Assembly: GCA_006212045.1 (NCBI GenBank)
Contig: PZPK01000017.1
Coordinates: 1 to 64,000, forward strand
DNA from: Oleiphilus sp.
Lineage (GTDB): Bacteria > Pseudomonadota > Gammaproteobacteria > Pseudomonadales > Oleiphilaceae
Length of the DNA stretch: 64,000 nt
Reading direction: 5' to 3'
Shown: one piece after another, positions 1 to 64,000 of the stretch
How the letters are laid out: each line of letters starts with the position of its first letter
Numbering within the stretch: the first letter of the stretch is position 1
Position numbers and translations under genes: made by a program
The notes under the pieces: generated by a model
The model's database searches: none
Told to the model about the DNA's origin: nothing
What the model saw: the letters and a program-made list of their open reading frames with translations, nothing else

Positions 1-103
1 TAACGCCTGCATTTGCGGCTTGGGTGAACTGGCGGCTTTTTTGCCGCGTAGCGCGAAAAAGGTGACAGTTTACCCAAGTCCGGCAAGATGCACTGGTTAT
101 ACC
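1..103 (-). other. attC-like recombination site 1
   Basis: The left arm (TAAC, GCAT, CTTGGGT, AACTG blocks from base 1) is mirrored at about 66–102 by the reverse complement (CAGTT, ACCCAAG, ATGC, GGTTATACC). The centre is a GC-rich stretch with a T run. It begins five bases past the stop codon of the lipoprotein gene on the minus strand, the usual place for attC in a cassette. The R' end is cut by the window edge. Confidence 0.72.
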
Positions 104-107
104 TAAT

Positions 108-629
108 TTAGCCACAATACCCAGACTCAAAATCTTTAACCATAGCGTCAAACGATGGGTAAGCTGGATTAAATTTAAATGATGATTCTGGGTTAAGTTT
201 TTTGGCTTTTTCATAATCTTGAAGGCTTTCGACATACATAGGGCATTGTTTTTCTTTCTCCTCGCTATTTGCGTATGCATTACCTAAAGCAAACTTTGTT
301 TTAGCCAAACTTGAATAGTCATTTATAGATTGAAACAAGGCAACTGCTTGCTCAAACTTTGCAACAGATTCAGTAATGTTGCGCTTCAAAGAAGACTTAT
401 ACAAAAGACCTAACGCAACAAGAGATTCGCCTTGCCCAAATACATCATTGTTTTGTTTGAATTGTTCGTAAGCTTCATTGGCAAAGCGCTCTGCAGGAAT
501 GGGACGACCGTGACTCATCATTACGTATGAGTTTGATACCTTTTGATAAGGATCATTTGTGTACATTACCCCTGCTGCTGCACAACCAACTAGAGTAGTG
601 ACGACAAGTAAAAGTAAAATTTTATGCAT
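108..629 (-). CDS. Cassette-borne TPR-like lipoprotein, unknown function
   Basis: The 173-residue product begins with a lipoprotein signal peptide: a hydrophobic core followed by the lipobox LVGC with Cys16, so it should be exported and lipid-anchored. The rest is helical and shows two or three degenerate tetratricopeptide-like units (about residues 55–150; small and aromatic residues at TPR spacing, for example ALGLLYKSS, KFEQAVALF and DYEKAKKLNP). No catalytic motif is visible. The start is supported by AAAGGG about 6 nt upstream of ATG, just inside the cassette boundary. It is the sole gene of its cassette and is read in the array direction, so it could be expressed from an upstream cassette promoter. 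TPR lipoproteins usually scaffold envelope complexes; the partner is unknown. Confidence 0.7.
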   Translation of the reverse strand: MHKILLLLVVTTLVGCAAAGVMYTNDPYQKVSNSYVMMSHGRPIPAERFANEAYEQFKQNNDVFGQGESLVALGLLYKSSLKRNITESVAKFEQAVALFQSINDYSSLAKTKFALGNAYANSEEKEKQCPMYVESLQDYEKAKKLNPESSFKFNPAYPSFDAMVKDFESGYCG

Positions 630-648
630 GATATCCCTTTCTTGGGTT

Positions 649-731
649 GGTATAACGCTGCGAATGGGCGAGCGTCTGCGAGTCCAGGCCAGGGGCTCTT
701 TCCTGGCCGAGCATTGCGCAACTTGTTATAA
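649..731 (-). other. attC-like recombination site 2
   Basis: Outer arms TATAAC (651–656) and GTTATA (725–730) are exact inverse complements. Inner arms GCGAATG and CATTGCGC pair with one extra unpaired base, the extrahelical base that fixes attC strand choice. The central part contains a GGCCAGG/CCTGGCC stem. Length is about 83 bp. It lies between the stop of the 753–983 gene and the start of the lipoprotein gene. Confidence 0.78.
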
Positions 732-752
732 GCTCCGTGCCACATGCTGTTT

Positions 753-983
753 TTATGACCCTTTATTTTTGTGTCTGTAGTTTTTGATTTGACGGCTTGC
801 TCGATAGACGCAATAAACCAAGACCAATGATAAACCTATTGTGCTGACTTTGAAGACCAGTTGAATGCCTGTGTTAGGACAACCCCATGCACATGTTGAA
901 AGCAACGAAATAAAAGACAGTGCCAGCAGCATTGATGTGATTAGTATGGCAACGGCAATTTTCATGGTTGCGCCATATAACAT
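753..983 (-). CDS. Small two-helix membrane protein in integron cassette
   Basis: The product is 76 residues (70 if the internal Met7 is the start; neither start has a clear ribosome-binding site). It has two strongly hydrophobic segments (about residues 8–28 and 40–60) separated by a short loop with two Cys, and a basic tail ending in RQIKNYRHKNKGS. I recognise no family. It is 22 nt downstream of the gene at 1006–1266 in the same cassette, with no recombination site between them, so the two membrane proteins move together and are probably co-translated. Cassette genes of this size are often orphan; a bacteriocin-immunity or envelope role is possible but not shown by sequence. Confidence 0.5.
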   Translation of the reverse strand: MLYGATMKIAVAILITSMLLALSFISLLSTCAWGCPNTGIQLVFKVSTIGLSLVLVYCVYRASRQIKNYRHKNKGS

Positions 984-1005
984 AGATGATAAGTTTGTAA
1001 CTGAC

Positions 1006-1266
1006 TCAAGTTATGACCCCCGTAATACTGAGAATTATTACGACCAGCATTAGCAAAAGTAGAAACCCGAAACCCAACACTTCCCTTACCGTTAAAGCTC
1101 GATTAGTGACGCTTTTGATAATTGGTAAAAACGGCCAAAACAATATTGTAGCTGCGAGATGCCTGCGCGTGCCCGAACCATCATCTGTGAAACAAAGAAA
1201 AGCAGCAACCAAGTAAATGACGGCTAATATGATTATTACTGCAGTTAAAATCGTCTTAGCCTCCAT
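1006..1266 (-). CDS. Small two-helix membrane protein, first gene of cassette 2
   Basis: The 86-residue protein has two transmembrane stretches (about residues 6–27 and 64–85) joined by a polar loop containing CFTDDGSGTRRH and a short amphipathic WPFLPIIKS segment. No known family is recognised. The ATG lies only 10 nt from the cassette core site, and there is no Shine–Dalgarno sequence in that gap, so translation may be leaderless or weak. It is paired with the second small membrane protein at 753–983. Whether the proteins interact is inference from their shared cassette. Confidence 0.5.
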   Translation of the reverse strand: MEAKTILTAVIIILAVIYLVAAFLCFTDDGSGTRRHLAATILFWPFLPIIKSVTNRALTVREVLGFGFLLLLMLVVIILSITGVIT

Positions 1267-1277
1267 TTACTTAGTAC

Positions 1278-1382
1278 TTATAACGCATTTATAACCGGCC
1301 GCAGTGCAGGCGCGAAGCGCCGGAGCGGAGGTCCAGCCCCAGCGTCTTTTTGCTGGGGCGATGGTTGATAAACTTGTTATGC
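1278..1382 (-). other. attC-like recombination site 3
   Basis: Outer arms TTATAAC (1278–1284) and GTTATGC (1376–1382) are near-complementary. Inner arms TTTATAACC (1288–1296) and GGTTGATAAA (1363–1372) pair with a single unpaired G at 1367. The centre holds GGCGCgaaGCGCC and a CCAGCCCCAGC/GCTGGGG stem. The right arm doubles as the -35 region of the toxin–antitoxin promoter. Confidence 0.8.
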
Positions 1383-1418
1383 AGGCATACAATATGTACG
1401 TATTTTCGTACATGTACA
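1365..1418 (+). promoter_or_regulatory. yefM–yoeB promoter and operator
   Basis: A near-consensus sigma-70 promoter is present: TTGATA (1365–1370), a 17-bp spacer, and TACAAT (1388–1393). Its -35 box lies in the inner arm of attC site 3. Directly after the -10 is the palindrome ATGTACG-N6-CGTACAT (1394–1413), followed by TGTACA (1413–1418). TGTACA-core palindromes are the known binding signature of YefM–YoeB, so autoregulation is expected here. Confidence 0.8.
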
Positions 1419-1429
1419 GGATTAAGCTT

Positions 1430-1681
1430 ATGGAAAGTATAAGTTACACCGCTGCTAGAAGTAACCTTGCAAAAACAATGGAACAAGTTTGCGATGATCA
1501 TGCGCCAATTGCAATTACCCGAAAGGGAGAAGGCGCTGTAGTTATGATTTCTATGGATGACTATCAGGCATTGGAAGAAACAGCTTACTTGTTGCGAAGC
1601 CCCAAAAACACTAAACGACTTATTGAATCTATTGCCGAACTTGAAGCAGGGAAAGGACAAGAAAAGGAATTGATTGAGTGA
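1430..1681 (+). CDS. yefM: Antitoxin YefM (Phd/YefM family)
   Basis: The 83-residue protein is the labile antitoxin that neutralises YoeB and represses its own operon. It matches E. coli YefM along its length: the MESISYTAARSNL start (DNA-binding and dimerisation part), the central ITRKGEGAVVMISMDDYQ segment, the highly conserved LEETAYLLRSP block, and the flexible C-terminal GKGQEKELIE that wraps the toxin. An upstream in-frame Met at 1304 would start inside the attC site and add residues absent from the family, so ATG 1430 is chosen. It overlaps yoeB by 4 bp (translational coupling). It is encoded opposite to the direction of the cassette array. Confidence 0.96.
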   Translation: MESISYTAARSNLAKTMEQVCDDHAPIAITRKGEGAVVMISMDDYQALEETAYLLRSPKNTKRLIESIAELEAGKGQEKELIE

Positions 1682-1932
1682 AACTTATTTTTGCAGAAAA
1701 GGCATGGGAAGATTACCTATATTGGCAGAAAACAGATAAAAAAATATTGAAGCGAGTTAACACGCTTATTAAGGAAATTAAACGTGACCCTTTTGAAGGA
1801 GTTGGTAAACCTGAACCACTTAAACATGCTCTTTCTGGTTACTGGTCTAGACGCATTAACGATGAGCACAGAATTGTTTATAAAGTTCATGATAACTCGC
1901 TTCTCATCGCTCAACTACGCTACCACTACTAG
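1678..1932 (+). CDS. yoeB: Toxin YoeB (RelE-superfamily mRNA endoribonuclease)
   Basis: YoeB binds the ribosomal A site and cleaves mRNA during translation, halting growth when YefM is lost. The protein has 84 residues, exactly the E. coli length. All catalytic residues known for YoeB are visible: Glu46 in KPEPLKH, Arg65 in EHRIVY, and His83–Tyr84 at the RYHY terminus. The toxin is therefore likely active. The gene overlaps yefM and is followed at about 20 bp by a rho-independent terminator. Such pairs are common in chromosomal integrons, where they are thought to stabilise the array; that role here is inference. Confidence 0.97.
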   Translation: MKLIFAEKAWEDYLYWQKTDKKILKRVNTLIKEIKRDPFEGVGKPEPLKHALSGYWSRRINDEHRIVYKVHDNSLLIAQLRYHY

Positions 1933-1950
1933 CGCATAACATTTGAATCA

Positions 1951-1990
1951 CCGTCACGATGACTCAGTCTCCGTGACGGGGTATTTTTTT
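1951..1990 (+). terminator. Rho-independent terminator after yoeB
   Basis: An 8-bp perfect stem CCGTCACG/CGTGACGG with a 13-nt loop is followed by a run of seven T. It ends the toxin–antitoxin transcript just outside the cassette boundary. Confidence 0.85.
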
Positions 1991-2556
1991 GATTGCTGGC
2001 ATTCACTTACCGTCTGAGACCATCCGGCGCTATATTTTGGATCATATTCTATCCCTGCCTATTTTGTAAGTGCGTCATCATGACGGGTATCCAATAATAC
2101 GAATACTGTCTTAAACATCTGTTATTAAAAGCTATTATTTGCTTTTATGGCCGCATACAAAAATAACCTTCAAGACGACAGAAAACTAAAAAACTGGTGG
2201 GTAGACAACGTTATCCCTTCGCCATTTCGGACAGTGCCCTGGGCAGAAAATTCGTTCACGTGCCTTCAAAAAATTTGGGCCGCTAAGTGCAAAATGAATG
2301 CTAATCGAACAGACTCTCTAAGGTCTGCTTTGGCGTTTCAGCTGGGGGAATGACGCACCGGATTTTCAGTCTGCTTCTCCCTCAAAGCCAATGGTCTTGA
2401 TTCATCACAAACTCAATGCAACCCTAACCAACCCCCAAAAGTCCGCTACCGGTCTCCGCAGATAGGCTAAACACCTTAAGTCATTGCCCGATCAGCAAGC
2501 TAAAGCAATACGCATTGGGGTATCCACCAGCTCTCGATTCTCTTCGAGCCACATGG

Positions 2557-2576
2557 ATTGCCGCCTGCGCAGCAAT
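2557..2576. repeat. REP-like palindrome
   Basis: Arms ATTGCCGC and GCAGCAAT pair with one mismatch around a 4-nt loop, within a context (TGGATTGCCGCC…GCAATGACG) that resembles dispersed extragenic palindromes of many proteobacteria. Only one copy was noticed in this window, so dispersal cannot be shown here. Confidence 0.4.
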
Positions 2577-2588
2577 GACGAGAAGTTT

Positions 2589-2727
2589 TGGGGGCAATGA
2601 TCAGATATTGGGGGCGAAGACTGGGTGTTGGGGCGATGACTGGGTATTGGGGGTGATGGCTGGGTGTTGGGGGCGATGATGATGTGCTGGGTGCAATGGC
2701 GAGGTGCTGGGTGCAATGGAGATGCAC
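2589..2727. repeat. Degenerate 20-bp minisatellite, about seven copies
   Basis: Seven head-to-tail units of 19–20 bp start TGGGGGC or TGGGTGC and contain the GATG/AATG block (consensus close to TGGGGGCGATGACTGGGTGT). Six units are 20 bp and one is 19 bp. Frames open on the minus strand only because the unit lacks stops there, giving artificial His/Pro-rich products. There are no spacers of the CRISPR kind. Confidence 0.85.
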
Positions 2728-2974
2728 CGGGAGGAGCGGTATCGTCCTGAGAAACAAAGGGCTTTGCCAGTCACTCAGTCAGAAGGCTTGCGCCTGTTTT
2801 TCCTATTCTGAGGCCCGAATTGAGGGTCTGAAGCAAAGATCAGCTTCATCAACAGGGTAACAGTCATTGATTCGTTGCTACGCAGCTTCAAAAGAAACTG
2901 CGCGTACATGGCCCGGATTAATGCTTTGCTTTGCCCGTCAAAGATTGCAGCAAACTTGCATTGTCAGTTGGCCC

Positions 2975-3754
2975 TCACGCCGCGCGTGGTTTCTCCCGCC
3001 AGATTTGACCACGATTTTGGGCGTACATGTTTCGCACCCATTCCATTGCCGGGCTTGCGCTCCATCTTTTTGCCGAGCTGGCAATTTTCTCGCGGAAGTC
3101 TTCTGTGCTGTATATCGGATGCTGTGCAGGGCATGCCAAAGGTGCCAGCAGGGAAGCCGCTGTGATATCGGCCAGAGTGAAACGATCACCGACTAAATAC
3201 TGGCGACCATCACTCAGGCGCTGCTCCAGCCACTGAATCTCTTGATCAATTTTCTGTTCCGCTTTCGCCGCGGCTTTGTCGTTAATGTTTAACTGGCTCT
3301 TCATTAAACCCTTGATCGTGGGGTAGCACATCCGTACGAGTGCGTTTTCCCAGGGTTTGGCAAACTGTGTCCAGATATTTTTAATCTCGGCAGGGTGGGC
3401 AAAGCCGGTATGGTATAAGTAGCGCGCAACGGATTTACCTATCGCGTCAAAACGCTTTTGTACTTCAAGAACCTCAACTTCCAGCTCTTCCGGAATAGAT
3501 TTCAGCGGGCCATACTCTTTCGACAGCCACGCAACGATCCGTGGGCTATCCTGTACGCAGGTCTTGCCTTGCTGAATGACAGGAACGGTTGTGCGTTTTC
3601 GCTTACCTTTGATCAGCATGGGGAGCGCGTGCACGAAAGGGGTCAGTGCCTGTTCCTGATAGGGCAACTCCTCGTAATCGAGCAACCAGCGCACTTTCTC
3701 ACTGTAATGCGACATGTTGATAGTAAATAGTGTGAGTACATTCTGGTTAGTCAC
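2975..3754 (-). CDS. Glutathione S-transferase family protein
   Basis: The roughly 259-residue protein has an N-terminal thioredoxin-like GST domain (LTLFTINMSHYSEKVRWLL, where Ser/Tyr of SHYSEK sit at the usual glutathione-contact position; cis-Pro in TVPVIQ; EDSPRI-like glutathione-binding turn as QDSPRI) and an all-helical C-terminal domain with the conserved VGDRFTLADI motif. Start chosen at GTG 3754 because GGGAG lies 6 nt upstream; a longer TTG start adds six residues. It is the last gene of a leftward operon of acyl-CoA enzymes, 88 bp after the enoyl-CoA hydratase gene, suggesting a role in detoxifying or processing an electrophilic intermediate, though substrate is unknown. Confidence 0.85.
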   Translation of the reverse strand: MTNQNVLTLFTINMSHYSEKVRWLLDYEELPYQEQALTPFVHALPMLIKGKRKRTTVPVIQQGKTCVQDSPRIVAWLSKEYGPLKSIPEELEVEVLEVQKRFDAIGKSVARYLYHTGFAHPAEIKNIWTQFAKPWENALVRMCYPTIKGLMKSQLNINDKAAAKAEQKIDQEIQWLEQRLSDGRQYLVGDRFTLADITAASLLAPLACPAQHPIYSTEDFREKIASSAKRWSASPAMEWVRNMYAQNRGQIWREKPRAA

Positions 3755-3842
3755 TACGATCTCCCGGATCAAATTTCAGTAAAGTCTGGTATGACATAAG
3801 CCGCGGACGATTGGAGCTCTATATCCTTAGGCTTGCGATGGA

Positions 3843-4718
3843 TCACCACCATGGATAAAACTCAGGCATGTCTTTGGACGATTTTGCCTTGAACTCAGGC
3901 TCGCGTTTTTCCAGGAAGGATTTAACGCCTTCCTTACCATCCCCCTGGCTGGTGTAAAAAATGGCCAGTGAGTCGACATTGTGTGCGTCTCTCGGATGGG
4001 GCGCAGCCGATAGTCTGAGCATCATTTGTCTGGCCAGAGTGATGCTCACCTGAGACTTGTTACTAATCTTTCGGGCAAGTGTGTAGGTGGCTTCGAGCAG
4101 GTCTTCAGGTGCATGCACTGAGCGCACAAATCCTGTTTCCTTGGCCACCTCAGCGTCAAAGATCTCGCCGGTATAGACCCACTCCAACGCTTGGCTAATA
4201 CCGACAATGCGCGGTAAGAACCAACTGGAACAGGCTTCAGGCGTAATGCCTATTTTTTCAAATACAAAGCCTATTTTGGCCTTTTCTGAAGCCAGTCGAA
4301 TGTCCATGGCTGCCAGCATGGTGGCGCCAACGCCGACTGCAGCGCCGTTGATCGCAGCAATGACCGGTTTTTTACATTCGTAGATACTCAGATTTACCGT
4401 GCCGCCGGTGTCGCTTACCCCGGGGATGAGCGTATTACTCTGCATATCTGACAGGCTTGGTTGCTGGCTTTCATCCAGGCCAAATACATTGCCTTCACGG
4501 CTCAGGTCCATGCCAGCGCAGAACGCGCGACCTTTTCCGGTGACCACAACCACGCTCACGTCATCATCGTCACTAGCGCGATTAAACGCATGCACCAGCT
4601 CGGAGGCCATGTCGACGGTGAACGCATTCATCTGTTCAGGGCGATTGAGGCTGAGCGTCAGGATAGAATCCTCAACCTTGTACTCCACAGTCTTGTAATC
4701 TACGGCATTGTTTTTCAT
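3843..4718 (-). CDS. Enoyl-CoA hydratase/isomerase (crotonase family)
   Basis: The 291-residue crotonase-fold enzyme hydrates or isomerises an enoyl-CoA. The oxyanion-hole segments are GRAFCAGMDLS (about residue 62–72) and NGAAVGVGATM (about 124–134). In KIGITPEACSSWFLPRIVG the Glu of the PEA motif lies where the second catalytic acid of enoyl-CoA hydratases sits; the first Glu position of classical ECH is not obvious, so isomerase or another crotonase activity is possible. AAAGGTGAG provides a good ribosome-binding site. It sits 22 bp after the nitronate monooxygenase-like gene, in one operon with the acyl-CoA dehydrogenase, consistent with successive beta-oxidation-type steps in the cytoplasm. 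Confidence 0.9.
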   Translation of the reverse strand: MKNNAVDYKTVEYKVEDSILTLSLNRPEQMNAFTVDMASELVHAFNRASDDDDVSVVVVTGKGRAFCAGMDLSREGNVFGLDESQQPSLSDMQSNTLIPGVSDTGGTVNLSIYECKKPVIAAINGAAVGVGATMLAAMDIRLASEKAKIGFVFEKIGITPEACSSWFLPRIVGISQALEWVYTGEIFDAEVAKETGFVRSVHAPEDLLEATYTLARKISNKSQVSITLARQMMLRLSAAPHPRDAHNVDSLAIFYTSQGDGKEGVKSFLEKREPEFKAKSSKDMPEFYPWW

Positions 4719-4740
4719 GGCTCACCTTTGTCTTGTTGGT

Positions 4741-5763
4741 TCAGGCATCGAGTGTTTTTAGGTCGGTTTGCGGGAACTGCTCTATAGTGCGTGTTTGCAG
4801 CTGACGAATGGCCTGATGGTATTCAGCGACCAGCGCTTCGACGAGCGCAGCCGTCGTTTCCACTTTCTCAATCGAGCCTACGCCTTGACCGGCAGACCAG
4901 ATATCACGCCAGGCTTTCTTTTCCTGATTTGATTGCGCATTGTCGAGATCCAGTTCACTGCCAAAATCCAGCTCGGCTTTGGGCGTCAGGTCGTTCGCGT
5001 CAATGCCTGCTGCTTCGATACTTTGGCGCAGAAAGTTGGCATTAACCCCGGATATCTTCGGTGTGTAGACAATATCATTGGCCTGACTATCCAGAATCAT
5101 CTGTTGGTAGTCATCGGCCACGTTGGCTTCGATGGTGGTCAGGAAGCGGGTTCCCATGTAGGCCATATCCGCTCCCATGATTTCTGCCGCGGCGATATCC
5201 CGGCCCTGAGATAAACTGCCGGCGAGCAGTAAGGTTTTGCTGAAAAACTGCCGAATCTCGGAGATTAAGGCAAAGGGGCTGAGCGTACCGGCGTGGCCTC
5301 CGGCGCCATTGCACACGGCAATCAAACCGTCGACACCCGCGGTAGCGGCTTTTTTGGCATGGCGTGCGTTGACCACATCATGAAATACCAAACCTCCGTA
5401 TGCATGCACCGCGTCGACCAACTCGGCGACGGCCCCCAGCGAGGTGATCACAAGTGGTACTTCGTGTTTGACGCAGAGCGCCAAGTCCTGTTGCCAGCGC
5501 GGGTTGCTCTTGTGCACAATCAAATTCACACCAAAGGGGGCCGCCTTCTTACCGGTACCGGCTTCCCAGTCAGACAAGCGCTTTTTGATCTCCACCAGCC
5601 AGTCTTCAAAGCCTTCGCTGGTGCGTTGATTAAGTGCTGGAAACGTACCGACTGCGCCCGCCTTGCAGGTTTCAACAACCAGCTCCAGGCCACTGGCAAT
5701 AAACATCGGTGATACAACCAAAGGCAGGCGTAAGTTCTCTGCTAGCTGCTTGGGGATACTCAT
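4741..5763 (-). CDS. Nitronate monooxygenase-like FMN protein (2-nitropropane dioxygenase family)
   Basis: A TIM-barrel flavoprotein of about 340 residues. Family marks are the N-terminal PLVVSPMFIASGLELV strand, VFHDVVNARHAKKA, and the FMN-phosphate loop CNGAGGHAGTLSPFALI followed by GADMAYMGTRFL. The start at ATG 5763 has GGAG 5 nt upstream. Members oxidise nitronates such as propionate-3-nitronate, but the family also contains enoyl-ACP reductase-like FMN enzymes. Its place between acyl-CoA dehydrogenase and enoyl-CoA hydratase genes fits either nitroalkane/nitropropionate detoxification or an acyl-thioester step. The exact reaction cannot be read from sequence. Confidence 0.85.
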   Translation of the reverse strand: MSIPKQLAENLRLPLVVSPMFIASGLELVVETCKAGAVGTFPALNQRTSEGFEDWLVEIKKRLSDWEAGTGKKAAPFGVNLIVHKSNPRWQQDLALCVKHEVPLVITSLGAVAELVDAVHAYGGLVFHDVVNARHAKKAATAGVDGLIAVCNGAGGHAGTLSPFALISEIRQFFSKTLLLAGSLSQGRDIAAAEIMGADMAYMGTRFLTTIEANVADDYQQMILDSQANDIVYTPKISGVNANFLRQSIEAAGIDANDLTPKAELDFGSELDLDNAQSNQEKKAWRDIWSAGQGVGSIEKVETTAALVEALVAEYHQAIRQLQTRTIEQFPQTDLKTLDA

Positions 5764-5803
5764 AAACACTCCATACCTGAATCAGGGTAAATAAAGATTT
5801 GTC

Positions 5804-6958
5804 TTAGCGACCCAGTATGCCGCGGGCGATGACTTCTTTCATGATCTCGGAACTACCCGCATAAATGGTTTGGACGCGGGCATCGCGATAAAAGCGTGAA
5901 ATCGGGTACTCTTCGGTATAGCCATAACCGCCGAACAATTGGAGGCACTCGTTCACCACGGTCAATTGCATTTCTGTGGCGGCCAGCTTGAGCGTGGCGG
6001 CATCTTGCACACTCATCTCACCGGCATGATATTTCTGCATGTGTTTTTCCAGCAAAGCGCGACACATTTCCAGTTCAGTTTGGCACTGCGCCAGCTTAAA
6101 GCGGGTATTCTGAAATTGCGCCACCGTCTGGCCGAAAGCCTTACGCTCTTTGACATAGGCACAGGTAATATCCAGTGCGCCCTGCGCATGTCCAATGGCT
6201 TGTACGGCACAGCCCAGTCGTTCTCTGGGCAACTCCTGCATTAAGTAGGCAAAGCCCCGACCCTCCTGGCCGAGCAGTGCGTCACAGGGGATTTTCATAT
6301 TCTCGAAAAACAGCTCAGCGGTATCACTGGCATGCTGGCCCATTTTTTCGATAGGCTTTCCGGTTGAAAAACCCGCCAGACTTGTATCCACCAAAAACAA
6401 TGAAATTCCTTTGGCGCCTGCATTCGGGTCTGTTTTTGCACAGACAATAATCAGGTCGGCCGTGTTACCGTTGGTGATGAAGGTTTTGGATCCGTTGAGA
6501 ATATAGTGATCGTCCTGCTTGACGGCCGTGGTGAGCATGCCGGCCAGATCGCTGCCAGCACCGGGCTCGGTCATGGCAATGGCACCCAGAACCTCGCCGG
6601 AAGCCATCGCGGGTAGCCAACGCGCTTTTTGCGCCTCCGTGCCAATATTGAATAGATAGGGCGCCACAATATTTGCGTGGATGTTATAGCCCGTGGCCAA
6701 ACCATGCAGATTCAGACGGCACATTTCTTCCTGGATCATCTGACACACGTCGAAGCTGGCACCTGCTGCGCCGTATTGCTCCGGCATATCCACCAGCAAC
6801 ATGCCGGCTTGACCCAAAGTGTTCCACATCTCACGGGGCATGGCATGCTGCTTTTCCCAGGTATCGTAATGGGGCAGCACTTCCTGCTCCAGAAAACGCA
6901 GTACCATATCTTTGAAAAGCTGGATTTCTTCCTGGTCCGCAGGTTGGGTATTGGTCAT
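5804..6958 (-). CDS. Acyl-CoA dehydrogenase, LCAD-like
   Basis: FAD enzyme of about 384 residues that desaturates acyl-CoA at the alpha–beta bond and passes electrons to ETF. Visible domains are the helical N-terminus, the middle beta domain with AMTEPGAGSDL and NGSKTFITNG (FAD/substrate contacts), and the C-terminal four-helix domain with LQLFGGYGYTEEYPISRFYRDAR signature pieces. The catalytic Glu of medium-chain enzymes (YEG motif) is replaced by Ala in TIYAGSSEIMKEV. Long-chain and isovaleryl-CoA dehydrogenases carry the base on another helix, and the Glu of ELPRERL (about residue 246) is the candidate here. Start at ATG 6958 preferred over 6982. It is the first gene of the leftward operon, divergent from an AraC-type regulator. 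Confidence 0.92.
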   Translation of the reverse strand: MTNTQPADQEEIQLFKDMVLRFLEQEVLPHYDTWEKQHAMPREMWNTLGQAGMLLVDMPEQYGAAGASFDVCQMIQEEMCRLNLHGLATGYNIHANIVAPYLFNIGTEAQKARWLPAMASGEVLGAIAMTEPGAGSDLAGMLTTAVKQDDHYILNGSKTFITNGNTADLIIVCAKTDPNAGAKGISLFLVDTSLAGFSTGKPIEKMGQHASDTAELFFENMKIPCDALLGQEGRGFAYLMQELPRERLGCAVQAIGHAQGALDITCAYVKERKAFGQTVAQFQNTRFKLAQCQTELEMCRALLEKHMQKYHAGEMSVQDAATLKLAATEMQLTVVNECLQLFGGYGYTEEYPISRFYRDARVQTIYAGSSEIMKEVIARGILGR

Positions 6959-7052
6959 TTTTATACTCGTGTCTGATCGCATACTGAATCTGAATTATTG
7001 CGATACCGGCACCGGGAAACAATAAGAAATACAGTCAATTCCTTAGCAAAAA

Positions 7053-7130
7053 CGGACACTCTGGGTTAGAGTGATGCCCTAAAATTACGGACATCGCAAT
7101 CAAAGTAAACCGAATTGTTAAAAGCGGACA
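7053..7130. promoter_or_regulatory. Three CGGACA direct repeats in divergent promoter region
   Basis: The hexamer CGGACA occurs at 7053–7058, 7088–7093 and 7125–7130, spaced 35 and 37 bp, in the gap between the acyl-CoA operon and the AraC-type regulator. AraC proteins commonly bind direct repeats in such gaps, so these are candidate regulator sites. No footprint or conservation evidence is available. Confidence 0.35.
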
Positions 7131-7134
7131 GCTT

Positions 7135-8154
7135 ATGACTTCCGAAAACCAACTGGCCAGCAGACTAACGATTGCCAGTTACTTTGCCCGCACACACCTG
7201 GAGAATGGCCTGTCATTAGGTGCAAGCGAGCAGCAGATCTTGCGCAAGACCGGACTTACATCGGCACAGATGGCCCACCCCAGGGCACGCATTTTGGCGA
7301 CCCAATTAGCCGACATCGTGAGTAACTGCTGGCGCTTCAGTGGCGATGAATTGCTGGGATTTACCGAACAAAAGCTAAAGCTGGGCATGTTTGAGTTATT
7401 GGCCGAACACCTGGTGAGTTGCAAAACGCTGGAAGAGGTCATTGACTATATGGCCCGGTTTTACTCTTTATGTGGTGATCAGCTGAAGGTAAGGGGAGAT
7501 CGGGAAGACGCCCGTATGCGTGTGATTCTGGAGCCGAATTTCAATGCGCACAGGCCGAGACCGGTGACTTACACCTTATTGATCGAGTTGTTGTTATTAA
7601 TTTGTCATCGCTTCTGTAGTTGGTTGGTCGGGCAGGTGATTCCCTTATCCCGGGTCTGTTTCCAGTATGCCAAGCCTGATCATCATCAAGAGTACCGCTT
7701 GATGTTTCCCAGTACCTGCGAATTCAACAGCCACTGCAATGCTCTGGAGTTTGATGCGCAGTATCTGGATTTATCCGTCGTCAGAAATGCCAGTGACCTG
7801 GAGGATTATCTGCGCAGCATTCCTCTGCAATGGTTTAGAAAGCAGTCCTTTTATGGCCCTTGGACAGCGCAAGTGATGGGCCTGCTGAACAGTCAAAGCG
7901 ATATCGAAAGTGTGGCCAGTCAGCTCAGTATCACATCGCGGACACTGCGCCGAAAACTCACCAGAGAGGGCAGCAGTTTCCAGCAGTTAAAAGACCATGC
8001 GCGTCGCGACCATGCCATCAATCTGTTTGAACAGCGTGAACTGACCATTGCCGACATTGCTGTAAACGTCGGCTTTACCGAAGTGTCTACTTTTTCCCGG
8101 GCATTCAAACAGTGGACTGGCGTTTCACCCAGCACCTACCGAAAGCACAAATAA
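7135..8154 (+). CDS. AraC-family transcriptional regulator (OruR/ArgR-like N-domain)
   Basis: 339 residues. The N-terminal about 190 residues match the 'arabinose-binding domain of AraC regulators' type found in Pseudomonas OruR-like proteins (SEQQILRKTGLTSAQMAHPRAR near the start, CKTLEEVIDYMARFYSL in the middle). The C-terminal 100 residues hold two helix-turn-helix motifs: ESVASQLSITSRTLRRKL and IADIAVNVGFTEVSTFSRAF, ending in the signature FKQWTGVSPSTYR. It probably senses a cytoplasmic metabolite and activates the divergent acyl-CoA operon. It has no strong ribosome-binding site. It is convergent with the HIT gene, with a 63-bp gap. Confidence 0.93.
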   Translation: MTSENQLASRLTIASYFARTHLENGLSLGASEQQILRKTGLTSAQMAHPRARILATQLADIVSNCWRFSGDELLGFTEQKLKLGMFELLAEHLVSCKTLEEVIDYMARFYSLCGDQLKVRGDREDARMRVILEPNFNAHRPRPVTYTLLIELLLLICHRFCSWLVGQVIPLSRVCFQYAKPDHHQEYRLMFPSTCEFNSHCNALEFDAQYLDLSVVRNASDLEDYLRSIPLQWFRKQSFYGPWTAQVMGLLNSQSDIESVASQLSITSRTLRRKLTREGSSFQQLKDHARRDHAINLFEQRELTIADIAVNVGFTEVSTFSRAFKQWTGVSPSTYRKHK

Positions 8155-8217
8155 TCTTTTGGTGCATACAAAGGCAGGCGGCGCATTGGCCCCGAAAAGA
8201 GATCAATGGTTCTAATC

Positions 8218-8661
8218 TCATTGATTCACTTCGAGACGCAGTTTACGCGCTACTTCATCCATTTTTTCACGCGAGGGTACAGGCAGGTTTCTGAATCCGA
8301 ACTTTACTTCGCCATCTTTCACATACGCCATTTTGCCAAAAACCACATCCATGCCATGCCGCTGTGGAAACACGTTAAAGTGCGCGTGCCCGACCCCGTA
8401 GCCATGCACGCCCATGCCAATCCGGTCGGGCTGATAGACCTGCATGATTTTCTTGCCCAGATCAAAGCCGACACGCATTACATGTGTCGCAAGGTCTTTG
8501 GGCAGGTCGGTAAAATGGTCTATATGTTCTTTGGGGAAGATCAGCGCCGACTCGGGATAGGGCGCATGCAAGGGCACAATCGCCAGAACCAGGTGATCCT
8601 CATAAATCACGCTTGCTTCGAGATTGCCCCGGATAATCTCGCAAAACGGGCAGTGACTCAT
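8218..8661 (-). CDS. HIT-family nucleotide-binding protein with altered histidine triad
   Basis: The 147-residue protein belongs to the histidine-triad hydrolases/transferases that act on nucleotide phosphoesters. It begins with the typical Cys pair CPFCEI. The triad motif reads HAHFNVF instead of H-x-H-x-H, so the first two His (including the family's usual nucleophile) are kept and the third is Asn. The start at ATG 8661 is supported by GGAGG 7 nt upstream. It is downstream of the AAC(6')-like gene but separated by about 85 bp. Activity may be altered or retained; substrate unknown. Confidence 0.9.
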   Translation of the reverse strand: MSHCPFCEIIRGNLEASVIYEDHLVLAIVPLHAPYPESALIFPKEHIDHFTDLPKDLATHVMRVGFDLGKKIMQVYQPDRIGMGVHGYGVGHAHFNVFPQRHGMDVVFGKMAYVKDGEVKFGFRNLPVPSREKMDEVARKLRLEVNQ

Positions 8662-8745
8662 GGGTAGACCTCCACGGAATCTGTTACACACATCTGGATA
8701 GCTTGTCAGGCCGTCGGAAAAAGTGCAAACAGCAGATCAAGAGCG

Positions 8746-9186
8746 CTAAAGGTCTTTGAGGAAACACACCACGCGTTCAGTTTCCTTAAAGCCCAGATGT
8801 TTGTGCATGTGAATGCTGCGCGTATTGTCCGGGGTGGTGTCACTGGCCAGTTCGCTGAATCCTGATTCCCTGGCCCAGTTCTCGGCCTGTTGCATGAGCG
8901 CTTTGCCATAGCCCTTACCCTGATGCGCCGGTTTGACATACCAGGCTTCGACATAGGGTACAGCTGAATGACGACTGCCTTCTGCGAAATTCCGGACATT
9001 GAGTTCCAGAAAACCGACGCGTTCACCGTCGGCTTCGATCAAGTAAGCGACTCTAATATCGTGGGACGTCCCGCAGAAGTAATCCTTCAGCTCAGCGATA
9101 TGCGCATCCGTCGTGTCGGGCCACAGGGCTGTCCGCATGTGTGACCAGACATCCAAATCGTGTTCTTGTGCTTTGCGAATATGCAT
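8746..9186 (-). CDS. GNAT acetyltransferase resembling aminoglycoside 6'-N-acetyltransferase
   Basis: A 146-residue GNAT protein. Acetyl-CoA binding is marked by VKPAHQGKGYGKALM (the Q/RxxGxG/A motif, about residues 84–98). Several stretches resemble AAC(6')-I enzymes rather than generic GNATs: MRTALWPDTT near the N-terminus, VEAWYV before the CoA loop, and ELASDTTPDN…HLGFKETERVV at the C-terminus. The known family acetylates the 6'-amino group of aminoglycosides in the cytoplasm. Chromosomal homologues in environmental bacteria may act on other amines, and I see no mobile element beside it. AAAGG lies upstream of the ATG. Confidence 0.88.
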   Translation of the reverse strand: MHIRKAQEHDLDVWSHMRTALWPDTTDAHIAELKDYFCGTSHDIRVAYLIEADGERVGFLELNVRNFAEGSRHSAVPYVEAWYVKPAHQGKGYGKALMQQAENWARESGFSELASDTTPDNTRSIHMHKHLGFKETERVVCFLKDL

Positions 9187-9240
9187 GGTCGGCGGCCTTT
9201 CGATTCTGTGTAGGGTTTCCTTATTCGTGTCGGCTAGAGT

Positions 9241-10680
9241 CTAATCCTGATCTGCCGTCTGGCGAAGCTCCGTTTTTGACGCACGCAGCTCTCTTTCTTC
9301 CATCCAGTCGACGCCCTTGAGAATTCCCTCGACCGCTTTCACGCCTATGTAAGACAGAAGGTTTCCGGGTGGCAGTGGGATCGCTTTACGATTGACGATC
9401 CAAAAGCGCGTTCGCTCGGTCTCCTTGCCGGCAATCAGGTCCGCCAGCAGACGTCCGTTGAGTTGGGTGAGTGAGACGCCATGGCCGATACAGCCCGTGG
9501 AATAGAGGATGTTTTCATCGCCGATAAAACCGATTTCCGGCACCATGTCCAGATTCGCAGAGACGGCGCCACCCCATTTGTAGTCGATTTTCTTATGCTG
9601 GAGCGTGGGGAACAACCAGCGAAAATGTGCTTCGAGCGCCTGCCAGATGTTCTCATCATGCCAGCGGTCCATATCGGTGCCGTATTCCGTGCCTATCTGT
9701 CCGCCACCCATGGTAATTCGCCCGCAGCGTGTGATGCGCATGTAGTGCACCAGTTGTCGGTTGTCTTCGATGGACATGCGTTGCTGCCAGCCGAGGGATT
9801 GCCACTCTGTCTCTGTAAGAGGTTCACTGACTATCTGGTAGGTCCAGACCGGACGCTGCCTGTTGCGCACCTTGCGTGGCCCCGGCAGGGTGTGGGTCCA
9901 GGCATTGGTCGCGAGAATCAGTTTTTTCGCCAGTACGCGAGCTTCCCCCGTGCGTACTTCTATTTCCTGGCCCTTGCGCTCGATGGCATTCACATGGGTG
10001 TTTTCATGCAGTCGGGCACCGGCCTGCTCAGCCAGTCGCTTGAGATTGCGCACATGCTTGCAGGGATCGAGAATACCGCTTTCGGGTTCCATAATGGCAG
10101 CCCGCATTTGGGGAGCATTCAAGTGCTGCCGAACGGCATCCTGCTCAAGAAATTGATAGTGCCCGGGTCCGGCCAGTTCTTCGAGCAGGGCAAAGGTTTT
10201 TCGGAGCCTTTTTTCCTGCGCCTTACTGTAGGCGACGCGCCACATGCCGTTGTGTTCGTAGTCCGAATCCAGATTTTCGTCTTCGATCAGCGTCTTCACG
10301 TACGCGACGGCCTGTTGCATGTAGCGCTGCGCTTCTCTGGTTTTCTGCTTGCCCCAGCGCAAAACCGTTGTTTCCGGTTCAACGCCGAACAGGCTCATGT
10401 TGAAACCGCCATTTCGGCCTGACGCGCCAAAGCCGACCTCATGGGCGTCAAGCACCATCACGTTGGCACCGGGGCGGTCACGACAGATTTCCCTGGCGGC
10501 GGTCAGACCGGTAAAACCGGCACCGATAATCAGCACATCGGCCTGATGTTTTCCCGAAGGCAAAGGGCTATTGGGCTGGTAATCGCCAAACTTGCGCTGC
10601 CAGAAGGATTGGCGGTTATCAGTACGAGTGTCCACATTCACGAGCCCTGAATCCTTGCCTGATTCCGTGTCTTTTACCAT
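9241..10680 (-). CDS. FAD-dependent amine/amino-acid oxidase (DadA/PuuB-like)
   Basis: About 479 residues with start ATG 10680; an upstream TTG at 10773 would add 31 residues of doubtful value. The Rossmann FAD motif is VLIIGAGFTGLTAAREI, followed by GFGASGRNGGFN, the flavin-contact block typical of D-amino-acid dehydrogenase and gamma-glutamylputrescine oxidase proteins. The C-terminal KWGGAVSANLDMVPEIGFIG and YSTGCIGHGVSLTQLNGRLLADLI segments close the FAD site. It likely oxidises a secondary or primary amine, making an aldehyde or keto acid plus ammonia; substrate unknown. No transporter or glutamylpolyamine gene is beside it. Phased repeats upstream may control it. Confidence 0.88.
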   Translation of the reverse strand: MVKDTESGKDSGLVNVDTRTDNRQSFWQRKFGDYQPNSPLPSGKHQADVLIIGAGFTGLTAAREICRDRPGANVMVLDAHEVGFGASGRNGGFNMSLFGVEPETTVLRWGKQKTREAQRYMQQAVAYVKTLIEDENLDSDYEHNGMWRVAYSKAQEKRLRKTFALLEELAGPGHYQFLEQDAVRQHLNAPQMRAAIMEPESGILDPCKHVRNLKRLAEQAGARLHENTHVNAIERKGQEIEVRTGEARVLAKKLILATNAWTHTLPGPRKVRNRQRPVWTYQIVSEPLTETEWQSLGWQQRMSIEDNRQLVHYMRITRCGRITMGGGQIGTEYGTDMDRWHDENIWQALEAHFRWLFPTLQHKKIDYKWGGAVSANLDMVPEIGFIGDENILYSTGCIGHGVSLTQLNGRLLADLIAGKETERTRFWIVNRKAIPLPPGNLLSYIGVKAVEGILKGVDWMEERELRASKTELRQTADQD

Positions 10681-10759
10681 GTTCAAAACCCTTGCCCGTT
10701 TTGGCTTGTTGTTTTTATCCGGTACATAGTAAATAGGCGCATCACCTAAATACAAATGC

Positions 10760-10817
10760 TTTATCAATGGCAATCAGGGTTTATCAAAGGTATCTGACCT
10801 CAACGTTGCTTTATCAA
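10760..10817 (-). promoter_or_regulatory. Phased TTTATCAA repeats ahead of FAD oxidase
   Basis: TTTATCAA occurs at 10760–10767, 10780–10787 and 10810–10817, so the copies start 20 and 30 bp apart, close to whole helical turns. On the minus strand they read TTGATAAA, and one copy can serve as a -35 box (TTGATA-N17-GATACC). This looks like an operator array upstream of the oxidase gene. No known regulator is assigned. Confidence 0.4.
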
Positions 10818-10833
10818 TGTTCATTGACGGGAG

Positions 10834-11721
10834 TTATTCATATTCCTGTTCCAACAATTGGATAGCCGCATCCAGCTCTTCAAAGTCGGCCGTTTCTGCC
10901 AGAATAAACGACCGTGCGTTCAAAGGGGCAAGGATGGCTTCCCCTTCCGGGGTTGCGCGCTCAAGCATCAAAAAGGCCGTGCGCAAATCGATCCGGAACT
11001 GTTCGCTTAGATAGGGCTGCCCCGCCCAAACATAGTTGGGGTAAGGCGCTGTTTGCCAGATGACTTGCAGTGTTTCTTTCAAGTCCGGGTTCGTCTCAAG
11101 TATCTGATTGAAAACATTGGCGTTGAGCACTCCCGCCTTGACCTGACCACTCACGACGGCATCCAGGGTTTTGTTATGTGCCTGACTGAAGCGGATGTCG
11201 GAAAAATATCGCTCCGGACGAATATCGAGTTTGGAGAGATAATAGCGCGGCATCAAATGCCCGGACGTTGAAAGCCTGGAGCCAAACGAAAAAGATTGGC
11301 CACGCAGGTCTTCCAGGGTACTCAGCTGTGAATCTTTTCTTGCGATGATGACACTTAGAAAACTTCGGTCAATATCCCGCATGACCAGGGGAACGGCACG
11401 ATGGGTTTTATGTGCTTTGACAAAGGTGTAGCCGCCAAAAAATGCGAGATCAATGGACTGATTTTCGAACAGGTCTACCAGTTGCTGATAGCTGTCTGGA
11501 ACCACAAAGGTATATGGCTTGCCGACGTTCGCACTGATGTACTCAAATAAGGGCTTATGCTGGGCTTTGAGTAATTCCGGGTCGCGGTCGGGCAGCAAAC
11601 CAATGCGAAGTTCGGAAAGCGCTTTCCGCTGCTCTGGCGCATTGTGACACGAGGCCATCGCCAGAAAACTGGTGATCAGGAATCCAGCAGAAAATTGCCA
11701 AAGTGAAAAGGTGTTTCGCAT
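10834..11721 (-). CDS. PhnD-like periplasmic binding lipoprotein
   Basis: 295 residues with a signal peptide and lipobox-like AMASC (about residue 24), so probably lipid-anchored. The mature part is a two-lobe type II binding fold of the phosphate/phosphonate-binding PhnD group: LRIGLLPDRDPELL at the start, DLAFFGGYTFVKA (the hinge-proximal strand that lines the ligand cleft) and SFSFGSRLSTSGHLMPRYYL (anion-contact loop typical of PhnD-like proteins). No ABC permease or ATPase gene is nearby. Instead the next upstream gene on the same strand encodes a chemoreceptor, 164 bp away. It may therefore present a ligand to a sensor rather than to a transporter; this is inference. Confidence 0.88.
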   Translation of the reverse strand: MRNTFSLWQFSAGFLITSFLAMASCHNAPEQRKALSELRIGLLPDRDPELLKAQHKPLFEYISANVGKPYTFVVPDSYQQLVDLFENQSIDLAFFGGYTFVKAHKTHRAVPLVMRDIDRSFLSVIIARKDSQLSTLEDLRGQSFSFGSRLSTSGHLMPRYYLSKLDIRPERYFSDIRFSQAHNKTLDAVVSGQVKAGVLNANVFNQILETNPDLKETLQVIWQTAPYPNYVWAGQPYLSEQFRIDLRTAFLMLERATPEGEAILAPLNARSFILAETADFEELDAAIQLLEQEYE

Positions 11722-11885
11722 ACAGGGAGTCTACTGATCAGGTCGGTACCAGTATAGGACAGATTTCACTTCAGCGGCGGAGCAAAGCGCCTGCTCCAAA
11801 GCCCGAAGCCGGACAAAATCGAAAATTAATTACATGGCACCGGAAGCCCGACTCAGTCGCCATCGGTGTTTGTCCGTGTCGGCGC

Positions 11886-14216
11886 TCAGGTCTTGAATTG
11901 TGTGACGTAGTGTTGCAGTTCCGCCGCCAGTTGATCTATCGCCTGTCCTTCCTGGGCAGCCTGCTCGGCCGCTGTCGCGGTGGTACTGGCAAGGTCGCTG
12001 ACGGCGGTTATGCTGCCGGTAATATCCTCAGCAACCGCTAGTTGTTCACTGGCTGCGGCAGCAATCTGCAGGTTCATTTCCGAGATTGTTCCCAGATTCG
12101 TTGTGATCGATGCCAAAGCGCCATTCATTTTGTCGGCATCCGAAACACTGTCTTCGGCCTGCTTAACGCCATTTTTGATCGAACTGACAGCATTCTCTAC
12201 ACTGCCTTGCAGCTGGTGAATGGTGTTGCGTATTTCCTCAGTTGAACTGTGCGTTCGTTGAGCCAGGGTTCGGACTTCGTCAGCGACGACTGCAAATCCG
12301 CGCCCCTGTTCGCCAGCACGCGCCGCCTCAATCGCCGCATTAAGTGCCAGCAGATTGGTTTGTTCGGCGATATCGCTGATCACCTGCAGCACGTTGCCAA
12401 TGTTATTGCTGTCCTGAACCACCTCATTCAGTATGCCTTCCATATCTGCGACGTTTTTCGCGAGTGCATTAATGTGCTCGATACTGTCATTCAGGATCGA
12501 TGTGCTTTCTTCGCCGTTACGGTTGGCTTTGGCTGTTTCTGTTGAAGTAAGTTCGGCGTTTTGCGCAACTTCCTGAGAGCTCGCTGTCATTTCGGTGGCC
12601 GCGGCTGCCACCTGATGGCTCTGATTTTGTTGCTGTTGGGAAGCGTCGAGTGTCTGGTTGGTAATCGTTGTCATAGAGGCCGAAGCCTGCTTCAGTTTTC
12701 CGGACGTTTCAATCAGGTGCTGGATGGTGTCCTGAAATTTTCCAAGGAGACTATTGATCGCTTTGCCACTTTGGGCGATTTCATCATTGCCTTTTTCACT
12801 GACGCGTTTGCTAAGGTCTGAGTCCTGGTTGATCTGTGTTAATACCTCGGTAAATTCTCCAATAGGGCGGGCAAGTGATCGCGCCACCAATATGCCCATG
12901 CCCGTGGCGATGGCGATAACGCTGAGCGTTACCACGACCGCGATTAACCAGATTTGTCGTTTCAGCGTATGGCTGGGGGCGAAGGCTTCTGCTTCATCAA
13001 TCTCGCTCATGATGGCCCAGTTCAGGTCTGGGATATTCAAGGGGGCGTAGGCAGACAACACCGGTACTCCCCGGTAATCCGCAAAGATTGCGAAGTCTGT
13101 TTGCCCTTGAAGAGCAGCCTTTGTACCAAGCGTGTCGACTGGCTGAAAGCCAATGCTGGTCGCTTTGGCGGCAATTTTGTCAGTTGTTTCCGGCCTGATG
13201 CCTTCGATACCTTTGAGCATGTTCAGATAGGCGTCTTTGTCCTCGATCAGAAAGCGACTCATGCTGCGCATGGTCTTGTCTTCGCCCACCAGATAGGTTT
13301 CTCCGGAAGCGCCCAATCCGGAGCTGGCCCAGTTCTGATCGTGCGTCATGATGCGATTAATGCGATCAATGGGCATCTGGAATACCAGTACTCCCAGTTT
13401 TTCATCGCCGTCAAATATGGGTGAAGCAATAAAGGCAGCGGGGTCCTCGTAGGATGGGCCATATGACGCAAAATCGGTCAGTGTGACAAAGTCGGCCTTG
13501 TTGGCGCGATTAGCCTTTTTGAAGGCCTCAGCGATACCGGAGTTCGCATAGGGGCCGTCGAGCAGGGAAGTGGTGAAATCCAGTTCTTTAAAGACGGAGT
13601 AAATGATGTCGCCGGAATCCGGGTCCACCAGAAAAATATCGTAGTATTCAAATTTGTATAGATAGTCCCTGATAGGGGGGTGATACCTGGCATGCAGTGC
13701 ACTGTATTGGCTTTCGTTATCCAATTCACTGAGCAACTCTTTTGAGCCCAAAGGATGTGGATTGTCTGAGATAAAAGCATGCTGCAACGCCACCGAGTCT
13801 GCGTCCAGCGCTTTGAGTGTTGTATTGATATTGATGGTTTCGCCATTGTTCCGCTGGCGGTACTCGCCTAAAAACGCATTTTGGTAATAATTTTTCAATG
13901 CGGTGTTCGCGCGATCGGGATTGTTGAAGCCGGTTTCGTTCCGGTAGTTCGAGAACGCCGGTCTGAACTCGCGGATGGCGTCGATGATCATGCGATCATT
14001 GGAAAAGGTCAGTACCTGGTTCTTGATCGTATTGAAATAATCTTCAATTTGCTGCTTTTTGATATCCCGTATGGAAATGAGCTGGGCCTTGGCCTGATCT
14101 TCGATGGCGCTGCGACCATTTTCATAGGACCGGTTACCGATTGTGACGCTGACTATAATCGCCGGTACCATTGCCATGGCAATACAGACGAGTGGAAGCT
14201 TGTGCTTGAGTTTCAT
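11886..14216 (-). CDS. Methyl-accepting chemotaxis protein with extracytoplasmic Cache-type sensor
   Basis: 776 residues. TM1 spans about residues 7–27 and TM2 about 421–445. The large region between them looks like a double-Cache (dCache) domain ([13 protein letters not shown] and [16 protein letters not shown] strands near 195–290, a [15 protein letters not shown] membrane-proximal part near 304–318). HAMP follows TM2. The cytoplasmic coiled coil carries the universal hairpin tip [20 protein letters not shown] and methylation-type helices rich in Ala/Gln/Glu. The C-terminus lacks a NWETF-like CheR tether. It should signal to a CheA/CheW array. It precedes the PhnD-like lipoprotein gene on the same strand. 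Confidence 0.95.
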
Positions 14217-14442
14217 AAAAAGGGGGTCTTATGAGAGTGGTTATTGAGTGAAGTATAGTTCTTAAATCCGATAGTGGATGCACATCACCATCAAAAGTAT
14301 GAATATAAGTTCATGTTAACGCTGCCAAGAGTAGATGGGGCATTAACAATTTATTATCACGACTCTATGGGTACAGGAGTGTTGTGGAACGTATTGGACA
14401 CAACTCATTGTGCTTGGCTGTGTTGAATACAGGGCCGGCGGA

Positions 14443-16905
14443 CTATGCCTTGTGGCGCTTGTTCGCCTGTAAAAGGTTTTCAAGAAGTTCGGGCCGGTGC
14501 AGGTAGAAGCCCTGACCAAAATGCACGCCCATGTTCCGCAAATGTTCAAGAGACGCTTCGTCTTCCACAAATTCGGCAACGATCTGTTTGCCCAGTGTCT
14601 TGCCAATATCACTGATGGCGCGAACCATGGCGCGGTCAGTTTCATCATCGGCAATATTACGGACAAAACTGCCGTCGATTTTCAGAATGTCCACGGGGAG
14701 TTGTTTCAGGTAACTGAAAGACGACAGACCTGACCCGAAATCGTCCAGAGCGAATTCCGCTCCGGCTTCCTTGAGTGCCTTGATAAAATGACGTACCTCG
14801 CCAATTTTTGATATCGCGGCCGTTTCCGTAATTTCAAAACAGAGACATCGAGCAGGCACCTGATAGCGTTCCAGCAGGCCAAGAACAAAATCAGCAAAGT
14901 CATCCTGGTCAAAAGAACGGCCGGATATATTGATGTGGCAGGCATCGAGTTGTTCGAGCTGATCCTGATGCTCAGAAAAATGCCGGCATACGTCTTCGAG
15001 CACCCATCGGTCCAGAAGGTGCACTATGCCGAAGCGCTCGGCGGCGGGCAGGAATGCTCCCGGGGGGACAGTGTTTCCGTCTTCATCGCGCATGCGCACC
15101 AATACTTCAAAGCGCTTGCCAGAGGCACTGCCAAGCGCATTGATGTGTTGTGCTTCCAGAAACAGGCGGTCGTGCTCAATAGCATGCCGGATACGTGCCA
15201 GCCACTCCATTTGTGCGCGCCGGGCTGCAAGCTCTTCATCGTTCTCGTGACTCAGTAAAACGCGATTGCGCCCTTGTTCTTTGGCCAGATGGCAAGCCGA
15301 GTCCGCGGCGCGCAACAAGTCGATGCGATCACCACTGGCATGGGTGATGGGGACGATGCCGATACTGCACCCGATACTGAAGCTCCTGTCTTCCCATACA
15401 AAGGGGGTGTTTTCCAGTTTTTCCCTCAACTCTCCAGCCAATGTCAGTGCTGTCTCCGGTCCGCAACAATCAAAGATGACCCCGAATTCATCCCCTCCCA
15501 GGCGGGCCAGAAGGTCACTTTTGCGCAGGGATTGCGCCAGTGTTTGCGCCACCTGCTTCAGCAATTGGTCTCCTACAACATGGCCCAGGGTATCGTTGAT
15601 AATCTTGAACTGGTCAAGATCAATGAAGCATAGGGCATGTACAAAATTTTCGCTGCGCGCGCGCAACAGCGCGTTGTCAAGATAGCCTTCGAAGGCACGG
15701 CGATTGATCAGGCCCGTCAAGTCATCGTGCCGCGCCTGATAATTCAGTTCTTCCGCCAGGCGTTGTGATTCCGAAATATCTTCCACCAGACTGATAAAGC
15801 GCAAGCCATCGTCATCCGGGCTGCTGATCTGGGAGACCGTAATACGGGTATGGGTGACGCTCCCGTCGCTGCAAACAAGTCGCTGGGTTAGTGATATTTG
15901 TTGCTTTTCCCCTCGCCCGACGGCCAAACGGCCTTCTAACTCGACGTCTTTGTCTTCGCTGAAAATGACCTGCTGATAACGCATTCTCAACAGCTCGTCG
16001 CGACTGTATCGCAACAGTTTGCACAAGGCTGCGTTGACTTCCAGGAAGTGTCCCTGATCATCGAGCTGGGCAATGCCAAGACCGGCATGTTCGAAAGTAA
16101 GGCGAAAGGTGGATTCCGACTGGCGCAGGGCGCGGGTAAAGCGCAGGATCAGAAGAACCATTAAGGCGCCTATCAGAAGAAAGAACAGGATGGTTGCGAT
16201 CGATAGTATGTCCACCACCGCACGGTTGGCTGCGGTCATGGCGCGACGAAACTTGGCGGCGTGCTGTTCCAGCGGCATGTCCAGTTGCTCCAGACGCTCC
16301 TTTAGCTCCGGTAAGTTTTCGAGTGCATTGCTCTGATTAAGGCGCTTGTGTTCCAGTTCATCCAGAATTGACTCCAGCGCGAGTAAGCCTTCGTCACTTT
16401 CCCTCCAGGCCGAGATGGCGTCGTCAAAGTAAGGGGCGTCCGCCAGCAAGCGAAACAGCCAGATCATTCGGGGGATGTCTTCCGGGTGATTGCGACCCTG
16501 CAGGAAAAAGTTGTGTGCGGCGCTGTAGTCTTTCCGTTCCATCGCCAGACGTGCTTGAAGATCGCCCATCGGAACCAGGTGCCACTCGCGGGCATTCTGC
16601 AGATAGTAAGGCTCGCCCGAATCAGCATAGATACGAGCCATTCTGACGGTTTCGACCTGTGCGCGTGACCAGATACTTTCTCCGGCCAGATAGCCCGCAA
16701 TGCCGGTTAGTAATTGTATGACCAGTGTGGTGAACAGTATGGCGATAAAGCCAAGGCCGAACATTGCCAGTACATAGGGAGAGGCTCGCCGTCCAGGGGC
16801 GTTGCTGCGGACTGGCTGTGGGGGCATGTACAGGACTCCAATGGACTGGGCAAGACGGCTTAAACGGGTGTTTGGCCGGGTTGACACACTAGTATAGTCA
16901 AGCAT
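14443..16905 (-). CDS. Membrane PAS–GGDEF–EAL c-di-GMP enzyme
   Basis: About 820 residues. TM1 is near residues 44–66 and TM2 near 236–257, enclosing a helical periplasmic sensor. A PAS domain (about 262–375) precedes GGDEF (about 400–555) and EAL (about 570–810). The GGDEF motif is intact in ARLGGDEFGVIF, with an RxxD inhibitory site (RKSD) five residues before it. The EAL signature is EVLVRMRD. Other phosphodiesterase residues are present: HINISGRSF, FEITET, DDFGSG, KIDGSF, EFVEDE and FGQGFYLHRP. Both synthesis and breakdown of c-di-GMP are therefore possible. Start at ATG 16905 has GGAG upstream. It is paralogous to the protein at 21610–24063. Confidence 0.94.
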   Translation of the reverse strand: MLDYTSVSTRPNTRLSRLAQSIGVLYMPPQPVRSNAPGRRASPYVLAMFGLGFIAILFTTLVIQLLTGIAGYLAGESIWSRAQVETVRMARIYADSGEPYYLQNAREWHLVPMGDLQARLAMERKDYSAAHNFFLQGRNHPEDIPRMIWLFRLLADAPYFDDAISAWRESDEGLLALESILDELEHKRLNQSNALENLPELKERLEQLDMPLEQHAAKFRRAMTAANRAVVDILSIATILFFLLIGALMVLLILRFTRALRQSESTFRLTFEHAGLGIAQLDDQGHFLEVNAALCKLLRYSRDELLRMRYQQVIFSEDKDVELEGRLAVGRGEKQQISLTQRLVCSDGSVTHTRITVSQISSPDDDGLRFISLVEDISESQRLAEELNYQARHDDLTGLINRRAFEGYLDNALLRARSENFVHALCFIDLDQFKIINDTLGHVVGDQLLKQVAQTLAQSLRKSDLLARLGGDEFGVIFDCCGPETALTLAGELREKLENTPFVWEDRSFSIGCSIGIVPITHASGDRIDLLRAADSACHLAKEQGRNRVLLSHENDEELAARRAQMEWLARIRHAIEHDRLFLEAQHINALGSASGKRFEVLVRMRDEDGNTVPPGAFLPAAERFGIVHLLDRWVLEDVCRHFSEHQDQLEQLDACHINISGRSFDQDDFADFVLGLLERYQVPARCLCFEITETAAISKIGEVRHFIKALKEAGAEFALDDFGSGLSSFSYLKQLPVDILKIDGSFVRNIADDETDRAMVRAISDIGKTLGKQIVAEFVEDEASLEHLRNMGVHFGQGFYLHRPELLENLLQANKRHKA

Positions 16906-17002
16906 GTGCAAGCTCTCCAATCTGGACTTTAGCGTGTCGCATTGCGTTCACTTGCCCTGTTTTGTTACCGATCCCGACAGTACTTCCACGTGCCATAATT
17001 TA

Positions 17003-17025
17003 GGCGTACAATTGTACGCTATAAT
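17003..17025 (+). promoter_or_regulatory. FabR-like palindrome overlapping the yqfA promoter
   Basis: GCGTACAATTGTACGC (17004–17019) is a perfect 16-bp palindrome directly abutting a consensus -10 TATAAT (17020–17025). Extended by one base it closely matches the E. coli FabR operator pattern AGCGTACA-NN-TGTtCGCT, known upstream of fabA, fabB and yqfA. The -35 region is weak. Binding here would block RNA polymerase. Confidence 0.65.
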
Positions 17026-17149
17026 GCCTTGGGTTCCGTTCACAAGCATCGGCGGTTAAAAAGAATGCTCGTCACCGGCTGGTCTTCGACAGGTGAAGCA
17101 TTCGGGACAACAATTTTTCAGGTCTGAGCCTGATAGGAGAGGAGTTTGC

Positions 17150-17836
17150 ATGAAGCACAGTATCAGCGTGGGCGAACAAGGATGTGATACGCCATATCCA
17201 TTTGTTGAAGAATGCCTGAATTTTCTAACGCATGGTGTCGGGGCGGTGCTGAGTGTTGTCGGGCTTTGTATGTTGCTGATAAGCGCGACAGGCCAGCAAG
17301 ATAGCTGGAAAACGCTCAGTGTCATCATTTATGGCGCGAGCCTGTTTATGCTGTATTTTTGCTCGACGCTTTATCATGCGAGTCGTCATCCCGGGCGCCG
17401 GGAAGTTTTCAAGACTCTGGACCATTGCGCGATCTATCTCTTAATCGCAGGTTCTTACACCCCGTTTCTGCTGGTCACGATGCGTGATGGTTGGGGCTGG
17501 ACGCTGTTTGCCTTAATTTGGGGGATCGCTGCATTCGGTATCGTGATGAAACTGGTGTTCAAACATCGTTTCCATGCCCTGCGCGTCGCGACTTATCTGT
17601 TGATGGGCTGGTTGGTTGTCCTTGCAAGCGATGAGTTGATAGCTAAGCTTGCCCGGGACGGAATTACCCTGCTGGTAGCAGGGGGGCTGGTTTATACGGC
17701 AGGCGTCATTTTTTATGTGGGTGATCGCATTCCCTACAATCATGCGATTTGGCATGTTTTTGTGATGGCAGGCAGTGTGTTGCACTTTTTGGCGGTACTT
17801 TACTATGTCGTTCCGGCATCACCGGAAATCATCTAG
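17150..17836 (+). CDS. yqfA: Hemolysin III family (PAQR/YqfA/TrhA-like) membrane protein
   Basis: 228 residues with seven predicted hydrophobic segments. CREST/PAQR-superfamily marks are present: CSTLYHASRH after TM2, LDHCAIYLLIAGSYTPF, and NHAIWHVFVMAGSVLHFLAVLYY at the C-terminus, supplying the Ser, Asp and three His of the putative metal-dependent hydrolase site. Despite the family name, bacterial members are linked to membrane lipid and energetics homeostasis rather than to haemolysis. Start ATG 17150 has GGAGAGGAG just upstream. The 3' end overlaps the antiporter gene by 4 bp in convergent orientation. Regulation by a FabR-type repressor is suggested by the palindrome at 17004–17019. Confidence 0.93.
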   Translation: MKHSISVGEQGCDTPYPFVEECLNFLTHGVGAVLSVVGLCMLLISATGQQDSWKTLSVIIYGASLFMLYFCSTLYHASRHPGRREVFKTLDHCAIYLLIAGSYTPFLLVTMRDGWGWTLFALIWGIAAFGIVMKLVFKHRFHALRVATYLLMGWLVVLASDELIAKLARDGITLLVAGGLVYTAGVIFYVGDRIPYNHAIWHVFVMAGSVLHFLAVLYYVVPASPEII

Positions 17837-19077
17837 GTACCCGGCCGGCGGAACAGTGGGCTCTCTTCTTTGCCTTGTTGCCGGGTGAGATAGCTATGCA
17901 TGAGTAAAGGTTGAACAATCAGGGTAAATGCGGTCAGGAAGAAGGCCAGACACAAAAAATGATCCCTGTTTGGGTAGCTCTCCGGAATCATCAAAATCAG
18001 CGCTGCTGATACAGCGCCGCGCAGTCCGCCAAGCACCATGACATGCTGCCAGGATGCCGGCAGGGGTTTGTGCAACGCTAGAAATAAAAGGCCGCCACTA
18101 TAGACGACAAGCAGTCGTGCGAGCAGCATCGCGCCCAAGCCAATTGCCAGCGCAAAGGCCGGAAGATTGAACTCATGCAGGCCAGTGGCGACCCCCAGCA
18201 GAAAGAACAGAAAGCTGTTCAGTGTTTCGTTAATGTAAGACCAAAAGGCATCGAGACGAATCGATTCCCTGTTCTGTGTGGGTTGGCGCGAAAGGTGCTG
18301 ATATACAAGGGCCGCCGCCAGCACGGCAATGACGCCGGAACAGTGCAGGACATATTCGCACAGCATAAACAGGAGCAGGGCAGAGGCCAGTCCCATTGAA
18401 GCACTGTAAAACACCTGTTCTTCGTTCCATACCGAAAGGACTTTTGATGTCAACCAGCCGACGGCCAAACCGATCGGAATGGCGAGGCCCACGGCATAGA
18501 GTAGTTTTCCACCCGCATCAACCGGAACAAACTCCTGTTGCTCAATCACGAGTGCGAACAGTAGGGTGAATACCACCACAGTAGTGCCGTCGTTAAACAG
18601 GGACTCGCCTTCTACCAGCATCTCCAGTTTCGAAGTCAGCCCGAAGCGCTGAAACACCGAGCCGACGGCGATTGGATCGGTGGCACCGATGGCGGCGCCG
18701 AACAAGATGCCGTGCAGTGCCGGAATTCCCAGCGCCCAGGCCAGCGGTAAACCGATCAAAAACGCGGTGGCAATGACTCCCGGAACCGCATAAAACAGAA
18801 TCGCGCCGGTGTTTGCGCGCATGGCTTGGGCATCAACATGGCGGCCGCTGGCATAAATCAGCAGCGGCAGAAAGAAAAACAGAATGACATCAGGATCAAA
18901 ATCGAGCGCTGGCCAGGACAGAAAGTCGCCATGCTTTTTTAGCAAGCCATAGGCGATACCGAGCAGCAGAATCCAGGCTTCGGCGGGTAGGCGCGAATGC
19001 CGGGTGTAATGTTTCACCCCGGCGAACAGCAACAGTAAGCTTGAGAAAATCAGAATCTGAAGCAGTACATCGGACAT
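17833..19077 (-). CDS. Na+/H+ antiporter, CPA1 family
   Basis: 414 residues with about 11–12 hydrophobic helices. The monovalent cation:proton antiporter signatures are FGAAIGATDPIAVGSVF (the unwound TM4-like region) and EGESLFNDGTTVVVFTLLF, where the Asn-Asp pair is the ion-binding site. The short C-terminus lacks a regulatory TrkA or cNMP domain. It exchanges cytoplasmic sodium or potassium for protons, in keeping with a saline habitat. AGGAG lies 7 nt ahead of the ATG. It lies directly downstream (30 bp) of the carboxylesterase gene and could be co-transcribed. Confidence 0.93.
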   Translation of the reverse strand: MSDVLLQILIFSSLLLLFAGVKHYTRHSRLPAEAWILLLGIAYGLLKKHGDFLSWPALDFDPDVILFFFLPLLIYASGRHVDAQAMRANTGAILFYAVPGVIATAFLIGLPLAWALGIPALHGILFGAAIGATDPIAVGSVFQRFGLTSKLEMLVEGESLFNDGTTVVVFTLLFALVIEQQEFVPVDAGGKLLYAVGLAIPIGLAVGWLTSKVLSVWNEEQVFYSASMGLASALLLFMLCEYVLHCSGVIAVLAAALVYQHLSRQPTQNRESIRLDAFWSYINETLNSFLFFLLGVATGLHEFNLPAFALAIGLGAMLLARLLVVYSGGLLFLALHKPLPASWQHVMVLGGLRGAVSAALILMIPESYPNRDHFLCLAFFLTAFTLIVQPLLMHSYLTRQQGKEESPLFRRPGT

Positions 19078-19106
19078 GGCTTTTCTCCTGGCTTACAGGC
19101 TTTTCT

Positions 19107-19781
19107 TCAGGTGCCTGTGGCGTTACCCAACAAGCCTTGTATAACGACGGATAAGTCCCTGATTTCCTGAAGGCTGACTTCGTGCCCGATCGGGTAGTGC
19201 CGAAATTCAGGTTCCAGTCCGAGCGCCTTCAGTCGCTCGCACGCTGCCAAGCCCATGCGTTCAGGAACCATATCGTCTTCTGTGCCATGAAACAGATGGA
19301 CCGGGATGGCGCTGTTGGCCGGATGCACACGCAGATCATCGCCCGAGGCAAAATAGGTAGAAAGCGCCAGTATTCCCGCCAGTGGCTTCTCGTAGCTTAA
19401 ACCGCACTGGTAAACCACGGCGCCGCCCTGGGAAAAACCGGCCAGAAGAATCTGCTCGCTGGGTATTCCCCGCTCGATTTCCTGTGCGATCAGCGCACGA
19501 ATCGCGTCACTGGACTGCCGGATTTGTGCATGGTCAATCTTGCGCTCGAGGCCCAGCTCCAGAATGTCATACCATGCCGGCATGACGAAGCCGCCATTGA
19601 TGGTGACCGGAATTTCAGGTGCGTGGGGGAATATAAATCGAAGTGGTAACTCATCCGGCAGCGCAAGATGGGGCACGATCGCCTCAAAGTCATGCCCACT
19701 CGCGCCGAGACCATGTAGCCAGATAACCGAGCCCAACGGTGCCTCGCCTGTTTCGACCGTAATATGAGGTAGCAATGCCAT
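19107..19781 (-). CDS. Carboxylesterase/acyl-protein thioesterase-like alpha/beta hydrolase
   Basis: 224 residues, the typical length for the EstB/APT1 group. The oxyanion region is VIWLHGLGASGHDF. The nucleophile Ser117 lies in AGFSQGGAV, the acid Asp169 in HGTEDDMVP and the catalytic His200 in PIGHEVS. It should cleave short-chain carboxylic esters or thioesters in the cytoplasm; there is no signal peptide. It is the first of two genes with the antiporter at 30-bp spacing. Confidence 0.93.
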   Translation of the reverse strand: MALLPHITVETGEAPLGSVIWLHGLGASGHDFEAIVPHLALPDELPLRFIFPHAPEIPVTINGGFVMPAWYDILELGLERKIDHAQIRQSSDAIRALIAQEIERGIPSEQILLAGFSQGGAVVYQCGLSYEKPLAGILALSTYFASGDDLRVHPANSAIPVHLFHGTEDDMVPERMGLAACERLKALGLEPEFRHYPIGHEVSLQEIRDLSVVIQGLLGNATGT

Positions 19782-19884
19782 CGCTGTGGTTCCAAGTCGC
19801 GCTATCGATGTGGCCTAGTGTAATACAGTTTGGCCAGGTGTTTCAGCCGCCATTCAAATAGCGTGAGACAAAGTCATCGCAAGC

Positions 19885-20424
19885 TTAGCGGAATAGTCGA
19901 ACGATGTCCTTGAACTGAGGGTGTCCGGCATCGCGCATCAGCTCAAACAGACACATTTCCAGCGTTGTGATTTCAATACCCGTCCGATTCAGTTTTCCCA
20001 AGGCAAGGTCGATATTGTCTGCCTCCCGGGACGATATGCAATCGGCTACCACTTCTACCTGATAGTGTTGGGCAGAAAGCCCAAGCGCCGTTTGATAAAC
20101 GCAGACGTGAGCCTCGATGCCACTGACCAGCCACTGTCCTTTGCCACTTGCCCGCACTGCTGCATTAAAGGCTTCGGTGCCGCAGGCGCCAAAACTTGTT
20201 TTGTTTATCGCTGCGATACCCTCAAGTTGTTCCTTCAATTCGGGGACCGTCGGCCCCAGTTTGTCGACACAGTGCTCAAGATAAATGACGGGCATCCCGA
20301 GTTGTCGACAGCCCTGAATCAGCTTTGAGGTTTGCGCGATGAACTGCGCGCTTTGGTGCATCAGACGAGCAAGTTTTCCCTGCACATCGACGACAATCAG
20401 TCCGCAGTTGTTTTGTTCAAGCAT
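19885..20424 (-). CDS. Isochorismatase-family cysteine hydrolase (YcaC-like)
   Basis: 179 residues. The catalytic triad of the family is visible: Asp13 in LIVVDVQGKLA, Lys75 in AINKTSFGAC and Cys108 in GIEAHVCVYQTAL, with a cis-peptide-type VSGIEAH turn before the Cys. Such enzymes hydrolyse amides or imides (nicotinamidase, ureidoacrylate or unknown substrates). There is no isochorismate pathway nearby, so siderophore function is unlikely. It stands alone with gaps of about 100–160 bp on each side. Confidence 0.9.
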   Translation of the reverse strand: MLEQNNCGLIVVDVQGKLARLMHQSAQFIAQTSKLIQGCRQLGMPVIYLEHCVDKLGPTVPELKEQLEGIAAINKTSFGACGTEAFNAAVRASGKGQWLVSGIEAHVCVYQTALGLSAQHYQVEVVADCISSREADNIDLALGKLNRTGIEITTLEMCLFELMRDAGHPQFKDIVRLFR

Positions 20425-20583
20425 GGCCGGCGCTCCAAAAGGGTGACAGCGTTTATTCTAGGGGACAGCGCATAACAATGGCAGCTGTTTTCAGAACGTC
20501 CTTGCAGTCTATGAACGATTGCCCATGCGGTGGTCCAAAAGCGTGTGATCGATGCCTTGTATTCAAATCCATGATTGATAAGG

Positions 20584-21462
20584 TCAAGTGTTGTTTGCGC
20601 GAACTGTATGCGGCTTTTTTTCTGCATTCAGCAGTCTGGCAGGGGCCAATTCATCTGCGGAATACCCGTCAGGATAACTGCGCTTTCCATCCGGTACTTT
20701 TTGCTGATGGCCCATTAAGCCCAAACGCATGAGTCGTCCCCGCATTCTTAACAGGGCAGGAATCATCGTTCTAGCCCACGCAGGAGGCGGTTTCAGCCCC
20801 AGCGAACGGCGGGTTCGATCATTCAGTAGGGTGCTCGTCACTGGTTCAACAAAGCCTGCAAGCCAGTCAGTCAGCCATGACTTGACGATGCCCAGGGTGG
20901 CCTTGGCAACCTGTGCATTGGCTTGGCTATATGTGAACTGCTCTTCCACGAATTGCTCACTCCAGCGGCGCATGTCATCCAGCGATGCCGGTATGGAATG
21001 GATCCCCATGCGGACACCAATTTGCCGCCAGACATTGAACAGTGCGACCTTTTCCTTACTCATTAAGGGCCGCCAACCGAAGCGCTCTATCCAGTCAATC
21101 GGGTCGATGACGAAGGTAGAAAGTGTAAACAGGTAATCGTCATTGGATATTTGATAATGCGCATGCGTTTTGTTCATGCGGTTGAGGAATTGTGATCCGG
21201 GTGCCTCCTCGTAGCCGTGCTGCAGGATATTGATGAGCAACAGGACAGTATCGTCATATCGTTTTTGCCCGTTCTTTTCGAACTCTCCGGTTTTATGCAG
21301 AAGCCTGGCGATAGAAGGGACGGAAAAGGTTCGGAACAGTCCCAGTTCCAGAGATCGCTGAAAATCCCAGATGAATCTGTCTTCCAGAGTCAGTCGGACA
21401 ATTTCGCGATACGCGACATCGGGGTCAAGGGCTTTAATTTTAGACGATATCGCCGTGTCCAT
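20584..21462 (-). CDS. Oxygenase MpaB family protein (DUF2236)
   Basis: About 292 residues. Conserved blocks of the MpaB/DUF2236 family are present: LGLFRTFSVPSIARLLHKTGEF, then KRYDDTVLLL, HGYEEAPGSQFLNRMNKTHAHY, ISNDDYLFTLSTFV and DWIERFGWRPL. The His/Asp/Tyr-rich middle region is expected to bind a haem or metal; latex-clearing protein and fungal MpaB are known relatives that cleave isoprenoid chains. Here the substrate is unknown. Start at ATG 21462 is preferred to GTG 21486. No signal peptide or membrane segment is evident at the N-terminus. Confidence 0.85.
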   Translation of the reverse strand: MDTAISSKIKALDPDVAYREIVRLTLEDRFIWDFQRSLELGLFRTFSVPSIARLLHKTGEFEKNGQKRYDDTVLLLINILQHGYEEAPGSQFLNRMNKTHAHYQISNDDYLFTLSTFVIDPIDWIERFGWRPLMSKEKVALFNVWRQIGVRMGIHSIPASLDDMRRWSEQFVEEQFTYSQANAQVAKATLGIVKSWLTDWLAGFVEPVTSTLLNDRTRRSLGLKPPPAWARTMIPALLRMRGRLMRLGLMGHQQKVPDGKRSYPDGYSADELAPARLLNAEKKPHTVRANNT

Positions 21463-21609
21463 TCGAACGTTTCCCCATGCTGCCACACACTCAGATGAAA
21501 GTAATTGGCAGTTTTTGTCTCGGGTTGTTTTGAGTTTGATGCAGTTTAAACACTATTGCCCAGCCCTGCCATTTTTGATCAGCGGTCCGCACCGGCGCGT
21601 CGTAGCCAA

Positions 21610-24063
21610 CTAGGCTTTCAGACTTTGATTGCCTTCCGATGCCTTGAGGTCTGCCAGAATATTGGTTAAGGGTTCAGGTTTGTGGAAATGGTAACCCTGG
21701 GCATAATCAACATCGAGAGATTTGAGAATTTCGACACTGCGCTGGTCTTCCACAAATTCAGCGATGGTGGCTTTTCCGGTCGCATGGGCGATGCTGTTCA
21801 TGGACGAAACCAGTGCCTGATCAATCTTGTCATTTGCCAGCTGGCGAATAAACATACCGTCAATTTTGACATAGTCGACCGGCATATTCTTGAGGTGGCC
21901 GAAGGAAGAGAAGCCGCTGCCAAAGTCATCAAGCGACAGTGTGTAGCCTTCGCTTTGCAGCTTGCGCATAAACTGCGTGGCGGAGGCATAGTTGGCCATG
22001 GCAACCGTTTCTGTGACTTCAAAACACAGATGCTGCTTGAACTGTGGGTAGAGTCCAAGCTGCTCGAAAATTGCATTGGCGCTGACGGAATTTGAAACGG
22101 TCTGGGCCGACAGATTGATGCTGATCACCCATTCCTGCGGCAGGTAACTACGATATTCGTCCAGCGTTTTCAGAGACTCCGTAACAACCCACAGGTCAAT
22201 TTTGTGTGCCAGATGATAGCGCTCGGCAGCAGGGAGAAAGGCCCCTGGAGGAATAATGTTGCCTTCGTTATCACGCATTCTGATCAGAATTTCTCCCTTG
22301 TAAACTTCTTTGTCATTGGGGTTGAGGGTATGTATGCGTTGCAGAAACAGGACGAAACGATCCGTACTTTCCAGAGCTTTGTTGATCTCGTTAAACCAGT
22401 TCATTTCCTCTAGTGTGTCTTTTGCCGCCGTGTTCTCGTCGTCGAAGATGACGGTGCGATTTCGACCCAGATTTTTCGCTGTGTAGCAGGCACTGTCCGC
22501 CTCGGAAAGTAGTTGCTGACTGGTCTGGTTGCTGGAATCTATCACTGTAATGCCAGCGCTGATGCCAATGTCAAAAAACTTGTCCTCCCAGCTGAAGCGG
22601 TTGTCGATAATGGCTTCCCGAACATTGGCCACCACCTCATTGGCTTTTTCCGGCAGGCAGTTCTCTAACAACAGCGCAAATTCATCTCCACCGAAGCGGG
22701 CCACAATATCGTCCTTGCGTATGGCATGTTGTATCAGATCTGCAACCTGTTTGAGTAACTCATCGCCGGCCACATGACCACAGGTATCATTGACGATCTT
22801 GAACTGGTCCAGATCCAGAAAACACAGGCAGTGCTGCCCATCGCTGCCGCCCGTTTTTTCGATAGCGGCTTCCAGTAGTGTGTTGAATTCATTGCGATTG
22901 ATCAGGCCGGTTAAGGCGTCATGACTGGCCTGATAGCTCAGGCGATTCGACAGCTTGTACAAATCGCTGACGTCCTGGGACACAATCAGCACGACAAATT
23001 CGTCTTCAATCTCGATACAGCGCGCGACATCCCTGACCCAGGGATAAAGCCCGTCGCGCTGTTGATAGCGCAATTGCCAATGATGTTGCTCGTAGGGTTT
23101 GTAAAAGGACCTTCTCAGATGCTGTTCAAAGCTGGCCTGATCTTCTTCGCAATACAGGATTGAGGCGGGTTGCCCGATCAACTGTTCGGCTTGCTTGCCG
23201 GTAACCTCCAGGCCATAACGATTAATGTTGATCAGAATGCCGTCGCGGTTAACCGTCAGGAAGGTGGCAGGGTTGTTTTCATACAGGGTCCGATAACTGT
23301 CCTGCCATTGCGTCAATTGGTGGGCCATACTGCGCAGTGCCAATTCCATGTCTTTGAATTCTCTGGAGCGAAAATCCTGTGGCGCCGGCATCGGTTTGTC
23401 CGGATTGGCCAAATCGTTTGCAAGACTGACCAGCCTTTGGGACGGATTGATCACCAGGTATCGCAGCAGCCACCATATGAGAAGGGTGGTGGTCAAACTG
23501 AGCCCGAACCAAATGGAGGCATCGATCAACACGCGTTGCCCTGCCAGGGCGACTGCTTCACTGAGGTCTGCGACCAGAACCAGGCGATCCACTAATTGTG
23601 AAGCCCCATGTTCCTGGCTCTGCCGACTCAGGGATGCCTGGTAAATGATTCGGGGAGGGTGCCCCTTGAGTTGTGCGAGCGACAAAGCATTGGGGGTATC
23701 AGCAAGGTGCCTGACGAGATTCGGGTCATCAATTTCTTTGAGCTGTTTGCCTTCATAGGATCGAAGGGTAGCGCTGAAAACCCGATTTTCCTGATCGAGT
23801 AACAGCGCAAGTGAAATCAACTCGACGGTCTGACTCTGCTCGATCGCCGAACGCACTATGCCTTTGGTGTTATAGCGTATAGCGGACTCAATGGACGCGG
23901 AAAGCAGGTTACCGGAAGACAGAAGTTGCTGCTTGGCACTGTCAAGCACTTCGCTTTGAACGTTCTGATAACGTATGAAGGTGTAACCGCTGAAACCGGC
24001 AAACAAGAGGATAAAAAGGATTGCCGGTACCGCACGGTTAATCGAGAGCAACAGCTTGCGCAT
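21610..24063 (-). CDS. Membrane PAS–GGDEF–EAL c-di-GMP enzyme, paired with a binding lipoprotein
   Basis: 817 residues. TM1 is near residues 10–30 and TM2 near 178–200, flanking a roughly 150-residue periplasmic sensor; HAMP-like linker, PAS (about 255–365), GGDEF (375–540) and EAL (555–800) follow. GGDEF is intact in ARFGGDEFALLL with the RxxD inhibitory site RKDD five residues earlier. The EAL signature reads EILIRMRD, with INLSAQTV, FEVTET, DDFGSGFSSF, KIDGMF and YAQGYHFHKP all present. It closely resembles the 14443–16905 protein in the catalytic half. Only 5 bp separate it from the upstream binding-lipoprotein gene, so the two are almost certainly co-transcribed. Confidence 0.95.
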   Translation of the reverse strand: MRKLLLSINRAVPAILFILLFAGFSGYTFIRYQNVQSEVLDSAKQQLLSSGNLLSASIESAIRYNTKGIVRSAIEQSQTVELISLALLLDQENRVFSATLRSYEGKQLKEIDDPNLVRHLADTPNALSLAQLKGHPPRIIYQASLSRQSQEHGASQLVDRLVLVADLSEAVALAGQRVLIDASIWFGLSLTTTLLIWWLLRYLVINPSQRLVSLANDLANPDKPMPAPQDFRSREFKDMELALRSMAHQLTQWQDSYRTLYENNPATFLTVNRDGILININRYGLEVTGKQAEQLIGQPASILYCEEDQASFEQHLRRSFYKPYEQHHWQLRYQQRDGLYPWVRDVARCIEIEDEFVVLIVSQDVSDLYKLSNRLSYQASHDALTGLINRNEFNTLLEAAIEKTGGSDGQHCLCFLDLDQFKIVNDTCGHVAGDELLKQVADLIQHAIRKDDIVARFGGDEFALLLENCLPEKANEVVANVREAIIDNRFSWEDKFFDIGISAGITVIDSSNQTSQQLLSEADSACYTAKNLGRNRTVIFDDENTAAKDTLEEMNWFNEINKALESTDRFVLFLQRIHTLNPNDKEVYKGEILIRMRDNEGNIIPPGAFLPAAERYHLAHKIDLWVVTESLKTLDEYRSYLPQEWVISINLSAQTVSNSVSANAIFEQLGLYPQFKQHLCFEVTETVAMANYASATQFMRKLQSEGYTLSLDDFGSGFSSFGHLKNMPVDYVKIDGMFIRQLANDKIDQALVSSMNSIAHATGKATIAEFVEDQRSVEILKSLDVDYAQGYHFHKPEPLTNILADLKASEGNQSLKA

Positions 24064-24068
24064 ACTTC

Positions 24069-25025
24069 CTATTCTATGAGTTCAGCGGTGACGAGCGCTT
24101 TGTGATTAATATTGGATGTGATCATACCTTCCTTAAGCATAATGGACTCGTTGCGTTTCAAACCATTAAAGAAGGATTGATCTTCACCTTTGAGTAATTG
24201 CAGGTTCTGCTTGTAATCCGGTACTGATATATCATTGTTTAGGACATATTTGATGTCGTCGGCAGACATGGACTCGCGTTCGCCTATAAAAGTAAACAGC
24301 TCCTCTTTTCCCTGTTTCAGGTCGTCCACTGCCCGGAACCAGGCGTTGGCAAATGCCTTCAAATCTTTTTCACGTTCCTTGATCAGATTCTCGCGTACCA
24401 GAAACACATCTACAATTTCGTTTGGAATCTGGCGTGATGTAAAGATCTCCGTGGCGCCCAGAGCCAACATACGTGAGCGATAAGGTTCATAAGTGATGGT
24501 CAGGTCCACATCAGTATCTCGCCAGTTTTCCACCTGTGCCGGCAGATCGACGTATTCCACCTTGAGATCGTCTTTATCAAGCTGATAATGATCCCGAAAG
24601 CGCGTCAGCATGTAAGTGCCCAATGGACCCGCTTCTACAGCCAGTGTTTTGCCTACCAGATCCTGCTTGCCTGCTACCGGCGCTTTTGACAGCACCACGT
24701 CGCCGCCATTCGAAGCGTCAATGACGATAAAAATACGCGTTTCCGGGAATTGGTCCGACAAGGTCAGCGCAAAATCTGTGGTAACGGCAATGATATCAAC
24801 GGCACCACTGGCAAATGCCCTTGTGACTTCTGCAGGCGTTTTGTATTCCAGTAAACGTGCCAATTCCGGCTTGATCCAACCTTGTTCTCGCGCCCAGAAT
24901 GCCAGTTCATAGGGGGGCCACTCAAGCAGCGCGACGCGCAAGGGTTTTTCGGGGGCAGAGCAGGCGCCGAGCAGGCCGGTCATGGCAATGATGCCCAACA
25001 CCAGAAGATGTTTGATCCTTTTCAT
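24069..25025 (-). CDS. SsuA/THI5-like solute-binding lipoprotein
   Basis: 318 residues with a lipoprotein signal peptide (GLLGAC, Cys about 22). The mature part is a NMT1/THI5/SsuA-type binding fold: LLEWPPYELAFWAREQGWI, FASGAVDIIAVTTDFAL, and the VGKTLAVEAGPLGTYMLTRF block typical of nitrate/sulfonate/thiamine-precursor binding proteins. There is no ABC permease or ATPase gene. The following gene, 5 bp away, encodes a PAS–GGDEF–EAL protein with a periplasmic domain. This suggests that the lipoprotein delivers a ligand signal to the c-di-GMP enzyme, a plausible but unproven two-gene sensory module. Confidence 0.92.
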   Translation of the reverse strand: MKRIKHLLVLGIIAMTGLLGACSAPEKPLRVALLEWPPYELAFWAREQGWIKPELARLLEYKTPAEVTRAFASGAVDIIAVTTDFALTLSDQFPETRIFIVIDASNGGDVVLSKAPVAGKQDLVGKTLAVEAGPLGTYMLTRFRDHYQLDKDDLKVEYVDLPAQVENWRDTDVDLTITYEPYRSRMLALGATEIFTSRQIPNEIVDVFLVRENLIKEREKDLKAFANAWFRAVDDLKQGKEELFTFIGERESMSADDIKYVLNNDISVPDYKQNLQLLKGEDQSFFNGLKRNESIMLKEGMITSNINHKALVTAELIE

Positions 25026-25130
25026 GCGGATTCTCCTGAGCCGTCGCTTAAAGATAGTTCAACAAAGGCCGCTGTACAAACACTGAACAAAAAAGTGCTT
25101 GACCATTATCAGCAGATTCCGGAAAGGTGC

Positions 25131-27353
25131 TTAGAGGTTACCGTTTAGCTTGAGTTGATACAAAAACAGTCGTTGCTCTATCTTTTCTTTGACCGACGCC
25201 GTGCGGGCCAGATCCATACGTTCCAGGTAAGGGCGGGCTTTGTCTTCGTCAAATGGCTCCCTCCAGGCTTTGAACAGGGTTGTAAGCATTTTGACCCTGT
25301 CTTGACTCAGTGCTTTCAACTGTTTCAGGCAGGCACCGATTTTGAGTTCGGTTTCGGTGAAATCAGTGCCCAATGGCAGTGCAGGGAATAGTCCTTGCGC
25401 CCGATAGGACGCAATTACATCATTCACCCGTTCCGGCGTATTATTTCGGAATGCCTGCGGTATTTGATAATCCTTGGGTATTTTGCCGTGTTTTTTGGCT
25501 TCAGCGAGCAGGGATGTTTGAAAGCGGGAATCGGCAACGTTGATCATGGCCTGCATCACTTCGCTGTCGGTTTTACCCCTGAGGTCCGCAACACCGTATT
25601 CAGTAATAATAATATCGCGCAGATGTCTGGGAATGGTGATGTGCCCGTAGTTGTAGACAATATTCGAACTGACCCCGTCCTTTCCGCTGCGGGTGCTGCG
25701 TACCAACAGAATCGAGCGCGCTCCGGGCAGCGCATGTGCCATGGAGACAAAGTTGTACTGGCCGCCGACGCCACTCACAATCTTGCCGTTTTCCAGGCCG
25801 TCGGAGACCACGGCACCGTTCAGTGTGGCCATCAACCCGGTATTGATAAAACGGGCATCGCGCCGCTGCGCCATGGCCAGTTCCTCATTCACCAGTAACT
25901 GATTGACGTGCCCGACACTGGTCATGCAGATCTGCGCCCGTTCTTCCTCGCTCATGGCGTGCAGGGCATCGTAGAAACTGTTGGGGCCAAGAAAGAAGCC
26001 GCCGTGCAGGATAATGCCGTGTTTGAGATGTGTTCCCATGCCTTCGCTTTTCAGTCGGGTGATGGTCGGCAGATGATAGGGGTCATAGCCCAGAGCGTCA
26101 GTGTCGAGATAGAGCTGGTGATCTTTCCACTGTACCCGCTCATTGAAAATTCCGAAGTGCAGGGCGGTTTCAATGTCCTGTCGATGAAAGGTATCGCCGA
26201 AGAAACCAAAGTCAACCAGATCATCCAGGTTGTCGGCCGTGATACTTTCAGACAACCGGCCTTCATTGACGAGTTTCTGGATATACACATTGTCGTAGAC
26301 CTTGCGCTTCACGATATTGTTCTGAATCAAATGCAGAAAGCCGTTCACGAACATTTCACTGGAGCCATACAAGCCGCGTTCAAATGGCTGCTTTCCGCCG
26401 ATACGCCCGGCCAGTACGGCATAGTTCTCATGCCCCAGCTGCTTCAGGATGGTTTGATATGTCTCGTTTTGCGATTCGCGCAGCAGGCAGCTGTAGACAA
26501 TGGCATCACCCATGGAACCAATACCGATCTGCAGTGTCCCGCCATCCCGTATCAGTGCGCTGGCATGCATGCCAATCGCGAAATCCGTCGGGGAGACCGG
26601 CAGGTTGGGTGGCGCAAACAGTCGGGTGTAGTAATTCGGGTTATCGATCAGATAATCAAATTCCCCTGCTTCGGCCAAGGCGTCGTTGACCATAAAAGGC
26701 AGGTTCTGATTGACCTGTCCTACGATTTTGATCGTACGTCCACTGGCCTGCTCCTGGCGAATCAATGGCAGCAAGTCAAAGGTGACATCGGTATTGCTGC
26801 TGAGTGACAGATATTCCTTGCCCTGATATTCGCCCCTGGAGACCTGTTGTGCCAGCAGATTGACTCCGGCATCGATCATGTCACGTGCGACATGGGTGTA
26901 GTTACAGCTGATGTAGTGCTGTTGGGCATAATCATTGTGCATCATGCTGCCGGACTTGAAGAAGAACTCACTCACATCAACATTGGGCGGCAGACTCTGG
27001 TTCCTGACGTCACGTGCGTACTCCGGGCCAACATAACCTTTGAAGATCCGGTCAAACACAGGGTTCAGAAATTTGGATTCCAGTCCGGGGGCAGTGCCGG
27101 GCCGCTCCAGAGAAAGGGCGGTCATGATCTTGAGCTTGATGGAATTGTCTTCTTTGGCGCGGCGGTATAGCTCATTCACGATCTGAACAGGTTTACCTAT
27201 GCCCAGGGGAATTCCCAGAGTAATGTTCTTATCAAGATCCCTGATGATCCGATCGGCGCATTCCCTTACTTCGGTATATGGAGTCGGTGCCACGTCATTG
27301 CCTCTTGTTATTGTGTCCCTTTGCATATCGCCGATGCATTCTTTCATGTTCAT
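25131..27353 (-). CDS. Acetyl-CoA hydrolase/CoA-transferase family protein, long form
   Basis: 740 residues, longer than the usual 430–500 of acetate CoA-transferases. The N-terminal half has the family's GIPLGIGKPVQIVNELYRRA start. The active-site Glu333 is in GLYGSSEMFVNGF. The C-terminal domain shows SGVGGQYNFVSMAHALPGARSI and IITEYGVADLRGKTD, the CoA-binding and closing strands. It should move CoA between carboxylates or hydrolyse acyl-CoA. An extra insertion around residues 380–450 and a long C-terminus account for the size; related long proteins exist in pseudomonads. GAGGG lies 7 nt before ATG. It is divergent from recC. Confidence 0.88.
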   Translation of the reverse strand: MNMKECIGDMQRDTITRGNDVAPTPYTEVRECADRIIRDLDKNITLGIPLGIGKPVQIVNELYRRAKEDNSIKLKIMTALSLERPGTAPGLESKFLNPVFDRIFKGYVGPEYARDVRNQSLPPNVDVSEFFFKSGSMMHNDYAQQHYISCNYTHVARDMIDAGVNLLAQQVSRGEYQGKEYLSLSSNTDVTFDLLPLIRQEQASGRTIKIVGQVNQNLPFMVNDALAEAGEFDYLIDNPNYYTRLFAPPNLPVSPTDFAIGMHASALIRDGGTLQIGIGSMGDAIVYSCLLRESQNETYQTILKQLGHENYAVLAGRIGGKQPFERGLYGSSEMFVNGFLHLIQNNIVKRKVYDNVYIQKLVNEGRLSESITADNLDDLVDFGFFGDTFHRQDIETALHFGIFNERVQWKDHQLYLDTDALGYDPYHLPTITRLKSEGMGTHLKHGIILHGGFFLGPNSFYDALHAMSEEERAQICMTSVGHVNQLLVNEELAMAQRRDARFINTGLMATLNGAVVSDGLENGKIVSGVGGQYNFVSMAHALPGARSILLVRSTRSGKDGVSSNIVYNYGHITIPRHLRDIIITEYGVADLRGKTDSEVMQAMINVADSRFQTSLLAEAKKHGKIPKDYQIPQAFRNNTPERVNDVIASYRAQGLFPALPLGTDFTETELKIGACLKQLKALSQDRVKMLTTLFKAWREPFDEDKARPYLERMDLARTASVKEKIEQRLFLYQLKLNGNL

Positions 27354-27548
27354 ACCGATGCCCTCAATCCTTATCTTTGTTTCGCTACATGATTCCCCAA
27401 GCCGTGCGGGGTCGCTTTGATGCAGATCAAGACCGAAGCACTGCTGATCCCGAAACAGCTGACGGTTTCCCGGCTAAATAGCACTGCCAAGGTATCCCAT
27501 GTTAAGGCATGACTGGGTATACTCGGAGGCACAACAACAAAGGTCATT

Positions 27549-30500
27549 ATGCTTCGACTCTATCCTTCCAATAAAACCGAATCCCTGGCTGCGGTAATGG
27601 GCGCATTGATGCGCGCTCAACCCTTACAGAACCCCTTTGCTCGCGAACTTGTCCTGATTCAGAGCCAGGGCATGGGCATCTGGCTACAACAGCAATTGTC
27701 AGAATCCATCGGGATCGCAGCGATGATCGACACCCAGATGCCTGCTTCATTTGTCTGGAAGTTATCGGAAACCCTGATGCCCGGGCAGGGTGTCAGTGAG
27801 CGTTTTGACAAAGCCTCCATGCGCTGGGAAATATTCAGAACATTGCCTCATTGCATGCAGGATGAAGCGTTTGCGCCTTTGCAGGCCTATGTTGCCGCGC
27901 TGGGCGAGCAGCATCAGGGCGGACATGAAAGCCCGCATCTGGAGGATGTGCAGCGTTTTCGTCTGAGCGAAGCGATTGCCGACAGTTTCGATGCTTACCA
28001 GAATTACCGGGGTGATTGGATCGAAGCATGGGAACAGGATCAGTTACTGCTCCAGCAAGCGGGTGCCGGATCGGCTGCAGATCTGGTGGAGCAAGAACGT
28101 TGGCAGTCGGAATTGTGGCGCCAGCTTTACCCTGACCAGTCCTTCCCGGAGCGGCAGCATCGCCCCCGGCAACTGCAGAAACTGCAAGCACTGCTGGAAT
28201 CGGGTGAATTTGACAGGACGCTGTTACCGGAACGGCTGTTCATATTTGGTCTATCGGCGCTTCCTCCACAGTGGTTGCCAGTGTTCCTGTTGCTTGGACG
28301 CTATACCGATATTCATTTTCTGGTATCCAATCCCTGTCGTTATTATTGGGGCGATATTCAGAATCCGATTCAGAGTCTGCGCTATCAGCAATCCCTGCTG
28401 GACAAAGGTATTCAGACAGAGGTCGACAACGACAGCTTTCTGGAAGGCAATGCCTTACTGTCGTCCTGGGGGCGTCTGGGGCGGGACTATCTGAGTCTCT
28501 TGTATTGCTATGACGAAACGCATGGTTTCGAAGAGTTTTCAAGCAGTTTGTTTGAGTCCTGGCTCGATGACAGCGAAACCGGCACCGCGCTTCAGTTTGT
28601 TCAGGAAGGTGTGCTGGAATTGAACAGCCTGCAGCGAGAAGTTGACCCTGCTGACAACAGCCTGCGTTTTGCCAGCTGCCATAGCCGATTGCGCGAAGTG
28701 GAAGCACTCAAGGATTATCTGGCAGATGCACTGGAGCAGGACCCGAACCTGGAGCTGCGCGATATTCTGGTGATGATGCCGGATGTTCAGCTTTATGCTC
28801 CATTGATACAGGCCGTTTTCTCGAAGGGGGTACTGAGCGCCTCGGGAGGTATGCAGGAATTACCCTTTGCCATTTCGGACCAAAGTGTTGCCTATGACCA
28901 GAGTCTGGTCGATGCTCTTCTGAATATTCTCTCTGTCAGTCAGTCGCGCGTACTTGCCAGTGAGGTCATGGATTGGCTGAATGTTGAAGCGATACGCCAA
29001 CGATTCGGCATCGAAAAGGAAGATCTGGAACTTGTGCATGGCTGGCTCGACACCCTGAATATACGTTGGGGGCTCTCCGGTGAGCATCGTGCGCAGGCTC
29101 TTAAAGAAGCATCCGGAAGCCTGGCATTATCGCAGAAACTGAGTCAGTCCGATCGCGCAGTGTACTCAGACAGCAATACCTGGCTGAGGCTGGCGCAGCG
29201 GATGTTGAGCGGCTATCTGGCCGGGGGAGATAGGCCGCGCCAGTGGCAAGGGCAAGCGGTCCTTCCTGCGGCTCCTGAAGGTCAGGAAGCCCAGCAATTG
29301 CTGGGTAAACTATTGCGGTTCCTGGATGTCATTGAACAAAGCCACTCGCTCCTGCAGGGTCAGCGCAGTGGGCCAGAATGGATTGATGTGCTTTACCAGC
29401 TTTGGCATCGCTGGTTTGATCACGAGACCGTGCCAGAGGCTTTCGCTAATCTGTTTGACAAGATTGCACGGGATTTACGCGCCCAGTTTCGTGCCTCCTG
29501 TTTTCAGGATGAGGTCGACTTCCAGGTGATCGCCAGTGCGATTGGCTCAGCGCTTGAGCAGGACCGGGTCAGTCAACGGTTTTTGGCCGGGCGAATCAAC
29601 TTCTGTACCTTGATGCCGATGCGCAGCATTCCTTTTCGGCAAGTATGTCTGCTGGGCATGAATGATGGCGACTATCCCAGACCTCGCATCCCCTCAGGAT
29701 TTGATTTGATGCAGATGGCGCCGACGCGCCCGGGTGACAGGTCGGCTCGCGAGGATGACCGCTACCTGTTTCTGGAAGCCCTGATGAGCGTGCGCAAACG
29801 TCTCTATATCAGTTACTGTGGTCGCAGTGCACAAGATAACAGTGAGCGCTTTCCCTCCGTTCTGGTCAGTGAACTACAAGCCTGGTGCCGCGATCATTTC
29901 GTGATGAAGCGGCAGGAGGGACAGGAGATCGCCGAAGATATCGTTACGATCTGGACGGCGCAGCACCGGCTGCAGTCATTTCACCCGGACTATTATAAGG
30001 GCCCGAATGCGCCGGCAACCTATGCCCAGCAATGGTTTGACCTGTACAGGGCGAGCTCGAATCCTTCCCCTGAGTCCGGGGTGAGCGGGCACGATTACGC
30101 GTCGGAGCCGGAGGAAGACATCAGCACAATTCGCCTGAGTGCTCTGGCCGATATGATGGTTCAACCTCTGCGTTACTATTATCGCCAGCACATGCAATTG
30201 CAGGAGCCCGGCCTGGCAGCCAGTTTGAGCGATGAGGAACCATTTGCACTGGATGGACTGCAGCGCCATCAATTGAAAACCGCCTTGTTGGCAGAGGAGC
30301 GACTGGGGCGGGCTGACCCGGACACGGCCCGGCGGGAGGTGCTGGCGCGTTGGCGCCTGATGGATCGGCTGCCGGCTTCGCCGCTGGATCGGCTTGAGCT
30401 CGACTGGGCAGAAAGTGAACTGCACACTCTGCGTGAGCAACTGGCTGGGCTAGGGGCTCTCAAATCCGCCGAACTGACGTTTTCGATGGATGGCATAGAG

Positions 30501-31031
30501 GTGACGGGGGAGGTGCTGCTGGATCAGTCTGGTGCTGTTTTTCTGCACTTGGGGAAGACACCGGAAAAGCCGTTCTTCGGTTATTGGGTTTACCATGTTT
30601 TTCTGAATGTATGGCGTGACAGTGCGCAAGGACGAATGCAGTACCCCGGCCTGGCCGGCAGCAGCAGCATTTTGTGTGCCGAACAGCGCCTGACGTTACC
30701 ACGACTCGATCCGCCCGAAGCGTTGGACTATGCGCGCGCCCTGATACAGCAATCTAAGGCGCTGCGCGAAGCACCCGTCTATTTCCTGCCTCGCACGGCT
30801 TACGCCAGCCTGTTTGGTTCAGCGTCGGCTCGGAAATCGGCTTATCTGGGTGTTCAAACACCCAGGTATACCAAGGCGGGGGAATGTGAGGATTTCTATT
30901 ACAGAAGAGCGCTCAGGTACTCTGGACATCAGCCTGAAATGGCAGAGGATGGCATCCCTGATTTTTCAGCGATTCCGGTTTATACCCAAGTGGCGGCGCA
31001 TGCCGATCAAATCAGGGAGGCGGATGCGTGA
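27549..31031 (+). CDS. recC: RecBCD enzyme subunit RecC (exodeoxyribonuclease V gamma)
   Basis: 1160 residues, similar to E. coli RecC (1122). RecC is the inactive-helicase subunit that splits the duplex and recognises Chi. The N-terminal LYPSNKTESLAAVMGALM and GMGIWLQQQLSE blocks are typical of the family. Helicase-like motifs are degenerate, and NFCTLMPMRSIPFRQVCLLGMNDGDYPR is the conserved central landmark. It overlaps recB by 4 bp. The three subunits are contiguous, without the ptrA gene that lies between recC and recB in enterobacteria. The complex acts in double-strand-break repair and destruction of foreign linear DNA. Confidence 0.97.
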   Translation: MLRLYPSNKTESLAAVMGALMRAQPLQNPFARELVLIQSQGMGIWLQQQLSESIGIAAMIDTQMPASFVWKLSETLMPGQGVSERFDKASMRWEIFRTLPHCMQDEAFAPLQAYVAALGEQHQGGHESPHLEDVQRFRLSEAIADSFDAYQNYRGDWIEAWEQDQLLLQQAGAGSAADLVEQERWQSELWRQLYPDQSFPERQHRPRQLQKLQALLESGEFDRTLLPERLFIFGLSALPPQWLPVFLLLGRYTDIHFLVSNPCRYYWGDIQNPIQSLRYQQSLLDKGIQTEVDNDSFLEGNALLSSWGRLGRDYLSLLYCYDETHGFEEFSSSLFESWLDDSETGTALQFVQEGVLELNSLQREVDPADNSLRFASCHSRLREVEALKDYLADALEQDPNLELRDILVMMPDVQLYAPLIQAVFSKGVLSASGGMQELPFAISDQSVAYDQSLVDALLNILSVSQSRVLASEVMDWLNVEAIRQRFGIEKEDLELVHGWLDTLNIRWGLSGEHRAQALKEASGSLALSQKLSQSDRAVYSDSNTWLRLAQRMLSGYLAGGDRPRQWQGQAVLPAAPEGQEAQQLLGKLLRFLDVIEQSHSLLQGQRSGPEWIDVLYQLWHRWFDHETVPEAFANLFDKIARDLRAQFRASCFQDEVDFQVIASAIGSALEQDRVSQRFLAGRINFCTLMPMRSIPFRQVCLLGMNDGDYPRPRIPSGFDLMQMAPTRPGDRSAREDDRYLFLEALMSVRKRLYISYCGRSAQDNSERFPSVLVSELQAWCRDHFVMKRQEGQEIAEDIVTIWTAQHRLQSFHPDYYKGPNAPATYAQQWFDLYRASSNPSPESGVSGHDYASEPEEDISTIRLSALADMMVQPLRYYYRQHMQLQEPGLAASLSDEEPFALDGLQRHQLKTALLAEERLGRADPDTARREVLARWRLMDRLPASPLDRLELDWAESELHTLREQLAGLGALKSAELTFSMDGIEVTGEVLLDQSGAVFLHLGKTPEKPFFGYWVYHVFLNVWRDSAQGRMQYPGLAGSSSILCAEQRLTLPRLDPPEALDYARALIQQSKALREAPVYFLPRTAYASLFGSASARKSAYLGVQTPRYTKAGECEDFYYRRALRYSGHQPEMAEDGIPDFSAIPVYTQVAAHADQIREADA

Positions 31032-34000
31032 AGAAACTGGACTTGATGGCATTTCCGCTCGAGGGCCTTGCGCTGATTGAAGCCAGCGCCGGCACCGGAA
31101 AAACCTACACCCTGGCCAACCTGTACCTGCGTTACCTGATTGAGAAAAACTATTCGGTAGAACAGATTCTGGTGGTGACGTTTACCGAAGCCGCAACACA
31201 GGAACTCAAACAACGCATACGCCTCAGAATTGGAGACTTGCGTCGTTGTCTGGAAGCCTGCCAGCAGAATCCGGCGTTTGTTAGCGAGGACGCACTGTTA
31301 AACAGCTTCTGTGCGAAGATTGATGATTCCCGCGCAGCCTTGTTGCGTCTGCGCATTGCCGAGCGCCAAATGGATGAGGCGGAGATTTATACCATTCATG
31401 GTTTCTGCCAGCGTATGTTGCAGCAACATGCCTTGTCTTTGGGAACGCCTCTTTCCCAGGAATTGAATGAAGATATGCTGCCGCTTTTGCGAGAGCAGTG
31501 TTTGGATTTCTGGCGCAGCGAAATCCTGGCACTGCCGGACGTGGCGCTCGAGTTTGTGCGTGCACGTTGGGCGGATCCGGAAGTGTTGCTGCAGGCGCTT
31601 GGCGTATTACTGCAGCGTCAGCCAGAAGTGATATTGCCAGCATTGGACTCAGGTTCAGATTCCATGCAGACGTCGGCCAGGGATGGCGTTCAGCGCTGGT
31701 GCCGCCACTTGGAACAGGCGCATGCCTGGCTGCAATCGCTGAAGGATCAAACCAGACTGCAGATTGCTTCGGTTATCGAGCGGGTGCAGACCTCAGATCT
31801 GCAACGACTGAAAGACAAATTGCGTTGGCTGGAGCAGATCGCGAGCTGGGCGGAACAGGATGATGTCCAGGATCTGCCAAAGGACAGCAAAGGCAACAGC
31901 TTGTTGGCGCGATTTGTGCCAGAGCACCTGGCAGAACAGTGCAAGAAAGGCAAAACTCCGCCCACCCACCCATGGTTTGGCTATCTCGAACAGCAATTAG
32001 CCGAGCAACCTGAAGGTCTTGCCGAGCAGTTTCTGCATGTCGCCTATTGTTGCCTGAAACAGGACATCCAGATACGCAAGCGAAGGGGCGCCATTCTGGG
32101 TTTTGATGACCTTATCCTGGAGCTTGCGGCGGCTTTGAATGTACGGCTTGATCCGGAACGCAAGCAGGCGCTCGTCGGCCTCGTGCGCAGCCACTATGCC
32201 ATTGCATTGATTGACGAGTTTCAGGACACCGATCCGGCGCAGTATCAGATATTCAATCAGTTGTTTGCTTCGGGTCTGGCCGACCAACCACCTGCACTGG
32301 TGTTGATCGGCGACCCAAAACAAGCGATCTATGCGTTTCGCGGTGGTGATATTGCTACCTATCTGCGTGCCAAAAAGGATATCCAGTCCCATCCGCAAGG
32401 TTCGGTGTTTACGATGGACACTAACTGGCGTTCATCGCCGGCGATGGTGGCGGCCGTCAATACCGTGTTCGGTCTTCGCGAGGCACCGTTCTTTCATCAG
32501 GATATTCCCTTCGTGCACGTTCAGGCGGGCAAGGATGAAGATGGTGGATTTGGCCGGCTTCCGGCCCTGTCTTTACGCTTTGCTTCGGCTCAGGGGCGTT
32601 CCAAACCGGATATTGATCAGGTCCTCGCACGCGATTGCGCAGGGCAGATTTCGGCCTTGCTGAACCCGGAAGGTCCGATGGCTCTGAAGGCTGCCGACAT
32701 TGCCATTCTTGTGCGCACTGCGCGCGAGGCAGAGCTGCTGAGGACTGTGCTCGCGGACTTCGGTATTCGTGCCAGCTTTGAAACACGCGCACGCATTTAT
32801 GATAGCGAAGAGGCGCTGGGGGTGTATCTGCTATTGGCCGCGATCGCCGAACCCGGGCAGCCCGGCATTCTCAGGCAGTGTCTGGCGCACCCGATGCTGG
32901 CCATGTCAGATCGGGACCTTGAAGACTGGTCTCGGCACTCGGCCGTTCAGGCTGAGCTGCACAGTAAGCTGCTTAATCTGCAAGTCTTATGGGAGCGTGC
33001 TGGCGTATTGGCAATGATTCGCGAGGCACTTGTGTCCCTGGGGGTATTGCAGCGATGGCGGCAGACCAGTGCACACGAAGAACAAGGCAATCACAAAAAC
33101 GGCGAGGATTGGGAAAGACGACTGTCGAATATCAATCAATTGGCAGAACTGTTGCAGGAAGCATCCAGAGTGGAAACCGGGCACCATGCGCTGCTGCGCT
33201 GGCTGCGCAGGAAAATACAGCAACAGGAAGCGGTCAATGATGACAACAGAATGCGTCTCGAAAGTGACGATCAGCTGGTAAAAATTGTCACCATCCACAA
33301 GAGTAAAGGGCTCGAATATCCTGTGGTTTTTCTGCCTTTTATGCATGCTGCCCGTGGCGCGCAGGAAGCCTGGTTCTACGATCAGCAGGGGCGACGGGCT
33401 TTGGATCTTCTGGCTCGGGAGCGTACTCTTGGTCTTGCCGAGCAGGAGCGGCTGGAGGAGGATATGCGCCTGCTCTACGTGGCCCTGACGCGGGCTCGCT
33501 ATCGATGCTATTTAGGTTTCAGTGATTATCCGGGCCGGGGCACTTCACTCGGGCTGAGTGGCACCGCCTGGGGGAATCTGGTTTTGGGGCAAACGGAGAA
33601 CCCTTCAGAGCCGGGTGCCATTGAAGACGCTCTGGAGAACTTGCGGCAGCTAGACCCGACTCAGATTGAGCTGGTAGATGTCGATGCGCAGTCTGATCCG
33701 CTTTCCGGACAAGCGCTTCGCGAAGCGACAGACGTACACTCTGCCGAAGAGGCGAGTGTCAAACGAATGCACAGGCGCTTGCAGACAAGCTGGAAAGTGC
33801 AAAGCTTTACCGGTTTGGTACAGGAGGGTACTCATCGTATGTCCGCAGCCGGTGAAATGGAATCAAGTGCATTGCAGCACTTGTTCCATTCGAACGCAGG
33901 CGCCTCGCGCTGGCCGCTCGCAGAAGATGCCGATGCATTGCCATCCCATATACTCGACTTTCCTAAAGGCAGCCGGGCGGGCGTTTTTCTGCATACGCTG

Positions 34001-34753
34001 TTTGAAAGTGTTGATTTTGAATCCGGCGAGCTGCTGGCTGCAAGGTCAGGAGAGCGGGGACCTGGCATCGCTTATCGGGATCTTAAAGAATTTATTGCTT
34101 CACAGTTGACGTCGGCGGCCCTCGTTGCACCCGAGCAGATCGGGCATTGGTCCGAAAGGCTGCACGCGTGGTTGAAAGCTGCACTGGAAACGCCGTTGAT
34201 TCCTGGTTTGAAGTTAGGTTCGGTGTCTGCGCAATGCTATGTGGCCGAGATGACGTTTCATTTTCCTGTGGCGCACTTATCGGCGGCCGATTTGAATCAG
34301 GTGCTTCAGCGCGAAGCCGAAGACGGGCAATCAATCGGGATGGCATTTCAGGCATTTGAAGGGCATATCAAGGGGGCGATTGATCTGGTATTCGAGCACA
34401 AGGGGCAGTTTTTCGTGTTGGATTACAAGTCGAATTTTTTGGGCAATTCGCTGGAAGATTATGATCAGGTAGCGATGCGCAAAGCGATGGATGAACACCG
34501 TTATGATTTGCAGTATCTGCTGTATACCGTTGCGGTGCACAGACATCTCAAATTCCGTCTGGGTGATGCTTATTCTTATGCGCGCGATTTTGGCGGCGTG
34601 CTATACCTGTTTCTGCGTGGGCTGGAAGTGCATGCGCCTGAGCAGAAGGAAAAGTCAGGCGTTTACTTTCATAAACCGGATGCGGCGCTTATTGATTCCC
34701 TGGATCGACTGTTAGCCAGCAACAGTAGCGGTGGAAAGATGACATGCGTCTGA
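31028..34753 (+). CDS. recB: RecBCD enzyme subunit RecB (helicase–nuclease, exodeoxyribonuclease V beta)
   Basis: 1241 residues (E. coli 1180). SF1A 3'–5' helicase motifs are visible: Walker A in IEASAGTGKTYTLA (about 18–31), ALIDEFQDTDPAQY (Walker B), LIGDPKQAIYAFRGGD, NWRSSPAMV, VTIHKSKGLEYPVVFLP and LYVALTRARYRCYLGF. The C-terminal nuclease domain has Asp1119 in GAIDLVFE and Asp1132–Lys1134 in LDYKSN, the metal-binding and catalytic set. It overlaps recC by 4 bp and recD by 10 bp, so all three are translationally linked. Confidence 0.98.
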   Translation: MKKLDLMAFPLEGLALIEASAGTGKTYTLANLYLRYLIEKNYSVEQILVVTFTEAATQELKQRIRLRIGDLRRCLEACQQNPAFVSEDALLNSFCAKIDDSRAALLRLRIAERQMDEAEIYTIHGFCQRMLQQHALSLGTPLSQELNEDMLPLLREQCLDFWRSEILALPDVALEFVRARWADPEVLLQALGVLLQRQPEVILPALDSGSDSMQTSARDGVQRWCRHLEQAHAWLQSLKDQTRLQIASVIERVQTSDLQRLKDKLRWLEQIASWAEQDDVQDLPKDSKGNSLLARFVPEHLAEQCKKGKTPPTHPWFGYLEQQLAEQPEGLAEQFLHVAYCCLKQDIQIRKRRGAILGFDDLILELAAALNVRLDPERKQALVGLVRSHYAIALIDEFQDTDPAQYQIFNQLFASGLADQPPALVLIGDPKQAIYAFRGGDIATYLRAKKDIQSHPQGSVFTMDTNWRSSPAMVAAVNTVFGLREAPFFHQDIPFVHVQAGKDEDGGFGRLPALSLRFASAQGRSKPDIDQVLARDCAGQISALLNPEGPMALKAADIAILVRTAREAELLRTVLADFGIRASFETRARIYDSEEALGVYLLLAAIAEPGQPGILRQCLAHPMLAMSDRDLEDWSRHSAVQAELHSKLLNLQVLWERAGVLAMIREALVSLGVLQRWRQTSAHEEQGNHKNGEDWERRLSNINQLAELLQEASRVETGHHALLRWLRRKIQQQEAVNDDNRMRLESDDQLVKIVTIHKSKGLEYPVVFLPFMHAARGAQEAWFYDQQGRRALDLLARERTLGLAEQERLEEDMRLLYVALTRARYRCYLGFSDYPGRGTSLGLSGTAWGNLVLGQTENPSEPGAIEDALENLRQLDPTQIELVDVDAQSDPLSGQALREATDVHSAEEASVKRMHRRLQTSWKVQSFTGLVQEGTHRMSAAGEMESSALQHLFHSNAGASRWPLAEDADALPSHILDFPKGSRAGVFLHTLFESVDFESGELLAARSGERGPGIAYRDLKEFIASQLTSAALVAPEQIGHWSERLHAWLKAALETPLIPGLKLGSVSAQCYVAEMTFHFPVAHLSAADLNQVLQREAEDGQSIGMAFQAFEGHIKGAIDLVFEHKGQFFVLDYKSNFLGNSLEDYDQVAMRKAMDEHRYDLQYLLYTVAVHRHLKFRLGDAYSYARDFGGVLYLFLRGLEVHAPEQKEKSGVYFHKPDAALIDSLDRLLASNSSGGKMTCV

Positions 34754-36867
34754 CTCATTGGAGAATTGCCAGACATGTGCAGCGGCTTGAACAGGCGCAA
34801 ACCGGAGTGCGCTGGTTGGACCTTTATGCCGCACAAGCCATGATGACCCGGTTATCGGATTGCGAAGCCAGGCAAGACAGGGAATTGGAGCGCAGTACCG
34901 TTGATTTTCTGGTGGCATGTTCAGCCGCCTCTGCATTTGGCTTTGATGCATTGCCGGTGGCTGGGGAACGCTATCTCAAGTTTGCCGACAGAATGTTGTC
35001 ACAAGGCTTGAAGCTGCCTGATACAGAGCAATTGGAGGTGGTTCTGAAGCAGTTGGCATCCTCGGGTTTGCTTCAAACCGCCAAGGATGAGCAGTCCGAT
35101 GCGAGCCATGTATCTGATTCGCCGCTGGTACTCGCGGAATCCTGCGTGTTTCTGCGCAGACTCTGGGAACAGCATGATTTCCTGAACGGCTGGTTGAAAC
35201 GGCAGGAACAGGTGACATCGTTGAACCTTGATCAGGTGCGGGATTCCCGGACGCAGCCGGAGTTTTTGCAGGACAGTTTCAAATGCCTGTTCCCGGCGAC
35301 AGATCCTGAACAGGCTGTCAGAAGCGGAGACTTTGATTGGCAGGCCCTGGCCGCCGCGCAGGCTCTGACACAGAATGTATGTCTGATTTCCGGAGGTCCC
35401 GGCACAGGAAAAACCTCCACAGCCGCCCGAATTCTTATCCTTTATCAGTTGCAAGGGCTTCAGGACTTGCCTTCCGGTGTTGAAAGCATGCGCATCCGTC
35501 TATTGGCGCCGACCGGAAAAGCGGCGGTGCGCCTGCACACCTCGGTGGTCTCTCAATACCCGTCCTTGTTGGCAAAGCTGAACTTGGACGAAGACCTGGC
35601 AGGGCGGCTGAAAGCGTCGTTGCCGCGGCAGGGTGAAACCATTCATCGGGCTCTGATGGAAGTGAGCGGAAAACGGAGCCGCGATGGAGGCTTAAGCAAA
35701 GATGCTTTCATCGATAGCGGACAGTTGCTGTCTGGGGAAATAACACAGGCAACGCTGGACGCGGATATCGTGCTGGTTGATGAGGCGTCCATGATTGACC
35801 GGAAACTGATGCAGGACCTGCTTGCCATAGTGCCCCTTGGCAATCCGGATGCCGAAGCTTCCGGGTGCAGGTTACTGTTTCTGGGGGATCACTATCAATT
35901 GCCTCCGGTTGAATGTGGCGAGGTGTTCGCGCAATGGGTGCGGCGCTATGCGGATCGTCCATTCAGCCAATCGCAAGTGGCAGCGATGTCGTTTTTTTAT
36001 CCGGCTGTTGTGGAGCAGGTCGCGGTTGAACCAGTCAGTGCAGAGGCGTGCTCCGGGGAGGCACAGGCACCGAGTCTACTGGCACAGCTGCACAAGACCT
36101 ATCGCTTTGACGGTCCGATACAGGTGTTTGCACAGGCATTGCGCCGTGGTCGGTTGCCGCCTTTGACTCAACTCTTACCCGAGACCTCAATCGCGGGTCG
36201 AAGTGATGTCGCAGGGGACCTGTTTTCCCCGGCGACATTTACCTGGGTCGATTTGGGTCTGGCTGGCGCCGGTGAAGAGGGTGCGTCCCGCCTTGCGCAA
36301 GCGATGGAAAATGTGCTGGAAGGCTATCGCAATTACTTTGACAAGGTAGATCAGGGCCTCAGCCCGGCACAACTGATGGAAGAAAAGCTGCGTTTTCAGG
36401 TTTTATGTGCAACCTATGAAGGTCCGCTTGGGGTCAATATGATCAACCGCTTGGTGGAGAAGCGCTTTGGACGGGGAGAGTTTTACCACGGTAAAGTGAT
36501 TATGGTGACCGGTAATCAGCCGGCACTGGATCTGTTCAATGGTGACCTGGGCATTCTGACAGCTATTGAATCTCAGGTAACAGAGAACAAAGCAGAATCG
36601 GCTACCTCCTATCTGGTGCACTTTCCCGACAAGAATAATCAGGATGAGGGAGTGGCGCTCTCAATGATTCATGCCTGGCAGACAGCCTACGCGATTAGTA
36701 TTCACAAGAGCCAGGGTTCCGAATACGAGCAAGTGACGGTATTTGCACCTGACTACGCGGGTGAGTTGCTCAGTTCACGGCTGGTGTATACAGGGGTAAC
36801 TCGTGCCCAGCGCAACGTTGAATTATGGATCAGTCGACAAACCCTGTTGGCTCAGACAGAACCGTAA
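34744..36867 (+). CDS. recD: RecBCD enzyme subunit RecD (5'–3' helicase, exodeoxyribonuclease V alpha)
   Basis: 707 residues, about 100 more than E. coli RecD (608). The N-terminal domain that contacts RecC is followed by SF1B helicase motifs: ISGGPGTGKTSTAARIL (Walker A), RLLAPTGKAAVRL, IVLVDEASMIDRKLM (Walker B), LLFLGDHYQLPPVECGEVF, YAISIHKSQGSEYEQVTV and RLVYTGVTRAQRNVELW. Extra length comes partly from an insertion around residues 415–440 (FFYPAVVEQVAVEPVSAEAC), of unknown role. The gene ends 28 bp before a convergent DUF4402-like gene. Confidence 0.97.
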   Translation: MRLTHWRIARHVQRLEQAQTGVRWLDLYAAQAMMTRLSDCEARQDRELERSTVDFLVACSAASAFGFDALPVAGERYLKFADRMLSQGLKLPDTEQLEVVLKQLASSGLLQTAKDEQSDASHVSDSPLVLAESCVFLRRLWEQHDFLNGWLKRQEQVTSLNLDQVRDSRTQPEFLQDSFKCLFPATDPEQAVRSGDFDWQALAAAQALTQNVCLISGGPGTGKTSTAARILILYQLQGLQDLPSGVESMRIRLLAPTGKAAVRLHTSVVSQYPSLLAKLNLDEDLAGRLKASLPRQGETIHRALMEVSGKRSRDGGLSKDAFIDSGQLLSGEITQATLDADIVLVDEASMIDRKLMQDLLAIVPLGNPDAEASGCRLLFLGDHYQLPPVECGEVFAQWVRRYADRPFSQSQVAAMSFFYPAVVEQVAVEPVSAEACSGEAQAPSLLAQLHKTYRFDGPIQVFAQALRRGRLPPLTQLLPETSIAGRSDVAGDLFSPATFTWVDLGLAGAGEEGASRLAQAMENVLEGYRNYFDKVDQGLSPAQLMEEKLRFQVLCATYEGPLGVNMINRLVEKRFGRGEFYHGKVIMVTGNQPALDLFNGDLGILTAIESQVTENKAESATSYLVHFPDKNNQDEGVALSMIHAWQTAYAISIHKSQGSEYEQVTVFAPDYAGELLSSRLVYTGVTRAQRNVELWISRQTLLAQTEP

Positions 36868-36895
36868 TGCCTGCGGGATGATGTTTCGCGCTGCT

Positions 36896-37357
36896 TCAGA
36901 GATCTTCAGTGACATTAATCACGAATGATGGGTGCATTTCGCCTTCGCCGACAGAACGCTGATAGACGACCTTCATTCCCAGCTTGGCGCTTGTGCCGGA
37001 ACCGGGTGACGGTAGTCCAGAGGCCGGAAAGCTTTTGTAAGTCACCCCCTCGTAACGTAATTTGAAGCCCTTGAGGGTCACGCCGGCAATATCCTCATTG
37101 CTCTGAATATCCACCGTGATCGTGTTCGTGCTGTCACTGCTGATGATAAATTCAGCTTCATTGTAATAGGTGCCGACAATGGTGGCATTGGTACCACCGC
37201 CCAGGTTGCCGTTGTGGGTCACGATAATTCTCTTCTTGCCCGATTCTGAGGGCAGGGCTTTCGGAAAACTCAGCGACTGTACTTCCTGGATCCAGACTTG
37301 CGCATAACTGCCTCCGCAGGGCAGGCCCAGCAGCACCAGATAACACAGCATCTTCAT
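36896..37357 (-). CDS. Secreted DUF4402-like protein
   Basis: About 153 residues from ATG 37357; a TTG start 19 codons upstream is possible but would place extra residues before the signal peptide. The signal peptide (MLCYLVLLGLPCGGSYA) is followed by a beta-rich domain: SLSFPKALPSESGKKRIIV, AEFIISSDSTNTITVDIQS and a C-terminal VVYQRSVGEGEMHPSFVINV strand. The short strands around a 'gold-standard' GxxxxV pattern resemble DUF4402, a secreted pilin-like fold. It differs from the two other such proteins in lacking the paired Cys. It is convergent with recD and divergent from the major pilin-like gene across a 600-bp leader region. Confidence 0.6.
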   Translation of the reverse strand: MKMLCYLVLLGLPCGGSYAQVWIQEVQSLSFPKALPSESGKKRIIVTHNGNLGGGTNATIVGTYYNEAEFIISSDSTNTITVDIQSNEDIAGVTLKGFKLRYEGVTYKSFPASGLPSPGSGTSAKLGMKVVYQRSVGEGEMHPSFVINVTEDL

Positions 37358-37959
37358 TGTTTTTGACAGGTATCGAATCTGGGGCAGGGTGCAAGGTGTT
37401 TCAAATATCTGCAATGTTTACGCTCTCTGGGCTGTCGTTCCGTCATTTTCGGCCCGATGCCATTTGCAAGTTTGGGTAACTCTATTGCGCTTTGTTACCC
37501 GGTTTGTTCAGGATTTAAGCGGCCTTTTACGATAAGCGCCTAACGTGATACAGGCAAGTATAACTTCGTAACACTCGGATACAAAAAAGGCCTGTATCAG
37601 GCAGGAAATTCTCCAGATTTAGCTAGAGTGAAATCAAAGGCGTTCGAAATGCAAAATACTGAAAAACGCCCTCTGATGTATGAAAGGTTGCGACGTTGCA
37701 GTTATCAGGCTTCGTCTTAACAGGAGTCACCAACTCCCGGTTCATCGCCAAAAGCTGAATGATCCGAACGTTATCAGAGCAAGTATGCAAGGACACAGGG
37801 ATGTCATCAGGATAAAAAAGGATGTCAGGGATACATAATAAACAGCCTAGGCTGAATAAAAATGGTCCAGCGGCGTGTCGTCAAGGCGGCACAAAGAAAT
37901 GGGCTAAAAAACGAGTAGTTTAACAGTCATCACAAACCAAATATTTGGAGATACTATCC
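37358..37959. promoter_or_regulatory. Long intergenic leader with two inverted repeats
   Basis: About 600 bp without a gene separate two divergent DUF4402-like genes. GGGTAAC (37474–37480) and GTTACCC (37494–37500) form a perfect 7-bp inverted repeat with a 13-bp gap. TGATACAGGC (37546–37555) and GCCTGTATCA (37590–37599) form a perfect 10-bp inverted repeat with a 34-bp gap. The stretch from 37600 to the pilin start is AT-rich and could be a long 5' untranslated region. These are candidates for regulator binding or RNA structure. Confidence 0.45.
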
Positions 37960-38457
37960 ATGAAAGCAACATTCAAGAAAGCAGCAATTGCAGCCACTAT
38001 CGTAACGGGTCTTAGTGCAGGTGCCGCGCAAGCGGATACATTCCAGGCGCTACTGTCTATCGTTCAACCTCTGTCACTGGCGGAAAACACTCAGATGGAT
38101 CTGGGCCAGATTGATGTATCAACGGATGCCGCAGTCTGTACTGTCGCTGCCGCAGGTGCTCGTTCAGGTGCCGCATGCTTTGATGCCGTAACCAACGGTA
38201 CCGCAGGTGTTATCGATGTCAGCGGTACAACCGGTCTGCAATTTGATATCTCAATCAGTGGTACGACGGCTAACGGCCTGACCTTTGCACCTTCGATGCT
38301 GGACAATGGCCAGGGTGCAACGACGCTGACAGGCGTTACATTGGCGGCTTCTCACCAATTGACTCTGGGTGGCACTTTGACGGTTGACAGTGGTGCGACC
38401 GCTTCAGCCAACAACCCAACGTCGATCGACTACGATGTGACTGTGGCGTATCAATAA
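37960..38457 (+). CDS. Major DUF4402-like secreted subunit (putative pilin)
   Basis: 165 residues. A Sec signal peptide is cleaved after AGAAQA (about residue 24), leaving a roughly 140-residue beta-rich, Gly/Thr/Ala-rich mature protein with no membrane segment. Two Cys (AAVCTV and GAACFD) could form a disulphide. Motifs shared with the 44175–44795 protein are FQ-LSIV-PL-L at the mature start, LD-GQ, GT-G-I-V-GTTG, L-FAP and Y-V-VAYQ at the end. GGAG lies 9 nt before ATG 37960; an earlier in-frame ATG is rejected because it precedes this site. A strong terminator follows, so it forms its own, probably high-level, transcript, as usual for a major fibre subunit. Confidence 0.72.
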   Translation: MKATFKKAAIAATIVTGLSAGAAQADTFQALLSIVQPLSLAENTQMDLGQIDVSTDAAVCTVAAAGARSGAACFDAVTNGTAGVIDVSGTTGLQFDISISGTTANGLTFAPSMLDNGQGATTLTGVTLAASHQLTLGGTLTVDSGATASANNPTSIDYDVTVAYQ

Positions 38458-38481
38458 GCGACAGCAGACAGACTAGTGATC

Positions 38482-38512
38482 AAAGGCGCCTTCGGGCGCC
38501 TTTTTCGTTTTT
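38482..38512 (+). terminator. Strong rho-independent terminator after putative pilin gene
   Basis: The perfect stem AAAGGCGCC/GGCGCCTTT has a TTCG tetraloop, one of the most stable loops, and is followed by TTTTTCGTTTTT. It separates the pilin-like gene from the chaperone–usher operon, which would allow far higher expression of the subunit than of its assembly proteins. Confidence 0.95.
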
Positions 38513-38739
38513 GTCATATAAACTGTGTCCATTTAATTCCAAATAGCATTAGAAAGATTTCTAAAACAATTGATTTAAAAGAAAAATAGTCCATTCTTAT
38601 AAGAGCAGTTCCGGATCGTTGCGGCACGTATCGACAATGGCGTGAGAACTGAAGCAAAAAAGATATTCAGAACCACTGAATACGAAACAAGTGCGTCATG
38701 AACGCATTATTTATAACTCTTTTTGATACTACCAAGCCC

Positions 38740-39555
38740 ATGAAAACTCTATCCCAAGTTGTGTCTGTCATTCTCCTGACAGTGTGTCTCTTCTCACAGG
38801 CCCATGCCGGTCTGTTAATTAATCCGAAACGTGTCGTTCTTGCCGACCGGGATCGCAGCGCTACGCTGGACCTGATGAACGAAGGCAGCGAAGTCGCGCG
38901 TTACCAGATTTTCTTTGAACAGAAAATGATGAATGAAGCCGGTGCGATTGTGGATGTGCCGGAACTTGATGAAGATGCGGTCTATGCCAAGGATATGATT
39001 CGCTATTCTCCCAGACGTGTCGATATTGCACCCGGTCAAAAACAAACGATCAGGCTGGCCGTCAGGCGCCCGAAGGATCTGCCTGCCGGTGAATATATTT
39101 CGCATCTGGTGTTCAAGGAAATTCCATCAAAAGTCGACAGGACACCCGAGAGTCAAAGCGAAGAGCGGCTTAAACTGGCTTTTCGACCCACCTTGAAGCT
39201 GGCAATACCGATCATTGTGCGCAAAGGCGAACTGGATGCCAGCGGCGCAATTAGCGAGGTCAGACTATTCTCGAAAGAGCAGGATCAGTCTTTGCTCTCC
39301 TTCCACCTGCAGCGCAATGGAGAACGTTCCTTGTACGGGGATGTGGAAATCTATGAGATGGCCGGAGACCAATTGGGAGAACGCATCGGTTTTGCCCGAG
39401 GTATTGCCTTGTATACTACGGTCAGTCAGCGCAAAGTGAATGTACCTTTGGTTCGTCCGGTCAGTGAGGACATCAATAGCCTGTTTGTCCGCTACGACGA
39501 AGGCGGCAAGTACGGGGGAACCAATGTCGTGGAACTGCCTGTCACATTGGATTGA
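38740..39555 (+). CDS. PapD-like periplasmic chaperone
   Basis: About 271 residues from the second in-frame Met (38740), which gives a clean signal peptide ending FSQAHA; the upstream ATG 38698 would add 14 residues. The mature start GLLINPKRVVLADRDRSATLDLMNEGSE is the G1/A strand of an immunoglobulin-like chaperone domain 1. RYSPRRVDIAPGQKQTIRLAVRRP and LPAGEYISHLVFKEIP match the F1–G1 region; the usual G1 alternating hydrophobics that complete a subunit are in KLAIPIIVRKG. Domain 2 follows (about 175–270). The chaperone should hold DUF4402-like subunits in the periplasm. It is 31 bp upstream of the usher-like gene. Confidence 0.85.
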   Translation: MKTLSQVVSVILLTVCLFSQAHAGLLINPKRVVLADRDRSATLDLMNEGSEVARYQIFFEQKMMNEAGAIVDVPELDEDAVYAKDMIRYSPRRVDIAPGQKQTIRLAVRRPKDLPAGEYISHLVFKEIPSKVDRTPESQSEERLKLAFRPTLKLAIPIIVRKGELDASGAISEVRLFSKEQDQSLLSFHLQRNGERSLYGDVEIYEMAGDQLGERIGFARGIALYTTVSQRKVNVPLVRPVSEDINSLFVRYDEGGKYGGTNVVELPVTLD

Positions 39556-39586
39556 AGCAGCCCTTCGAAGTTAGCCTCACAACTGA

Positions 39587-42280
39587 TTGACAGGCCTGGT
39601 GTTGGTTATCAGATTATTCAGCCTTTGGCTGATGTTGCTCTGTGCGAAGGCACTGGCCGGGCAGGAGTTTCCCCTGTCCCAGACCGGTGTCGGCGCCGAG
39701 CGCGCGCGCGTGCATCTGGCAGAGGAAAATCTACTGGTCCTGGAGCTCAGGATTGGTGACTATGTCAGTTCCGATTCCCTGTTCGTTTATCAGTCCCCCG
39801 ATGAAACTCTAATCCCCTTGCAGCCCTTGCTTGAGGCGCTGGATTTTCCGGTCAGTATCGACATGGACACCCTGAGTCTGTCTGGTTGGTATATCGAAGA
39901 AGAGCGGCGAATTTCTGCGGATATTCTGCAGCAACGTCTGTTCCTGCGCGGCATGCAACAAGCATGGCCAGAACGATTGCACTATGCCGCTGATGACTTT
40001 GATCTCTATCTGGACCTTGGCACCATCGAACAGTGGTTTGAATTGCACTTGGATCTGGACGTTTCGCAATTGCGTTTGGGGGTTTCTTCGTCGTTGACCC
40101 TGCCGGTGCTGGCCAGGCTGGAGCGCGAAAAGAGGCGTGAGAATCTGCCCAAAGAAACAAACCGGCAGCGCATTGGGATTGATATTAACAACCGTTACTC
40201 CTGGTTGGGAAAGCCCCAGTTTGATGCCGGGTTCAGTCTGGATGCAGCCCAGAGCCAAGGCCAAAGTGAAAGCAGCTACAGCGGTGTGTTGCAGGGGCGT
40301 ATGGATCTGCTCAAGCATTCCATGCAGCTCAGTTATTATGAGGATGACCGCCAGAGAGAGGCGCGTATCCGTATGTCACGCGCCGCCGCATCTCCGGATC
40401 AGCAGGTACTTCCCGGATTTGATCGCTATGAATTTGGGGATATTCAAAGCTATTCCGACCCTTTGATCTTCAGTGCGATAAACGGCCGCGGCCTGGCTCT
40501 GCAGCGGGGTCGTGATCAAGTCAACCAGCAGGGCAGCTCCATCAATATCGAAGGCGATGCAACTCCGGGCTGGGAGGCCGAGTTGTACCGTAATGGGCAG
40601 CTGATCGCTTTTTCGGAAGTGGGTCTGGACGGACGTTATCTGTTTGAAGAGGTGGTTACCAGTCTCGGGCAAAACAATTTCGAGGTCCGCCTATATGGGC
40701 CGCAAGGGCAGTTTCGCGTCAGCAAAAAACAGTTGTCGATCGGTGGAGAGATGTTGCCGGCTGGCGAAGTTGAAGCGCAATTAGTGGCGCTTGATCGCAA
40801 TTCGATGCTATTGGAATCCGAGCCGCCATCAAGCAAGGAGACGAGCGACTTTCAGTTGGCCGAGCTTGGGCTGGGGATCAATGAGTATGTGACGGCGCAA
40901 CTTGGGCTCAGCAATATGACGCCGGCCAATGGGCAGAACGCTTACCTGTATCGGTATTTCAATCTTTTTGCCAGTGTCTGGGGCCTCCAGAACCAGTTCA
41001 AACTGGCGAGCGACGGAGAGGGCGGGATTGCCTGGCTGGAATCGGTAAAGGGGCGCGTGGGATCAAGCAGTCTCAATCTTGACTGGAAGGTCTTTGATGA
41101 CTTTGTCAGCGACCGCAATCCGCAGGGCCTATTGGAGCGGGATGTCGGTGTGGATCTGAGCAACTCGGTCAGAATGGGCTTGCCGAGTCCAATGTACTTC
41201 ATCTTCGGAGTTCGGCAGCAATCATTTTCGGATGGGCGCAAACTGGTTCGTTATTCCAATGATTTGAGCAGTCGGCTGGCTGGTATCAAGTTTGCGCATA
41301 ACGCGGTATGGACAGACTCCAACGAAGATGAGCCGGCAAGTTTGTCCGGTCAGCTTAGCGTCACAACACAGTGGTATGACTGGCGACTCAAAGGCTCTGC
41401 AGCGTATCGGGCACGGCCGACGGGGCGCATGGATAATCTGAGTCTGGGTGCGAGCTATTTGGGTATGGAGAACTTCAGCTATACCGGCTCGGCCCAGTAT
41501 TTGTTCGGGGCAGCGTCATCTGCCCGTATCGACAATACCTTTACCTGGGATCTGAAAGGCGTCTCGGTGTCGGTGAATGCTTCTGTGACAACAGAGGATT
41601 ACTACAGCCTCGGTTTGTCCCTGAATACTGCCTTGGGCTACGACTATGCGGACCGGGCTTATGCGTTCAATCTGCGCAGTCAGGTAAACAATGCCTCAGT
41701 TACGGCTCTGGCGTTTATCGATGAAAACGGTGATGGCATCAAAGGGCCGGATGAGGCTGCCGTAGAACATATCCGGTTTAAAGGGATCGGACATTGGCGT
41801 CATGCCGAAACCAATGCTGATGGTTTGGTGACACTGGCCGGGTTGCCAGAGTTGGCAGTCCAGACCATAGAGGTCGACGAAAAGTCGATAGAAGATCCGT
41901 TCCTTCGCGTAGCGCGACCGCCGGTAACGATTTATACCCATGCCGGGACGCATTACTTTCTTCAAATTCCTTTGGTTCAGACTCTTGAAATTGAAGGGCG
42001 ACTGGATCTTGTGCTCGATGAGCGCACTTTGCCTGCGACCGGTGTAGAGGTCCACTTGCTTGATCAGCAGGGTCAGATCATATCGACAACCACGACGGAA
42101 TATGACGGAGTCTACCTGTTTGAGCAGATCCTGCCCGGGAAGTATTTTATGCAGATAGACCCCCTGTGGCTCAAGGCACGCAAGGTGACTAACATCGAGC
42201 CGGTTAGGGTCAATGCGACAGGTGAAGATGGGATTATCTTTATCGACCCCTTGATCCTGGAGCGCAAATCCGAGGGCTAA
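39587..42280 (+). CDS. Non-canonical usher-like outer-membrane protein with Ig/carboxypeptidase-regulatory-like C-terminal domains
   Basis: 897 residues. The signal peptide ends near CAKALA. An N-terminal domain of about 140 residues has two beta-rich halves (LELRIGDYVSSDSLFVYQ, LLEALDFPVSIDMDTLSLSGW). A middle segment, NIEGDATPGWEAELYRNGQL then DGRYLFEEVVTSLGQNNFEVRLYGPQGQF (about 328–385), resembles the plug domain of ushers. Many short alternating strands (about 390–700) fit a beta-barrel. The C-terminus carries SdrD-B-like ALAFIDENGDGIKGPDEAAV and a carboxypeptidase-regulatory-like VEVHLLDQQGQ…YLFEQILPGKY domain. It probably secretes chaperone-bound DUF4402 subunits. It is unlike FimD/PapC in its N- and C-terminal parts. 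The start (TTG 39587 or GTG 39599) is uncertain. Confidence 0.72.
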   Translation: MTGLVLVIRLFSLWLMLLCAKALAGQEFPLSQTGVGAERARVHLAEENLLVLELRIGDYVSSDSLFVYQSPDETLIPLQPLLEALDFPVSIDMDTLSLSGWYIEEERRISADILQQRLFLRGMQQAWPERLHYAADDFDLYLDLGTIEQWFELHLDLDVSQLRLGVSSSLTLPVLARLEREKRRENLPKETNRQRIGIDINNRYSWLGKPQFDAGFSLDAAQSQGQSESSYSGVLQGRMDLLKHSMQLSYYEDDRQREARIRMSRAAASPDQQVLPGFDRYEFGDIQSYSDPLIFSAINGRGLALQRGRDQVNQQGSSINIEGDATPGWEAELYRNGQLIAFSEVGLDGRYLFEEVVTSLGQNNFEVRLYGPQGQFRVSKKQLSIGGEMLPAGEVEAQLVALDRNSMLLESEPPSSKETSDFQLAELGLGINEYVTAQLGLSNMTPANGQNAYLYRYFNLFASVWGLQNQFKLASDGEGGIAWLESVKGRVGSSSLNLDWKVFDDFVSDRNPQGLLERDVGVDLSNSVRMGLPSPMYFIFGVRQQSFSDGRKLVRYSNDLSSRLAGIKFAHNAVWTDSNEDEPASLSGQLSVTTQWYDWRLKGSAAYRARPTGRMDNLSLGASYLGMENFSYTGSAQYLFGAASSARIDNTFTWDLKGVSVSVNASVTTEDYYSLGLSLNTALGYDYADRAYAFNLRSQVNNASVTALAFIDENGDGIKGPDEAAVEHIRFKGIGHWRHAETNADGLVTLAGLPELAVQTIEVDEKSIEDPFLRVARPPVTIYTHAGTHYFLQIPLVQTLEIEGRLDLVLDERTLPATGVEVHLLDQQGQIISTTTTEYDGVYLFEQILPGKYFMQIDPLWLKARKVTNIEPVRVNATGEDGIIFIDPLILERKSEG

Positions 42281-42303
42281 GGTTCAAGGAATCAGCGCGT
42301 GTG

Positions 42304-43101
42304 TCACTGGCCAATATAGATTCTGAGGTCTTTGCGGTTAAAGAAAATGTTGGACGGCGTGGTGCCGAACATGGATCTGAAAGTATGCGCAAAGTGGGCT
42401 GAGTCGCTAAAGCCCGCATTAATGGCTGCATCGGTCATGGAACTCCCCTGTGCAATATAGCTTGCTGTTCGAAACATGCGGTGCCAAAGCCGGTAACGTC
42501 GTATGGGGATGCCGGTTTGTTGTTTGAACAACTGGATTAGCCGCTGGCTGGAAATGTTAACCGCGCCAGCCAGTGCTTCCAGCGAAGTATTTTCTGTGGC
42601 GGTCGACTGGATCATCGCCACGACTTTCTCCACTCTGGGATCAACATAGTGTGCTGGCATTGCTTCGCCTGTGCAGGCCAGTCTTTGTTCCAGCAGCTGG
42701 CTGGCTTTTTCGGGAGCGGTTTGCTGCTTCAGCAATTCGCTGAACATTTTTTGCAGTTCTTTCTCGTTTTCAATTGTGTATCCCAGTGTGTCTATCTGCG
42801 CCCCGGATCTTGACAGCAAGTGTGCGTAATCCCTGCCAAAGACATCCAGATTGCAATTGGCAACGATGGCATCCTTCGTTTGCACAACGACCTGATATCC
42901 CGCTGGCATTACGACACTTTGGCAGCGTAGGTGTTTGTTTGAGTCCGGCAGGTATAGCTGTATTTCATGGTCTAGAGAGACAGTCAGGGTCGCGGCCCCC
43001 TGTTTAAGCGCAACCTGCTCGGCCAGCTGACCAATGAAGAGTGTGCGCTTGGGCCAAAGGTATAGCAGCGACGCGGATGTGGAATCTGAGGTGGGTTTCA
43101 T
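42304..43101 (-). CDS. AraC-family transcriptional regulator
   Basis: 265 residues. The N-terminal part (about 1–145) is beta-rich and unassigned; the C-terminal AraC domain contains SLEALAGAVNISSQRLIQLF (first helix-turn-helix) and SMTDAAINAGFSDSAHFAHTF (second), then MFGTTPSNIFF. It faces the usher gene convergently with a 23-bp gap and is divergent from a GST gene. Its position inside the cluster makes it a candidate regulator of the fibre genes, which is inference. There is no clear ribosome-binding site. Confidence 0.92.
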   Translation of the reverse strand: MKPTSDSTSASLLYLWPKRTLFIGQLAEQVALKQGAATLTVSLDHEIQLYLPDSNKHLRCQSVVMPAGYQVVVQTKDAIVANCNLDVFGRDYAHLLSRSGAQIDTLGYTIENEKELQKMFSELLKQQTAPEKASQLLEQRLACTGEAMPAHYVDPRVEKVVAMIQSTATENTSLEALAGAVNISSQRLIQLFKQQTGIPIRRYRLWHRMFRTASYIAQGSSMTDAAINAGFSDSAHFAHTFRSMFGTTPSNIFFNRKDLRIYIGQ

Positions 43102-43225
43102 GATGGTGTGGGAACAGTGAAATCAGCCAGCGTGTTTAATTCGGGCATTGTGCAGCGCCGTGGATTATCGTTCAATACGTTAGCTTGATAATTCCCAAAT
43201 GCCAAAGATAACAACAGGAATCACC

Positions 43226-43933
43226 ATGATTGAATTGCACCAGTTCCCGAGCAAAATGGGTGTCCCGAACCTGAGTCCCTTCTGTATGAAGGTAGAAGCC
43301 TTCCTGAATGCTGCCGGCTTGCCGTATGACGTCGTCAAGCAACCGGACCCGCGCAAAGCACCTCTGGGGAAATTACCCATGATCGTGGATGGGCAAGTGC
43401 AGGTTCCGGATTCGCACCATATTATCCGTTATCTCTCCGACACCTATGATATTGATCTGGATGCGCATCTCTCTGCCCCTGAAAAGGCAGTGGCGCACGC
43501 TTTTGCGCGTATGATCGAGGAAAGGCTGTACTGGATCTTCGTGTTTAACCGCTGGGTGGATGACAACTGGCCAGTGGTCAAGAAAGGCGCGTTCGGAAAA
43601 TTACCGCCGGTGGTGAAGGACATGGTGCCGCGCATTGTACAGGGCAAGATCAAAAGGGATCTGGAGGGGCAGGGGCTTGGCCGACATGAATGCGAGGCTA
43701 TCTATGCCTTCGCAAAAGAAGATATTCAGGCACTGGCCGATTTTCTGGCTGACAAGCCCTATTTCATGGGAGATCAGATAAGTTTGGCCGACATCACGGT
43801 CGCATCTTTTTTGTGCAATATTGTGCAGGTAGAGTTGGATAGTCCGATAAAACAGTATGTATTAGCGCACCCTAATCTGGATCGTTACCAGCAGAGATTG
43901 GCGCCGCAATTGTTTCCGGCGCATTTTGGCTGA
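43226..43933 (+). CDS. Glutathione S-transferase/metaxin-like (FAXC-type) protein
   Basis: About 235 residues from ATG 43226 (AGGA 6 nt upstream). The thioredoxin-like half carries LSPFCMKVEAFLNAAGLPYDVV, with the Cys-containing SPFC motif, and GKLPMIVDGQ and VPDSHHIIRYL. The helical half has FLADKPYFMGDQISLADITVASFL. The spacing and LYWIFVFNRWVDDNWP resemble the FAXC/metaxin subset of GST proteins rather than detoxifying GSTs. Substrate unknown. It lies between the AraC gene and the second pilin-like gene, and its relation to the fibre cluster is unclear. Confidence 0.88.
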   Translation: MIELHQFPSKMGVPNLSPFCMKVEAFLNAAGLPYDVVKQPDPRKAPLGKLPMIVDGQVQVPDSHHIIRYLSDTYDIDLDAHLSAPEKAVAHAFARMIEERLYWIFVFNRWVDDNWPVVKKGAFGKLPPVVKDMVPRIVQGKIKRDLEGQGLGRHECEAIYAFAKEDIQALADFLADKPYFMGDQISLADITVASFLCNIVQVELDSPIKQYVLAHPNLDRYQQRLAPQLFPAHFG

Positions 43934-44022
43934 GTACAGAGAGTCGGCGTCAATGCATGCCAGGCATCAGGCGGTTCGGGGTAGTCCAGAGACATTGGTT
44001 TGTGAGCAAAAAGTGATTGCCG

Positions 44023-44042
44023 AGGGCTGGCCAGCCAGCCCT
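44023..44042. repeat. Perfect inverted repeat, possible terminator or hairpin
   Basis: AGGGCTGGCCAGCCAGCCCT forms a 9-bp perfect stem with a tiny loop after the GST gene. The T run on either side is poor, so it may be a factor-assisted terminator or a simple hairpin. Confidence 0.4.
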
Positions 44043-44174
44043 GTGTTGCCATGCCGGGCTATTGGTATCGCTGCATAGACACGCATGAGTACCAGATCCC
44101 AATCCGACAATTCCTTACAGTAAAATCTGAAAAGTCGTCTATAATGGAGGCCTTCTTTGACGAGGGCAGGGTCC

Positions 44175-44795
44175 ATGCGGGTTTTTGGGCGATGGTTAGG
44201 GCAGCATGAATATGTATCTCAGTGTTGTTCAAATGTCGAATTCGGGTTCCTTCCTGTATGTCCCACCCGGTTAACCCGTCGTCGCCCTGTTGCATTAAGA
44301 GCCGCGATAATCGTTGCGATGGTTTTCTCAATGGCGGCGCTATTTTCAATGTCCTCCTGGGCAGAACAGGTTCGCTTCCAGTCCAAACTGTCCATCGTCA
44401 GCCCACTCAAGCTGTCGCAATCGCGTGATCTGGATTTTGGCGCCATGCGCCTGGCGCCGGGAGAGGCATGTACACTTGATCCTTCGACCGGCCAAACCCA
44501 TGGCGGCGCGTGTTATGCATCTGACGGGCAATCCGCCCGTATTGTTGTGGAAGGCACGACAATGGAGAGCGTCGGGATAGAGGTGGTTGTTGAAGATAAT
44601 TCGACCATGGCATTTGCACCCGAAATAAGACGGATGCCGGGAAGCGCAGCGGCCTCGCAGTCACAGCATTTCGTACTCGATATCGGCGGAACTGTTTCCC
44701 TCAACGAGGTGCCGCATCTCGATGTCGCAGCTAAGACGGGTGTTGATTATCCCGCGATGACCCTCGCTTATGCCGTGGAAATTGTCTATCCCTGA
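44175..44795 (+). CDS. Second DUF4402-like secreted protein, paralogue of the putative pilin
   Basis: Up to 206 residues. The mature region from about residue 65 parallels the 37960–38457 protein: FQSKLSIVSPLKLSQSRDLDFG, the Cys pair in EACTL…GGACYA, IVVEGTTMESVGI, MAFAPE, DIGGTVSL and a closing LAYAVEIVYP. The N-terminus is odd: the chosen ATG (GAGGG upstream) gives a 44-residue polar leader ahead of the hydrophobic ALRAAIIVAMVFSMAALFSM segment, unlike a normal Sec signal; a later ATG would leave too short a signal. It may be a minor or tip subunit. It overlaps the FAD gene convergently by 10 bp. Confidence 0.6.
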   Translation: MRVFGRWLGQHEYVSQCCSNVEFGFLPVCPTRLTRRRPVALRAAIIVAMVFSMAALFSMSSWAEQVRFQSKLSIVSPLKLSQSRDLDFGAMRLAPGEACTLDPSTGQTHGGACYASDGQSARIVVEGTTMESVGIEVVVEDNSTMAFAPEIRRMPGSAAASQSQHFVLDIGGTVSLNEVPHLDVAAKTGVDYPAMTLAYAVEIVYP

Positions 44796-46021
44796 GCTTC
44801 TTTGTTTCGCGCGCTTAGGCGAGCTGCCCAAGAGAAAACGGGCCGTCGATAGATCCACTTGCCATGCATGGACATAAACGTCATGCAGTAGGATGGCGCC
44901 CGGTACTTGAGTGCATGCAGAAGGTTGTATAGTCCAACACCAGCGCGTAAGCGCCAGCGCAGCATCCGGCTTGTTGCCTTAACATCGTTGTGAGGGGGGG
45001 CGGATACGGTTGTCTCCAGTGAAGGCAGGCATTGCGCCAGCAGGGTGGCAGAACTGATCGCCCAGCTGCAGCCAACGCCTGTGAGCGGATCCGCCGCCAG
45101 TTTGGCATCACCTACCATGGCGAAGTTACCGGCGCGACAGCTCATGCGCAGGGGCGAGGTCTGTTTGGCAACGGCAATGTGTTCCTGCCGCTGGCCCAGG
45201 CGGACGTTCTGTTGTTCCAGAAACGTGATTACCTGATCGAAGGCCTGTTCCTTGGCGCCGGGTAGTTGCTGGTATGCTTCCCGTGAAAGGTACCAGCTAA
45301 CCAATATCCGCTGGCGGTTAGGAAAATACCCTATATATTCATTTCCTTGCCGCAGTGCCCAGATCAGACTGTCCGCTTCTGCCTTGCCTGCGGGCATGGA
45401 TATTTTGTTGCCTGTGTCATCGCCCGGATACGCGAAGTAGCTGAACATGGCGACCCGGCCGTTTTCCTGAGTATGTTCGCGGCCACCCGCCATGCGCGCG
45501 GTATCTGAATGTCTGCCATCTGCTGCAACTACCAGCCCTGCATAGAGCAATTGGGTGTGAGTGGCTGAGACACACTGTCCTCCGATGATGTTCTGGCCCT
45601 GACGCAATAGGTGCTTCAAATGATAGCCCTGATAGAAATCAATATTAGGGGTCTCGGAAAGGCGTTGTTTGAGGGCCGGGTCAATGTCCCGGCGTTCGAT
45701 ATTCGCCGCTTTGCGCTGGCCACCGGGTGGGAAGAAGGCATGCAGATTTTCGTGCATCAGTTTCATGGCTGTTGCGCTGGCACTGGTGGTGTCATCGCTC
45801 ACGCCAATGCCGACCTTTTGCAGTTGTCTGACGCCGCCCGGGTGAATGATATGGGTACAGATCTTTTTGAAAAATTGAGGGTCTTCGCGTTTCTCCAATA
45901 TTGCCACGCGCCAGTTTTTCCGGGCCAGTGCCAGCGCCAGGATACTGCCGGCAATACTGGCGCCGACAATCAGTACGTCATAATGCCTGTCTGAGATTTG
46001 AAGGGATTTGGAAGAAACCAC
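44786..46021 (-). CDS. FAD-dependent oxidoreductase of the geranylgeranyl-reductase/PHBH type
   Basis: 411 residues. The FAD Rossmann motif is VLIVGASIAGSILALALA at about residues 16–33, with the adenine-ribose Glu at the end of strand 2 (VAILEKRED). Further FAD contacts are VVAADGRHSDTAR (the DG motif) and the GDAKLAADPLTGVGCSWAI block typical of flavin monooxygenases and geranylgeranyl reductases. No membrane helix. Start is GTG with a weak ribosome-binding site; it cannot move far because the FAD motif is close to the N-terminus. Substrate unknown. Confidence 0.9.
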   Translation of the reverse strand: MVSSKSLQISDRHYDVLIVGASIAGSILALALARKNWRVAILEKREDPQFFKKICTHIIHPGGVRQLQKVGIGVSDDTTSASATAMKLMHENLHAFFPPGGQRKAANIERRDIDPALKQRLSETPNIDFYQGYHLKHLLRQGQNIIGGQCVSATHTQLLYAGLVVAADGRHSDTARMAGGREHTQENGRVAMFSYFAYPGDDTGNKISMPAGKAEADSLIWALRQGNEYIGYFPNRQRILVSWYLSREAYQQLPGAKEQAFDQVITFLEQQNVRLGQRQEHIAVAKQTSPLRMSCRAGNFAMVGDAKLAADPLTGVGCSWAISSATLLAQCLPSLETTVSAPPHNDVKATSRMLRWRLRAGVGLYNLLHALKYRAPSYCMTFMSMHGKWIYRRPVFSWAARLSARNKEAQG

Positions 46022-46190
46022 AGTGCCACATTTTCTGTTTGAGGAGTGCCTAGCATAAAAGAACTTGCCGGACGGAGGAAACAGTCGACACGCGAGTGGT
46101 CGAAAAGTTCAGGATCCTGCTTCAAAGAGCATAGGGGCCGGGATTCGCCTGAACCGTAAAAAGCCGCCGCGCTTGATGGTACAAAGCGCT

Positions 46191-46928
46191 TTATGCGACG
46201 GCTTCTCTGTTGCAGGCATCAAATTGGGATTGGATCAGCTCAAAGACTTCCAGGCTAAAACCCATTCCGATATGCGTGGCCCTGACTTCATGATGGCTAA
46301 CATCCGGAGACCATCGGTCAATGCATGCCTGCCAAGACACAATGCCGTCGGCCTTGGAATAAATGGCGACGATGGGGTTGGTGATCGGAACCTCAAAGCG
46401 TGCCTGCATTTCACGCTCGATACTGTCTGGGTCCCATCCGAAGACGGCGCTGAAACTTTTCAGCGCCGTAAATTTTGGACCTCCGATCACGGGTGAGCCC
46501 AGTGTTGTGATTTGTTGAATTGCATCCGGACAGGATCTGGCTAATTCCCTGGCGATGATGCCGCCAAGGCTCCAGCCAACCAGGCTGATGCGCCGACCAT
46601 GCTTGTCACAGAGATAGTTAACGCGGTTGATCAGCGGTTCAATAACGTCATGAACCTTGCCGTCGTTGAAACCCTGACCCCAGCTATAGGCTGCATGTCC
46701 CTGATGTCGGAGATACTGTTTCAGTACGGCGATGGACATTTCACCGCCCAGAAAGCCGGGTATCACCATTACGGTGCTGCCCGAGGATGCTGTGTTTGGC
46801 TTGATCGAGGGCCAGCGCATGGCCAAATGTGCGAGGTAAAGGCCGGAAAGCGTCTCACCCATTTGTTTCCGGAGCGAGGGCGGAGAGATATTCCGGTATT
46901 CGACATGGGTGCAGCTGGACGAACTCAT
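46191..46928 (-). CDS. Alpha/beta-hydrolase (lipase-like)
   Basis: 245 residues without a signal peptide. The oxyanion strand is VMVIPGFLGGEMS; the nucleophile Ser is in LVGWSLGGIIAREL (about residue 119); the acid is probably Asp in YSKADGIVSW and the His in ATHIGMGFS near the C-terminus. The order and GFLGGE loop suit the triacylglycerol-lipase/PGAP1-like part of the fold. Substrate is unknown. AAGGGG lies upstream of the ATG. It is divergent from the binding-protein gene at 47076. Confidence 0.88.
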   Translation of the reverse strand: MSSSSCTHVEYRNISPPSLRKQMGETLSGLYLAHLAMRWPSIKPNTASSGSTVMVIPGFLGGEMSIAVLKQYLRHQGHAAYSWGQGFNDGKVHDVIEPLINRVNYLCDKHGRRISLVGWSLGGIIARELARSCPDAIQQITTLGSPVIGGPKFTALKSFSAVFGWDPDSIEREMQARFEVPITNPIVAIYSKADGIVSWQACIDRWSPDVSHHEVRATHIGMGFSLEVFELIQSQFDACNREAVA

Positions 46929-47075
46929 TGCATATACCCCTTGGGCTGTTTGTTCCCCCTAGTTAAGTCCTGGATGATGCAAATATCAAATTTCTCACTG
47001 GCAAATTTGTCAGGTAGGCATGGGCATAGGGCAAATTTATGGCTATGCTTTTACCAAAAAGGATCCTGTTCGCCA

Positions 47076-47759
47076 ATGATTGCGCCGTCTCTAAGAAGTC
47101 TTTTTCTTATCCTGCTGTTGTCAGAAGCCGTGCACGCTGATATGCACTGGCAGTCACCATTGCTTGGATACGCTGATTTTCCGCCGTTTACCTTTGAGAA
47201 TCATCGCGCTGAGGCTGATGGTTCGATCATTGACGCGGCACGAGGTCTGTTTGCAGCTATTTCACTGCAACCTGCGTACCGCGCTTTACCACCCGCACGT
47301 TTGTTTCAGGAGCTTGAAAGAGGGCGTCTCGATGGCTGGTTCGGCATTGTCGTGCCCAGAATCGAACCCTTGCTTCTGTTCAGTGCCCGCCCCCTGGCGA
47401 GTATCGCCTTAAGTCTTTATCGCTTGCCGGATCGATCTGACAAGCCGCTTGCTGACATAAAGCCGGACCAGGCGCTTGTTCTGATTCATGGTTGGAGCTA
47501 TGGCGGGCGCCGTAAAGAATTGATAGAAAGCCATACCACTTACGACGCGCCTAACAACAAGGCCGCATTTCAGATGCTGGAATTGGGCAGGGCTGACTAC
47601 CTTCTGAGTTATGATGAGGTAGTACAGGAGAGTCCCGATTTGCCGGAAAATCTATTGCAGCGACCGATTGAAAACATTCAGGTATATTTTCAGCTGCGCC
47701 GTGATTTTCCGCACGCAGAGGCCATCATGCGGGCCTTCGACCTGGCAAATAGTCAATAA
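47076..47759 (+). CDS. Orphan periplasmic substrate-binding protein (SBP_bac_3-like)
   Basis: 227 residues from ATG 47076, with a Sec signal peptide ending SEAVHA; much longer in-frame upstream extensions lie opposite the divergent hydrolase gene and lack a signal. The mature protein has the polar-amino-acid binding-protein pattern GYADFPPFTFENHRAEADGSIID, the RLDGWFGIVVPR hinge and a DYLLSYDEVVQES C-lobe. It is at the short end of the family. No transporter genes accompany it, the third such case here. Likely a stray binding protein or signalling accessory; ligand unknown. Confidence 0.8.
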   Translation: MIAPSLRSLFLILLLSEAVHADMHWQSPLLGYADFPPFTFENHRAEADGSIIDAARGLFAAISLQPAYRALPPARLFQELERGRLDGWFGIVVPRIEPLLLFSARPLASIALSLYRLPDRSDKPLADIKPDQALVLIHGWSYGGRRKELIESHTTYDAPNNKAAFQMLELGRADYLLSYDEVVQESPDLPENLLQRPIENIQVYFQLRRDFPHAEAIMRAFDLANSQ

Positions 47760-47768
47760 GCAATGCTT

Positions 47769-48293
47769 TTAAAGGCGTGCATTGATGCAGTCCAGAACAA
47801 GGCGCGAATCGTACATACGCAGGGGTACTGAATATTCCTGTTCGAATTGTTCAAGTGCCTGTTCCAACAGTGCCTGTTTTTCTGCATTCAGACCCAAGTC
47901 ACTTGCCGGTTGGGCAAACGCTTCGGTGCAGTCATCGATGACGCTGCGCGCAGCGTCATTTTCATAGACCCGTGTAATGATGTTCTGCAGGCCGGAATCG
48001 TAACCGGCCTGATAGGCCAGGCACTCTTTTGGCGACGGATCCTTTCGACATAGAGACTGGTTGGACAGGGTTTTGACGAAGTTGATCAGAATGCATGCGC
48101 CCGGGTTTTTCGAACCTGACTCTTCGGAATGGCACCACTTGCGTAACGCGCTGCAATTTCCGGGGGTCGCCTGACACAATGCGTCGGCCATTCCGGTTAA
48201 TTCTGTTTCTGATGACGCCTGAAAGCTCGTCAGGCACAAAAAGCACAGGGCAGGCAGGATTTTAATAGACTTTGACAGAAATGCGTTTGACAT
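47769..48293 (-). CDS. Secreted Cys-rich hypothetical protein
   Basis: About 174 residues from the Met at 48293 that gives a plausible signal peptide (ILPALCFLCLTSFQASS); a GTG 22 codons upstream is less likely. The mature part contains eight Cys in CQATPGNCSALRKWC, PGACILI, LCRKDPSPKECLAYQ, IDDCTEAF and LDCINARL, suggesting disulphides in the periplasm. It is otherwise helical. I recognise no family. It is convergent with the orphan binding protein (9-bp gap). Confidence 0.6.
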   Translation of the reverse strand: MSNAFLSKSIKILPALCFLCLTSFQASSETELTGMADALCQATPGNCSALRKWCHSEESGSKNPGACILINFVKTLSNQSLCRKDPSPKECLAYQAGYDSGLQNIITRVYENDAARSVIDDCTEAFAQPASDLGLNAEKQALLEQALEQFEQEYSVPLRMYDSRLVLDCINARL

Positions 48294-48557
48294 GTGTTCG
48301 CGCCGATTAGGTTGTTTCAGGTGTCGTGTATGCCAGCGGGCATCGCTGATGTTTACCATAGCGCAGTCGTGCGCTGCAGGTCGAGTATCCCGTCTTTTTT
48401 GCCTTCAGGATTGAGTGATTATCCACCTGCCAGGCGTGTTTTTCAGACACCGGGAATTTTTCCCGACTTGCGCTTTCCAAGCTTGGGAGGCTCTGTTAGA
48501 ATTCGCGCTCTTTCAGGTTAAGCCCGCGTGACGCGATGGCTTGGTCTGAAGCATTAT

Positions 48558-48673
48558 GGTGACTTTCATTGGTTCCTCCGCAATGATAAACCGTGAACCT
48601 GGTCAGGCCCGGAAGGGAGCAGCCACAGCGGTCGACTCATGTGCCGGGGTGTAGCTGGTGGAAGTCATCACCC
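48558..48673 (+). ncRNA. ffs: 4.5S RNA (bacterial signal recognition particle RNA)
   Basis: The conserved symmetrical/asymmetrical loop core reads GGTCAGGCCCGGAAGGGAGC with AGCC, answered by GTGCCGGGGTGTAGCTGG, as in E. coli 4.5S RNA. The ends pair: GGTGACTT with AAGTCATCACC. At about 116 nt it is the short form without an Alu domain. It binds Ffh for co-translational targeting of membrane proteins. No dedicated terminator is obvious before dnaX, 120 bp downstream. Confidence 0.95.
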
Positions 48674-48791
48674 AACTTCCCCGAATCGCCTTCAAGTTTC
48701 AATCATTTCTCTCTGAATGTTGGTCTGCTTAGTTTGGAACGTGTAGACTAGCAGGCAATTTTACGAGTCCGGAATTTTCCAGTTTGCAGTT

Positions 48792-50735
48792 ATGAGTTAT
48801 CAGGTACTCGCGCGCAAGTGGCGTCCCCAGAATTTTAAGCAGATGGTTGGTCAGGAGCATGTATTAAAAGCCTTAATACATGCACTCGACAGTCAGCGAC
48901 TGCATCATGCCTATCTGTTTACCGGCACCCGCGGTGTGGGCAAAACAACCATTGGCAGAATATTGGCCAAATGCCTGAGCTGTGATACCGGTATCACCTC
49001 GGAGCCTTGTGGCACGTGTGGTGCCTGTACGAGCATTACCGAAGGACGTTATGTCGACCTGATCGAGATCGATGCGGCCTCACGCACCAAGGTTGAGGAC
49101 ATGCGTGAATTGCTCGACAACGTGCAGTACGCCCCTTCCGAAGGTCGCTTCAAAATTTATCTGATTGACGAAGTGCATATGCTTTCCCAGTCCAGTTTCA
49201 ACGCCTTGCTAAAAACCCTGGAAGAGCCGCCCGAGCACGTCAAATTTCTGTTTGCGACCACCGACCCGCAAAAATTACCGGTGACGATCCTGTCCCGTTG
49301 CCTGCAATTCAATCTCAAGAACATGTCGCCCGAGCGCGTTGTAGGGCATCTGCAGCATATTCTCGGGCAGGAGCAGGTCAGTTTCGAAGAGCCGGCACTA
49401 TGGGCTTTGGCCCGCGCAGCGGACGGCAGTATGCGCGATGCCCTGAGTCTGACCGATCAGGCGATCGCTTATGGTCAGCATCAGCTGTCCGAAGAAAATG
49501 TCAGTGCCATGCTGGGTACTGTGGATCAGAAAAGAGTCTACAGGATCCTGCATGCCGCGATCGGCAATGATGCCCGGTTGATGCTGGAGGAGGTCAAAGC
49601 CTTAGCGGAGTTTTCGCCGGACTACAGCAGTGTGTTGGCCAGCATCATTTCCATATTGCACCGTGTGGCGGTTGAACAGGCTGTGCCGGGTGCGACAGAT
49701 AACGCCATGGGCGATCAATCCGAAGTCGTCGCTCTGGCGGCTGCCTTGTGTGCGGAAGATCTGCAGTTGTTTTATCAGATTGCGTTGACCTGTCGCCAGG
49801 ATATGGAAAGTCATCCTGATCCAAGGGCAGGGCTTGAGATGGCCTTAATCCGTATGATGGCTTTCCAGCTGGACCGCCCGGTTTCAGCAACCGACGGACT
49901 GCCAGAGCTGGGTGCTGAAGCGCAGTCTTCCCCGGTATCGGCTTCAGAGTCTGAGGCGCTGCCGGAAGCGGTTGATCGTGAACCGGTTCAGTCGGACAGA
50001 GATGCACCGGATATGCCGACGCCACCGCTGGAAGCCTACGAGCCTGATATGGCGTCGGACGAGCCGTGCCAGGATCATCTGGATGAGCCCCCGCTTGCGG
50101 TTGCAGCAAAGTCCCATCCTGATGACAGCGCATCGGGCAAAAAAAAAACTGAGTTAGGTTCCGAGGCGCAGCCCCCATTCGGGAAAGCGGAGAACGTTGC
50201 AAGCACAGAAGCAAAAATGCCTGCTGAGCTTGCTGATAGTGCTGCTGATCATAGCGCTGAATTAAGTGATGCCGTTGCGTTCGATTCGAATGATCCTGCG
50301 GTTTCTGACCAGACAGATTTGGCAGCAAGCTCAAGCAGTTGTGCTAACGGGGAGATGGCCTGGCCCAGGAAAGTGTTGGAAGTCGGCGTGACCGGAATGA
50401 CTCAGAACCTGTTATTCAACATGGTTCCGGAGCGGCAAGACGAGAAGATGACTCTGTATGTCGAATCCGGCCATTATCGACTGCTGAATGACGGGCATCA
50501 AAAGCGCATCGAGTCGGCCATGCAAGCCTGTTTCGGCGAGCAGATACAGCTACACTTTGCTGATGGATTGAAACCTGGCCAGGAGACGCCCATGATGTGG
50601 CGAGAGCGGCGCGCCGCAGAACTGCTGGCAGACGCGCGGGTTGCGGTGAAGCAGGATCCTAATGTGCAGGCCCTGATGCATGAATTTGACGCCGTGCTGG
50701 TTGAAGAGAGTATTAAGGCCCTGGGGCAACTTTAG
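48792..50735 (+). CDS. dnaX: DNA polymerase III subunits tau and gamma
   Basis: 647 residues (tau). The AAA+ clamp-loader module has Walker A GTRGVGKTTIGRIL (about 46–59), a four-Cys zinc module (CLSCDTG…CGTCGACTS), Walker B-like YLIDEVHMLSQ and sensor SRC motif LSRCLQF. Domain III follows to about residue 370. A low-complexity Asp/Glu/Pro/Ala linker contains a run of ten A (codons 450–453), where slippage gives the shorter gamma. The C-terminal domain binds polymerase alpha and DnaB. It heads a gene string dnaX–ybaB–recR conserved across gammaproteobacteria. Confidence 0.97.
   Translation: MSYQVLARKWRPQNFKQMVGQEHVLKALIHALDSQRLHHAYLFTGTRGVGKTTIGRILAKCLSCDTGITSEPCGTCGACTSITEGRYVDLIEIDAASRTKVEDMRELLDNVQYAPSEGRFKIYLIDEVHMLSQSSFNALLKTLEEPPEHVKFLFATTDPQKLPVTILSRCLQFNLKNMSPERVVGHLQHILGQEQVSFEEPALWALARAADGSMRDALSLTDQAIAYGQHQLSEENVSAMLGTVDQKRVYRILHAAIGNDARLMLEEVKALAEFSPDYSSVLASIISILHRVAVEQAVPGATDNAMGDQSEVVALAAALCAEDLQLFYQIALTCRQDMESHPDPRAGLEMALIRMMAFQLDRPVSATDGLPELGAEAQSSPVSASESEALPEAVDREPVQSDRDAPDMPTPPLEAYEPDMASDEPCQDHLDEPPLAVAAKSHPDDSASGKKKTELGSEAQPPFGKAENVASTEAKMPAELADSAADHSAELSDAVAFDSNDPAVSDQTDLAASSSSCANGEMAWPRKVLEVGVTGMTQNLLFNMVPERQDEKMTLYVESGHYRLLNDGHQKRIESAMQACFGEQIQLHFADGLKPGQETPMMWRERRAAELLADARVAVKQDPNVQALMHEFDAVLVEESIKALGQL
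50139..50148 (+). other. Slippery A10 run: predicted tau/gamma frameshift site in dnaX
   Basis: Ten consecutive A occupy codons AAA-AAA-AAA-A of the zero frame. A -1 shift meets TGA at 50150–50152, giving gamma of about 453 residues ending KKKN. A +1 shift meets TAG at 50155–50157. A weak stem with a bulge (TTCCGA with TCGGGAA) lies about 10 nt downstream. Homopolymers of this length can also slip during transcription. Confidence 0.85.
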
Positions 50736-50804
50736 TTTTCAGTTGTGGTCTGACACTGAAATTGAAACGCGTACCTTTGGGCAGACAAATCAGGAGAATT
50801 GAAA

Positions 50805-51134
50805 ATGTTTGGTGGTAACAATATGGGCGACCTGATGAAGCAAGCCCAGAAAATGCAGGAACAGTTGCAGAAGCAACAGGAAGAAATGGCCAAGGCCGAA
50901 GTCACAGGAGAGTCCGGTGCCGGCATGGTCAAGGTCATCATGAATGGCCGTCATGACGTGCGCAAGGTCGATGTGGACCCCTCACTGCTCAGTGAAGACA
51001 AGGAGCTGCTGGAGGATCTGCTGGCTGCGGCAGTGAATGATGCTGTGCGCCGTATCGAAGAGAAGAATAAAAGTGCCATGTCGGGACTTGCGTCAGGCAT
51101 CGGAATGCCGCCGGGATTCAAAATGCCTTTCTAG
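50805..51134 (+). CDS. ybaB: Nucleoid-associated protein YbaB/EbfC
   Basis: 109 residues, the family size. The start ATG 50805 is supported by AGGAG 8 nt upstream (an alternative TTG two codons earlier lies within that spacing). The N-terminal [29 protein letters not shown] is the helical arm, then [30 protein letters not shown] is the beta core of the DNA-binding tweezer-like dimer. It sits between dnaX and recR in the conserved order and probably acts on DNA near replication or recombination. Confidence 0.97.
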
Positions 51135-51243
51135 CGCATGTTGATCAGTTCGGATTTAGTTGATGGGTGCCGATCCGGTGATGCCGGTCAATGACAGTTA
51201 CTAATTTATCAGGCCCTGCCTGCGCAGAGAGTTATTCCAGTTT

Positions 51244-51852
51244 ATGAGTTTTGGTCCTGTCATTGATGAGTTGATTGATGCGCTGAGAGTGTTGCCGGGT
51301 GTTGGGCAGAAAAGTGCTCAGCGAATGGCTTTACATCTGCTTGAGCGAAATCGCAATGGCGCGCAGCATTTGTCCGAAGCGCTGTCGCTCGCGATGGAAA
51401 GCGTGGGGCGCTGCCAGCGTTGTTGCAATCTTTCTGAGTCCGAGGTGTGCCGCATCTGTTCCGATACCCGACGCGATGCGTCTTTGTTGTGTATTGTCGA
51501 ATCTCCCTCCGATTTACTTGCGATTGAGCAGGCCCATTATTTTAATGGTTATTACCATGTGCTGGCGGGCAGTCTTTCACCCATTGATGGACGAGGGCCG
51601 GAACAGGTTGGTATTCCTGCATTGTTGAACCGTGTGATTGAAAGCCAGATCAAGGAAATTATCCTGGCGACCAATCCAACGGTAGAAGGTGAGGCGACAG
51701 CCCACTATATTGCGCAATCTTTGTCGCAGCATGATGTGTTGATAACCCGTTTGGCCCAGGGCATTCCTCTGGGTGGTGAGCTGGGCTATGTCGATGGCGG
51801 TACGCTCGGACATGCTTTTTCGGGCAGAAAGCCCATGGACAATAAGGAATAA
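51244..51852 (+). CDS. recR: Recombination mediator RecR
   Basis: 202 residues, as expected. The N-terminal helix-hairpin-helix is [20 protein letters not shown]; the four-Cys zinc finger is [16 protein letters not shown]; the Toprim fold covers [14 protein letters not shown] to [16 protein letters not shown]; and the C-terminal [19 protein letters not shown] is the conserved RecR end. With RecF/RecO it loads RecA at gaps. Its genome context dnaX–ybaB–recR is typical. Confidence 0.98.
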
Positions 51853-51853
51853 T

Positions 51854-53008
51854 ATGGACCAGGTCTATTGGATTCGTCAGCGCTCAGAGCTCGAAAGCCG
51901 GGTCGGAGAATGGTCCGGGCTACCCTATGTTGCGCTAGATACGGAATTTGAGCGCACGAATACCTACTTCGCGAAACCGGGGCTGATTCAACTAGCCGAC
52001 GGCGAGCAGGTATTTCTGATCGACCCTCTGGAAGTGGATGACCTCTCTCCCTTTGGTCCCTTACTGACGGATACCTCGACCTGTATCGTCATGCACTCCT
52101 TGAGTGAAGACGTGGACCTTTTACGCAATGTCACGGGTGTCGCGCCTGATAATGTGTTTGATACCCAGATTGCCGCTTCTCTGCTTGGTCTGGGCAGTTC
52201 CCTGGGTTATCAGAACCTGGTCAATGCCGTGTTGGGTGTGGAGTTGGATAAGTCCGAGACCCGCTCGGACTGGCTTAAACGGCCCTTGAGTGAAAGTCAG
52301 GTCAGTTATGCAGTCAAAGATGCAGAATATCTGTGTCAGCTCTATGAGGCGCTGAAGTCGCGTTTGCAGGAAAAGGGCTTGTATCAGGCCTGTCTGGAAG
52401 AAACACAGGCCGTGGTCTCGCAGGTAATGGAGTCGTGGCAGCAACCGGAAAATGCGTATCTGAAGTTGCGTGGTGCCTGGGACCTTTCGCCGGAGCAGCA
52501 GTGGCAATTACGGGCATTGGTGCAATGGCGTGACCAAACTGCATGTACGCGAAACAAACCGAAGCCCTGGATTTTCAGCGATGCCATCCTGATTCAGATT
52601 GCGGCGCGTCAGCCACGCAGAGGCAAGGACCTTGGCCGTATCAAGGGCGTCAGTCACAAAGCCGTGCACAAGTATGGCGAACAGGTGGTTGAGTTGCTGG
52701 CTTCCAGTCTGGAAGAGATTGAGACGCACCCGGAATTACTGGCATCGCTGACATTGATTGAGCCTCCGGTCAAAGGTGATGAGATGGACACTTATCGCCG
52801 ACTTAAAAAAGTGGTCGCCAGAGTGGCGGAAGAGTCCGGGATCTCGGCACAACTGCTGGGTTCGCGAAAAATGCTTGAGCAATTGGTGGTGTCGGTTCAG
52901 CGCAGGCAGGAAACGCAGATGCCCGGGGTATTTCTCGGGTGGCGATCAGCTTACCTGCTGGCGCCTTTCAAAGAAGTATTGAACGAAAAAGGAGTCTGCA
53001 TTGACTGA
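51854..53008 (+). CDS. rnd: Ribonuclease D
   Basis: 384 residues from ATG 51854 (AAGGA 6 nt upstream); an earlier in-frame start lies inside recR and is rejected. The DEDDy 3'–5' exonuclease motifs are ALDTEFERTNTYF (Exo I), HSLSEDVDLL (Exo II) and SYAVKDAEYLCQLY (Exo III with Tyr). A first HRDC domain follows near residues 210–290 (LVQWRDQTACTRNKPKPWIF). The enzyme trims 3' ends of tRNA and other RNAs. It lies 1 nt after the recR stop and overlaps ycgL by 8 bp, so the genes are probably co-transcribed. Confidence 0.96.
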   Translation: MDQVYWIRQRSELESRVGEWSGLPYVALDTEFERTNTYFAKPGLIQLADGEQVFLIDPLEVDDLSPFGPLLTDTSTCIVMHSLSEDVDLLRNVTGVAPDNVFDTQIAASLLGLGSSLGYQNLVNAVLGVELDKSETRSDWLKRPLSESQVSYAVKDAEYLCQLYEALKSRLQEKGLYQACLEETQAVVSQVMESWQQPENAYLKLRGAWDLSPEQQWQLRALVQWRDQTACTRNKPKPWIFSDAILIQIAARQPRRGKDLGRIKGVSHKAVHKYGEQVVELLASSLEEIETHPELLASLTLIEPPVKGDEMDTYRRLKKVVARVAEESGISAQLLGSRKMLEQLVVSVQRRQETQMPGVFLGWRSAYLLAPFKEVLNEKGVCID

Positions 53009-53312
53009 TTACACTTCTGCAAGCAAGCGATTCTGTTCGGTATACAAAAGCCCTCGCAGGGCCGAAATGTATGTGTACATGGACCGTAAAAAGCCGGTGG
53101 ATGACTTGCCTGAAGTCTTGTTGAAGATGTTTGGCGAGCCCCAGCATGTGCTAGATCTGGTGCTGACGGAGAGTCGCAATCTGGCGCGTGCCGATGCCAA
53201 AAAAGTCTTGGAAAAAATTGAAGAGCAGGGCTTCTATCTGCAAATGCCGCCGGCCGAGCAGGAAAACGATGGCGAACAGGTCGTCGCTCCGAAAGACAGT
53301 CTGCATGGTTAG
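53001..53312 (+). CDS. ycgL: YcgL family protein (DUF709)
   Basis: 103 residues starting at TTG with GGAG 6 nt upstream, overlapping the end of rnd. Family marks are CSVYKSPRRAEMYVYMDRK, LPEVLLKMFGEPQHVLDL, and a LARADAKKVLEKIEEQGFYLQMPP C-terminal segment. E. coli YcgL is a small alpha/beta protein of unknown role. The order rnd–ycgL–ycgN is well conserved in Pseudomonas relatives. Confidence 0.93.
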   Translation: MTDYTSASKRFCSVYKSPRRAEMYVYMDRKKPVDDLPEVLLKMFGEPQHVLDLVLTESRNLARADAKKVLEKIEEQGFYLQMPPAEQENDGEQVVAPKDSLHG

Positions 53313-53321
53313 GGTCAGGCT

Positions 53322-53759
53322 GTGAGTGAAGCGTTCTGGGAAAGCATTCCCTTGCAGAAAATGACGCCTGCGCAATGGGAGTCGCTTTGTGATGGTTGTG
53401 GTAAGTGCTGTCTGCACAAACTGGAAGACGAGGAAACCGGCGAGCTGCACTTTACCACGGTTGCCTGCCGTCAGCTGGATCTGGACTCCTGCCGCTGCAA
53501 GGTCTATCAGGAGCGCTTGCTTCATGTTCCGGAATGTATTGATTTGACGCCTCAAAAACTCGAAGTATTGCCGTTTATGCCGGCTACTTGCGCCTACCGA
53601 CTGGTATACGAAGGCAAGCGGCTCCCGGACTGGCATCCGCTGGTCTGTGGAGAGGCTGACAGAATTCATGAGGCACATGCATCGGTTCGGGATAAAGTGA
53701 TCAGCGAGGATCAGGTTGAAGCAGAGGATCTTGCGCTTTACATTATTGATTATCTGTAA
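53322..53759 (+). CDS. ycgN: YcgN family cysteine-cluster protein (UPF0260)
   Basis: 145 residues from GTG, 9 nt after ycgL. The N-terminal FWESIPLQKMTPAQWESLCD leads into the Cys cluster CDGCGKCCLHKLED, with further Cys in VACRQLDLDSCRCKVYQERL, PECIDL and ATCAYRL and in PLVCGE. These are thought to bind metal (Fe–S or Zn). Function unknown; it is genomically linked to ycgL and rnd. Confidence 0.94.
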   Translation: MSEAFWESIPLQKMTPAQWESLCDGCGKCCLHKLEDEETGELHFTTVACRQLDLDSCRCKVYQERLLHVPECIDLTPQKLEVLPFMPATCAYRLVYEGKRLPDWHPLVCGEADRIHEAHASVRDKVISEDQVEAEDLALYIIDYL

Positions 53760-53808
53760 AGACTTACCGGATTCAGACCGGTAAGCGCAGATAAGGTTGG
53801 AGGTTATT

Positions 53809-54144
53809 GTGAATGGTTATGTAATTGCCTGGTTGGTGTATTTGCTGGCCGCGACGGGGCTGGTGATTGTCTTTTGGCGTATGACGGGCAATATCACCTG
53901 GCGGCGCACACGCCGCTCCATGCGTGCCATTGTTGCGGCTGTGTTATTTACCCCGATCAACATCGGTACTGACGGTTTGTGGCTGGCTCCGGCCTACCTC
54001 GTCGGTTTGTACGACTGGATTCAGGGCTTTCATGATAAAGCGCTGGAGGCTGCCAGTTTTATGGCCTACACCTTTGCCATGTTTATTTTCGTTATTCTTC
54101 TTGAATCGGTATTGCGTCGTCTGCTTGGTATGGAGAGAGCCTGA
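53809..54144 (+). CDS. Small conserved membrane protein
   Basis: About 111 residues from GTG (GGAGG 5 nt upstream). Three hydrophobic segments (about residues 5–25, 42–64, 82–102) with an Arg-rich WRRTRRSMR loop between the first two. No known domain recognised. Follows ycgN by 49 bp and is joined to the DUF1653 gene: its TGA is directly followed by the next ATG. Confidence 0.72.
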   Translation: MNGYVIAWLVYLLAATGLVIVFWRMTGNITWRRTRRSMRAIVAAVLFTPINIGTDGLWLAPAYLVGLYDWIQGFHDKALEAASFMAYTFAMFIFVILLESVLRRLLGMERA

Positions 54145-54354
54145 ATGGTCACACCAGGAACGTACCGCCATTACAAAGGTAGCAATTATCAGGTGGTGGG
54201 GGTCGCGCGACATAGCGAGACCGAAGAGCAGCTCGTTGTATATCGCCCGCTCTATGGTGAACGGGGTCTGTGGGTCAGGCCGCTGGCCATGTTTGAAGAG
54301 TCTGTGCTGGTTGGTGGTGAGCGGGTACCGCGTTTTTGTCGGACCGGCGATTAA
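54145..54354 (+). CDS. DUF1653 family small protein
   Basis: 69 residues. The pattern PGTYRHYKGSNYQVVGVARHSE, then VVYRPLYGERGLWVRPLAMF, is the DUF1653 signature: a compact beta-barrel of unknown function found near metabolic or tRNA genes. It begins at the base after the upstream stop codon, so translational coupling with the small membrane protein is likely. No ribosome-binding site other than the upstream gene's end. Confidence 0.9.
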   Translation: MVTPGTYRHYKGSNYQVVGVARHSETEEQLVVYRPLYGERGLWVRPLAMFEESVLVGGERVPRFCRTGD

Positions 54355-54575
54355 CCCGCATTGGCCTTGCCCAAAAAATCATAAAAAACAACAAGTAATT
54401 GAACATTTCTAATAGCCTGCATTCAAAATAGCGTTGTTGTTATTGTAAAACCTGCTATAAGTTTAATATTGGCAGTAAAAGAGTCTGTCGTGGCTGGCAT
54501 CGCCAGCACCGCTTTTGCGGGTGCCTGAATGGCAGCTGCTGGGCTGATGTAAGTAGACTGCAAGCAGGTTAATCT

Positions 54576-57002
<2,427 letters not shown>

Positions 57003-57224
57003 TCAAAGAGCAAGGCAAAAGTTCTGGAATCAGGACTTTTGCCGGGTATGCAAAAGCAGCATTTGAAACGAGACACTGTTGGCAAATAAATGCTTGCATG
57101 CCCCAAATGCACTCCCTATAATACGCCCCACTTCGATTGCCATGGTGGGTGAGAGGAAGCTTGATGATTGATTTCATTAAGTTTTTTGAAGGGTAAACGT
57201 GCGATATTCTTGTACGTTACCAAT

Positions 57225-57293
57225 GACAGGGATGCCATCTGTGAGAGCAGTATAAATATCGTATACCTCCTAAAGCGGGAATAGCTCAGTTGG
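57225..57293 (+). repeat. Duplicated unit, copy 1: tRNA-Gly upstream region plus 5' part
   Basis: Sixty-nine bases from GACAGGGATG through the 19-nt 5' end of tRNA-Gly are repeated at 57397–57465 with only two differences (172-bp offset). The copied part includes TATAAAT/CATAAAT and GTATACCTCCTAAA just before the tRNA. It shows that promoter and gene start were duplicated together. Confidence 0.92.
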
Positions 57294-57390
57294 GCGAAGC
57301 AAACGTTAGCAAAACAGCGTTTTGCGTGCAGCGGAGCGACAGCAATCTGTGATTGCTGGCCGGAAGAGCGCAAGGTAAAGAGCGTGCTCT
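57275..57390 (+). pseudogene. Degenerate tRNA-Gly copy A, interrupted in the D loop
   Basis: The first 19 nt match the intact tRNA-Gly (acceptor 5' strand and D stem), then diverge at the D loop into about 95 nt of hairpin-rich sequence. Perfect stems with 2–3-nt loops are GCAAAACagcGTTTTGC (57309–57325), CAGCAATCtgtGATTGCTG (57340–57358) and AGAGCgtGCTCT (57379–57390). No anticodon arm or 3' end follows. It cannot make a normal tRNA. Confidence 0.85.
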
Positions 57391-57396
57391 ACCGAA

Positions 57397-57465
57397 GACA
57401 GGGATGCCATCTGTGAGAACAGCATAAATATCGTATACCTCCTAAAGCGGGAATAGCTCAGTTGG
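57397..57465 (+). repeat. Duplicated unit, copy 2: promoter region and 5' part of intact tRNA-Gly
   Basis: The second copy of the 69-bp unit leads directly into the intact tRNA gene. It therefore probably contains the working promoter; a -10-like CATAAAT is visible, but no strong -35. Confidence 0.88.
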
Positions 57466-57522
57466 TAGAGCACAACCTTGCCAAGGTTGGGGTCGCGAGT
57501 TCGAATCTCGTTTCCCGCTCCA
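57447..57522 (+). tRNA. tRNA-Gly (anticodon GCC)
   Basis: 76 nt with encoded CCA. The acceptor stem GCGGGAA pairs with TTCCCGC; the D arm is TAGCTCAGTTGGTAGAGC; the anticodon stem CAACC/GGTTG encloses TTGCCAA with anticodon GCC at 57480–57482; the T arm has GTTCGAATC. All stems are complete, so this is the functional copy at the locus. Confidence 0.98.
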
Positions 57523-57575
57523 AATTTTCTCCTTGCCGTAACGCATTCTCTGTACGATACAAGCCAGAGCCGGGC

Positions 57576-57697
57576 ACAAGCTTGCCAAGGTTGGGGTCGC
57601 GCGTTCGAGCCGAGCGTTTCACGCGAGACATGGTCGGCGGAACGACGACCACCCGAAGGGTGAGGGCAAAGCCCGAATCATTTTGTTTCCCGCTCCA
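57576..57697 (+). pseudogene. Degenerate tRNA-Gly copy C, interrupted in the T arm
   Basis: From the anticodon arm on (CACAAGCTTGCCAAGGTTGG at 57576 onward) the sequence follows the intact tRNA to GTTCGA (57608), then 65 nt are inserted before CGAATC…TTTCCCGCTCCA. The insert is again a string of small perfect hairpins: GCGTttcACGC (57614–57624), GGTCG/CGACC (57632–57650), CACCCgaaGGGTG (57650–57662) and GGGCaaaGCCC (57664–57674). The 5' half of the tRNA is missing. Confidence 0.83.
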
Positions 57698-57816
57698 AAA
57701 ACGCCTTCTTGATGTCGTATTTTCTTCCTATTTCTGTATTCTCACTGACTGAGCCATTGAGATAGCGCTTCGCCAGGCAAATAAGCCTTCCCGGCGTTAC
57801 AGATTGGAGAGGAAAT

Positions 57817-58320
57817 ATGAAAACCCAGGTGAAGCTATTGTCGCGCTATATGCCGTCTGCAAAGGCGGGCAGGGTAGAATGGATTGGCTTGCGTACGGCA
57901 CGAAAAGCCGAAATGGCGGTTGTTGAAAGGACAGAGGCAATCAAGAATCGTGGCTTGAGCGGAGACCACCGGGCAGCCCGCGATAATGATTCTGCCAGGC
58001 AGGTTACCCTGATTAATCTGGAAGATATCAAAGCACTTCAGCATATTCTCGATAGTGATGTTATTGATCCATCTGTGTTGAGACGGAATATCGTCGTGTC
58101 TGGCATTAACCTGCATGCCATGCGCTACCAGCTATTAAGGATTGGTGGTGCCGTCCTGGAAATTGGTGCGCACTGTCATCCCTGCCAGCGCATGGAAAAG
58201 GCCCTCGGTGCGGGTGGGTTTGTCAGCATGTACGGCCGAGGTGGATACTGCGCTCGCGTAATACAAGCGGGACCTGTTGCACTTGGTGATGAGGTCTTGT
58301 GTCTGCCAAACCCTGATTAG
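57817..58320 (+). CDS. MOSC domain protein (YiiM-like)
   Basis: 167 residues, a single MOSC domain that binds a sulphur-bearing molybdenum cofactor or related ligand. The signature Cys is in GAHCHPCQRME, preceded by SVLRRNIVVSGINLHAM and the early GRVEWIGLRTARKAE strand; GLSGDHRAAR is the other conserved loop. GAGAGGAA is the ribosome-binding site. It is separated from the tRNA locus by about 120 bp and precedes a hypothetical protein and a GMC oxidoreductase; an operon link is possible. Confidence 0.92.
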   Translation: MKTQVKLLSRYMPSAKAGRVEWIGLRTARKAEMAVVERTEAIKNRGLSGDHRAARDNDSARQVTLINLEDIKALQHILDSDVIDPSVLRRNIVVSGINLHAMRYQLLRIGGAVLEIGAHCHPCQRMEKALGAGGFVSMYGRGGYCARVIQAGPVALGDEVLCLPNPD

Positions 58321-58448
58321 AGTACTTTATTGGTCCAGTTTATGTGTGCCCTCGCCCAAGCATCAAATCAAACCAAGCGCTTGCTTGGTATCTTGGCTGT
58401 CGTATACACTGCCAGTGGTTGTGCTTGCTATCCACTCAGAGGCTTTCC

Positions 58449-58916
58449 ATGTCATCCTGGCCAGACGCAGATTTCTACACGCAGTCTATTTCGTTTTACC
58501 TGAACAGATTCAGAGCGCTTACTGTGCCTGAACCATCGCTTCTCGAGGGGCGTTTCAAGGCGCAATTTATCGGCTCTTCGTGGCTGGTCTGGTTGGCGCC
58601 GCGTTTGCTGCCGATTGGTGGGCTTGCGGGATGGTATGGCAAATCCTTTGCTGCACCTGATACTGCGATCAATGTCTTACGCTCCGGCGATCAGCTTGTT
58701 GAATCTGTTCCTATGAATCGGACCGTTTGCCGTTCCAGGTTTGATGATCAGAATGCTTTTGTGCTGACTTACGGCAAGGCTGCGCCCTTGCTTCTGAGAG
58801 GTTTGAGAGATGAGTTTCGTGCATTGGACGCCGATACCCTGCTGGGTCTTACAATTGTCGATGTGCCCGTTCTGAGGTTGCTACCCCTGCCTTTTCTGCT
58901 GCTACGGGACCGCTGA
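58449..58916 (+). CDS. Hypothetical protein coupled to the GMC oxidoreductase gene
   Basis: 155 residues from ATG 58449 (AGAGG upstream); longer in-frame starts lack ribosome-binding sites. No signal peptide or known domain; features are LLEGRFKAQFIGSSWLVWLAPRLLPIGGLAGWYGKSF in the middle and a hydrophobic VPVLRLLPLPFLLL end. The stop overlaps the start of the oxidoreductase gene (TGATG), which implies translational coupling and a shared role. Confidence 0.72.
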   Translation: MSSWPDADFYTQSISFYLNRFRALTVPEPSLLEGRFKAQFIGSSWLVWLAPRLLPIGGLAGWYGKSFAAPDTAINVLRSGDQLVESVPMNRTVCRSRFDDQNAFVLTYGKAAPLLLRGLRDEFRALDADTLLGLTIVDVPVLRLLPLPFLLLRDR

Positions 58917-60504
58917 TGGACGCCGATTATCTGGTCATCGGAAGTGGCTTTGGCGGCAGTGTATCGGCCCTGCGTCTGGCCGAAAAAGGCTATCGCGTCA
59001 AAGTCCTGGAGCAGGGACGACGTATTTCGCCCGAACAGATGCGTGCAGCCGCCACCGATGTTCGCCAATTAACCTGGTTACCCAGGCTCGGGCTAAAAGG
59101 GTTCTTCAGTCAGCGCTTTTTCCGGCATCTCGGGCTGATACGGGGCATTGGTGTCGGCGGTGGTAGTCTGGTTTATGCAGCAGTGCTGCTGAAACCGAAG
59201 AAAGCCTTCTATGAGAGTAAGATTTGGCGGCATCTTGCCGATTGGGAAAGTTCGCTGGCGCCGCGTTATCACACTGCCATGAAAATGCTGGGGGTAGACG
59301 TGAATCCTTATCAGGGAGAGATGGACTGGCAGCTCAGAACAACGGCTGAAAACCTTGGCTTTGGGGATTCCTGGCGCCCGGTCCCGCAGGGGATTTTTTT
59401 CGGAGAGGCAGGGAAAACAGCAGATGACCCCTATTTTCAGGGGAAAGGTCCGGAGCGCAAGGGCTGCACGTTCTGCGGGCACTGTATCAGTGGCTGTGAC
59501 ATTGGAGCCAAAAACTCCCTCGACAAGAATTATCTCTATCTGGCAGAACAGCTGGGCGCAGAGATCCATGCACAGCAGTGTGTGGACGCTATTGTGCCTT
59601 TGGCAGGTGGCGGGTATCGCGTCAATTGCAGTGATATGGCCAGCGGAGGGAAAACAAGCTACACAAGCCGTCAGCTGGTGATCGCCGGTGGCGTTGTTGG
59701 TACGCTGGAACTATTGTTCAAGTGCCGTGATCACTATGGACCCTGCCCGGTATTTCTCGCTGCTTGGGCGATGTCGTGCGCACCAACAGCGAAGCGCTGG
59801 TGGCGTCTCTGACGCAGGATGAGGATACGGATCTGTCCAAAGGCACAACGATCTCCTCTGACTTTTACTTTGGCGAAGACACGCACATCACCCAAAATCG
59901 TATACCGCCAAGTCAGGCCTTTATGCGCTTTTACATGGGGCCTTTGGTGGATGATCCACGGCCTCTGAGGAGAGCAGTGAGAGTGCTTGGCAGATTTATC
60001 CGGCACCTGCTAGCGTCGAGCGTTGCCTGGCGCGCAAAAGACTGGGGTAAACGTGCCACCGTGCTAACGGTCATGCAGGTCGTGGATAATGCCCTGAAGA
60101 TGCGCTGGCGAAGATTGTGGTGGGCGCCATGGCGCAAAGGCCTGGTGTCCCAGGTATCAAAATCGGAGCGCAGTCCGACTTATCTGGCGAAAGCCAATCA
60201 GGCCGCGCGTGAATTGGCGAAGGTCAGTCATGGAACGCCGCTCAATATACTGGGTGAAAGTGTCGCCAACCTGTCGTTGACGGCGCATATTCTTGGCGGA
60301 TGCATTATCGGAAAAGATGCACAAAGCGGCGTCGTAGACTCGCGACATCGACTATTTGGCTACCCCGATATCCTTGTCGTGGACGCCTCGGTGATCCCTG
60401 CCAATGTAGGTGTGAATCCCAGTCTGACCATTACGGCAATGGCTGAACGATGTATGAGTTTGGTGCCGGAAAAATCAGACACATCCAGTACCACCATCAT
60501 TTGA
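58916..60504 (+). pseudogene. GMC oxidoreductase (cholesterol-oxidase-like), frameshifted
   Basis: The first reading frame (to 59812) gives FAD-binding VIGSGFGGSVSALRLAEKG, the GVGGGSLVYA loop and a Cys-rich CTFCGHCISGCDIGAKNSLD motif characteristic of this GMC subgroup. The second frame (from about 59740) supplies GDVVRTNSEAL, LGGCIIGKD and the C-terminal FAD closure VDASVIPANVGVNPSLTITAMAER. Together they make one enzyme of about 529 residues, and the natural junction needs one extra base at about 59739 after TATGG. Either a single-base deletion has inactivated the gene or the sequence has an error. The 5' end is coupled to the 155-residue protein; a second MOSC gene follows by 74 bp. Confidence 0.88.
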
Positions 60505-60578
60505 TAAAGATTCTTGAGAACTGCCTGGGACTGCGGCAAGCTTAACGGCTATTTTAACTATCAGGCAGGAAAGGGTGG

Positions 60579-61379
60579 ATGCAAGATAAATTCAGACTCG
60601 CGGAGCTACATGTGTATCCGGTCAAGTCAATGATGGGGGCTGCGACTGAGTGTCTTCAACTGGACGATTTCGGGCCGCAGTGGGATCGGCGTTTTATGCT
60701 TGTGGACCGCCAGGGCAGATTTGTCACCCAGCGCAAATATCCGATGATGCGTCAGCTCAATGCCAACTATGATGGCAAGCAACTTCAGATCACCGGGCCA
60801 GGCCAGTTGACGTTGGTGTATAGCGATTTTAATGGCACGAAGGATGTCACAGTCTGGGATGATGCGGTCTCTGCTGAAATAAATGAGCATCCGGACAATG
60901 ACCGTCAGCTCAGCCATTTACTGCAAGAAGAGGTGCAGTTGGTGCATATGCCGGCGAAAACATTTCGTCAGGTTGATCGGGACTTTTTTTCGGAGCCAAA
61001 GCGCGTCAGCTTCGCCGATGGCTTTCCTTTTCTACTCACCAATACGGCCTCTTTGTCGGATTTGAATGCGCGGCTGACAGAATCTGTCGGGATGCCGAGA
61101 TTCCGACCCAATATCGTGGTGTCAGGAAACAGGGCTTTTCAGGAAGACGAATGGAGGCGCATACGTATCGGGCCGGTAGAATTCGTGCTGGTCAAGCCAT
61201 GTAGCCGCTGCGTGATGACCACCATCGATGAAACCGGCAAAAAAGGCAGGGAGCCGCTTAGAACACTTTCGACCTATCGTAAAAACGACTTTGGTATTTG
61301 CTTTGGGCAGAATATGGTGGCGCTGAATGAGGGAGTCATTGGTATTGATGATACGCTGGAAGTGTTGGAGAGGCATTGA
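60579..61379 (+). CDS. MOSC domain protein with beta-barrel N-terminus (YcbX-like)
   Basis: 266 residues. The MOSC N-terminal beta-barrel domain starts LAELHVYPVKSMMGAATECL and continues DRRFMLVDRQGRFVTQRKYP; the MOSC domain carries FRPNIVVSGNRAFQEDEW and the signature Cys in VLVKPCSRCVMTTIDETG. It lacks the C-terminal ferredoxin of longer YcbX proteins. These proteins bind molybdenum cofactor and act in reduction of N-hydroxylated bases in E. coli. AAAGGGTGG precedes the ATG. Confidence 0.93.
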   Translation: MQDKFRLAELHVYPVKSMMGAATECLQLDDFGPQWDRRFMLVDRQGRFVTQRKYPMMRQLNANYDGKQLQITGPGQLTLVYSDFNGTKDVTVWDDAVSAEINEHPDNDRQLSHLLQEEVQLVHMPAKTFRQVDRDFFSEPKRVSFADGFPFLLTNTASLSDLNARLTESVGMPRFRPNIVVSGNRAFQEDEWRRIRIGPVEFVLVKPCSRCVMTTIDETGKKGREPLRTLSTYRKNDFGICFGQNMVALNEGVIGIDDTLEVLERH

Positions 61380-61792
61380 GTCTTTTGGGTTTGATGCTTT
61401 GGGAGACGCCTAAAGCTTGGCTCAGATCGGCTATATCACTTTGAAGGCAGTTATGGGTGCAAAATTCGACTATAACGCTAGATTGAAAAATCCGGCGCAG
61501 CGCTGCTTTTCAGGTTAAATCTTTTGGTTCAACTCCATCGAGGCCTAAGCTTGCTCTTGCATTACAGATGCGACTCGCAACCAGAAGATTGATGCCGGGA
61601 GCCCGGCACCTCGCACCGTATATCTAAAAAATCAAAAAATACTTAGGGCAGTCATGACCGGGTATTGCATAATGCGGCTCGATTAAACTAACCCGCAAGT
61701 GTCCTTTATTTCGGTGCTTCGTTCCCATTCTTCGTGGGATTTGCGGAAGCGCAGGATTCAAAGAGGACTTGCCAGCATTTGTTGATGTTTAA
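61380..61792. other. Intergenic region between MOSC gene and uup
   Basis: About 410 bp without a gene. A GCAGCGCTGC palindrome lies near 61500, and TTGCATAATG near 61666 offers a -10-like CATAAT ahead of uup, without a good -35. No terminator, riboswitch or repeat could be assigned with confidence. Confidence 0.4.
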
Positions 61793-63739
61793 ATGAGTTT
61801 AGTAAGACTGGATAAAGTTTCATTGGCTTATGGCCACCGACCGCTGTTGGAAAATGTGGATTTCTCAATTGAGCCCGGGGAAAAGATCTGCCTGTTGGGC
61901 CGCAACGGTGAGGGTAAATCAACGCTGATCAGCCTGCTGACCAAAGAGGCGCTGCCTGACTCGGGTGAACTGGTGTTTGATCGTGCCAGTAAAATCGGGT
62001 TTCTACCGCAGAATCTGCCAGCGGCTGATGCGCGTTCAGCCTTTGAAGTGGTGGCGGAAGGTTTGGGAGATCTGGGCGTTTGGTTGCGCGAGTACCATGC
62101 ATTGGTTTCCATGGACCCGGAGAAACAAACCGAAGCGGTACTTGAGCAGATGCATGTATTGCAGGATCGGATCGAGCAGAATGATGGCTGGACCTTCAAC
62201 AGTCGCATCACCCATATGCTGAAGCGTTTTGGTATCGATGAAGACGCCAAGATGAAATCGTTGTCGGGCGGGTGGCGACGAAGGGTCATGCTGGCCAGGG
62301 CGCTGGTCAATGAGCCGGATCTGTTGCTGCTGGATGAGCCCACCAACCATCTCGATATCAATACCATTCAATGGCTGGAATCGCGTTTATCCGAATTCAG
62401 CGGGGCCTTGCTGTTTATCAGTCACGACCGGGCCTTTGTCAAACGCCTGGCGTCCAGTATTGTCGAGCTGGACCGGGGGCGCCTGAGTTCCTTTCGGGGT
62501 AGTTACGAAGACTACCTGGAGGATAAAAAGAAGCAGCTTGAAGACGAGGCGAAACAGAATCAGCTTTTCGATAAGCGCCTGTCTGAAGAAGAAACCTGGA
62601 TTCGTCAGGGTATCAAGGCAAGGCGAACTCGCAACGAAGGCCGCGTTCGAGCACTCAAGGCGATGCGTGAAGAGCGCAAGGCACGTTTGGAGCGCCAGGG
62701 TACCACACGGCTTAAAATAGAATCATCCGCACCTTCCGGAAAACTGGTCGTGGAGGCGCAGGGTATCCGTCATGTATTTTCTGACGGTCGTCCCGTCATA
62801 GAAGATTTTTCAACCCGTATTTTGCGTGGTGACCGTATTGGTCTGATCGGAGCCAATGGTGCAGGTAAAACCACTTTGTTGCGTATTTTGCTGGGCCAGT
62901 TGGAACCGACAGAGGGCAGCATCAAGCTAGGCAGCAAGCTAGAAATTGCCTACTTCGATCAGTTACGGGCCGGTTTGGATCCGGAAAAGGCTGTTTTTGA
63001 CAATGTCGCGGACGGGCATGAGTTTGTGCAACTGGGGGGGCAGCAGAAGCATGTCATGTCCTATCTGAACGATTTTCTGTTTACCTCGGAGCGGGCCCGA
63101 ACGCCTGTGAAAGCACTTTCCGGCGGGGAGACCAACCGCTTGCTGTTAGCGCGATTGTTTGCCAAGCCTTCCAACCTGATCGTGATGGATGAACCGACCA
63201 ATGATTTGGATGTGGAAACCCTGGAGCTGCTGGAAGAAAAGCTCGGTGATTATGATGGCACGCTTTTGGTGACCAGTCACGACCGGGATTTTCTGGATCA
63301 GGTCGTGACCAGTACCATCGTTTTCGAAGGCCGGGGTCGCTTGCAGGAATACGTCGGAGGTTATGTTGACTGGGTTCGGCAGACCGGTGGCGTGTTGGCC
63401 GACGAGCAGAGTTTTCTGGTGCCGGTTGTGGAACAGGCCTCAGCCAAACCACCGGAAGCAATCACGGAAAGTAAATCCGCGCCAACAAAGACCGACAGCA
63501 ATCCCAGAAAAAAACTGAGTTACAAGCTTCAAAGGGAGTTGGATCAGCTGCCAAAATTGATAGAACAGCTTGAGGCAGAATTGGCCGCTATACATGAAGA
63601 AATGGCCGATCCGGCGTTTTTTAACCAGGCGAGAGATGTTGTAGACGGAAAAACGCAAAGCCTGGCTGATCTGGAAGAAAGACTCGCGTCTTCGATGGAC
63701 CGTTGGGTAGAGCTGGAAGAAATGGCGGGTGGCAACTAA
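61793..63739 (+). CDS. uup: ABC-F ATPase Uup
   Basis: 648 residues with two ABC ATPase domains and no membrane part. Domain 1: Walker A GRNGEGKSTL, signature KSLSGGWRRRVML, Walker B LLLLDEPTNHLD. Domain 2: GANGAGKTTL, KALSGGETNRLLL, LIVMDEPTNDLD. The ABC-F linker between them is present. The C-terminal region after about residue 560 is a basic and helical hairpin, as in Uup, which binds DNA or ribosomes. Uup affects precise excision of transposons and ribosome function. It is followed at once by the start codon of the next gene. Confidence 0.95.
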   Translation: MSLVRLDKVSLAYGHRPLLENVDFSIEPGEKICLLGRNGEGKSTLISLLTKEALPDSGELVFDRASKIGFLPQNLPAADARSAFEVVAEGLGDLGVWLREYHALVSMDPEKQTEAVLEQMHVLQDRIEQNDGWTFNSRITHMLKRFGIDEDAKMKSLSGGWRRRVMLARALVNEPDLLLLDEPTNHLDINTIQWLESRLSEFSGALLFISHDRAFVKRLASSIVELDRGRLSSFRGSYEDYLEDKKKQLEDEAKQNQLFDKRLSEEETWIRQGIKARRTRNEGRVRALKAMREERKARLERQGTTRLKIESSAPSGKLVVEAQGIRHVFSDGRPVIEDFSTRILRGDRIGLIGANGAGKTTLLRILLGQLEPTEGSIKLGSKLEIAYFDQLRAGLDPEKAVFDNVADGHEFVQLGGQQKHVMSYLNDFLFTSERARTPVKALSGGETNRLLLARLFAKPSNLIVMDEPTNDLDVETLELLEEKLGDYDGTLLVTSHDRDFLDQVVTSTIVFEGRGRLQEYVGGYVDWVRQTGGVLADEQSFLVPVVEQASAKPPEAITESKSAPTKTDSNPRKKLSYKLQRELDQLPKLIEQLEAELAAIHEEMADPAFFNQARDVVDGKTQSLADLEERLASSMDRWVELEEMAGGN

Positions 63740-64000
63740 GTGGAGCTGGCCATCGCGTTGCTGTTGACTCTGGCCATTGCCGGCTCGGTATTATGGGTAA
63801 TGCCGTCCCCCCATGAAAAAAAGCTGGATGCATTCCGGAAACTGGCGATGGCAGAGGGGATTCGGGTTCGGCTTTTGGACACATCGATGGCTGCCAGGTT
63901 TATTCCCTGGATCAAGGATCATCGCGGCTACGTGCTGTATGAACTGTCCTGTAAAAGCGGTCGTGCTCTGCCTGTCAAAGGGTACAGGGTTGTTCGTCTG
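63740..64000 (+). CDS. Putative membrane-anchored protein, cut by window edge
   Basis: A frame starts with GTG directly after the uup stop and runs open to the window end (87 codons). The first 20 residues (MELAIALLLTLAIAGSVLWV) are one hydrophobic helix; after it comes a soluble part including HEKKLDAFRKLAMAEGIRVR. No domain can be identified from the fragment. Coupling to uup is suggested by the zero-base gap. Confidence 0.6.
   Translation, partial: MELAIALLLTLAIAGSVLWVMPSPHEKKLDAFRKLAMAEGIRVRLLDTSMAARFIPWIKDHRGYVLYELSCKSGRALPVKGYRVVRL

Follow-up and report, generated by a model that had tools for sequence, protein, structure and literature searches.

The locus at positions 36896–44795 of the window (the whole stretch of 64,000 nucleotides of Oleiphilus sp. 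DNA analysed here) is very likely a complete chaperone-usher pathway that belongs to a deep-branching class outside the classical, alternative and archaic ones and uses DUF4402 proteins as its pilins; very probably, it builds hair-like surface fibres by this route. Chaperone-usher pili are textbook organelles for which these three classes are recognised. With less assurance, we favour the broader reading that this is a fourth class, which would branch at least as deeply as the other three split from one another, occur in hundreds of mostly environmental species and assemble its DUF4402 pilins into a fibre starting with a single-domain tip subunit that lacks the donor-strand extension of the shaft pilin. 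A fibre with DUF4402 pilins had been suggested in a preliminary description of this DNA, and the resemblance of the subunit model to donor-strand pilins supports this suggestion.

Organisation of the locus

Three DUF4402 proteins are encoded in the locus, together with an usher-like protein of the outer membrane and a chaperone of the PapD type (Table 1). Two DUF4402-like proteins in addition to the major pilin had been proposed, and both were found; the Pfam match of the one at 44157–44795 is weak, and its E-value of 4e-22 against the DUF4402 family profile was obtained with a profile seeded with this protein itself. The claim that the pilin gene possesses its own strong terminator also stands: the hairpin, at 38482–38503, is built from a 9 bp stem (AAAGGCGCC-TTCG-GGCGCCTTT) followed by a T-run, and is by far the strongest of the terminator-like sites, of which there are 12 overall versus 8.6 expected. 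A GST-like gene, absent from the preliminary description, sits between the AraC gene and the last DUF4402 gene.

Table 1. Features of the locus and domains of the usher (window coordinates).
Feature	Position	Strand	Basis and remarks
Short-class DUF4402 protein, without N-terminal donor-strand-like extension	36896..37357	-	PF14352 E 2.3e-5; ATG 37357, ORF open from TTG 37414
DUF4402 major pilin, long class	37960..38457	+	PF14352 E 1.8e-8; true ATG 37960, stop 38457
Strong intrinsic-terminator-like hairpin, pilin/chaperone intergenic	38482..38513	+	Sequence
PapD-like periplasmic chaperone	38740..39555	+	PapD_N PF00345 E 2.6e-8; better start ATG 38740, ORF open from ATG 38698
Divergent usher, 897 aa, TTG start	39587..42280	+	AF2 model, PDB structure matches, hhalign
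Usher N-terminal domain (NTD) region, about residues 45–170	39719..40096	+	Spanned when the whole protein is aligned with archaic ushers
Usher beta-barrel, 24 strands, residues 211–686	40217..41644	+	AF2 model, structure comparison
Usher plug, residues 318–385, between barrel strands 6 and 7	40538..40741	+	AF2 model, alignment
Usher CTD1 (about 703–798) and CTD2 (about 799–893, SdrD_B/CarboxypepD_reg-like)	41693..42265	+	Pfam, profile alignment
AraC-family regulator	42304..43101	-	HTH_18 E 1.6e-17
Glutathione S-transferase-like protein (GST)	43199..43933	+	GST_N_4 E 4.2e-29
Third of the DUF4402 proteins (long class), probably a minor subunit	44157..44795	+	PF14352 E 0.01 (Pfam); ATG 44175

The usher

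When the PDB was searched at the sequence level with the usher, by phmmer and with profiles, SdrD-type B domains only were returned, whilst its Pfam matches (SdrD_B and CarboxypepD_reg) are confined to the C-terminus and blastp against known ushers gave E 0.004 for the window protein and E 3e-5 for the best family member (L068). As FimD is beyond the reach of sequence searches alone, we used structure comparison. The AF2 model, calculated from a 48-sequence alignment (pLDDT 88.1, pTM 0.69), exhibits 6 barrel strands, the plug and 18 strands; its best 18 PDB matches are all FimD/PapC (E 9.3e-33 to 8.3e-15), with the next fold at 3e-9, and VIA gave Z 23.6 to FimD versus 16.9 or less for other barrels. 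Using hhalign, the usher aligned with archaic ushers at E 2.5e-16 over 683 columns, with classical ushers at E 3.3e-11 and with alternative ushers at E 1.5e-10, the reversed controls lying at 0.018–0.19. The TonB receptors FhuA, BtuB, FepA and CirA, an unrelated-barrel control, were rejected as usher kin (E 0.074). Across the model, the PDB matches and hhalign, the 24-strand barrel, the plug in its expected place (motifs GD..PGWE.ELYRNG and YGPQGQ) and the periplasmic N- and C-terminal domains are all present: judged from its model, the protein is a true usher, as the preliminary description had anticipated in calling it usher-like.

Tested in isolation against classical ushers, neither the NTD (E 0.014) nor the plug (E 0.02) gave a significant match and the CTD reached 4.5e-5, and the match of the isolated NTD to archaic ushers is weak (E 8e-5); as far as profile alignment indicates, kinship is carried by the long collinear alignment rather than by single domains. 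In the alignment, the NTD region is divergent and longer than that of archaic ushers. The earlier view that both termini are unlike those of FimD/PapC is correct in that they are highly divergent, but they are not foreign additions: they occupy the places of NTD, CTD1 and CTD2 and align with archaic ushers. Separately, 10 of the 48 usher-family members show a match resembling Cu_amine_oxidN1, possibly reflecting only a small fold in common.

The chaperone

The chaperone had been proposed to be PapD-like, and its PF00345 match together with an alignment to archaic chaperones, which spans 212 columns and runs from the first domain into the second, identifies it as a PapD-like periplasmic chaperone with two Ig domains. 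PapD_N was matched in 19 of 28 family chaperones, above the cut-off in the window's own, and profile matches were best with archaic chaperones (E 1.1e-14), followed by alternative (6.7e-12) and FimC-like ones (1e-8). The proline that is invariant across the chaperone superfamily (PMC4654587) is kept in all 28. Archaic and alternative chaperones anchor the subunit carboxylate through a highly conserved arginine, Arg89 in CsuC (PMC4654587): in the equivalent column, as assigned by profile alignment, 25/28 family chaperones have arginine, the window chaperone and one Oleiphilus relative have isoleucine and the other Oleiphilus relative has leucine.

The DUF4402 subunits

The DUF4402 proteins model as a pilin-like fold. 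The AF2 model of the 37960–38457 pilin (pLDDT 82), the mature form of which starts at about ADTFQALLSIVQPL, is closest to FimA, FimG and PapA: chaperone-usher pilins take all of the first 12 places in Foldseek and make up 45 of 50 rows from VIA. Scores are singly weak (best Foldseek E 4.6e-3; VIA Z 7.5, within the range of chance matches), and these matches to a predicted model persuade only by their uniformity. A C-terminal aromatic residue with alternating hydrophobics is present in 64% of 169 DUF4402 proteins versus 0.85% of 1055 other ORFs, and a profile link between archaic pilins and DUF4402 (E 2.4e-7) is limited to the C-terminal 35 residues.

The N-terminal extensions, classified by a home-made signal-peptide rule, fall into two groups of 10–16 and 22–36 residues. 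In the long class (n = 101), the extension is beta-like, with hydrophobic residues at -15, -11 and -9 and proline favoured at -12; about 33 DUF4402 proteins have no extension. Short and long forms occur together in 29 of the 51 loci having at least 2 classified subunits, and many sphingomonad loci hold a single long DUF4402 protein with no visible tip. For the 36896–37357 protein, cleavage is predicted at SYA|QVWIQEVQSLSFP, with 12 residues remaining ahead of the conserved motif, and its sequence makes it a candidate for a single-domain tip or first subunit. That no adhesin of classical type is present had been noted correctly; the best tip candidate is this DUF4402 protein without N-terminal extension.

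Placement of the new usher family

No Pfam usher family, PF00577, PapC_N and PapC_C included, matches any of the 48 family members at E<=1, and TcfC (PF16967) and CooC_C (PF15976), found in 7/7 alternative ushers tested, are likewise absent from all 48. In a maximum-likelihood tree, the new family forms its own clade, apart from the archaic, classical and alternative ushers together (100/100), on the longest inner branch drawn (1.28); it groups neither with the FimD type nor with the PF00577-positive sigma ushers. It is unlikely, albeit the alternative that survives best, that the system instead belongs to the archaic (sigma) class as one of its divergent branches. In its favour, usher, chaperone and pilin each match their archaic counterpart best (E 2.5e-16, 1.1e-14 and 2.4e-7, respectively), and the taxonomic spread is similar to that reported for archaic systems (PMC4654587). 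However, the tree joins archaic ushers to the classical ones (100/97), and by hhalign the archaic-classical similarity (E 1e-51) far exceeds the archaic-new one; furthermore, archaic ushers are recognised by Pfam Usher (E 1e-27 to 1e-37), and the locus subunits are DUF4402 rather than SCPU (PF05229), which is absent from this genome.

Conservation and spread of the locus

The DUF4402-chaperone-usher triad was found in 76 of 80 related loci inspected, and because of this recurrence it cannot be attributed to chance; the preliminary description had looked to exactly such conserved triads. The chaperone gene lies immediately 5' of the usher gene on the same strand in 68/78 loci (median gap 34 bp). 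Relatives number 477 among one-per-species genomes, and the distribution takes in alpha, beta, gamma and delta groups as well as some other phyla; 398 sampled Pseudomonadota genomes yielded 13 full-length family members versus 71 genomes with a PF00577 usher. In Shewanella loci and in Oleiphilaceae L010/L021, the short DUF4402 gene keeps its position and orientation; Shewanella loci, like L009/L020, have a DUF4402 gene directly after the usher gene.

The AraC gene had been counted as a flanking regulator and is present, although both it and the adjoining GST gene, from their genomic distribution, probably lie outside the system. Some alternative fimbriae are under AraC-type activators, and this precedent, together with its position between the usher gene and the terminal DUF4402 gene, would suit a dedicated regulator belonging to the locus; this is very unlikely, as AraC and GST genes occur at 0/80 related loci and the terminal DUF4402 gene of the Oleiphilus relative L009/L020 lies ~70 bp past the usher gene with nothing between. 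AraC was dropped as a component of the system on this lack of recurrence.

The same triad occurs on Pseudoalteromonas, Polaromonas, Novosphingobium and Sphingopyxis plasmids, where NCBI records annotate it as DUF4402 domain-containing protein, molecular chaperone and carboxypeptidase regulatory-like domain-containing protein. No gene is named usher in the 6 records and a pilus term is absent from 5 of them, the remaining one labelling the chaperone 'fimbria/pilus periplasmic chaperone'. DUF4402 (PF14352) is named in no open-access paper searched, nor was a description of the triad found among 5.39 million open papers; provisionally, the system appears to be undescribed, in line with the novelty first suggested for it.

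Proposed assembly and implications

In the proposed mechanism, each DUF4402 subunit would be exported by Sec, and its presumably incomplete Ig fold capped by a strand lent from the PapD-like chaperone. The usher NTD would be the docking point for the chaperone-subunit pair, where the long-class pilin next in line may displace the chaperone strand with its N-terminal extension (for the window pilin, ADTFQALLSIVQPL); the plug would swing aside and the fibre exit via the 24-strand pore. As the short DUF4402 protein has no extension, it could receive a strand but would have none to donate, and would come first, at the distal tip; the 37960–38457 product would form the shaft and the 44157–44795 product take a minor position. 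The hairpin 3' of the pilin gene may cause pilin to be made in larger amounts than chaperone and usher, and we infer a role of the fibre in attachment or biofilms. Weakest of the alternatives, and highly improbable, is that usher-like protein and chaperone are an export pair for single DUF4402 adhesins or a matrix layer without a fibre: single DUF4402 genes at many loci and the proteins without the extension required for polymerising would fit this, but in most loci one or more subunits bear a clear beta-like extension, best explained as subunit-subunit linkage, and the plugged 24-strand usher points to fibre assembly, to our knowledge the sole context of such ushers.

Genome surveys detect ushers by Pfam PF00577 (e.g. 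PMC5717340), which misses the new family completely; in hundreds of species the probable fibre system therefore carries no annotation beyond 'DUF4402', 'molecular chaperone' and 'carboxypeptidase regulatory-like'. If our reading is true, DUF4402 gains a function, the evolution of chaperone-usher pathways can be studied with a deep sister group, and strand exchange and the one-domain tip become directly testable predictions.

Comparison with known chaperone-usher systems

Classical systems (type 1 and P pili; FimD, PapC) share the usher fold and supply its closest structure in the PDB, and FimA, FimG and PapA are nearest to the window subunit model; the window system differs in lacking PF00577, PapC_N and PapC_C matches and a lectin-type adhesin, and in forming a separate clade. 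In case of the alternative (alpha) systems (CFA/I, the E. coli common pilus with its EcpC usher), usher kinship is measurable at E 1.5e-10 and the EcpC CTD likewise yields a weak CarboxypepD_reg match, whereas proximity of an AraC gene is shared with the window only; their ushers carry TcfC and CooC_C, and the new family has neither domain and branches separately. Archaic (sigma) systems (Acinetobacter Csu, Pseudomonas CupE) have SCPU subunits and Pfam-positive ushers, in contrast to the window system with its DUF4402 subunits, no two-domain SCPU tip adhesin seen, and an usher that falls below all Pfam usher models into a separate clade. In spite of this, they are alike in the operon logic of pilins, chaperone and usher and in the usher order NTD-barrel-plug-barrel-CTD1-CTD2, they give the best profile matches for all three window components, and the pilin C-terminal motif is common to both.

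Usher identity and organisation of the locus

Structural modelling and profile comparison both indicate that the 897-residue protein encoded by the window is an usher. In its AlphaFold model (pLDDT 88.1, pTM 0.69) a beta domain (residues 318-385) is inserted after the first six strands of the barrel, eighteen further strands follow, and two beta domains stand at the C-terminus; this predicted strand and domain plan is the same as in FimD/PapC. In a Foldseek search of the PDB the first 18 matches were FimD and PapC (best E 9.3e-33; next 3e-9), and VIA gave a Z of 23.6 to FimD, with other barrels at 16.9 or below. Profile-profile comparison of this new family of divergent ushers returned E 2.5e-16 against archaic ushers (683 columns, the alignment beginning in the NTD), 3.3e-11 against classical and 1.5e-10 against alternative ushers, with controls at 0.018-0.19 for reversed profiles and 0.074 for TonB receptors. 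At E<=1, Usher, PapC_N, PapC_C, TcfC and CooC_C were absent from the 25 commonest of the 34 families matched by the 48 members.

Other domains were also encountered. POTRA_2, which is known from two-partner secretion transporters, is matched by one member of the usher alignment (E 2e-15), perhaps through a fusion or an extension from a neighbouring frame. SPOR, a peptidoglycan-binding domain, was matched in 7 of the 48 ushers; the C-termini of the ushers from two relatives (G019 and G041) are SPOR-like in appearance, and SPOR-domain proteins stand on both sides of the Pseudoalteromonas operon. It is possible that SPOR targets the usher to the division site.

Features of the window locus and SPOR-related entries in relatives
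Feature	Position	Strand	Remark
DUF4402 gene	36896-37357	minus	short class
DUF4402 gene	37960-38457	plus	pilin
Hairpin	38482-38513		9-bp, with T-run; between pilin and chaperone genes
PapD-like chaperone	38740-39555		
Usher	39587-42280		897 residues
AraC regulator	42304-43101	minus	
GST-like gene	43199-43933		
Further DUF4402-like gene	44157-44795		
SPOR-related	L011 2392-5490		
SPOR-related	L012 7664-10690		
SPOR-related	L014 1413-1898 and 6715-7353		

The locus is bounded by what we take, from their sequences, to be recD (34744-36867) and the dnaX region (from 48792). A genome-wide search found no second copy of the usher-like protein and no over-cut-off DUF4402 outside this locus, and a PF00577 usher was found neither in this genome nor in the 57 relatives searched. 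The divergently oriented AraC/GST pair (42304-43933) separates the usher gene from the last DUF4402 gene. Nothing lies between these two genes in an Oleiphilus relative (L009/L020), and the AraC and GST genes do not recur at the other loci compared; in the window they have been interposed.

Chaperone and DUF4402 subunits

The window chaperone matches PapD_N above the cut-off, a domain matched in 19 of 28 relatives, and the chaperone profile scored best with archaic chaperones (1.1e-14), followed by alternative (6.7e-12) and FimC-like (1e-8) ones. The superfamily-invariant proline is present in 28/28 chaperones. At the column aligned with an arginine that typifies non-classical chaperones (PMC4654587), 25 of the 28 carry this residue, and the Oleiphilus group, window included, exhibits Ile or Leu.

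Pfam calls DUF4402 in 37 of 44 sampled subunits. The 12 best Foldseek matches of the window pilin model (pLDDT 82) are all chaperone-usher pilins (FimA, FimG, PapA and the PapG pilin domain): single scores are weak (best E 4.6e-3), and their uniformity is the evidence. Chaperone-usher pilins, CsuA/B included, also make up 45 of 50 VIA rows. The mature N-terminus starts at about residue 24 and the first strand does not occur before residue 40; therefore, it is not self-complementing in the model. A C-terminal aromatic residue with strictly alternating hydrophobics, the known chaperone-recognition motif of pilins, is found in 64% of 169 DUF4402 proteins vs 0.85% of 1055 other ORFs.

By the spacing between the predicted signal-cleavage site and the conserved LxFG motif, the DUF4402 proteins fall into a long class (22-36 residues; about 101 proteins, in which hydrophobic positions are beta-like) and a short class (16 residues or fewer; about 33 proteins), both of which occur in 29 of the 51 loci having at least two classified subunits. 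Lacking the extension, the short form could accept a strand but would have none to donate; an accept-only subunit is the tip subunit in known systems. Some loci encode two-domain DUF4402 proteins instead (L069 3700-4866, L011 6491-7498). These and two further proteins (L016 6607-7590, L048 2048-3076) are 327-388 aa long and consist of an extra N-terminal region followed by a terminal DUF4402 domain, some with a second DUF4402-like unit. Such long proteins are candidate two-domain tip adhesins.

Conservation and spread

Two genomes of the same genus (G002, G004) contain the locus, with ushers 38% identical; in G004 it lies behind recD, as in the window, and in G001 beside dnaX on a contig that starts inside the usher. 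A scan with one genome per species yielded 477 usher relatives, and in 76 of the best 80 the chaperone, usher and DUF4402 genes occur together. In 68 of 78 loci the chaperone and usher genes share a strand, with the chaperone immediately 5' of the usher (median gap 34 bp). Record titles include Alpha- and Gammaproteobacteria, Desulfobacterota-type groups, Nitrospinaceae, Zixibacteria and Acidobacteriota; Shewanella loci exhibit the window's full order: DUF4402(-), then DUF4402, chaperone, usher, DUF4402. Near-full-length members were present in at least 13 of 398 Pseudomonadota genomes (the window's own counted), a lower bound because two candidates per genome were scored, and PF00577 ushers in 71 of the same sample.

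The triad also occurs on plasmids of Pseudoalteromonas, Polaromonas, Novosphingobium and Sphingopyxis. On those of Polaromonas (L015, L019) it adjoins IS6-family transposases and therefore may move between replicons. At an Oleiphilaceae locus (L010, from G004), tandem pilin genes about 660 bp apart (5175-5672, 6330-6827) encode identical 165-aa products, pointing to recent duplication or conversion.

Proposed mechanism

The three homologies, the usher architecture, the conserved operon and the two subunit classes are established by computation. Following established pathway knowledge, subunits would be exported by Sec, capped by the chaperone, delivered to the usher and secreted through its pore. 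The long N-terminal extension would act in donor-strand exchange and the short DUF4402 protein would form the tip, whilst partial termination may provide excess pilin; attachment or biofilm formation is the putative purpose.

Relationship to known chaperone-usher classes

Published schemes recognise three groups and six clades (PMC9452303; PMC4654587). Forty ushers were compared in a maximum-likelihood tree (LG+C20+F+G4, PMSF), in which new, archaic, classical and alternative ushers each form one group with 100% bootstrap support. An inner branch of 1.28, longer than any other, divides the new ushers from the other three groups, which hold together at 100/100. The tree is midpoint-rooted, divergence among the sequences is very high and long branches may have had an effect; therefore, our claim is 'separate from known classes', not 'oldest'. 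An ordinary 846-aa usher (L154 1338-3878, from G458) matches PF00577 at E 2.1e-27 and, through its C-terminal domains, the new-family profile at E 4.8e-11, and forms a bridge at sequence level, possibly an intermediate. DUF4402 (PF14352) is unmentioned in the open-access papers searched, and the new family is out of reach for surveys that depend on PF00577 (PMC5717340).

For every named class, the window system departs from defining features that were tested, namely Pfam domains, clade membership and subunit family. The two-domain DUF4402 proteins resemble two-domain adhesins, and the system as a whole is related to the chaperone-usher superfamily and would work alike.

Follow-up and report, generated by a model that had tools for sequence, protein, structure and literature searches.

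The window, by which we mean the whole stretch of 64,000 nt of Oleiphilus sp. DNA analysed here, carries an intact tRNA-Gly (GCC) gene at 57447-57522, called by ARAGORN and scoring 71.2 bits against the Rfam tRNA model; it and all other features of the locus lie on the forward strand. In line with the first-pass annotation, which was accurate to the base on this point, the gene stands between a 5′ half copy broken in the D loop and a 3′ half copy interrupted in the T arm, neither of which received a tRNA or tmRNA call from ARAGORN. The upstream half copy as a whole extends over 57275-57378 and holds a structured D-loop insert of 70 nt. It begins with nt 1-19 of the tRNA (57275-57293, 19/19 identical to the intact gene), continues with a structured core lodged in the D loop (57294-57363, matched by our covariance model R1 at 57292-57363 and backed by covariation and by homologues in many genera), and then resumes tRNA sequence at 57364-57378 (AGAGCGCAAGGT against AGAGCACAACCT, a 9/12 match), from the 3′ strand of the D stem to about the anticodon stem. 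Further on, GTGCTCTACC (57384-57393) reads directly as the exact reverse complement of GGTAGAGCAC in the tRNA, and closes a small hairpin in the predicted fold.

The half copy is preceded by a leader (57225-57274), the second copy of which (57397-57446, delimited by comparison of the duplicated units) lies immediately 5′ of the intact tRNA. Leader and 5′ half together form a unit of 69 nt, 57225-57293, that recurs at 57397-57465 unchanged but for two positions, 57247 and 57251; its first copy ends in the D loop after GTTGG. The count of two changes agrees with the first-pass annotation, but the unit had been said to include a promoter and consists instead of leader and 5′ half: the best promoter match, a putative sigma70-type TTGCAT-17-TATAAT read directly, lies at 57094-57122, upstream of both copies. 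The same promoter arrangement is present upstream of the single tRNA-Gly in the relatives G004 and G001, and across 15 loci promoter-like scores were 11.4 upstream of the repeat as against 8.9 between repeat and tRNA (p 0.002). With promoters upstream of it, the 5′ repeat probably belongs to the pre-tRNA as its leader. The region 54576-57002, immediately before the tRNA locus, encodes a protein with an N-terminal stretch that by eye resembles a von Willebrand A domain, and with a long Glu-Pro repeat near its C-terminus.

Both core hairpins, GCAAAACagcGTTTTGC (57309-57325) and CAGCAATCtgtGATTGCTG (57340-57358), are perfect, as had been noted at first reading, and CACCCgaaGGGTG and GGGCaaaGCCC are likewise found at the locus; the two core stems have the support of the covariance model and of covariation. 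In the 64-kb window, only two places, one of them the tRNA-Gly locus, have two perfect stems of at least 7 bp within 90 nt; when the insert was shuffled by mononucleotides 20,000 times, a fraction of 5e-5 of the shuffles had two such stems. Predicted RNA folding energy by itself stands out only a little (z -2.5 in the 5′ unit and -1.4 in the 3′ element), and the strong evidence for the 5′ core is covariation rather than folding energy. Of all short-loop stems in the window, the longest lies elsewhere, at 46444-46469: 12 bp, perfectly paired, around a loop of 2 nt.

A 3′ repeat of the RtT kind and its 5′ counterpart

Repeats linked to the 3′ side of tRNA genes have been known from E. coli since 1978. 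At 57560-57697, beginning 38 nt downstream of the intact gene, the window matches the RtT RNA family (RF00391) over its full length, at 29.5 bits (E 0.002, cmscan), which is below the gathering score of 45 bits. This element comprises a 3′ half (57574-57608), a hairpin insert in the T loop (about 57609-57680) and a tRNA 3′ tail (57685-57697), the tail being slightly diverged from the intact tRNA-Gly (16/18 identical). Copies in the congeneric G004 exceed the gathering score (46.9-47.0 bits); above this cut-off, RtT is found in 8/58 relatives, G004 among them, and in 25/370 genomes sampled across the class, or 65/370 at E 0.001. A third match in the window's own genome (C70:62076-62184, E 7) was taken as chance. 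By sequence, the 3′ element of the window thus belongs, as a diverged member, to a kind already known, the tRNA-linked repeats (TLRs) or RtT. Units of this kind, of which 22 have been listed in ten E. coli loci with a 3′ identity of 18-19 bp, have in every case described been copied from the 3′ end of the preceding gene (PMC8144298).

The 5′ element departs from that rule, being a copy of the 5′ end of the gene that follows it (19/19). Among 4227 Rfam covariance models it had no significant match, the one overlap being at chance level (E 3.3), and the other copies of the core were likewise unmatched in Rfam. Neither Rfam nor the open-access papers searched held an earlier description of the 5′ type, which subscription papers may mention. 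The first-pass statement that no standard element has this form is therefore wrong for the 3′ copy and, within Rfam and those papers, right for the 5′ copy.

To follow the 5′ type we used R1, which was built from five homologous cores (the window, the tRNA-Gly locus of G003, the tRNA-Phe locus of G005, contig C46 of the window's own genome, and G024). Matches were obtained in 100/163 genomes of the family and in 21/370 sampled across the class, with up to 13 core copies in one genome. When the tRNA D arm and the core were searched as one DNA pattern, 14 contigs matched, from Gilvimarinus, Microbulbifer, Tamilnaduibacter, Marinobacter halodurans, Cellvibrionaceae, Halieaceae and unplaced relatives. 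At 15 loci where an intact tRNA (Arg, Phe or Gly) follows, the half copy is identical to that very tRNA at 18-19 of 19 nt, and at every one of them tRNA sequence resumes after the core and runs to about the anticodon stem (11/12 matching in G003). The core occupies the same place in the D loop in Arg, Phe, Gly and Met half copies, and in those of Ile2 and Ser too by partial assembly; in Gilvimarinus the 5′ units stand in tandem with periods near 178 nt.

A genome-wide look for the core in other tRNA copies, as proposed at first reading, was rewarded in the window's own genome, where full-length matches lie at tRNA-Gly, at tRNA-Ile2 behind rpoD and in a tRNA-Ser half copy. The rpoD, Ile2 and Ser identities were read from the sequence; the Ile2 copy is split between two contig ends, and the Ser contig breaks inside a second unit and ends without an intact Ser gene. 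Searches of plasmids with the 5′ insert gave chance matches only and with a canonical intergenic copy none, nor did the G003 unit match in E. coli genomes. Across the class, genomes with the 5′ type tend to carry the 3′ type as well (odds ratio 4.9, p 0.001, with genus-mates related and the events thus not independent). At one further locus (L152, in G265), the same core breaks the 5′ part of a tRNA-Leu close to the anticodon loop, in tandem with a period of 149. Taken together, the 5′ element is the mirror image of the 3′ TLR and is new as far as Rfam and open-access papers show, and the phenomenon of 5′ and 3′ repeats is real and widespread.

Settings of the core and its folded strand

The core also occurs outside tRNA loci, and its linkage to tRNA is therefore no necessity. 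In the neighbouring genus g12, most copies that we read lie in intergenic palindromes away from tRNAs, with outer stems specific to each site: the longest perfect run is 18 bp on average, as against 7 between sites. At L105, L106, L107, L119, L122 and other loci of this genus, nearly perfect site-specific outer stems of up to 32 bp surround a conserved interior. Two sites are informative about the core itself. At G152:C25 it lies in the palindrome loop after ATGG, whereas G047, G175, G117, G102 and G088 keep the palindrome without the core; at L105 site 3, likewise, G179, G172 and G094 keep the palindrome without it. At L105 site 1 (L105:1363, G110:C1), G179 and G172 lack the element altogether; where it is present, its left outer arm repeats the right flank in inverted form, and the empty sites have that flank once. 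Long palindromes that were already in place were considered as the source of the site-specific outer stems and were rejected, the relatives at this site holding the flank once. The insertion here leaves an inverted duplication, not a direct one.

In other members of the class the core is found in reverse orientation, in the T arms of 3′ repeats that follow tRNA-Pro, Leu and Arg and match the tRNA end at 14-15 of 15 nt. Its GGGTGAG end faces the acceptor side in these repeats and in the 5′ repeats alike. Both kinds meet at the tRNA-Arg locus of G396 (L146), where two 5′ units (period 172) and four 3′ units (period 114) make this a second case of a tRNA flanked on both sides, the 3′ units carrying the same core in reverse orientation. 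From these settings we tentatively suggest, at rather less than even odds, that a single hairpin module lodges in hairpin loops (D arms, T arms in reverse, intergenic palindromes) and is the source of the mirror-image TLRs, its target being loop structure and not sequence.

The pairing of the core is borne out by substitutions. In the five loci of R1, 10/22 pairs show compensatory change on both sides, and among 66 distinct sequences 16/22 pairs covary, with a score of 0.314, where shuffles give 0.108 and sliding no more than 0.068; as this alignment was fitted to R1, the pair count leans towards the model, and with genus-mates related the pairs are not independent. In outer stems, chosen by Watson-Crick matches only, G-U outnumbers A-C by 16 to 1 (p 0.0003), and in core stems by 9 to 0. 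This asymmetry implies folding of one strand, be it RNA or single-stranded DNA; antisense copies gave 5 G-U and 2 A-C, informative pairs too few to separate the two. Judged from these substitution patterns, the core is a structured module that is kept up as a fold of a single strand.

Locus history and origin of the repeats

Within the genus, G004 and G001 have an orthologous single tRNA-Gly with a similar promoter and neither repeat, and G002 too has a single tRNA-Gly, while G003 has a 5′ unit, beside the same MOSC-gene neighbour as in the window, without a 3′ unit. On this comparison, both repeats come and go within the genus. Contrary to the first-pass view that the 69-nt duplication is recent, the leader pair of the G003 5′ unit is a different one and equally well matched; leader pairs that match within a genome and differ between G000 and G003 point to homogenisation, which can explain the near-identity.

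We consider it likely that the locus is a tRNA-Gly gene with two mirror-image TLRs, derived from duplicated tRNA ends and a loop core, that would be transcribed together with the tRNA and trimmed away in its maturation. Each unit would have arisen by tandem duplication of one tRNA end with its flank, with the core carried in the loop of the duplicate, and recombination among the repeats would then have enlarged and homogenised the arrays. The single tRNA promoter upstream probably serves both units, which are probably cut away as the tRNA matures, as some E. coli TLRs have been shown to be. What the analysis shows is the anatomy, the identity with the neighbouring tRNA, homology and covariation in different genera, the loop position, presence and absence among relatives, and promoter-like matches upstream; co-transcription, processing, the order of duplication and insertion and the spread of the core are our inference.

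The most serious competitor, which we regard as possible though on balance doubtful, is that the core is a non-autonomous mobile element inserted by an enzyme into the hairpin loops of folded single strands, the tRNA halves being convenient hairpins with no RNA function. The occurrence of the core, at two sites, in a palindrome loop that relatives have without it, its identical D-loop position at different tRNAs, its two orientations relative to the tRNA and its number of up to 13 per genome would all suit such an element, but loss of the core instead of gain would fit the palindromes too, recombination between homologous stems could carry the core, and we saw no direct target duplication and no linked transposase. 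A Y1 transposase, as associated with REP/RAYT or IS200-type elements, looks doubtful as the mover, its presence being uncorrelated: PF01797 is found in the window's own genome and is absent from G095 and G110, two genomes with many copies. The first-pass idea of a palindromic element that inserts into tRNA loops thus holds as a pattern (the same D-loop place, T arms and palindrome loops), active insertion being one option for a pattern that stem recombination gives as well.

We think it unlikely that the repeats act as functional small RNAs, such as sponges of an RNA-binding protein or decoys for tRNA enzymes. Covariation is strong, and the rRNA-linked E. coli TLRs rrA, rrB and rrF are transcribed and processed and bind Hfq and CsrA in vitro (PMC8144298), but structure alone is no proof of benefit, presence is patchy among species of one genus, and an early claim of a role in the stringent response for a tyrT repeat has since been withdrawn (PMC8144298). 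Far less probable still are broken tRNA pseudogenes with hairpins grown by template switching, as the first-pass annotation had also offered. One intergenic copy, whose left arm is an inverted duplication of its right flank, agrees with such growth, as does GTGCTCTACC of the window as the reverse complement of the tRNA D arm; the core, however, has homologues in different genera that share conserved loops and covarying stems, and is therefore not made anew at each site, so that template switching is not needed to account for it. An artefact of assembly has a negligible chance of being the answer: some contigs of this draft genome do end inside such repeats, but the same structure recurs in independent genomes, including the complete chromosome of Microbulbifer sp. 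YPW16 and G396, a genome in two contigs. With this recurrence, and with no Rfam match for the 5′ copy, neither of the trivial outcomes foreseen at first reading, a known mobile element or an artefact, applies to it.

Our preferred reading, of two mirror-image TLRs, places the locus among several known systems. The E. coli TLRs, the 178-bp tyrT repeat and RtT (RF00391) are like the 3′ element of the window in that they follow a tRNA, end in that tRNA's own 3′ end, consist of a string of small hairpins and sometimes stand in tandem. The 5′ element follows the same logic at the opposite end of the gene, but unlike TLRs it copies the 5′ end of the downstream gene, breaks the D loop and not the T loop, and has a core unmatched by RF00391. 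MITE-like repeats (ERIC/IRU, REP/BIME) share with the core that they are multi-copy, palindromic and intergenic, and in the neighbouring genus the core sits in such palindromes; its outer stems, however, are specific to the site, without shared inverted repeats. Membership of ERIC/IRU was rejected: the GGGTGAG and GCAG words look alike by eye, and R1 run unfiltered on an E. coli ERIC had no match up to E 10. The half copies also recall tmRNA and interrupted tRNA genes, which are tRNA ends with an insert, but each copy here has one half only.

To our knowledge, tRNA-linked repeats have been known for more than 40 years without an agreed function and have been described only at the 3′ side. A 5′ class with a core of its own, spread over many genera and tRNAs and with species that have or lack it at the same locus, opens origin and function to testing, and palindromes that differ only in having or lacking the core in their loop point to loop-directed spread.
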